From Pseudomonadota bacterium (GTDB taxonomy: Bacteria > Pseudomonadota > Alphaproteobacteria > Rhizobiales > Aestuariivirgaceae): a DNA stretch of 33,934 nt. Both the position numbers and the translations under genes were made by a program. The notes under the pieces were generated by a model, which worked only from the letters and a program-made list of their open reading frames with translations, searched no databases and was not told the origin of the DNA. Of this stretch, positions 1 to 33,934 are shown in pieces (the first letter of the stretch is position 1; the number at the start of each line of letters is the position of its first letter). Location of the stretch: positions 1 to 33,934 of the forward strand of contig JAEKFU010000002.1 in the NCBI GenBank assembly GCA_016522385.1, in the 5' to 3' direction.

Positions 1-1498
1 TCACCGACGGATGGATGTGAAACCGCGCGGCAAAAGGCACATTGCTAATTTCACCGGGCTTGTCGAGATCGATTTTGAAGCGGTCCTCGCCGCGCAGATC
101 ATTGCCGTCGCTCGAAAGGAATAGCCGGCGATGATGCGCGATCCCAATTTGCAGCATATAGCCATCATGCTCAGCATCGAGCACCGAACCGTGCTCGTTG
201 GTCGTCACTTGGCCATCGATGGTTCGTGGACCCAATATGACCGGCGTTTCAAATATTCTGCGCATCAGGCGGCCGGCGAGCACCACGCCGGCCGGTTTTT
301 CACCAATTGACACCGTGCTGTGCGCTGCTGTCAGGCGTGCCGCATCGCTCCAGGCATCATCGCCTGATTGCGGTGTTCCACAATTGACGACCAGTCGGTA
401 CGGGCCGTCAGAGAATTCGAAAGCTAGTGGGCTGGAGGCGGCCGCGTCATTGAGGCCCGGCGCCGGCGGACGACCCGTATCAACAATTACCCGTGAATTA
501 GCATGCGCCAGCCGGCAATACCCGGAATGCGTGGCGTGCACGAGCGGGCGCCCACACACCATATCAGCCGCCAGGACGGCGAGTGCCCGGCCCGCTGCTG
601 CATGTCGAACACCGTTAAAAACCGCAAGCCCGCCGTCATCGTGGCAGAAGAATCGCAACATGGGCACCATTCGCTCGAGCGCCTCATTGAGTTCAGCGGG
701 CACTTCCAGGCGTGCCGTCTGCAATGTCGTTCGCAGTGGCAAAAGATCGTGCAGCACATCGAGTAGAACCGATGGGTCGCGCGACGCATGTCCACCGTCA
801 GCAAGGATCTGCGCGCTTAGCTCTCGCGTCAGGCGTCCATAAGCCGTTGCCCGCAACGGTTCCATGCCGGCAAGACCCAGGCAGGCATAATTTAGGGCAA
901 TCGCCGCATCCAGACGCGCCCGACGATTTGGTTCTCCGACCATGCCGCGCATCAAGCGGCGGATTTGTCGTCCGAGGCTAGACAAAAAGTTACACCGAAA
1001 ATCATCTGGCGCATCCTCAAGCAGATATTCAGCCTGCACGATCCACGAAATCAGCCGGCGCGCCAGCGTGCGGGTGCGCCATGCGCGCCGATCAATTACT
1101 CTGCTGCGGTCTATCCAGTCCTGCACCAGCGCGCGGGCTTGCACACGGAACAACTCACGGCCGCCGGCCTGCATGGCATTTAGCCAGGCAAAGCTGTGCA
1201 ACTCCGCCGTCCAGCTGTCATCCGACACCTTATGATCAAAGACAACGCGACCTGAACATTCGACCGCCGTCATCCCAAATTGAAACCGCCCTTTGTAAAG
1301 TGCCGCAGCCTGATCGGCATCGCCTCCCATCAATGGATTGATCGGCAGGCCGACGCCAGTGGCGCGACAGCCAATCGGCATCGCAACACTGCCGGTAAAG
1401 TGCCGTATAGCTCTCCCGGTTATCCTGCGAATGCCTAGATCAAGCAGGCCGGTCATGTGGACCGGGGCTGAAACTGTCGCCACTCTTGGACTGTTCAT
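1..1498 (-). CDS. Heparinase II/III-family protein (3' end runs off the left edge of the window)
   Basis: Reverse-strand reading from ATG at 1498 (MNSPRVATVSAPVHMTGLLDLGIRRITG...YKGRFQFG...ELHSFAWLNAM...SGYCRLAHANSRVIVDTG...) appears to stay open to position 1. Typical of heparinase II/III proteins; a neighbour of rsmB in alphaproteobacteria. Not in the ORF track because it has no stop inside the window. Confidence 0.8.
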   Translation of the reverse strand, partial: MNSPRVATVSAPVHMTGLLDLGIRRITGRAIRHFTGSVAMPIGCRATGVGLPINPLMGGDADQAAALYKGRFQFGMTAVECSGRVVFDHKVSDDSWTAELHSFAWLNAMQAGGRELFRVQARALVQDWIDRSRVIDRRAWRTRTLARRLISWIVQAEYLLEDAPDDFRCNFLSSLGRQIRRLMRGMVGEPNRRARLDAAIALNYACLGLAGMEPLRATAYGRLTRELSAQILADGGHASRDPSVLLDVLHDLLPLRTTLQTARLEVPAELNEALERMVPMLRFFCHDDGGLAVFNGVRHAAAGRALAVLAADMVCGRPLVHATHSGYCRLAHANSRVIVDTGRPPAPGLNDAAASSPLAFEFSDGPYRLVVNCGTPQSGDDAWSDAARLTAAHSTVSIGEKPAGVVLAGRLMRRIFETPVILGPRTIDGQVTTNEHGSVLDAEHDGYMLQIGIAHHRRLFLSSDGNDLRGEDRFKIDLDKPGEISNVPFAARFHIHPSV

Positions 1499-1582
1499 GA
1501 TACTCAAACACCGAGTATTGCAGCTGATACAACGGTATTCTTGGCGATAGGATGTTAACGATCTGATAACGAATGAGCGAAA

Positions 1583-2920
1583 TTAGTTCTTAACCAAGCG
1601 ACTGGCGTAAAACCCGTCCATACCCTCACTGTTGCCAATATGGTGACACGGTAGGCTCCGCAGATCACCTTGCTCACTGATCAAATGATCAAGTCCAAAC
1701 ACGTCCTTGCCGGTGACAGCATAACGTGACACCGGAAGTGACCCCGCCAGCAGCGATTCGATTTGCTGGGCCCCTTCCTCCGGTTCCAGCGAACACGTCG
1801 CATATACGATCTGACCGCCCTTGCGCACGGCGCTGACAGCATTTCGCAGAATGTCCGCCTGTGTTTCCTGAAGTGCCATCGCCTGATCCCGCGTCTTTAA
1901 CAGCGCCAGGTCAGGATGACGGCGAATTGTGCCCGTAGCCGAACATGGCACGTCGGCCAGCACCGCATCATAGGGTGTCTGTGCAACAAACCGGGCGGCA
2001 TCTTCACAAATCAGTTCGGCCGCCAAGTCCAGCCTCGCGAGATTTTGCGACAGGCGTTCCAGCCTTTGAGGTGAGATGTCGACGGCGGTGACCCTTGCAC
2101 CGCCCGCTGCCAGTTGCGCGGTCTTGCCGCCCGGCGCGGCACACAAATCGAGCACATGTTTGCCAGCAACATTGCCAAGCAAATGTGTCGGGAGGGCTGC
2201 CGCTGCATCCTGGATCCACCAGGCTCCTTCATCATATCCCGGTAGATCCTCTATGCGGCCGGACCGTTCCTGCAGCCGAATTGTCCCATTTGGCAACAAA
2301 CTACCTGCGAGCACCGCAGCCCAGCGTTCGGCATCGGATTGGATCTTCACCGAAAGATCAAGTGGCGGCTCGACCAGGTGGGCATCGCCGATACGCAAGG
2401 CGACGTCATCGCCATATGTCTCGCACCAGCGCTGCATTAGCCAGTCCGGTGTATTGAGGCGCGCCGCGTTTTGGCTCTGCAAGAGATCATCGCCGGCCAT
2501 AGCAATCTTGCGCAAAACCGCATTGACCAGTCCCGAAAAATGCCGCGCATTGCGGTCGCTGCACGCCAGCCGAACAGCCAGGTCGATGGCGGCATGCGCA
2601 GGGATCCGCATGAACAAGAGCTGCACAACAGCCACCTCGAGAATGGTGCTGGCATTGCCTGACTTTGACGGCAGCGGTTTTGCCAGGAAATGCTGTAGTA
2701 CCTCGTCAATCTGCCCCTTGCGGCGCAGCGCAGTAGTCACGATGGCCCGTGCCAGCCCGCGGTCCTGTTGCGAATTCAGGTCATCAAGAACATTGGCGAA
2801 CGCCACATCCAACGTCTTCCCTTTGTTGACGATATCGCAAAGTGCCCTGACGGCGCATTGCCGGGCAGCCAATCCCTTAACGTGGGCTGCCGCCCGTGCC
2901 GACCCGCGCGACGGCACCAA
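1583..2920 (-). CDS. rsmB: 16S rRNA (cytosine-C5) methyltransferase RsmB/NOL1-NOP2-Sun family
   Basis: N-terminal NusB-like domain; SAM motif VLDLCAAPGGKTAQLA, ADVPCSATGTIRRHPD and YATCSLEPEEG. TTG start at 2920 directly abuts the htpX stop. Confidence 0.92.
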   Translation of the reverse strand: MVPSRGSARAAAHVKGLAARQCAVRALCDIVNKGKTLDVAFANVLDDLNSQQDRGLARAIVTTALRRKGQIDEVLQHFLAKPLPSKSGNASTILEVAVVQLLFMRIPAHAAIDLAVRLACSDRNARHFSGLVNAVLRKIAMAGDDLLQSQNAARLNTPDWLMQRWCETYGDDVALRIGDAHLVEPPLDLSVKIQSDAERWAAVLAGSLLPNGTIRLQERSGRIEDLPGYDEGAWWIQDAAAALPTHLLGNVAGKHVLDLCAAPGGKTAQLAAGGARVTAVDISPQRLERLSQNLARLDLAAELICEDAARFVAQTPYDAVLADVPCSATGTIRRHPDLALLKTRDQAMALQETQADILRNAVSAVRKGGQIVYATCSLEPEEGAQQIESLLAGSLPVSRYAVTGKDVFGLDHLISEQGDLRSLPCHHIGNSEGMDGFYASRLVKN

Positions 2921-3862
2921 TTAGCCCCAGGGGCCGCGCGGCGTCTGGCGCCGGCGTGACCAGGGCCCATCGGCCTCAAGGGAGGTATCCTCAACAGTGT
3001 TGCCGGCCGGCGGGCCGCCGAATTCGCCTGCCATTTGCTGCAACGCCGCAATACGGTTGCCCGTGTTCGGATGAGTCGAAAACAGATTGTCCATCCGTGC
3101 ACCTGACAGCGGATTGATGATGAACATATGCGCAGTGGCCGGATTGGCTTCCGCGGCGTGGTTTTCAATCTGCGCGGCGCGACCGGCAATTTTATTGAGT
3201 GCCGCGGCCAGCCACATCGGATTGCCGCAGATTTCTGCGCCGCCGCGGTCAGCGGCATATTCCCGCGTCCGGCTGATCGCCATCTGCACGAGCATGGCCG
3301 CCATCGGTGCCAGAATGACCATGGCAATTGTGCCGATCAGACCAAGCGAATTGTCACGGTCACGACCACCACCGAAGAACATGGCAAAATTAGCCAGCAT
3401 CGAGATCGCTCCGGCAATCGTCGCCGTCACAGTCATGATCAGAGTGTCGCGATTCTTGATATGCGCCAGCTCATGAGCCACCACCCCGGCCAGCTCTTCA
3501 CGTGACAGACTGCTTAGCAGACCGGTCGTCGCCGCGACTGCAGCATTTTCAGGATTGCGGCCTGTAGCAAATGCGTTGGGCTGGTCCTGATGCATGATAT
3601 AGACCTTCGGCATCGGCAAGTCGGCCCGCTGCGCCAGACTTTCGACCAGACGATAATAGTCCGGATGCGATCGGCCATCGACCGCCTCGGCGCTGTGCAT
3701 GCGCAGTACCATCTTGTCGGAATTCCAGTAACTGAATGCATTCATGCCGATCGCGATCACAAAGGCGATCACCATGCCGCCATTCCCACCAAGCAGATAG
3801 CCGACGGCCAGAAACAGGCCGGTCATCGCCGCCAACAACATTCCAGTACGCATGATATTCAT
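2921..3862 (-). CDS. htpX: Zinc metalloprotease HtpX (M48 family)
   Basis: HELAH zinc motif in [42 protein letters not shown]-terminal membrane segments, [15 protein letters not shown]. Confidence 0.95.
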
Positions 3863-3959
3863 CGCTAAGACTAATTTGCTCCATGAGTTGCGATAGATGT
3901 CTTCGATCCACTATATGATGAGACTGAAACACCAGTTCAACAAACGACAGGGTCGCAAA

Positions 3960-4142
3960 ATGGCCAGAACAGCCGAAAAACCCGACCTGCCCGCTGCTGC
4001 CCGGCGCGCACTCGCAGAAGCCGAAGAGCGACGCAAGCAGGCCGCCGAGCCGGCAAAAGCACGAGAAATTGGTGGCCGCGACGGCCCCGAACCGACCCGC
4101 TTCGGCGACTGGGAACGTAAAGGTATCGCCAGTGATTTCTAG
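3960..4142 (+). CDS. DUF1674 / SDHAF4-like succinate dehydrogenase assembly factor
   Basis: Internal ATG at 3960 gives MARTAEKPDLPAAARRALAEAEERRK...GGRDGPEPTRFGDWERKGIASDF; the C-terminal GPEPTRFGDWE-KG-A-DF signature is characteristic. Confidence 0.88.
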   Translation: MARTAEKPDLPAAARRALAEAEERRKQAAEPAKAREIGGRDGPEPTRFGDWERKGIASDF

Positions 4143-4201
4143 AGCAGCGCGGAATGGCTGAAATCCGTGCCACCTGATGACAGCGGCACCGGTAGGCACG
4201 T

Positions 4202-4792
4202 CTAAAGGACGATCACCTTAGCGCCCATACGGGTGCGTCGGTAAAGGTCGATGACTTCCTCATTGATCATCCGGATACAGCCGCTCGAAACGGCACCACC
4301 GATGGTCTGCGGCGCGTTGGTGCCGTGGATCCGGTAAAGCGTGTCGCGCTTGCCCTTGAACAGATAAAGCGCTCGCGCGCCAAGAGGGTTGGTCGGGCCA
4401 CCCGGCATGTATTCCGGCAAATCCCGCCCATTCCTGCGCTCACGTTCGATCATCTCTGCCGGCGGGCGCCAGGCCGGCCATTCTTTCTTGTGTCGGATAT
4501 TAGCCGTTCCGGACCACTGAAAACCGCGCCGGCCGACGCCGACACCATAGCGGATCGCCTTGCCGCCCTCCAGTACATAGTAGAGCCGCCGCTTGGACGT
4601 ATCGATAATGATCGTGCCGGGTTTCTCGCGCGTACGATAGTCAACAATCTTCTTTCCACCATAGCGCGGCCTCGTCGAGCCACGGAAGGCGTTGTTGAAA
4701 TTGTATCTGACTTTTGTCCTAGTCTCAGCCAGTGCCGTGTGTTGCACTGCGCCCATTGCCAGTCCCGTCAGGATGAATTGTCGCCGATCCAT
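4202..4792 (-). CDS. L,D-transpeptidase (YkuD domain), exported
   Basis: Signal-like N-terminus; YRIHGTNAPQTIGGAVSSGCIRMINEEVIDLY contains the HGT..SSGCIRM catalytic motif. Confidence 0.92.
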   Translation of the reverse strand: MDRRQFILTGLAMGAVQHTALAETRTKVRYNFNNAFRGSTRPRYGGKKIVDYRTREKPGTIIIDTSKRRLYYVLEGGKAIRYGVGVGRRGFQWSGTANIRHKKEWPAWRPPAEMIERERRNGRDLPEYMPGGPTNPLGARALYLFKGKRDTLYRIHGTNAPQTIGGAVSSGCIRMINEEVIDLYRRTRMGAKVIVL

Positions 4793-4882
4793 GAAATTGC
4801 TCCATCAATCACATACTCGATGCGAGGTTCGCCCGGATGCTTTTTAACGGACCCAATTTAACGACTGGTTGACCAAAATTTC

Positions 4883-4900
4883 CAGTGACAATTGTCACTG
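4883..4900. promoter_or_regulatory. 18-bp perfect palindrome CAGTGACAATTGTCACTG, candidate operator
   Basis: Uninterrupted dyad about 90 bp upstream of the L,D-transpeptidase start. Confidence 0.45.
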
Positions 4901-5301
4901 CAGGTCGCGGCACAGAACGTGCGGAATGACCGCGGGCCACACAAAGCTAGGGGCTCGTCCGGCATGCTCTCGAACAATGCCATGCAGTACCGATTTCCAC
5001 CAAGGCTGCATAGCAACAACTATTCGCGTCAACGTCGGCACTGCCTTGCCGCGGACCGGCGCCCTGAGTTCAAAATTGCGTAGCGCGCCACTGTGCGCCT
5101 TCAAATATTTGGAATTGCATGAAGTCTTTCCGCCGGAAAACCGCCGTTGGTCAATAAAGTTCACCGCCACCTACTGCAAACACATTGGCGCACGGCTTGA
5201 ACCCCAACGTCAAGGCCCGAACGCACATGACGTAAGTTGGTGCCCGTGTCCGCAAAGAATTTTCTCAAGCGACAATTGAATTCAACCCAATCTTGCTCAC
5301 G

Positions 5302-5321
5302 GAATTGTGATGACACAATTC
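5302..5321. repeat. Inverted repeat GAATTGTG-ATGA-CACAATTC
   Basis: Perfect 8-bp arms, 4-nt loop, downstream of the GST stop. Confidence 0.6.
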
Positions 5322-5349
5322 TGCAACATTCACGACGATCTTGCGCTGG

Positions 5350-5958
5350 TTAGTGCGCCGGCTGATAAGGCGCCATGGCTACACATCCGGGCAGGTCCTC
5401 GACGCGTGCCAGCCACGCCCTGATTGCCGGATAGGCCGCCAGTGAGATGTTTCCTTCGCCGATAGCTGCGGCATAGGGATAACAGGCGATGTCGGCGATT
5501 GTCGGCCGGTCGAGCGCCAGCCAGTCTGACTCCTTGAGTCGGGATTCGAGAACTGCAAGCGCTATGTCGGCGATCTTGTGGACAGCATCTGCATCCATCG
5601 GCCGGTTGAAGATTACCATGGCCCGCGACAGCGCCAGTCCGTTGAACACCTCATTGACCGAGAACGACAGCCACTTTTGAATCTCGGCCATCGCCTCGGC
5701 ATCATCGGGATACCAGTCCTTACCCCCATATTTGCGCACCAGATAGACCAGGATCGCCGCGGAATCCGAAATGATCACACCATCATCAACCAGCACTGGC
5801 ACCTTGTGCCGCGGATTGAGCTCTAGGAATGCCGGTGTGTTCTGTTCGCCTTTCAGCAGATCGATTGTCCGTTTTTCATATTCGAGGCCCAGCATCGACA
5901 GCATCATCCGGACCTTGTGGCAGTTGCCAGACGGTGGGAAATCATAGAGTGTCCGCAT
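5350..5958 (-). CDS. Glutathione S-transferase family protein
   Basis: Likely start ATG at 5958 (MRTLYDFPPSGNCHKVRMMLSMLGLEYEKRTIDLLKGEQNTPAFLELNPRHKVPVLVDDGVIISDSAAILVYL); thioredoxin-fold N-domain plus helical C-domain. The track ORF extends upstream to 6096. Confidence 0.9.
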   Translation of the reverse strand: MRTLYDFPPSGNCHKVRMMLSMLGLEYEKRTIDLLKGEQNTPAFLELNPRHKVPVLVDDGVIISDSAAILVYLVRKYGGKDWYPDDAEAMAEIQKWLSFSVNEVFNGLALSRAMVIFNRPMDADAVHKIADIALAVLESRLKESDWLALDRPTIADIACYPYAAAIGEGNISLAAYPAIRAWLARVEDLPGCVAMAPYQPAH

Positions 5959-6080
5959 CGGCAGTCTTTTTCCTTCGTGCTTTGTCGGAGCATTGCGCCG
6001 GTCGTGACGGCAATTCAGCAATTGGCCTGGCAAAATCGGCCTCGGTAGCGCATTCGTAGAAATACACTGGATCACGAGCA

Positions 6081-6102
6081 TTTCAGATGGAATCATCTGA
6101 AA
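6081..6102. repeat. Inverted repeat TTTCAGATG-GAAT-CATCTGAAA
   Basis: Perfect 9-bp arms, 4-nt loop, between fhs and GST. Confidence 0.65.
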
Positions 6103-6143
6103 CGTGAATCATCTTATATCAAACCAAATTCCATCCGGTTTTT

Positions 6144-6171
6144 CTGGTTTTGATGTTTCCATCAAAACCAG
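6144..6171. repeat. Inverted repeat CTGGTTTTGATG-TTTC-CATCAAAACCAG
   Basis: Perfect 12-bp arms, 4-nt loop, 64 bp downstream of the fhs stop. Confidence 0.7.
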
Positions 6172-6234
6172 GCCTAATCTAGCCAGCGACAAGTTGGACG
6201 ACGCCAACATTGCAGCCGAGAGTATCGACTGATC

Positions 6235-7914
6235 CTAGAACAGACCGGCGATTTGGCCCTGTCCATCCAGGCCGATGGCTTCTGCCGATGGCACCCGCGG
6301 CAAGCCGGGCATCGTCATGATGTCGCCGCAGATTGCCACGATGAACTCGGCACCAGCCGAAAGTCGCACCTCGCGGATCGGCACCACGTGGTTGTTCGGT
6401 GCCCCCTTGAGATTGGGGTCGGTTGAGAACGAATACTGCGTCTTGGCCATGCAGACCGGCAGATTGCCATAACCTTCGGCTTCGAAGGTCCTCAGCATAT
6501 CTCGGACCGACTTGTCACCGACAATTTCGTCTGCCCGGTAAATTTCCGTAGCAATTGTCTTGATCTTGTCCCACAGCGACATGTCATCGCTATAGATTGG
6601 CGCAAACTTGCTTTGCCCGCTGTCAGCCATTTCGGCTACAGCAGCCGCCAGGTCTTCCGTACCCTTACCTCCTTCGGCCCAATGAGTGGCCTTGAAGGCC
6701 TCGACACCCTGTTCGGCGCAGAATGCCTTGATCGTCTCAACTTCGGCCTCGGTATCAAATACGAATTGGTTGATCGCTACCGCCACCGGAACGCCAAACT
6801 TCTTAACGTTCTGGATATGCCGGCCGAGGTTGACCAGGCCCTTTTGCACGGCATTGACATTTTCTGATTTGAGATCATCCTTATCGACGCCGCCATGCAT
6901 TTTGAGGGCTCTGACCGTGGCTACAATGACACAAGCATCCGGTTTTAGCCCGGCCTTTCGGCATTTGATATCGAAGAACTTTTCAGCGCCGAGGTCAGCG
7001 CCGAACCCGGCTTCGGTAACCACATAGTCAGCTAGTTTCAGTGCCGTCTTGGTGGCCATTGCCGAGTTGCAGCCATGCGCGATGTTGGCAAACGGCCCAC
7101 CATGCACAAAGGCCGGATTGTTCTCTAGAGTCTGTACCAGGTTTGGCATTAGTGCATCGCGCAGAAGCACCGTCTGGGCGCCGGCTGCCTTGATGTCTCT
7201 TGCAAGCACCGGTTTGCGCTCACGGGTCTGGCCAACCACGATATTGCCAAGCCGTCGCTCGAGATCCTCAACCGATGTCGCCAGGCAGAGGATCGCCAAA
7301 ATTTCCGATGCCACGGTGATGTCGAACCCCGTCTGTCGAGGAAAGCCATTGGCCACGCCGCCGAGTGAACACACGATATCACGCAGCGCCCGGTCGTTCA
7401 TGTCGACCACGCGCCGCCAGGCGATGCGCCGGGCATCCAGTTCCAAACCATTTCCCCAATAGATGTGGTTATCGATCATCGCCGACAGTAGTGAGTGTGC
7501 CGAGGTGATTGCATGGAAGTCACCGGTAAAATGGAGGTTAATGTCTTCCATCGGCACGATCTGGGCATAGCCGCCGCCCGCCGCACCGCCTTTCATGCCG
7601 AAACACGGCCCGAGCGACGGTTCACGAAGGCAGATCATGGCGTTCCTGCCGATACGGTTCAGGCCATCGCCCAGACCAACCGTTGTCGTGGTCTTGCCTT
7701 CACCGGCAGGGGTTGGCGTGATAGCCGTCACCAGAATGAGCTTGCCGTCCGGTTTATCGCTCAAACTGTCGATGTAACTCAGATTGACCTTGGCCTTGGT
7801 ATGACCAAAAGGAATGAGTTCCTCCGTTGCAATTCCCAGTTTGGAACCGATTTCCATTATCGGCTTCATGTTTGCCGCCCGGGCAATTTCAATATCACTC
7901 TTGACGTCGGCCAT
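6235..7914 (-). CDS. fhs: Formate--tetrahydrofolate ligase
   Basis: Start ATG at 7914 with upstream GGAGG ([28 protein letters not shown]); [22 protein letters not shown]-loop, [23 protein letters not shown]-terminal [31 protein letters not shown]. Confidence 0.97.
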
Positions 7915-8199
7915 GATCAAATGCCTCCCAATTTTCAGAATTTCTGTAAATTCTCCCCCACTTACGCCAAAATGGCCAACATTACCAGGATTGAATCGTG
8001 AACGATTGTCAAAATCGCCACATGACATGCGTCTTGATAGATCGAATAGTGCACTGTCACCGCAACCTAGCAATCAGAACTGTCCATGCGCCGGCTCGGA
8101 TATGACAATTAGGCAATCGATATGAGTTTTGATCATACCTCATAATCCCACGCCGGAGATGTTGATTTAGACCGCGGCTGTTTCGCGTTTCTTTACGAT

Positions 8200-8218
8200 T
8201 TAGGTGTTAGTTTACCAT
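8200..8218 (+). promoter_or_regulatory. Possible CtrA box TTAG-GTGTTAG-TTTACCAT upstream of the EAL gene
   Basis: Two mismatches to TTAA-N7-TTAACCAT. Confidence 0.35.
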
Positions 8219-8237
8219 AATTGGAGAGATCGAGAGG

Positions 8238-10736
8238 TTGGCAACGGTACGCGAATGCCCCGGTTGCCAATCAGTTTGTAATGCCCACGGAGGACCCGTG
8301 AACCAGCCCGGACCTGAAAAAGCCGCCGCCATCGCAGCAACCTCGGAATCAGAATTGTTTCCTAGCTCGCCAGGTCATGATGCCCCACCTGTCCAATCAC
8401 CTGCGTCGTCGGTGAATGCCATCGCCAAGGCTCGTGATTTAGAGGAGTTGGAGCGTATCCGTCGCGCGGTACTAGCTGTTGGCGACGCCGCCTATCACTG
8501 GGACATTACGACCGACAAGATGGTTTGGAGCAGCAACGTCTCGGATGTGATCCCGACGACGGACCCGATGCAAATCAAGACAGGCCGCAGTTACGCCGAT
8601 TTGCTCGATGCCAGCAATCTCACCAGTCGTTATGACACTGTCATGCGCTCAGCACCACGGGATCCTGGCGACGGCGTACCGTTTTCCATCGAATATCTTA
8701 TCCATCCAACGAGCCATGTCGGACAGCAATCCTTATGGATCGAGGACTGTGGTCGATGGTATTGCGGTCAGGATGGGAAACCAGCCGAAGTTTTCGGCAT
8801 CGTTCGCCAGATTGATGACCGTCATGAGCGGGATCAGCAGCTGCAATTCATGGGTAATTGCGATCCGTTGACCGGCATGATGAATCGCGGCCGCCTGTCC
8901 GAGGCTCTTGCTGAGACAATGGCCAAGGCCGAGGATGAAAACACCAGCTGTGCATTTCTGATCGTTGTTATCAACAATCTCGCCGTCGTCAACGATGCCT
9001 ACGGCTTTGATATTGCCGATGAAGTAATCGTCTCGGTCGGTCACCGATTGAAACGTGTGGTGCGCACCGGTGACATGATTGGGCGATACTCCGGCGCCAA
9101 ATTCGGTGTCATTCTGAGCGATTGCACCGAAGGGGAAGTCAAGATAGCCGCTGAGCGATTTCTGAGCGTGGCCCGCGACAACGTGTTCGAAACCGAGCGT
9201 GGGCCGGTCTGGGCAATGTTGTCCATCGGCGGCATCGTGTTGCCGAAGTTTGCCGGTGATGCGAACGCCGCCATGGCCAATGCCGAAGAAGCGCTCGCTG
9301 AGGCAAAGCGTCAGCCTTCAGACGCCTATGTTCCATACCGCCCTTCGGCAGAACGGATTTCTGTCCGAAGTCTTAACGCACGTTGCGCGGCCGAGATTGT
9401 TTCCAGCCTAAAGAACAACCGCTTCACGCTGGCCTATCAGCCGATCGTCGATGCACGCACTGGCGAGATTGCCATGCACGAAGCACTTTTGCGCATGCGG
9501 TGTGAAGACGGTGACACCGTCGCAGCCCACCACCTGATCCCGATCGCAGAAAAGCTTGGCCTCGTACGCATGATCGACAGAGCCGTTGCCCGGTTGGCCG
9601 TCGACACCCTTGCGCTCAATCCTGAATTGTCGATATCGGTGAACATCTCCGGCATAACGGCAACGGATCGACGTTGGTTCAGCCAGTTGACCGCGATTCT
9701 GTCCGAAACACCTGGGATAAGCGATCGTATTGTCGTAGAGATCACCGAGTCGGTCGCCTTGCAGGATCTCGGTGAGACAATCCGGTTCACCAGGGAATTG
9801 CGCCAATTGGGGTGCCGCGTTGCCATCGACGATTTTGGTGCCGGTTACACCTCGTTCAAGAATCTCAGAGAATTGGACATTGACATCGTCAAGATAGACG
9901 GTTCGTTCTGCGAGCACCTGACACAGAACCGCGACAATCAGTATTTTGTCCGTTCGTTGATTGACCTAGCTAAGAAGTTCGAACTTCAGACAGTTGCTGA
10001 GTGGGTTCGGTCAGAAGAAGACGCCGACTTGCTGCGCTCCTGGGGTATCGACTACATGCAGGGCAACCTGTTTGGAGAAGTCGTGACCGACGTTACCTGG
10101 GAGCTGCCTGAGCGCGATGGCGCAGACAATGAGCCTGAACAGGTCGAGGCATTCGACGCCTCATTGATTTCCGCTGCCCTGCAGGAGCAACAAGACAATG
10201 CCGCCAATCCGCCTGCACCGCAACAGGATTGGCCTGAAGATGCGGAACAACCTTTCGATTCCAGCTGGAATGAACCGCAGACAACCCCCGAAAACGCTGA
10301 GTCCTCCGAACCCAACACAGACGCCACGAAATCGGACCGGTCGCCACTGTGGTCTGGGCCGCAAAGCGAGCCCGCGCCTGAAGCACTCGTCATTTTGCCC
10401 ACCATGAACACGCTAGACGAAGCTCAGACAGAGGAGACTCTTACCGAGCCACAAGGTAATACATCGCACAAGGCCGAAGAACCCATTGACTCAACCAATC
10501 CGACAAAGGCCGAAGCGGGCGAGACAACTACAAATGACGGCGCCGATGCCGTCGGCATGACCGATCAAACCGGAAGTGCTGACGACTTCGAACCGATCGA
10601 CATCAAACTCAACCTATCTTTGCTGCAAACCGCGAAATCCGGATTGGATGCAACTTTCGGCCCCCCAGCCAAGGAGAGTTCCGATAAGCATCCTGACCTT
10701 GCCTCCGCAATTACCGAGACCTTCGGCGAAAACTAG
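8238..10736 (+). CDS. Degenerate-GGDEF / EAL domain protein (probable c-di-GMP phosphodiesterase) with long acidic C-terminal tail
   Basis: GGDEF-domain fold with YSGAKFG in place of GGDEF; EAL domain with HEALLRM, VNISG, ITES, DDFGAGYTSF, VKIDG, VAEWV, MQGNLFG. TTG start at 8238 as in the track, or GTG at 8298 preceded by GGAGGA. Confidence 0.9.
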   Translation: MATVRECPGCQSVCNAHGGPVNQPGPEKAAAIAATSESELFPSSPGHDAPPVQSPASSVNAIAKARDLEELERIRRAVLAVGDAAYHWDITTDKMVWSSNVSDVIPTTDPMQIKTGRSYADLLDASNLTSRYDTVMRSAPRDPGDGVPFSIEYLIHPTSHVGQQSLWIEDCGRWYCGQDGKPAEVFGIVRQIDDRHERDQQLQFMGNCDPLTGMMNRGRLSEALAETMAKAEDENTSCAFLIVVINNLAVVNDAYGFDIADEVIVSVGHRLKRVVRTGDMIGRYSGAKFGVILSDCTEGEVKIAAERFLSVARDNVFETERGPVWAMLSIGGIVLPKFAGDANAAMANAEEALAEAKRQPSDAYVPYRPSAERISVRSLNARCAAEIVSSLKNNRFTLAYQPIVDARTGEIAMHEALLRMRCEDGDTVAAHHLIPIAEKLGLVRMIDRAVARLAVDTLALNPELSISVNISGITATDRRWFSQLTAILSETPGISDRIVVEITESVALQDLGETIRFTRELRQLGCRVAIDDFGAGYTSFKNLRELDIDIVKIDGSFCEHLTQNRDNQYFVRSLIDLAKKFELQTVAEWVRSEEDADLLRSWGIDYMQGNLFGEVVTDVTWELPERDGADNEPEQVEAFDASLISAALQEQQDNAANPPAPQQDWPEDAEQPFDSSWNEPQTTPENAESSEPNTDATKSDRSPLWSGPQSEPAPEALVILPTMNTLDEAQTEETLTEPQGNTSHKAEEPIDSTNPTKAEAGETTTNDGADAVGMTDQTGSADDFEPIDIKLNLSLLQTAKSGLDATFGPPAKESSDKHPDLASAITETFGEN

Positions 10737-10759
10737 TCGTCCGGGATCTGAAAGACCAA

Positions 10760-11383
10760 TTAGTCCTTCTTGCTTGCCAGCGTTTCGAGTTGTTTTTGAA
10801 GTGCGCTCATTTGCTCGCGCAGAGCGCTAAGTTCGTCCGGTTGCGTTTCGTCCTGTGCCTGGTCTGCATTTTCGGCCTTGCCCGTGGACTCATCCCTACG
10901 AAGCCCTTCTGTTTTCTCACCGACGCCCGCAAACGGATTGAACATTTGCATTGCCTGCTGAAACATGGCCATGTTCCGCTTTGCAAGTTCTTCCATATTC
11001 CTGAACGGTTCGCCGCCCAGTTCAAGCAGTTGCTGACGAAACCGTTCCTGTTCCTGGGCCAGGGACTCCAACGAGAACTCTAGATAACTAGGCACAAAGG
11101 CCTGCATATTGTCGCCATAGAATCGGATCAGCTGGCGCAGGAAGTTGATAGGTAACAGATTTTGCCCTTTGCCTTCTTCTTCGAAGATAATCTGGGTTAG
11201 GACCGTTCGGGTGATATCTTCACCTGACTTAGCGTCAAAAACGACAAAGTCATCGCCGTCCTTTACCATCTGCGCCAGATCATCCAAAGTCACGTATGCA
11301 CTGGTCGCAGTGTTGTAGAGGCGCCTGTTGGCATATTTTTTTATGATGATCGGATCAGACTTCGCAGTATCTTGCGTGTTCAA
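10760..11383 (-). CDS. phaR: Polyhydroxyalkanoate synthesis repressor PhaR
   Basis: IIIKKYANRRLYNTATSAYVTLDDLAQMVKDGDDFVVFDAKSGEDITRTVLTQIIFEEE is the conserved PHB/PHA accumulation regulator N-domain; adjacent to phaAB. Confidence 0.95.
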   Translation of the reverse strand: MNTQDTAKSDPIIIKKYANRRLYNTATSAYVTLDDLAQMVKDGDDFVVFDAKSGEDITRTVLTQIIFEEEGKGQNLLPINFLRQLIRFYGDNMQAFVPSYLEFSLESLAQEQERFRQQLLELGGEPFRNMEELAKRNMAMFQQAMQMFNPFAGVGEKTEGLRRDESTGKAENADQAQDETQPDELSALREQMSALQKQLETLASKKD

Positions 11384-11577
11384 AATGTTCGCTCCCTAAT
11401 ACCAACGGTATCGAGTCCTGACGCATTTGTTATTAACGCCTATCTTTGACATTCATTTCTGCGGGCTGCAGTGCACAATTGCAAGTGCAAAACGATCTGA
11501 AACCTCTAATGAAACACGTGAAAACCAACTCCCAGGTTTACATTGAGCTTCCAATTGCCGCACTGCACACCCAAGAA

Positions 11578-11592
11578 TTGTGCATTGCACAA
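11578..11592. promoter_or_regulatory. Perfect inverted repeat TTGTGCA-T-TGCACAA, candidate PhaR operator
   Basis: 7-bp arms, 1-bp centre, 94 bp upstream of the phaA ATG in the phaR/phaA divergent intergenic region; a further TGCA-rich palindrome (TTGCA-AG-TGCAA) at 11479-11490. Confidence 0.5.
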
Positions 11593-11685
11593 GTCACTGT
11601 AACGTCATAAATGATGGCCACCGCCGCCGTTTGGTGGTTTAGTGCCATATCCAAGCCAATGAGACGTTTAAGGGAGGTCCAGCAC

Positions 11686-12873
11686 ATGGCCAACACGGAT
11701 AATTCCATTGTCATTGTTTCCGCAGCCCGCACACCTGTAGGCTCGTTCAACGGTGCACTAAGCGGTCTTGCCGCTTCCGAACTGGGCGCCGTCGCCATCA
11801 AGGCGGCGATGGAGCGCGCAAACGTTGAACCATCTGATGTTCAAGAAGTCATCATGGGACAGATTCTCACCGCCGCACAAGGCCAGAACCCGGCTCGCCA
11901 GGCCTCTGTGAACGCTGGAATTCCTGTCGAGGCGCCCGCCTGGGGCATGAACCAGCTGTGCGGTTCCGGGCTGCGCGCCGTAGCATTGGGAGCCCAGCAG
12001 ATTGCTGATGGTTCCGCAGATGTCGTAATCGCTGGCGGCCAGGAATCGATGAGCCAGGCGCCGCATTGCCAGCATTTGCGCAATGGCGTCAAGATGGGCG
12101 ACTACAAGATGGTCGACTCCATGATCAAGGATGGTCTTTGGGATGCCTTCAATGGCTATCACATGGGCACAACGGCTGAGAATGTCGCCAAACAATGGCA
12201 AATCACGCGCGAAGCTCAAGATGCCTTTGCCGTGGCTTCACAGAACAAGGCCGAAGCCGCCCAGAAGGATGGAAAGTTCAAGGACGAAATCGCCCCGGTG
12301 ACCATTTCCACCCGCAAGGGCGACATCGTTGTTGAAGATGATGAGTATATCAAACATGGTGTAACGCTGGACAGCGTTCAGAAATTGCGCCCGGCCTTCG
12401 ATAAGGAAGGTACGGTAACCGCCGCCAACGCATCCGGCATCAATGACGGCGCCGCAGCAGTGGTTCTGATGTCGCAGGAAGAAGCGGCAAAACGCGGCGC
12501 CGAGCCGCTCGCCCGCATCGTTTCTTGGGCATCGGTCGGTCTCGACCCGGCGATTATGGGTGTCGGCCCAATTGCGGCTTCACGCAAGGCAATGGAGAAG
12601 GCCGGCTGGTCCCACGAAGATCTCGACCTAGTGGAAGCCAACGAAGCTTTTGCCGCGCAAGCTTGCGCCGTAAACAAAGACCTCGGTTGGAATACTGAAA
12701 AAGTCAACGTCAATGGCGGCGCGATTGCCATTGGCCATCCGATCGGCGCGTCTGGTGCCCGCGTACTCACGACCCTGTTGTATGAGATGAAACGGCGTGA
12801 CGCCAAGAAGGGTCTGGCAACCTTATGTATTGGCGGCGGCATGGGTGTTGCGATGTGTGTCGAGCGCGACTGA
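11686..12873 (+). CDS. phaA: Acetyl-CoA C-acetyltransferase (beta-ketothiolase)
   Basis: Start ATG at 11686 after [41 protein letters not shown] (active Cys), [36 protein letters not shown]. Confidence 0.96.
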
Positions 12874-12961
12874 ACCTGAAGTCTGGTCTGAAACAGAACA
12901 TGCCGGGCGCTGCGCGCGACGCAGTGCTTCGGCCTATTTTTGACAAGGGAGGAATAGGAAA

Positions 12962-13687
12962 ATGGCAAGAGTAGCCCTCGTAACAGGTGGCTCACGCGGC
13001 ATCGGCGCAGCAATCAGCACCGCATTGCATCAAGCTGGATATTCGGTTGCAGCCAACTACGCCGGCAACGACGAAGCGGCCGCCAAATTTAAGGACCAGA
13101 CAGGCATTCCCGTATACAAGTGGAGTGTCGCGGACTTTGAGAGTTGCGAAGCTGGCATTAAACAGGTCGAAGCCGACCTCGGTGCCATCGATATTCTGGT
13201 CAACAATGCCGGCATCACCCGTGACGGCATGTTCCACAAGATGTCGCTCGATCAGTGGAAAGCGGTCATCGACACCAACCTGAACGGCCTGTTCAACATG
13301 ACACGCCCTTTGTGGGAGGGCATGCGTGAACGCAATTTTGGCCGGATCATCAATATTTCCTCAATCAACGGCCAGAAAGGCCAGATGGGGCAAGCGAACT
13401 ATTCCGCCGCCAAAGCCGGTGACATCGGTTTCACCAAGGCACTGGCTCAGGAAGGCGCCCGCAAGGGAATAACCGTAAATGCAATCTGTCCGGGCTATAT
13501 CGGCACCGAGATGGTACGCGCTGTGCCAGAGGAAGTCCTCAACAAGTCGATCCTGCCCTACATCCCGGTCAACCGGCTTGGTGAACCTGAAGAAATCGCA
13601 CGCTGCGTTGTCTTCCTTGCATCAGACGATTCAGGCTTTATCACCGGCTCGACCCTGAGCGCCAATGGTGGTCAATACATGATCTGA
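12962..13687 (+). CDS. phaB: Acetoacetyl-CoA reductase (SDR family)
   Basis: VTGGSRGIGAAI cofactor motif, NNAGITRDGMFHKMSLDQW, NYSAAKAGDIGFTKALAQEGA, downstream of phaA. Confidence 0.96.
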   Translation: MARVALVTGGSRGIGAAISTALHQAGYSVAANYAGNDEAAAKFKDQTGIPVYKWSVADFESCEAGIKQVEADLGAIDILVNNAGITRDGMFHKMSLDQWKAVIDTNLNGLFNMTRPLWEGMRERNFGRIINISSINGQKGQMGQANYSAAKAGDIGFTKALAQEGARKGITVNAICPGYIGTEMVRAVPEEVLNKSILPYIPVNRLGEPEEIARCVVFLASDDSGFITGSTLSANGGQYMI

Positions 13688-13831
13688 CGATGGCTCGGAC
13701 GCTCGTGAAGCGGCGGCCCCCGTGCTCTCGCCAACTTGCTGTGATTAGGACAAATTTGCCGCGTATCGTCGCCATGTCAGCTGGAGTTCAATTAGCGCTT
13801 TGCTGGCATACATTTTAGGTGGGAGGCGAGC

Positions 13832-14071
13832 ATGAAGAGATTTGTGATAACCAGCGCTGCAATTATCGCATTGGGCACCAGCGCGTTTGCCGGGTCTTGC
13901 CCGGGACTGATGACCAAGATCGATGAGGCTCTGAAGACTGCAGAACTCACTGAGGCCGACAAGGCCAAGGTCATGGATCTGCGCAAAAAGGGCGAAGAGC
14001 AGCACAATGCCGGCCAGCACAGTGAGTCTGTTGCCACACTCAACGAGGCATTAAAAACACTCGGCATGTAA
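13832..14071 (+). CDS. Small exported hypothetical protein (79 aa)
   Basis: Upstream GGGAGG; clear signal peptide MKRFVITSAAIIALGTSAFAGS followed by a short charged helical domain. Confidence 0.75.
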   Translation: MKRFVITSAAIIALGTSAFAGSCPGLMTKIDEALKTAELTEADKAKVMDLRKKGEEQHNAGQHSESVATLNEALKTLGM

Positions 14072-14109
14072 AATTCGCATGCAGCGACGGAATTTGATGC
14101 TTCTATGCC

Positions 14110-14130
14110 CCTGTTAAGCCTTTTAACAGG
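14110..14130. terminator. Stem-loop CCTGTTAA-GCCTT-TTAACAGG
   Basis: Perfect 8-bp stem and 5-nt loop 39 bp after the small-protein stop and upstream of the antiporter gene; no clear U-tract. Confidence 0.4.
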
Positions 14131-14183
14131 CAGGTCGTGCTACCAGATAAATCTCCACAGATAGGTTTGTTGGAGGTTGGACG

Positions 14184-15128
14184 GTGTACCTGTCGCTGAT
14201 TGGCGGTTTCGTGCTGTTGTTGCTCGGCGGTGAGTTTCTCGTTCGCGGCGCCGCCGGCCTTGCCGAACGACTGGGAATCTCGCCACTGGTTATCGGCATT
14301 GTTGTCGTTGGGTTCGGGACTTCTGCACCGGAACTTGTAACGTCCGTGCAAGCCGCTTTAAACGGCGCTCCCGGCTTGGCGATCGGCAATATTGTCGGCT
14401 CAAATATTGCCAATATCCTTTTGATCCTCGGCGCCGGCGCATTGATCTATCCGATGGCGTGCGCTCGTCACTCGTTGCTGCGCGACGGTGGATTGGTGGT
14501 CGGAACTGCGTTTTTATTGGCCGCAGCCGGCCTGGCCGGCGGCCTGACACGCGCTGCTGGAATAGCGTTCATTGCCGGACTTGTTTTTTACATGTGGTTC
14601 CTGATTTCGCGCGAACGCTCAAAGAGCGCGGTGGCAGCCGCGTTGGTGAGCGATACTGATGGACAGCCAAGTGGCGACTGGGCGGCCAATTGGCTATGCG
14701 CGGCTTTCACGACAATCGGTACAATCGGAATTGTTTATGGTGGCAAGCTGCTGGTCGAAGGTGGCATTGAGCTTGCCCGAATATGGCAGGTATCTGAGGA
14801 GATCATCGGCCTGACAATATTGGCCATCGGCACATCTCTGCCCGAGCTGGCAACCACGGTGGTCGCGGCACTCCGTCGCCATCCCGAGATTGCCCTCGGC
14901 AATGTTTTAGGATCAAACGTCTATAACGTGCTCGGCATCGGCGGAGCGACGGCGACGATTTCGCCATTCGCTATTTCGCCGCAGATCATGGGCGCCGATA
15001 TCCCGCTGATGATCGCACTATCGATAGGCATGGTGCTGATCGGTATCTTCCGCAACGGCTTGTCACGCCTGACCGGCGCTGTGTTTCTGGGCGGCTACGG
15101 CACCTATATCCTGACGTTACTTGCCTGA
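14184..15128 (+). CDS. Calcium/sodium antiporter, CaCA family
   Basis: Duplicated alpha-repeats GFGTSAPELVTSVQAALNGAPGLAIGNIVGSNIANILLILG and AIGTSLPELATTVVAALRRHPEIALGNVLGSNVYNVLGIGG; multiple TM segments. Confidence 0.95.
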   Translation: MYLSLIGGFVLLLLGGEFLVRGAAGLAERLGISPLVIGIVVVGFGTSAPELVTSVQAALNGAPGLAIGNIVGSNIANILLILGAGALIYPMACARHSLLRDGGLVVGTAFLLAAAGLAGGLTRAAGIAFIAGLVFYMWFLISRERSKSAVAAALVSDTDGQPSGDWAANWLCAAFTTIGTIGIVYGGKLLVEGGIELARIWQVSEEIIGLTILAIGTSLPELATTVVAALRRHPEIALGNVLGSNVYNVLGIGGATATISPFAISPQIMGADIPLMIALSIGMVLIGIFRNGLSRLTGAVFLGGYGTYILTLLA

Positions 15129-15137
15129 TAGCATCGG

Positions 15138-15908
15138 TCAGAAACTGTCCTTGCGCCGTCTAATTTCAGCAAACACTTCCGCATCGCTCGCCGATTGCAT
15201 TCCCAGATGCCCGCGGATGCCCGCATTATCGGGTCGTAGGAACGGATTGGTTGCCAGTTCGCGTGCAATCGTCGTCGGCACGGTCGCCTGACCACGGGAT
15301 CGCAGGTCGTCGACCTCGCTTGCCCGCGCGAGCAAGTCCTGATTTTGCGGATCGACCGACAGCGCAAACTTCGCATTGCCCTGAGTGTATTCATGGCCGC
15401 TATAGACCACGGTCTCAGGCGGCAGCGCTTTCAGTTTCAACAACGAGTTCCACATTTGATCCATCGTGCCTTCAAACACCCGCCCGCAGCCCAACGTGAA
15501 CAGCGTATCACCAGCAAAGGCCACGTTGTCATCGGCAAAGTAATACGTGATATGCCCGACCGTGTGGCCCGATGTGTCCATGATCTGGGCAACGTGCCCG
15601 GCGAAATCATAGGTGCCACCGTCGTCAACATGGACGTCAATGCCGGGTATGCGCTCAGCGTCTGCCGCATTGCCTACAATCGTGGCACCATACTTCTGTT
15701 TTAGCGCGAGATTAGCACCAGTGTGATCGAAATGGTGATGAGTCACCAGAATGTGGCTCAGCTGCCAGCCCGTTTCGGCCAGAGCCGTTTCGATCGGCGT
15801 CTGCTCCGGTGCATCTATACTGGCCGTCGCACCGCTCGCGCTGTCGTGGATCAAAACGCCGTAATTGTCTGATAAACACTCAAACTGATGAATTTCTAAC
15901 TTGGCCAT
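15138..15908 (-). CDS. gloB: Hydroxyacylglutathione hydrolase (glyoxalase II)
   Basis: THHHFDHTGAN metal-binding motif, GHTVGHITYYF, FAGDTLFTLGCGRVFEGT, YSGHEYTQGNAKFALSVDP. Confidence 0.96.
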   Translation of the reverse strand: MAKLEIHQFECLSDNYGVLIHDSASGATASIDAPEQTPIETALAETGWQLSHILVTHHHFDHTGANLALKQKYGATIVGNAADAERIPGIDVHVDDGGTYDFAGHVAQIMDTSGHTVGHITYYFADDNVAFAGDTLFTLGCGRVFEGTMDQMWNSLLKLKALPPETVVYSGHEYTQGNAKFALSVDPQNQDLLARASEVDDLRSRGQATVPTTIARELATNPFLRPDNAGIRGHLGMQSASDAEVFAEIRRRKDSF

Positions 15909-15976
15909 GGGTTCGCCTTTTGCCTTGGATCATTGAACTTACATGACATAGGCTAGACAATCAGTTCAATCGATTA

Positions 15977-16729
15977 GTGGCTGTGTCACGTATGGACGTC
16001 GTTGATCTCAAGGAATTCTACGCTAGCCCGCTCGGTCAAACCGCCCGGCGGTTGATCAACCATCGCATTCTGATGCGATGGAAAGATTTGGGCGGCACGA
16101 CAATACTCGGCCTCGGCCACGCCGTTCCTTATCTCGAGGCGTGGCGCGATACAGCTGATTGCATCATTGGTTTCATGCCGGCGCGCCAGGGCGTGATGCA
16201 TTGGCCCGCCGGCAAGCCATCTGCGACCGCACTGGTTGATGAAGCCGAACTTCCGATCGCCGACGGCGTAGTGGATCTGGCGGTGGTCGTGCACGGACTC
16301 GAACTGACCGATCATTTGCCGGACATGTTGCGCGACTTGTGGCGGGTGCTCAGCCCGCAGGGCAGGGCACTGTTTGTCGTGCCGAACCGACGAGGCATGT
16401 GGGCAAGGTTTGATTCAACCCCGTTCGGACACGGTCGGCCGTTCTCGCGTCAGCAGCTTGCGCAAATTTTGCGCGATGCTCAGTTTGCGCCATCCGCCTG
16501 GGCACACGCATTGTTTGCGCCACCGTTAAGACGTAGCTTCATTCGCCGCTCGGCACCCGCTTGGGAACGGGCCGGTCTGTGGCTGTCGCCGGCATTCTCC
16601 GGTGTCATCATCGTGGAGGCGATCAAGCAGGTTTATGCCGTATCGCCAAGCAGGCGCTCCCGTGCACTAGTTACTAATCTCAAACCGCGCATCTTGCCGG
16701 TACCAGCATTCGAGTCGCACGAGGAGTAG
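15977..16729 (+). CDS. SAM-dependent methyltransferase domain protein
   Basis: VVDLKEFYASPLGQTARRLINHRI..., ILGLGHAVPYLEAW, DLAVVVHGLELTDHLPDMLRDLWRVLSPQGRALFVVPNRRGMWAR; divergent from gloB. Confidence 0.85.
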   Translation: MAVSRMDVVDLKEFYASPLGQTARRLINHRILMRWKDLGGTTILGLGHAVPYLEAWRDTADCIIGFMPARQGVMHWPAGKPSATALVDEAELPIADGVVDLAVVVHGLELTDHLPDMLRDLWRVLSPQGRALFVVPNRRGMWARFDSTPFGHGRPFSRQQLAQILRDAQFAPSAWAHALFAPPLRRSFIRRSAPAWERAGLWLSPAFSGVIIVEAIKQVYAVSPSRRSRALVTNLKPRILPVPAFESHEE

Positions 16730-16848
16730 ATCGACACAGATATTCAGGCCCTAGGGTGTGGCAACAACTACAGGCATGAGTTTGATTTTCTCTGACAGTC
16801 TCAATATGACTACACCGGCAACCAATATCGACCGACAAGGATCGAACA

Positions 16849-17649
16849 ATGGATGGGCAGTCGCCATCACCAGTCACTCTGGACCAGGTGCGTCAAAAGA
16901 TCGACGAGATCGACGCTGCCTTGCTCGGCCTACTACGTGATCGCTTTGCAGCCAGCGTCACCATCAAGGAGTTAAAGGCAGCCAGCGGTCAGACTGCATC
17001 ATCACCGATGCGTCCGGCCCGCGAGGCTATTGTCCTGCGGCGGCTGATTGCAGCCTGCAGCGACCCGTTGCCGGTTGCGTTAATGCTGCGGCTGTGGCGG
17101 GAAATCATCTCTGGCTCGACACTCATCCAGGCGGACGCGACGGTCCATTGCTCAAAGGCAACGCTGGCCGCACAAAATCTGCGCGACCTGATAAAGAGCC
17201 ATTTTTGTCAAATCCCGATTATCGAGCACAACACCGATGAAGAAGCGCTGTCAGCTGCCGCAGGCATACAGGCGACCGTCGCAATATTGGCGCCCGGCGG
17301 CGCATGGTCAGAGGCCATAGACGCTGATAACGGACCCAACCTCAGCGTGATTGGGGCATTGCCGTTTTTTGGTGACAACGGTCGGCCCGATTTACTGATC
17401 TGCGGACTGGGATTTGATGAGCCGACCGGGCAGGATGAAACTCTGCTTTTGTCGACCGGCCACTTACCCCGCGACTTCACGCCGGCGCCGCTTTGGGAAC
17501 TCGAGGCAACGTCAGGTGAATGGCTTACCAGCCTGCCCGGCTTCCTGTCCGCATCGGAAACGCCGCTGGTCGGTTTGCGCCAGGGCAATGACGCACTTGC
17601 ATTGCGCGTGCTGGGCCGCTATCCGAGCCCGATCAAGATTGACATGTGA
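16849..17649 (+). CDS. Chorismate mutase (AroQ-type N-terminal domain) with additional C-terminal domain
   Basis: [37 protein letters not shown]...[14 protein letters not shown] is AroQ-like; followed by hisC and a tyrC-like gene. Confidence 0.87.
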
Positions 17650-18758
17650 GTGAGCTGATGTTGACTGGTCCGGTACCGCAACCCGGTATTCTTGACATTG
17701 CGCCCTACGTCCCGGGAAAGAGTTCGGTCGAAGGCGCCGCTAGGGTGCACAAACTGTCGTCAAATGAATCGCCGCTCGGACCAAGCCCAGCCGCCGCTGC
17801 GGCTCACCGGTCACTCGCCGATCAATTGCACCTGTATCCCGATGGCAGCGCGGTTGGGCTGAGACTAGCGCTTGCCGCGCGCTACGGCTTGAACGCCGCC
17901 AATATCGTGTGCGGCGCCGGGTCCGACGAACTGCTCTCCCTGTTGGCACGGGCCTATCTTGGCCCGGGTGATGAGGCGATCTACTCGCAATTTGGTTTCC
18001 TCCTATACCCGATCGCCATCAAGACGAGCAGTGCAAAGCCGGTTGTTGCACCGGAGATCGAACACACGGCGAATGTCGACGAAATCATCAAATGCGTGAG
18101 CAAGCGCACTCGCATGGTGTTTCTGGCTAACCCCAATAACCCGACGGGCACCTATATGGCGATCGACGAGGTGCGCCGCTTGCATGCTGCGTTGCCTGAA
18201 GAGTGTCTTCTGGTGCTTGATGCAGCCTATGCCGAATATGTCCGCCGCAACGATTATGAAGCGGGAATTGAACTGGTGGCAACGACGCCGAATGTCGTTA
18301 TGACCAGGACCTTCTCCAAAGCCTATGGGCTCGCGGGTCTCCGACTGGGTTGGGCTTACTGCCCACCGGCGGTCGCCGACACGCTCAATCGAATCCGCGG
18401 CCCGTTCAATGTCTCGCTGCCGGCAATTGCAGCTGGTATTGCAGCGGTTGAAGACACCGACCATCTACAGGATGCCATTACCCATAACGATACCTGGCTA
18501 CCCTGGTTGGAGTGCGAGTTGACAGCGCTAGGCTTGGACGTGACGCCCAGCGTCGGCAATTTTCTACTGGTTCACTTTGGAAACGAGCCAGGATGCACCG
18601 CGTACGATGCTGACGCGTTCTTGAGCGCACGGGGTTTGATTTTGCGCCGCCTCGACGCCTACGGCCTACCTGACGCATTGCGGTTGTCGATCGGTGCTGA
18701 GGAAGCGAACAAAGCCGTCTTAGCTGCGCTCAAGGAATTTCTGCAGAAGGCAGCCTGA
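17646..18758 (+). CDS. hisC: Histidinol-phosphate / aromatic aminotransferase
   Basis: [46 protein letters not shown] (PLP lysine). GTG start overlaps the chorismate mutase stop by 4 bp. Confidence 0.93.
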
Positions 18759-18762
18759 CCTT

Positions 18763-19692
18763 ATGACAAAACCCATGTTTGAACGGGTGGCCTTGCTCGG
18801 CCTCGGATTGATCGGTTCATCGCTTGCCCATGCGATGCGCAAGCACGATCTGGCCGGTCATATCAAAGGTCATGCCCGCAGTGCTGCGACGAGGATTGAG
18901 GTTGAAAGGCTCGGCTTTGCCGACAGTGTCCACGAGGATCCGGCAGAAGCCGTAGAGAATGCCGACCTGGTTATTCTTTGCGTACCGGTCGGTGCGTGTG
19001 GAGCCGTCGCCAGGTCGATTGCCGGGGGCCTCAAGCCGTCAGCGATTCTGACGGACGTTGGTTCGGTGAAGGCCAGTGTGGTGCGTGATGTATCGCCCCA
19101 TGTACCGGACGGCGTGCATTTCATTCCAGGTCACCCGATTGCCGGCACGGAGCAATCCGGTCCCAATGCCGGATTCGCCGAACTCTTCGTTAATCGTTGG
19201 TGCATATTGACGCCACTGCCAGACACTGATGCTGGCGCCATCAAGGCGCTAACGGCATTCTGGCGGGCCTGCGGTTCTGAAGTCGATCAAATGTCAATAG
19301 AACACCATGACATGGTGCTTGGCATCACCAGCCATTTGCCGCACCTGATCGCCTATAGCATCGTCTCAACAGCCGCTGACCTTGAGGATGTCACCAAATC
19401 CGAGGTGATCAAGTATTCCGCTGCGGGATTTCGAGATTTCACCCGCATCGCCGCGTCCGACCCGATCATGTGGCGCGATGTTTTCTTGACCAACAGGGAC
19501 GCGGTGCTTGAACTCCTGTCGCGATTTTCCGAAGATCTGTCGGCTCTGCAAAAAGCCATCCGTTGGGGTGATGGCGACCATCTAATTGAACTGTTCACCC
19601 GGTCGCGGGAAATTCGCCGTGGCATCATCGCTGCCGGTCAGGATACCGCGGCGCCTGACTTTGGCCGCCTGCCGTCAACGTCCTCAGAATAG
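18763..19692 (+). CDS. tyrC: Prephenate/arogenate dehydrogenase family protein
   Basis: VALLGLGLIGSSLAHAMRKHDLAGHIKGHARS (NAD-binding), TDVGSVKASVV, FIPGHPIAGTEQSGPNAGFAELFVNRWCILTP. Confidence 0.93.
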   Translation: MTKPMFERVALLGLGLIGSSLAHAMRKHDLAGHIKGHARSAATRIEVERLGFADSVHEDPAEAVENADLVILCVPVGACGAVARSIAGGLKPSAILTDVGSVKASVVRDVSPHVPDGVHFIPGHPIAGTEQSGPNAGFAELFVNRWCILTPLPDTDAGAIKALTAFWRACGSEVDQMSIEHHDMVLGITSHLPHLIAYSIVSTAADLEDVTKSEVIKYSAAGFRDFTRIAASDPIMWRDVFLTNRDAVLELLSRFSEDLSALQKAIRWGDGDHLIELFTRSREIRRGIIAAGQDTAAPDFGRLPSTSSE

Positions 19693-20709
19693 CACGGGAT
19701 GCCGGCCGAGCTTAAGCGGCCCCCAAAACAGTTCACCGTTCTTCATTCGCAAATCCGCCGCGACACCATTGCCTCGGTCGAACAGGCCTAGAAGGGTCTG
19801 CGCCGCTCTTGCCTTCGACGCCGTGAGAACCTCTTGGGCCTGAAGCCTTGTCAGCAGCGCATCAAGTCTGTTTACCCGAGTCTTCAACGAACCCTCAAGA
19901 TAGCCGCTTGCTTTGATTTTGATCTCCCCTTTCGCTGCCAGTTGCGTATCGCCATAGGTTGCCACAAATTCTTCGACATTGAACTGTGTTGCAAGTTCCG
20001 CAGCCGCCTTCATCCATTCGTTGACATTACGGGTCGACTTTCTTGGCACGTTGTCGGCCGCCATTGTTCCTGCCACGGCATCAAGATAGAGGTCATCTTG
20101 TGCATCGGTCCGGATGGCCACGCCGGTAAGGTCAATTGTTAGATTAATCTTGTGTTGTTCACCACGCTCAAACCGGCTCCGAAGACGCGCCGTGTGCAGC
20201 CGAGCGTGCTCAAGGCCGGCTTGTTGAACGACAATTCGCGACAGAACCGCTTCGGCACGCAGCGATGTGGCCGATTCCATAACGATGTCGACCCTAGCGT
20301 CCGGCTGGACGATCTCGATTGGCGCCGCCAGCTTGTCATTGTCAACGATGATCGGGCCTTCGAGTTCGACCACAATTGTCCTGAGAAAGGGTGCCCGCAC
20401 GGACGCAGTCAACTGTTTCGGGGTTACCTTTGTCCGTCCGCGGCTTAGATGCAGAACCGGGCCGGAACAGTCAAGCTGAATTCGGAACGGATACCCGCTC
20501 CAGGTCTCATCCAGGCATGTTAGCGCCGGCTTTTCTGCACGGAGCTCTTGCTGGTCCTTGAATGCGCTACGTGCTTTTCCGACCGACCAGTACCAGCCAG
20601 CCGAAAGCGCGGCAAATAGCGCCAGCACCGTAAGCGCCGGCCAGATCGACTTCCACGGGATGGGCATTGCGGATGCAGGCCTGTTGTTGCTATCTGCGGC
20701 ACGCGACAT
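19684..20709 (-). CDS. DUF2125 domain-containing protein
   Basis: N-terminal TM segment, ETWSGYPFRIQLDCSGPVLHLSRGRTKVTPKQLTASV...; typical neighbour of tyrC in Hyphomicrobiales. 3' end overlaps tyrC by 9 bp (convergent). Confidence 0.85.
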   Translation of the reverse strand: MSRAADSNNRPASAMPIPWKSIWPALTVLALFAALSAGWYWSVGKARSAFKDQQELRAEKPALTCLDETWSGYPFRIQLDCSGPVLHLSRGRTKVTPKQLTASVRAPFLRTIVVELEGPIIVDNDKLAAPIEIVQPDARVDIVMESATSLRAEAVLSRIVVQQAGLEHARLHTARLRSRFERGEQHKINLTIDLTGVAIRTDAQDDLYLDAVAGTMAADNVPRKSTRNVNEWMKAAAELATQFNVEEFVATYGDTQLAAKGEIKIKASGYLEGSLKTRVNRLDALLTRLQAQEVLTASKARAAQTLLGLFDRGNGVAADLRMKNGELFWGPLKLGRHPVLF

Positions 20710-20735
20710 TGCGACCGCAAGCGGAATGAGGTGAC

Positions 20736-21260
20736 ATGGTGCAGGAGTTTTGGGTTTTTGGCTACGGCTCTTTGATGTGGCGCCCCGGCTTCGATTATAT
20801 TGAACGCGAGCAAGCGTTACTGCGCGGCATGCACCGGGGATTGTGTATCTACTCGCACGTTTACCGTGGTACGCCGGATCGGCCAGGCCTGGTGATGGGG
20901 CTCGATCGTGGCGGCGCGTGCCGCGGCATCGCTTTTCGCGTTGAGCCCGACCGCTGGCCTGACACCGTTAGGTATCTGCGTGCCCGCGAGCAGGTCACGA
21001 TGGTCTACCTTGAAAAAACCGTCAAAGTGGCTTTGATGACGCAGCCTTGCCGCCGGGTTTCGGCGCTGACGTACATCGTCGACCGCACCCATCCACAATA
21101 TGCCGGCAAGCTCAGTCTTGAGGATCAAATCGCCTTGATTCGCCAGGGACATGGTCAAGCGGGACCGTGCCACGAATATGTCATCTCGATTAATGAGCAC
21201 ATTCGTGACATGGGCATGCGCGACGGCACAATGGAATACCTGTGCGCCGAGCTGCCGTAA
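20736..21260 (+). CDS. ChaC-like gamma-glutamylcyclotransferase
   Basis: VFGYGSLMWRPGFDYIEREQALLRGMHRGLCIYSHVYRGTPDRPGLVMGLDRGGACRGIAFRV. Confidence 0.93.
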   Translation: MVQEFWVFGYGSLMWRPGFDYIEREQALLRGMHRGLCIYSHVYRGTPDRPGLVMGLDRGGACRGIAFRVEPDRWPDTVRYLRAREQVTMVYLEKTVKVALMTQPCRRVSALTYIVDRTHPQYAGKLSLEDQIALIRQGHGQAGPCHEYVISINEHIRDMGMRDGTMEYLCAELP

Positions 21261-21261
21261 T

Positions 21262-21311
21262 CTAGAGCGTGTCTTTCTCATATGGAACCGTTTGAGAAAG
21301 ACACGCTCTAG
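21262..21311. repeat. Perfect CTAG-bounded palindrome (19-bp stems, 12-nt loop), possible bidirectional terminator
   Basis: CTAGAGCGTGTCTTTCTCA-TATGGAACCGTT-TGAGAAAGACACGCTCTAG begins 1 bp after the ChaC stop codon. Confidence 0.9.
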
Positions 21312-21326
21312 GCGTATGCCCTAAGA

Positions 21327-21776
21327 TCAGGTCGTCAGTGCCGGCGCGGCGCAATGCAAATCGTTGTCGGTCAGCAAACTGAGCTGCAATTCGGTAACGC
21401 TGTGAATTTCAACCGATTGACGCGACCTGGCATCGGCAACCAAGCCGGCGCGCAAGTCATCGCAAATACGACCAGCTTCCAAATGGTTTTCCGCCAGCAA
21501 ATGAACATGGACTTCATCCACCACGGATCGTGCGGAAAACCTGCCTTTGAGATGGCACAAGGGTTGCGAAAGGTCGACGGCCACAGGAACGAACTGGCAA
21601 TCTGAAATTCGGCGCACCGAAAGATAGACCGCATCGGGCAATACCGGACAGTGCCGTGCCGGGTAGACGCTGTGGATGTAGCGGCGGCCTGACGCGCCAT
21701 ACCAGTACCAGAACCGGTCAGTCAATTCAGGGTCACTGTTGATGAATGCGGGGCGGGGCTGAAAAGAAGTTTGCAT
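21327..21776 (-). CDS. Uncharacterised protein (149 aa), candidate SOS-regulated gene
   Basis: ATG at 21776: MQTSFQPRPAFINSDPELTDRFWYWYGASGRRYIHSVYPARHCPVLPDAVYLSVRRISDCQFVPVAVDLSQ...; -35/-10 promoter and LexA-like box immediately upstream. The track ORF starts at TTG 21812, which would place the promoter inside the coding region. Confidence 0.75.
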   Translation of the reverse strand: MQTSFQPRPAFINSDPELTDRFWYWYGASGRRYIHSVYPARHCPVLPDAVYLSVRRISDCQFVPVAVDLSQPLCHLKGRFSARSVVDEVHVHLLAENHLEAGRICDDLRAGLVADARSRQSVEIHSVTELQLSLLTDNDLHCAAPALTT

Positions 21777-21778
21777 TG

Positions 21779-21793
21779 GAACAAAAGTAGAAC
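21779..21793 (-). promoter_or_regulatory. Putative LexA (SOS) box GTTC-TACTTTT-GTTC
   Basis: Perfect match to the alphaproteobacterial GTTC-N7-GTTC direct repeat; overlaps the -10 and ends 2 bp upstream of the ATG at 21776. Confidence 0.75.
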
Positions 21794-21812
21794 ATTCTTG
21801 TGCGCCTGTCAA
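21784..21812 (-). promoter_or_regulatory. Putative sigma70-type promoter: -35 TTGACA, 17-bp spacer, -10 TACTTT
   Basis: Minus strand reads TTGACA GGCGCACAAGAATGTTC TACTTT TGTTCCA ATG. Confidence 0.6.
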
Positions 21813-21828
21813 TCAAAAGAATAGGTGC

Positions 21829-22099
21829 CTAGGGTCAGGACTCATTGATTTCATCCATTCTGCGCGAGCAGATTTGCCTGCTGAGCAGGCAGGCAGGCGC
21901 AGGAAACCCGGCCGGTTTTCAAGCCTGTCTTACGCACGCAGGAGGCAAATCTGCCGCGCCCACAGGGTTTGGCCCTGAGGGCCGCCTGCAGGCAAACAAT
22001 GCTCGATAAGGCAGAAAGCCTTATCTTGCGCTTGTTTCCCAGCATTCGAGCCCTCACGGCCAAACAGAATTGCATGAAATTAATGAGTCCTGACCCTAG
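21829..22099. mobile_element. 271-bp MITE-like element with terminal inverted repeats, no transposase
   Basis: Left end CTAGGGTCAGGACTCATTGATTTCAT (21829-21854) matches the reverse complement of the right end (22074-22099) at 25/26 positions. Internal hairpins include CGCGaGCAGATTTGCCT with AGGCAAATCTGCCGCG, and GATAAGGC-AGAAA-GCCTTATC. Confidence 0.8.
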
Positions 22100-22108
22100 T
22101 GCGGCCTG

Positions 22109-24481
22109 TCAGGCGCATTTTGAATAGTTGCACGACAGGCATGACGCACAACCTTCCTGAAACACCAAAGTCATCTCACCGCATTTGGGACATTGCCGTG
22201 TGCCCGGCGGCGGCCCGCCGACGACCTGTCTCTCGATCTGCTCGCCGGTATCATCACCATCTAGTCCAGTTGCCTGAGAACTCTTCAGGAAGCCCGTATC
22301 AAGCATGTGCTGCTCTATCACTCCGCCGATCGCTGCCAGCAGGCTCGGCACATATTTGCCGTTCATCCACTGGCCGCCACGCGGGTCGAATACCGCCTTG
22401 AGCTCCTCGACGACAAAAGATACATCGCCGCCGCGCCGGAATACCGCCGAGACCATCCGCGTCAGCGCGACGGTCCAGGCATAGTGCTCCATATTCTTGG
22501 AGTTGATGAAGATCTCAAATGGCCGGCGGTGACCGTCCTGGACGATATCGTTGATCGTAATGTAGATCGCATGATCCGAATCCGGCCATTTCAACTTGTA
22601 GGTGAACCCCGGTAACACGCCATGCCGTTCAAGCGGCTGCTTCATGTAAACGATGTCACCACCGGCATGACCGGCAACCGGCGGGCTCGGCGCCTCGAGC
22701 GGCAATGGCACCTGCGCGACCGATGGCACCGGTTCGGCACTCAGCACGGATCCAGTCACCTCGTTTGGCCGGTAGGTCGTGCAGCCCTTCAGGCCAAGGT
22801 CATAGGCCTGCTCATAGATCAGCCTAAAGTCCTCAAATTTGATATCCTCAGGACAATTGATGGTCTTTGAGATGGAAGAATCGACATGTGACTGCAAAGC
22901 CGCCTGCATCACCAGATGCTCGCGCGGCGACAGGTCCTGTGTGGTGACGAAATATTCCGGCAACGGTGTCGCATCACCGAACATATGGCGGTAGGCACGC
23001 ACAGCGTAATCTTCGACGGTCTCGGACCGGCGGGATCCATCGGCCAGCAGAACTTTGCGCTTGTATCTGTAGCTGAAAATCGGTTCCACACCGCTCGACA
23101 CATTGCCGGCAAACAACGAGATCGTTCCGGTTGGCGCAATTGATGTCAACAGTCCGTTTCGGCAGCCATGCTTTTCGATGGTCTGGCGAGTCGCCTTATC
23201 CAAATGTTGCACCCGACCTGACTGGACGAACAACTCCGCATCGAACAGTGGAAAAGCCCCTTTCTCTTTGGCAAGCGCCGCACTGGCCGTATAAGCAGCC
23301 CGTTCGATGAGGGACATCCAGCGGCCTGCCGTCTCGACGGCTTGTGGGCTACCATAACGCTCGCCAATCATTGCCAGCGCATCGGCAAGGCCGGTTACAC
23401 CCAATCCGATCCGTCGCTTGGCGCGGGCCTCATGGGCCTGTTCTTCGAGCGGATAATGAGACACATCAATTGCATCGTCCATCAGCCGGACAGCGACACC
23501 GACCGTCTCTGCAACAGCGTTTTCATCAAGTCTTGCACTTCTCGCAAAAGCATTGTCCACGAATCGCGGCAGATTTATCGACCCCAACAGGCAAGCGCCG
23601 TAGGGCGGCAGCGGTTGCTCGCCGCATGGGTTGGTCGCATGAATGGTCTCGCAATAGGCCAAGTTGTTGGCGCGATTAATCCGGTCGATAAAAATCACGC
23701 CGGGTTCGGCGTAGTCATAGGTCGCCCGCATGATCCTGTCCCACAGCGCCCGGGCCTGCACGGTCCTGTAGGTCTTACCATTGAAGACCAGCGGCCAATC
23801 CCCACCCGACTTCACAGCAGCCATGAATTCATCGCTCACCAACACCGACAGATTGAACATGCGTAACCGGCCGCCGTCCTCTTTGGCGGCGATGAATTCT
23901 TCGATATCAGGATGGTCGCATCGCATCGTGCCCATCATTGCGCCACGCCGCGAGCCGGCCGACATAATGGTCTTGCACATGCTGTCCCAAACATCCATGA
24001 AGCTCAATGGACCAGAGGCATCCGCACCGACGCCTTGTACGGCCGCACCTCTGGGCCTGAGAGTGGAAAAGTCGTGGCCGATGCCGCCGCCCATCTGCAT
24101 GGTCAACGCTGCTTCCTTCAGCCCCTGAAAAATACCCTCCATGGAATCATCGAGCGTGCCCATCACAAAGCAATTGAACAACGTCACCCGCCGTGCGGTC
24201 CTGGCGCCGGCAAGGATGCGGCCGGCCGGCAAGAACCGATAGCCGGCCAGGATGTCGTAGAACGCCTTGGACCAGCGCTTGCGCAGCTTTGGTTCTTCCG
24301 CTACAGCAACCGCATCGGCAACCCGCACCCATGTGTCGTCGACCGTGCGATCGACAGGCGTCCCATCGTCGGACTTGAAGCGGTATTTCATGTCCCAGAT
24401 CTCGTGCGCAATCGGATCAAGGGCGTTGTCAGGTGATTCTTTCATGATGCGCCAAACACAGTCCGCTAAGTCTTGCAACAT
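22109..24481 (-). CDS. nrdJ: Adenosylcobalamin-dependent (class II) ribonucleotide reductase
   Basis: MQMGGGIGHDFSTLRPRGA, ATNPCGEQPLPPYGACLLGSINLPRFV, SIAPTGTISLFAGNVSSGVEPIFSYRYKRKV, TSCPD-like C-domain, and terminal CPKCGEMTLVFQEGCASCLSCNYSKCA. Confidence 0.94.
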   Translation of the reverse strand: MLQDLADCVWRIMKESPDNALDPIAHEIWDMKYRFKSDDGTPVDRTVDDTWVRVADAVAVAEEPKLRKRWSKAFYDILAGYRFLPAGRILAGARTARRVTLFNCFVMGTLDDSMEGIFQGLKEAALTMQMGGGIGHDFSTLRPRGAAVQGVGADASGPLSFMDVWDSMCKTIMSAGSRRGAMMGTMRCDHPDIEEFIAAKEDGGRLRMFNLSVLVSDEFMAAVKSGGDWPLVFNGKTYRTVQARALWDRIMRATYDYAEPGVIFIDRINRANNLAYCETIHATNPCGEQPLPPYGACLLGSINLPRFVDNAFARSARLDENAVAETVGVAVRLMDDAIDVSHYPLEEQAHEARAKRRIGLGVTGLADALAMIGERYGSPQAVETAGRWMSLIERAAYTASAALAKEKGAFPLFDAELFVQSGRVQHLDKATRQTIEKHGCRNGLLTSIAPTGTISLFAGNVSSGVEPIFSYRYKRKVLLADGSRRSETVEDYAVRAYRHMFGDATPLPEYFVTTQDLSPREHLVMQAALQSHVDSSISKTINCPEDIKFEDFRLIYEQAYDLGLKGCTTYRPNEVTGSVLSAEPVPSVAQVPLPLEAPSPPVAGHAGGDIVYMKQPLERHGVLPGFTYKLKWPDSDHAIYITINDIVQDGHRRPFEIFINSKNMEHYAWTVALTRMVSAVFRRGGDVSFVVEELKAVFDPRGGQWMNGKYVPSLLAAIGGVIEQHMLDTGFLKSSQATGLDGDDTGEQIERQVVGGPPPGTRQCPKCGEMTLVFQEGCASCLSCNYSKCA

Positions 24482-24489
24482 AGCACAAT

Positions 24490-24504
24490 GTTCGCCTTTT
24501 GTAC
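24490..24504 (-). promoter_or_regulatory. LexA-like box upstream of nrdJ, one mismatch (plus strand GTTC-GCCTTTT-GTAC)
   Basis: Minus strand GTACAAAAGGCGAAC, 8 bp upstream of ATG 24481; shares flanking sequence with the box at 21779-21793. Confidence 0.45.
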
Positions 24505-24544
24505 CAGTATTTCTGACACTTCAGCAACGCGTCGTGCGTTGTGG

Positions 24545-25318
24545 TTAACGTTTCCTGCGGCCCTCAGCGACAAGGCGGGCCGTTGCCGTTTCGATGGCCG
24601 TTTCCAGTTGTGCCGAGTAATCCCGGCGCTTGAGACCGGCAGGGATTGCAGGAAGGAATTCCACGATGATTGTACCCGGATACCGCAGAAACTTGCGCCG
24701 GGGCCAGTACAGGCCGGAATTGAGCGCAAAAGGCACACACGGCACCCCAAGTTGTAGATAGAGCGCAGCCGCTCCTGGTTTGTAATCCGGTGGCGCATCG
24801 GGCGCCCGTCGTGTGCCTTCCGGAAAAATCAGTATCTGGCGGTTCTTGGCGATCGCTCTATTGGCGTAACCGATCAGACGCTTCAACCCCCCGGCCCCCG
24901 CCGCACGGTCCACCGGAAGCATTTGGAATTTCAGCGCAAACCAGCCAAAAACCGGGATCCAGGTAAGCTCTCGCTTGAGCACTACCGCCGGGTCATCAAG
25001 CAGCGGCAACAGGGCAAATGTTTCCCAGAATGACTGATGCTTGCCGGCAACCATTGCGGGCCCATGCGGAATGTGTTCGATGCCGCGCACCTCATGTCGC
25101 GTACCGACAATCAGTTTAAGCCACCATAAGGATGCCCTCGCCCAGACCTTGAGCGCCGCCATCGACCAGGCGCGCGGTGTCACATAGTAGAAACACCCGA
25201 ACACCAGAAAGGCGACCAAGTTGATGTAGAAGATAACGTTGAAGGCAAGAGAGCGGATAAACAACACCAGGTGGAAGCCCTCAAAAGATCGATCGCAAGA
25301 TCCGCATTGTGGCCACAC
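24545..25318 (-). CDS. 1-acyl-sn-glycerol-3-phosphate acyltransferase (PlsC family)
   Basis: GKHQSFWETFALLPLLDDPAVVLKRELTWIPVFGWFALKFQMLPVDR...IFPEGTRRAPDAPPDYKPGAAALYLQL. A GTG start near 25267 (VLFIRSLAFNVIFYINL) may be the true start. Confidence 0.93.
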   Translation of the reverse strand: MWPQCGSCDRSFEGFHLVLFIRSLAFNVIFYINLVAFLVFGCFYYVTPRAWSMAALKVWARASLWWLKLIVGTRHEVRGIEHIPHGPAMVAGKHQSFWETFALLPLLDDPAVVLKRELTWIPVFGWFALKFQMLPVDRAAGAGGLKRLIGYANRAIAKNRQILIFPEGTRRAPDAPPDYKPGAAALYLQLGVPCVPFALNSGLYWPRRKFLRYPGTIIVEFLPAIPAGLKRRDYSAQLETAIETATARLVAEGRRKR

Positions 25319-26240
25319 GCGCCGTCATCAGGCAGATGAGTGTTGCCACAACCGGAATTACCGGGAACAGAAGATAATCCGCATAGCTCTTGTCGAACGG
25401 CCCGGCAAGAAGTTCACGCATAGCCGACAGGAGACCCCGGGCATTGCCCGTCGATCCCAACAGCAAGAACAGCCCAAACGTCAGCAGCGCACCGAAGAGG
25501 CCCGTCACACCGGCCTTGAAGCCGGCGATGAAAAACCGCCGCTCGACTTGCCGTGCTATGAAACGGTCGCGGGCACCCACGAGATAGAGAACTTCCAGCA
25601 CCTCACGGCTCGTCTCCAGCGCCGCTCGAGTGGCAAACACCACCAGCGCAACAGATGCTCCGGCAATGATCAACAATACTGCCGCCCCGAGCCATCTAAG
25701 CGTCTGTGCCGTTGCTGTGAGCTCTTCCTGCCATTGCCGGTGAGTGTCCAGGCTCGCGCCTTTGACGTCGGCCTTTAGTCTCGCCGAAAGCTGCGCCAGA
25801 TCGGGCGGCGAACGCCGGTCAATCCGTGCCGCAATAAGTCGCGGTATCGGCAGTTCTTCAAGAATCCGGTTCTTGCCCAGCCAGGGTTCCAGAAGACGGG
25901 CGGCCTCGTCTTCACTCAAAACTGTCACGCCAGTAATACCTTGCGTCTGCTCGAGCAGCCGTGCGGCAATATCTGTTTGCTTTGTAATGTCCGCATCGAC
26001 AACCGGACGGATCTGCACGGTGATCTCGCCCGAGATGTCCGAAGTCCATTTGTCGACCGCCCGATTGATCAGCAACATCCCGCCGATCGCCAGACTTGCC
26101 AGATAACACATAACGGACATGGCAATCACCAAGGTGCCCAGCGGCACGTGCACTCTGGGCATGATGGCATTCTGGTGCTGTGGTACGCTGGCCAGCTTTG
26201 GGCTCTCGCTTACCTTTGCGCCTGCTTCGACACTGCTCAT
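25281..26240 (-). CDS. ftsX: Cell division protein FtsX (ABC permease)
   Basis: N-terminal TM segment then periplasmic domain, C-terminal TM bundle; overlaps ftsE by 4 bp. Confidence 0.93.
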   Translation of the reverse strand: MSSVEAGAKVSESPKLASVPQHQNAIMPRVHVPLGTLVIAMSVMCYLASLAIGGMLLINRAVDKWTSDISGEITVQIRPVVDADITKQTDIAARLLEQTQGITGVTVLSEDEAARLLEPWLGKNRILEELPIPRLIAARIDRRSPPDLAQLSARLKADVKGASLDTHRQWQEELTATAQTLRWLGAAVLLIIAGASVALVVFATRAALETSREVLEVLYLVGARDRFIARQVERRFFIAGFKAGVTGLFGALLTFGLFLLLGSTGNARGLLSAMRELLAGPFDKSYADYLLFPVIPVVATLICLMTARVATMRILRSIF

Positions 26241-26914
26241 GCGGCCTCCGTCAATAGGCCTCGGTCGAGTTTCATGACCGGCGCCTTGACCTGTGAAATG
26301 AGATGGGTGTCATGGGTCGCCACCAGCACTGTTGTGCCGAACCGGTTGAGTTCCAAGAACAAGCGCATCAGCCGCACAGCTAGCGCCGGATCGACATTAC
26401 CGGTTGGCTCATCTGCCAACAGTAGGTCAGGCTTGCCGACCACAGCGCGAGCGATTGCCGCCCTTTGCTTCTCACCGCCCGACAGGACCGGCGGATAAAC
26501 ATTGGCGTGCTCAGCCAGGCCCACCCATTTCAGCAGCTCCATGACATCGCTGCGATAGGCAGAAGATCTCTGGTTGGCAACCCGCAGCGGCAGCGCCACG
26601 TTCTCAAACGTCGTCAAGTGATCGAGCAACCGGAACTCCTGAAACACCACGCCAATCCTGCGTCGAATATCCGGCAACTCGTCACGTTGGAGTGTAGCGA
26701 CATCCTGGTTGAACAATCGGATCAGGCCCCGGGTCGGCTTGCTGGCCAGGAACAGCAGGCGCAGTAGTGAGGTCTTGCCGGCACCAGACGGTCCGGTGAG
26801 AAACTGGAAAGATCCGGGCTCAAGCTCGAGATTAATGTCCCGCAATACTTCGGGTCCATTGCCGTAGCGCAGGCCGACATTTTCAAATCGGATCAAAGGA
26901 CTTGTGTGCTCCAC
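26237..26914 (-). CDS. ftsE: Cell division ATP-binding protein FtsE
   Basis: Walker A GPSGAGKTSLLRLL, signature LSGGEKQRAAIARAVV, Walker B LLLADEPTGNVD. Confidence 0.95.
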   Translation of the reverse strand: MEHTSPLIRFENVGLRYGNGPEVLRDINLELEPGSFQFLTGPSGAGKTSLLRLLFLASKPTRGLIRLFNQDVATLQRDELPDIRRRIGVVFQEFRLLDHLTTFENVALPLRVANQRSSAYRSDVMELLKWVGLAEHANVYPPVLSGGEKQRAAIARAVVGKPDLLLADEPTGNVDPALAVRLMRLFLELNRFGTTVLVATHDTHLISQVKAPVMKLDRGLLTEAA

Positions 26915-26937
26915 ATCATGGCGCGCCCGAACGGCGG

Positions 26938-26956
26938 TTTACGCGCCCTTAACCAT
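26938..26956. promoter_or_regulatory. Putative CtrA box TTTA-CGCGCCC-TTAACCAT
   Basis: Matches TTAA-N7-TTAACCAT with one mismatch; lies in the divergent intergenic region of ftsE and the zinc-ribbon gene. Confidence 0.6.
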
Positions 26957-27033
26957 AAGTCTGTTTTGTTTGCCGGACAGTGCATACCGGATGCCGCCGG
27001 TGTTGCCGAATCACCTTTGGAAATACATTCGCG

Positions 27034-27762
27034 ATGATAGTCTCTTGTCCTTCCTGCGCAACACGCTACGACCTGCCCGGTAATAAGATTGCAGCCGATG
27101 GTTCGGTGATCCGCTGTGCCGCGTGCGGCCACAGTTGGCTGGAATCAAGCGCTGTCGAAGTCATTGACGCGCGTCCCGAACCGGCAGCGGCTTTACCGGC
27201 GCCTGTCATCGATGACAGCAGTTACGAGCTCGAAATTGAGGTGCTGCGCCTGACCAAGGCGTCGATGGCGGCCGAGCGCCAACACACCCGTAGTCGGGCG
27301 AGGAAACGGGCTGAGACGAAGGGCTGGTGCGGCCTCACCGCCGCCATCGCCGCTACCGCTGCCGGCCTTTGTGCATTTCCGCACCATGTTGTCCAATTTG
27401 CCCCCGGCGCTGCCAAGCTTTACGAAAAGGCCAGTATCCCCGTCAATATCCGCGGCTTCGAGATCACCAACATTCAACAACAACACCTGCTTGCCGACGG
27501 CACCCGTGTCCTGGCGGTGCGCGGCAAGGTGAAGAATATCGCCAATTCGGAAGAAAAGGCACCAGCCCTGCGGTTCATTCTGCGCGATGCCCAACACCGC
27601 GAAGTATATGCCTGGACGCTGAACGGGGTGACGACGCGCGCGCTGAAACCTGATGAGGTAACCAATTTCGTTACCCGCCTCGCCTCACCGCCGGAATCTG
27701 CGGATGATTTGCAGATTCGCTTTGCTCGCGCAGATGAAATCGGATCAAATGCCAGGCCATGA
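27034..27762 (+). CDS. MJ0042-type zinc-ribbon protein with C-terminal DUF3426-like domain
   Basis: Likely ATG at 27034: MIVSCPSCATRYDLPGNKIAADGSVIRCAACGHSW (CxxC...CxxC), central TM segment, FEITNIQQQHLLADGTRVLAVRGKVKNIANSEEKAPALRFILRDAQHREVYAWTL. Confidence 0.9.
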   Translation: MIVSCPSCATRYDLPGNKIAADGSVIRCAACGHSWLESSAVEVIDARPEPAAALPAPVIDDSSYELEIEVLRLTKASMAAERQHTRSRARKRAETKGWCGLTAAIAATAAGLCAFPHHVVQFAPGAAKLYEKASIPVNIRGFEITNIQQQHLLADGTRVLAVRGKVKNIANSEEKAPALRFILRDAQHREVYAWTLNGVTTRALKPDEVTNFVTRLASPPESADDLQIRFARADEIGSNARP

Positions 27763-28313
27763 CGGCCGTTGAAATAAATGGACATCAAATTGAAGTCTTA
27801 TTCACGGAGGCAGAAATCGCCGCCCGAGTAGGCGAACTCGCCCGTCTAGTGGCAGAAGAGCAGCCGGAAAACCTGCTTGTTGTTCCGGTACTGAAGGGCA
27901 GTTTTATCTTTGCCGCCGACCTCATTCGGGCGTTTTACCGGGCAAGACTTTTGCCGGAAGTCGACTTCATGATGCTGGCCAGTTACCGCGACAAGACCAG
28001 CTCATCGGGCCAGGTCGACATTCTGCGCGACATCGAGACGGATGTGCGCGAACGCGACGTTCTGCTCATCGATGACATCCTCGAATCGGGCCGCACGCTG
28101 GCCTTTGCCAAGGACCTTCTGGCCGCCCGCGGTGCCAATCGGGTGTTCACCGCCGTCCTGCTCGACAAACCCGGCCATCGCGCCGCCGATATCGATGCCG
28201 ATTTCAAAGGCTTCGACTGCCCCGACAAATTCGTCGTTGGCTACGGCATGGACATGGCCCACGCCTACCGGGAGCTGCCATTTGTCGGGTTCGTGATGAA
28301 TCCTTGCGGATAG
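27759..28313 (+). CDS. hpt: Hypoxanthine phosphoribosyltransferase
   Basis: VVPVLKGSFIFAADL, PRPP motif VLLIDDILESGRTL, DKFVVGYGMDMAHAYRELPFVGFV; ATGA overlap with the preceding gene. Confidence 0.94.
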   Translation: MTAVEINGHQIEVLFTEAEIAARVGELARLVAEEQPENLLVVPVLKGSFIFAADLIRAFYRARLLPEVDFMMLASYRDKTSSSGQVDILRDIETDVRERDVLLIDDILESGRTLAFAKDLLAARGANRVFTAVLLDKPGHRAADIDADFKGFDCPDKFVVGYGMDMAHAYRELPFVGFVMNPCG

Positions 28314-28326
28314 CGGTACTGTCTCC

Positions 28327-28357
28327 CGCCTGTCCGGGCACCATAAGCGGACGGGCG
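28327..28357. terminator. Possible stem-loop between convergent genes (CGCCTGTCCG ... CGGACGGGCG)
   Basis: 10-bp stem with one G.T pair, 11-nt loop, in the hpt / DUF4175 convergent intergenic region. Confidence 0.45.
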
Positions 28358-28367
28358 CCGATTTCAG

Positions 28368-30899
28368 TTAATAGAGCCCGTCCAACAGTCGGTCGAGATA
28401 ATCGAGCTCGATGCGCGGGCGCTGCGGCTGGTTGGCCCGATTGCGTAGCATTTCCAGGATCTGGCGCGCCCGCTCGACCGCCGCCTGTCCGGGCACCATG
28501 TTGCGGTCCGGTCCGAAATCCTCACCGCTACGCGGCATCGGCCGGCCAAGCGGATCATCGCGATTGCCACGTGCCTCGCCCGAGCGTCCGAAATTGCCCT
28601 CATTGCCGTTGCCCTGCTGCTGCAGGTTGCGGGCCATCGTCCGGGCACTTTCACGCAAGCCCTCCATCGCCTCGCCTTGCTTACCAAGCGCTTCGCCTTT
28701 TTCGCCTTCGCGCAACGCACCAGCAGCGCCTTCCATGGCTTCCTTGGAGCGCTCCATGCCACCAGGCGTGTTCATGCCTTGCTGATTGAGCTGTTGCATC
28801 AATTCATCGAGCATCCGTCCTAAGGCATCCTGCTGATCCGACAGACTGTCCTGCTGGCGCTGGCCTTGACCCGGCTCACCGGGTCGCATTCCCGGCGGCG
28901 CGTCCTGCCGCTGGCCATTGAAGCCGTCCGGCAACTGGAAGGTCTGATCCATCAGCTGCTGCTGGCGCTGCATCATCTCGCCAAGCTGCTGGAGCATGCG
29001 TGACATTGGCGAACTGTTTTGCGGATCCCCCTGCCGCGCCACACCCGGACGCAAATTCTTCAACAGGTTCTCCAGCTGCGACAACATCTCTTGTGCCGCG
29101 TCCCTGGACCCGGATCTCGCCAGGTTCTCGATCATGTCGAGCATTTTCTGCAAATCCTGCGAGCGGACCATTTGGTCGGGATCAATTTGTTGCTCGCGCA
29201 TCTGCTCTCCGTTTTTGAGCGCCTGCTGCATCTGGCGCGCCATGGTTTCGAGCATGCGGTTCATCGCTTCACGCATCTTGCTCATCAGCTCGGCAATTTT
29301 TTCTTGCGACGCGCCCTCAGCCAGAGCCTTTTGTAATTCCTTACGCAGAGCCTCCAATTCTTTCAGCACGCCGGTCAAATCGCCATCTTCAATTGATACC
29401 GCCAGCTCCCACAACAACTCCACAACCTTCTTAATGTCGTCGTTCGATTTCGCGTCATACAGTTTGCTCGTAACCATACGCATGCCGAGATAATGTCCGG
29501 ATCTCTCGAATAGCTCGTCCGGCCAGGCCATCAACGCCGACAAAGTGCGTACAATGCGCTGGCTTTCGTCCGGCCTTAACACCAGTGCCCGACGCTGCTC
29601 GACAACCACTCGCGCAAGAAGCTTCCTGAAATCCCGTTCCGGCAACTTGAACCGCACCGGATCACTTTTGCCTGTCTGCTGTGCCTGATCGGAAACCTCA
29701 AGGTGCAGATCCACCATCATGCCGGCCCACGGATGGGATGTGAAATCCATGAATGCCCGGCCATCGGCAACGCGCGGGTTGAGCTTTTGCATATTTATTA
29801 CGGACTGTGGCGGATCGTAGTTAAGCGCCCCCGAAAGAGCCGTCTGCGCGCCTTCGTCAGCCAATGAGAAGCGGGCCTCCAGACCGGCAATGCCATAATC
29901 ATCGCCGGCCTTCCAGGGAACCGCAAAGCCACCGGTCGGCGTGATTGCCAACTTGCCCGAAATTTCGGCGGTCGGAGCAGCATCGGGAATGACCGCAATG
30001 CGCCACTCGGCGAGCTCGTTGCCATTCTCCAGGAGCGAGATATGGACCGGCCGGTCGAGCTTGGTTCTTGCTTCATGGACCGCAGTATCTGCACTTGCCG
30101 GGATTTCTATGGACAATGGCGCCGCGGCCGAATTGCGCTGGCGGGTCGGATCAGTCATTTCGAGGACCGGTTGCCGTGCACCGTTGAGCCGCACAACCAG
30201 CAGACTGCCCTGCGGCACCAGAAGCTCTTTGGTCTTTTCAAGTCGTGCTTGTGCTGCTGGCCCGGTCAGCAGGATAGGCGGTCTGCCTGTATAGGCTGGC
30301 GGGGTGATCCATGCATCAAATCCGGCCACCGTTTGGGCTCTTGCTGGGGCACTGACGACCTCGATCAGTCGTTTGTCCCATTGACCCCAGTTGAGAAACC
30401 CCACACTGATCAACGCAATCGCCAGGGCGCTGCGCAGAGCAAAGGGATCAAGCTTTGGCAATCCGGAACGCGGCCAACCGGCGCGAAGCGCCTTCAGATG
30501 GGCCGCCATGCGCTGCTTATGCACCAACCAGATCGCCCGGCTGGCCGCAGCCGCCTGCGGCTCGGCCAATTTATCCTGCCAGGCAGTCGCAGGCCGATGT
30601 TTCAGGCCCGACCGCACTTCAATGCGCCGCAGGGCACTTTCGTCGCTCGGCCAGCGCACATTGAGCAACGGCCATAGAGCCGCCAGGAACCCCAGCCCAA
30701 GCACGCCCGCTGCGGTGGTCTTGACACCTATCGGCAGCATTGCAGGGACCCCGAGCAGAACGATCAGCAATGCGCTTCCCGCTAACATAAACGCGGGAAA
30801 TAGCGCCACCCAAAGCTGCTCGAAGATAAGGGCGCTTTTGGCCAAACTCAGTTTGCGCTTCAGCGTACGGGTTGGTTTATCAATCATGTCAGAATTCAC
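28368..30899 (-). CDS. TIGR02302 / DUF4175 family membrane protein
   Basis: N-terminal TM helices, central beta-rich region, long Gln/Met-rich helical C-terminus (MQRQQQLMDQTFQLPDGFNGQRQ...LDYLDRLLDGLY). Confidence 0.9.
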   Translation of the reverse strand: MNSDMIDKPTRTLKRKLSLAKSALIFEQLWVALFPAFMLAGSALLIVLLGVPAMLPIGVKTTAAGVLGLGFLAALWPLLNVRWPSDESALRRIEVRSGLKHRPATAWQDKLAEPQAAAASRAIWLVHKQRMAAHLKALRAGWPRSGLPKLDPFALRSALAIALISVGFLNWGQWDKRLIEVVSAPARAQTVAGFDAWITPPAYTGRPPILLTGPAAQARLEKTKELLVPQGSLLVVRLNGARQPVLEMTDPTRQRNSAAAPLSIEIPASADTAVHEARTKLDRPVHISLLENGNELAEWRIAVIPDAAPTAEISGKLAITPTGGFAVPWKAGDDYGIAGLEARFSLADEGAQTALSGALNYDPPQSVINMQKLNPRVADGRAFMDFTSHPWAGMMVDLHLEVSDQAQQTGKSDPVRFKLPERDFRKLLARVVVEQRRALVLRPDESQRIVRTLSALMAWPDELFERSGHYLGMRMVTSKLYDAKSNDDIKKVVELLWELAVSIEDGDLTGVLKELEALRKELQKALAEGASQEKIAELMSKMREAMNRMLETMARQMQQALKNGEQMREQQIDPDQMVRSQDLQKMLDMIENLARSGSRDAAQEMLSQLENLLKNLRPGVARQGDPQNSSPMSRMLQQLGEMMQRQQQLMDQTFQLPDGFNGQRQDAPPGMRPGEPGQGQRQQDSLSDQQDALGRMLDELMQQLNQQGMNTPGGMERSKEAMEGAAGALREGEKGEALGKQGEAMEGLRESARTMARNLQQQGNGNEGNFGRSGEARGNRDDPLGRPMPRSGEDFGPDRNMVPGQAAVERARQILEMLRNRANQPQRPRIELDYLDRLLDGLY

Positions 30900-30965
30900 T
30901 CTAGCACAAGATCTGCAAAAATAGTGTGTCGATTAAAGCACCGCTCCCAAACTTGTGACATTGGC

Positions 30966-30989
30966 TTAGGGTGTGTCCCCACACCCTAA
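30966..30989. terminator. Perfect stem-loop TTAGGGTGTG-TCCC-CACACCCTAA overlapping the lysA stop codon
   Basis: 10-bp perfect stem, 4-nt loop; the lysA TAG is at 30986-30988 (minus strand). Confidence 0.6.
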
Positions 30990-32257
30990 TCGATTTGCCA
31001 GGTGGCAAGATGATCCTGGCCAATCAGTTGTTCGTAAGTCTGCCGCGGCCTGACAAGTGCAAACCGGTCGCCATGAACAAGCACTTCAGCAACCAGCGGC
31101 CGCGTATTATAGGTTCCCGACTGTACGGCTCCATAAGCTCCCGCCGTAGCAACGGCAATCAGGTCTCCGGCCTGAAGCTCGGGAATTTTGCGGTCCAGTG
31201 CCAGATAGTCACCGGTCTCGCAAACCGGTCCGACGATATCGGCAATCACCGTCGGTCGATCACATGAGACCTCCCGGACCGGCATGATGTCGTGAAATGC
31301 ATCGTACAGCGTCGGCCGGATGAGGTCGTTCATCGCTGCATCAGTTACCAGGAAACATTTGCTGTCACCGCGTTTGACATAGATCACCCGCATTACCAGG
31401 ATGCCGGCATTGCCAACAATCATTCGGCCCGGTTCCAATACCAGTTTGCAATCGAGATCTCCAAGCGTACGCTTGACCATTGCCGCGTACTCACTGGGGT
31501 GCGGCGGAATATCATTGGTGCCGCGATAGGGTACACCGAGGCCGCCGCCAAGATCCACATGGCGGATTGTATGGCCTTGACCCCGCAATATGGCGACCAG
31601 CTCGGCCATCAGCGTATAGGCCTGGTCATATGGCTCAAGTTCGGTAATCTGGCTACCGATATGCATGTCGACCCCGGCGACATCGACACCTTCCAGGGTC
31701 GCCGCATGAGCGTAAACCTCTTCGGCTCTCAGATACGGAATACCGAACTTGTTGTCGGATCTTCCGGTCGTGATCTTGGCGTGCGTCTTGGCATCAACAT
31801 CCGGATTGACCCGGATCGAAACACTTGCGCGTGTGCCGAGTCGTGTTGCTATATTTGAGAGCAGCTCCAGCTCAGGTTCGGATTCCACATTGAAACAGGC
31901 GATACCCTGTTGCAGCGCATAGGCCATCTCGCGCGCCGTCTTGCCGACACCGGAAAACACGATCTTACGGCCCGGGATAGCGAGCGCGACTGCCCGGCGC
32001 AACTCGCCCTCCGAGACAACGTCCACACCGGCGCCCAAATCGACGAGCGTCTTGATCACGGCCTGGTTGGAGTTCGCCTTCATGGCATAACAGATCTGGT
32101 GGTCGATCCCCGCAAAGGCATCATCGAACACCTTGTAGTGTCGCTGCAGGGTTGCAGTGGAATAGCAGTAGAACGGCGTGTCGACTTCTTCTGCCAACAC
32201 CTGCAGATTGACATCCTCGGCATGAAGGATGCCGTCCTTATAGGCAAAGTGGTGCAT
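30986..32257 (-). CDS. lysA: Diaminopimelate decarboxylase
   Basis: YCYSTATLQRHYKVFDDAF, CYAMKANSNQAVIKTL (PLP Lys), DVDAKTHAKITTGRSDNKFGIP, DLGGGLGVPYRG, EPGRMIVGNAG. Confidence 0.97.
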   Translation of the reverse strand: MHHFAYKDGILHAEDVNLQVLAEEVDTPFYCYSTATLQRHYKVFDDAFAGIDHQICYAMKANSNQAVIKTLVDLGAGVDVVSEGELRRAVALAIPGRKIVFSGVGKTAREMAYALQQGIACFNVESEPELELLSNIATRLGTRASVSIRVNPDVDAKTHAKITTGRSDNKFGIPYLRAEEVYAHAATLEGVDVAGVDMHIGSQITELEPYDQAYTLMAELVAILRGQGHTIRHVDLGGGLGVPYRGTNDIPPHPSEYAAMVKRTLGDLDCKLVLEPGRMIVGNAGILVMRVIYVKRGDSKCFLVTDAAMNDLIRPTLYDAFHDIMPVREVSCDRPTVIADIVGPVCETGDYLALDRKIPELQAGDLIAVATAGAYGAVQSGTYNTRPLVAEVLVHGDRFALVRPRQTYEQLIGQDHLATWQID

Positions 32258-32284
32258 GAATTGAGCGCGTCCCGACTTGCAGAC

Positions 32285-32431
32285 TCAGATCACTTTATCG
32301 AGCACGAAAGGTGGATCTGGCTGAGGATCGGTCTGGGCGCCGGGCGGCGGCTCCAGCGCGCCACGCGCACCGCATCCCGCTACCAGCGCCGCCAGCGCCG
32401 TAACAGCCATGATCCGGATTATTCCGCTCAT
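32285..32431 (-). CDS. lptM: LptM/YifL-like small lipoprotein (48 aa)
   Basis: ATG at 32431: MSGIIRIMAVTALAALVAGCGARGALEPPPGAQTDPQPDPPFVLDKVI; lipobox LVAGC then G-RG-LE-PP; lies between argH and lysA as is typical. Confidence 0.75.
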   Translation of the reverse strand: MSGIIRIMAVTALAALVAGCGARGALEPPPGAQTDPQPDPPFVLDKVI

Positions 32432-32499
32432 GCCGGCCAACTCCCACAGTTCTCGAACACTTGTCATCACAAAAGCACTGACCACTTGGAAACTCAAGG

Positions 32500-33900
32500 T
32501 CAAGACGTCGTTTTTGTCGGCGCTGCCAGCCGTTTCAACCACCGCTCCGCCTCGCGCGTGACATTCACCGGTGCTGTTCCACCGAAACTGTGACGCGAGG
32601 CGACGGATGCTTCTACACTCAATACGCTGAAAACATCATCAGTGATTCGCGCCTCGACGGACTGCATGTCACTAAGCGAAAGTTCCGCCAGACTGACATC
32701 CTTGCTCTCGGCCAGCGCCACCAGCTGGCCGGTCACCTGATGTGCATCGCGAAACGGCATTTCCAGAACCCGTACCAGCCAATCGGCCAAATCCGTTGCC
32801 GTCGAGAACCCTTGCGCCGCCGCCTGGCGCATCGTCTCCTCGTTGGGCTCGAGATCTGCAACCATGCCGCTCATTGCGGCAATTGCCAGAGAGAGGTTGT
32901 CGAGCGCGTCGAACGTCATTTGCTTGTCTTCCTGCATGTCCTTGGAATAGGCCAACGGCAAACCTTTCATCACCAGCATCAGCCCGTTGAGTGCGGAAAT
33001 TACGCGACCAGCCTTTGCGCGGCACAGCTCGGCTGCATCCGGGTTGCGCTTCTGTGGCATGATCGATGAACCGGTGGTGAACTTGTCGCTTAGCCTGACA
33101 AAGTCGAACTGCGCCGACGTCCAGATGACGATTTCCTCCGCCAGCCGTGACAGGTGCAGCGCGGCAATCGAACCCGCCGCCAGGGTCTCTAGCACGAAAT
33201 CACGATCGGACACCGCATCCAGCGAGTTGCACATTGGGGCATCGAATGCGAGCGCCCTGGCGGTCATCTCACGATCGATGGGAAACGACGTGCCGGCGAG
33301 TGCAGCAGCTCCCAACGGGCATTCGTTCAACCGCTTGCGTGCATCTGCCAGGCGCGACCGGTCGCGGCCAAACATTTCCACATAGGCCAGGCAATGATGG
33401 CCAAATGTCACCGGTTGCGCGCTCTGCAGATGGGTGAAACCGGGCATAATGGTGCCGGCATGAGCCTTAGCCCTGTTTGTTAGTGCGCTTTGCAGGTCCA
33501 TAAGTTGTTCATCGAGCAAATCAATACAATCACGTATGTAGAGCCGGAAGTCGGTAGCCACTTGGTCATTGCGCGAACGTGCAGTATGCAACCTGCCGGC
33601 CGCCTCACCGACCAAATCCTTCAACCGTTGTTCCACGTTCATGTGAATGTCTTCCAGCGCACGCGAGAATGTGAATTCCCCATCAGTGATTTCTGATTGA
33701 ACCTGTTCCAGCCCGCGCTTAATTTCCTCGGCATCCGTATCGGAGATTATCTTGCACTCAGCCAACATGGAGGCATGCGCAATCGATCCTGCAATATCAT
33801 GGGTAAACAACCGGCGGTCGAAATCGATCGAGGCATTGATCTCTTCCATGATTTCGCCGGGCGCGCTGGAAAACCGTCCACCCCACATTCTGTTCGTCAT
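32500..33900 (-). CDS. argH: Argininosuccinate lyase
   Basis: [53 protein letters not shown] signature, [17 protein letters not shown]. Confidence 0.97.
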
Positions 33901-33934
33901 CTTGACCGCCCTGTAATTTGAGCCGGAAACCGCA

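Follow-up and report, generated by a model that had tools for sequence, protein, structure and literature searches.

A probably GIY-YIG-derived protein family of Hyphomicrobiales with a conserved LexA-type box and a probably leaderless start

The window, i.e. the whole stretch of 33,934 nucleotides that was analysed, comes from an alphaproteobacterium of the Aestuariivirgaceae and contains, between positions 21327 and 21812, a short gene on the minus strand whose promoter overlaps a GTTC-N7-GTTC repeat. This repeat is the reported LexA motif of Alphaproteobacteria (PMC8565304). The locus raises the question whether the gene is controlled by LexA, where its transcript and its coding sequence begin, and what its product might do. 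The features of the control region and the coding sequence are:

21807..21812, minus strand: -35 hexamer TTGACA, as read from the sequence
21784..21789, minus strand: -10 hexamer TACTTT, separated from the -35 by a 17-nt spacer and lying inside the LexA box
21779..21793, minus strand: LexA box GTTC-TACTTTT-GTTC, 2 bp (CA) from the ATG at 21776-21774
21327..21776 (stop included), minus strand: coding sequence of 149 aa with a product of probable GIY-YIG descent, start ATG 21776 (probably leaderless), stop TGA 21327

The layout claimed in the first-pass annotation, TTGACA-N17-TACTTT with the box over the -10 and the ATG 2 bp further on, was found to be exact to the base. No Shine-Dalgarno sequence is visible before ATG 21776. 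The open reading frame is 149 aa in length from this ATG and 161 aa when counted from TTG 21812, which had been considered as the alternative start. The TTG codon was rejected as a start, since it coincides with the opening TTG of the -35 hexamer and the homologous loci place their ATG after the box.

The frequency of the motif does not by itself distinguish an operator from a chance match. In the window, three GTTC-N7-GTTC matches compare with 0.99 expected, a number reached by 10 of 100 shuffled sequences, and the genome contains 165 matches versus 213 for the reversed control pattern. The bare count was rejected as evidence, as neither window nor genome is enriched. A bare pattern no commoner than its reverse is what would be seen if the GTTC repeats were coincidental and the gene constitutive. 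That explanation is nevertheless extremely improbable when homologous loci are compared: the exact box, in either orientation and in the 300 bp preceding the matched segment, is present at 76 of 113 loci and the reversed pattern at none (0/113, same scope), and the box keeps a fixed distance from the start codon. It is this conservation, and not the count, that places the box above chance. The comparison of homologues proposed in the first-pass annotation hence came out in favour of its reading, and the box was also found at all 25 further loci examined from the same taxonomic family.

Sampling of 298 genomes of the order revealed homologues of the protein in 124 (about 40%), and 51 of 60 genomes of the taxonomic family have one. 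Elsewhere in the class they are less frequent, with 12 matches in 387 genomes (own genome counted; limited search depth). A search of the INPHARED phage collection with one relative as query yielded no member at E 0.01.

The promoter elements are conserved together with the box. Among the homologous loci, 73 boxes are in forward orientation, and 49 of these end 1-2 bp before an in-frame ATG. The central seven bases in the 49 loci resemble a -10 element (T-A/C-N-N-T-T-T; mostly TAT/TAG/TAC-NTTT in homologues), and most of them feature a correctly spaced TTGAC-like -35. For all 73 forward boxes, a -35 of the TTGA/TTGCC type was counted in 54 cases, with about 14 expected. None of the 49 loci has a Shine-Dalgarno-like stretch. 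At the same-family loci, the ATG follows the box by 1-2 bp in 17 of 25 cases, whereas the nearest start codon is located 16-25 nt downstream of the box in about eight. The leaderless start claimed earlier is supported by the -10 within the box, the adjacent ATG and the missing Shine-Dalgarno sequence, but the more distant starts set a limit to its generality. From their arrangement, operator, promoter and start commonly form a single unit, although a strictly leaderless start is not universal. For the studied gene, the transcript is likely to be leaderless or nearly so. Leaderless transcripts are established in a relative, Sinorhizobium meliloti, with 171 leaderless AUG-starting mRNAs (PMC3616915).

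The first-pass annotation had named homologues lacking the box as an observation that would speak against it. This observation was made in part: 37 of the 113 loci have no exact box, and they belong chiefly to a few lineages. Given these 37 loci, the gene family is, as far as the motif indicates, not SOS-controlled everywhere. The box-lacking lineages (L032, L037, L038, L052, L067 and similar ones) are mostly found beside nrdJ, and they more often retain a Glu near the catalytic position discussed below. SOS control may have been lost or gained in them.

Some loci carry more than one box. Two exact boxes in tandem were observed upstream of L016 and L019; the first, GTTCTTGACATGTTC, holds the -35 TTGACA and the second holds the -10, so that both promoter elements lie under LexA boxes. 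L110, L116 and L120 (and also L096, L098, L100, L101 and L108) combine the promoter box with an extra GAAC-N7-GAAC in the codons that directly follow the ATG.

Other SOS genes of the genome provide additional means to assess the motif. The genome has one lexA-type gene, which is preceded by GAAC-N7-GAAC. The narrower pattern GTTCT-N4-T-N-GTTC has nine matches in the genome, one of which is the studied gene, while others precede recA, radA, ssb and an SPL-like radical SAM gene. A lexA gene is hence present, and the core SOS genes recA, lexA, ssb and radA carry the same box as the studied gene, where the exact motif covers the -10. Together with the order-wide conservation of the box, this supports the LexA repression proposed in the first-pass annotation, and we regard control of the gene by LexA as very probable. 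As a calibration, recA promoters of 12 other genomes were inspected, and an exact box was found in only one case; box use in those genomes is therefore deduced from the studied gene family alone. Candidate further LexA targets of the own genome lie at L002 1501-1515 and L048 1501-1515. One candidate box precedes a glutathione-S-transferase-like open reading frame (GTTCTATATGTGTTC), and a second is located between an SPL-like radical SAM gene and a glycosyltransferase gene.

The studied gene is not known to be among the targets of the alphaproteobacterial LexA regulon. It is likewise not described in the open-access papers searched on LexA with GIY-YIG, on alphaproteobacterial SOS genes and on leaderless starts. 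A LexA-regulated exonuclease with a GIY-YIG domain is known from Bacteroidetes (PMC8565304), which is a different protein from the one studied here.

The first-pass annotation stated that the protein matches no nameable family. This holds for the libraries: Pfam, NCBIfam and PADLOC matched no family with the window protein, and with 87 relatives they gave nothing convincing, the scattered weak single-member matches being due to chance. PHROGs yielded no convincing match for the window protein, the NCBIfam model of Cho gave no match above its cut-off, and a PDB profile search with the main family returned none. Profile comparison, in contrast, points to descent from UvrC/Cho-type GIY-YIG domains. 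A first, weak lead was a plasmid-borne homologue from Bradyrhizobium annotated as a GIY-YIG nuclease. A search with this protein returned the same family along with a few paralogues; the window protein was among the matches, at E 2.5e-10.

The connection runs through a clade of bridge proteins, one of which comes from another order. They have the N-terminal W-x-G-x-S-G-x2-Y hairpin in common with the main family, and Tyr, Gly, Arg, His, Glu and Asn are invariant in them at GIY-YIG spacing. Comparison of the main family with the bridge clade (hhalign profiles) resulted in a probability of 99.5% at E 7e-23; when the window protein and its two closest relatives alone represented the main family, the values were 97.9% and E 3e-13. 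The bridge clade matched ordinary GIY-YIG proteins with 73% probability (P 3e-5), the alignment lying on the motif, whereas the main family, when compared directly with these ordinary proteins by profile, gave an insignificant result (1% probability), for which reason the link needs the bridge clade. In the PDB, the bridge profile matched best to six UvrC GIY-YIG sequences (best E 5e-4); SLX1 was a weaker match. One bridge protein aligned with Cho at E 1.8e-4, scoring 20.7 bits against a curated cut-off of 367. AlphaFold models from three-sequence alignments were of low confidence (pLDDT 54-55), and a Foldseek comparison of these models with the PDB gave no GIY-YIG structure and no useful match. 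By the indirect but consistent route through the bridge clade, the core very likely descends from a UvrC/Cho-type GIY-YIG domain. The relevant parts of the protein are:

21663..21716, minus strand: N-terminal hairpin, residues 21-38, RFWYWYGASGRRYIHSVY; W25, G27, S29, G30 and Y33 conserved at 99% or more in box-bearing members
21441..21638, minus strand: putative GIY-YIG-derived core, residues 47-112; canonical Arg, YIG Tyr and Glu lost, E88-x-H90-x-H92-L ... D107-L108 near-invariant
21372..21386, minus strand: motif QLSLL in the C-terminal tail, residues 131-135, resembling a beta-clamp-binding sequence and imperfect at position 5

An active GIY-YIG site features catalytic Tyr, Tyr, Arg, Glu and Asn. 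At the columns of the GIY-Tyr, YIG-Tyr, YIG-Gly, Arg and Glu, the window protein has Tyr, Ala, Asp, Leu and Cys. It also has Asp at Gly68, a position otherwise 96% conserved. In 49 box-bearing members, the catalytic Arg occurs in three, the Glu in 11 and the YIG Tyr in none of those listed, whereby a few members are perhaps misaligned at the Glu-bearing helix. Other positions are strongly conserved instead: W25, G27, S29, G30, Y33, E88, H90, H92, L93 and D107 reach 99-100% in 74 box-bearing members.

Such conservation of E88, H90, H92 and D107 exceeds the usual demands of folding, and those relatives whose motifs are intact resemble GIY-YIG nucleases. Both points fit an active nuclease or other hydrolase, whose site was rewired from these four residues on the GIY-YIG scaffold and which, induced by SOS, would cut damaged or branched DNA like Cho. 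We consider this rather unlikely, as the GIY-YIG catalytic residues are gone in nearly all members and no known E-x-H-x-H nuclease family was matched in Pfam, NCBIfam, PADLOC or PHROGs. The near-invariant E-x-H-x-H...D may serve in binding or may form a rewired active site; we favour loss of canonical cutting, with the rewired site as the main rival.

Comparison with characterised relatives illustrates the divergence. The N-terminal GIY-YIG domain of UvrC and Cho from Escherichia coli share remote core homology with the family via the bridge clade. In contrast to both, the family no longer has the catalytic Arg, the YIG Tyr and, mostly, the Glu; it has the extra N-terminal W-x-G-x-S-G-x2-Y hairpin and lacks the C-terminal parts of UvrC, while some members carry a clamp-like tail; the window protein has no detectable direct match to either. 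E. coli Cho is SOS-induced and controlled by LexA, as the box predicts for the studied gene. The 'GIY-YIG nuclease family protein' of Bradyrhizobium barranii plasmid pCC829_3 (WP_231146028.1, L051) shows homology along the entire domain, N-terminal hairpin included. It differs in two respects: the residues expected of an active GIY-YIG site (YVG, Arg, His, Glu and Asn) are retained, and there is no LexA box within 300 bp.

In some members of the family, the C-terminal tail resembles that of beta-clamp clients. The clamp consensus is QL[S/D]LF, and QLSLPL is a tight binder (PMC12309361). Tails of at least 10 residues were collected, of which 71 were non-identical. A QxxL[FWL] or hexamer-type motif was present in 19 of the 71, compared to a mean of 0.8 and a maximum of five in shuffled tails (2000 trials); this contrast overstates the evidence, since the tails stem from related, non-independent lineages and the motif was picked after some of them had been viewed. 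The motifs include QPSLF, QLSLW, QIDLF, QVDLF, QPSLPLF, QVSLPLF and QIELAF, among others. Unlike typical clients, only a subset of members has the motif, clamp contact is a prediction from sequence, and the window protein has Leu instead of Phe, QLSLL being weaker than QLSLF.

Taken together, we favour, as somewhat more probable than the alternatives combined, that the gene is a LexA-repressed SOS gene with a leaderless mRNA, encoding a non-nucleolytic GIY-YIG-derived accessory protein that is recruited to the clamp in this lineage. With operator and promoter fused, i.e. with the -10 within GTTC-N7-GTTC, LexA would repress the gene until RecA, activated by damage, leads to self-cleavage of LexA and derepression. 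RNA polymerase would then start at ATG 21776 or at most 1-2 nt from it, giving a leaderless mRNA. The product, a small protein with its canonical catalytic residues lost, would most likely act as an accessory of repair or replication and would bind damaged or branched DNA, or a partner. Its QL[SD]LF-like C-terminal peptide (QLSLL) would bring it to the beta sliding clamp, where it could influence how readily nucleases or polymerases gain access at stalled forks. More tentatively, the family may be an undescribed SOS effector family found throughout the order Hyphomicrobiales, in which a UvrC/Cho-type GIY-YIG nuclease domain, now non-cutting or with a rewired E-x-H-x-H site, is tethered to the clamp and remodels repair or the bypass of lesions at the fork, its expression being driven by a conserved leaderless LexA promoter.

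Alphaproteobacterial SOS regulons still contain genes of unknown function. The frozen operator-promoter-start layout in a family present in 124 of the 298 genomes suggests that it is important for expression to be rapid and tightly repressed. If the protein is indeed a clamp-tethered pseudo-nuclease, the damage response would employ the UvrC/Cho domain in a non-catalytic manner, and the protein would be a candidate controller of repair versus lesion bypass. The conserved leaderless layout offers a clean system to study why damage genes should be leaderless.

The neighbourhood bears on two further explanations. Small alphaproteobacterial SOS-controlled proteins of unknown family include division inhibitors, and ftsX or ftsE is found near the gene in some loci. 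The product could accordingly be an SOS-induced inhibitor of cell cycle or division, or a protein-protein regulator like Caulobacter SidA or DidA, with no role at DNA. SidA and DidA are short membrane peptides, however, while the studied protein appears to be a soluble, folded domain of nuclease descent, and the ftsEX linkage is mere conserved synteny of the region, which makes this explanation quite improbable.

An accessory role for NrdJ, a class II ribonucleotide reductase, by which more dNTPs would be supplied after damage, is suggested by the position of nrdJ directly upstream on the same strand in 38 of 113 loci. In 42 loci, however, plsC is located upstream without nrdJ, and 28 of these have the box, whereas only 20 of the 38 nrdJ-adjacent copies do (28 of 33 at other loci). 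The gene also has a promoter of its own, and in the window a MITE stands between it and nrdJ. The adjacency to a ribonucleotide reductase gene, noted in the first-pass annotation, is correct for the window, but the two are probably not functional partners; synteny demotes this role, and we assign it little probability. From these counts, the gene is taken to be a separate transcription unit in a conserved neighbourhood and not necessarily an accessory of the reductase. A convergent ChaC-type gene lies downstream in 60 of the 113 loci.

Both flanks of the gene in the window carry repeat sequences. The MITE-like element at 21829-22099, between nrdJ and the promoter, has 29-nt terminal inverted repeats (CTAGGGTCAGGACTCATT...) and ends 17 bp before the -35; partial copies occur elsewhere in the genome. 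Just beyond the stop codon, at 21262-21311, lies a near-perfect 50-bp palindrome, CTAGAGCGTGTCTTTCTCA...TGAGAAAGACACGCTCTAG. Its half-site has 63 copies in the genome, compared to none for the reversed control, and in two contigs half-sites are 249 bp apart, like the ends of a larger element.
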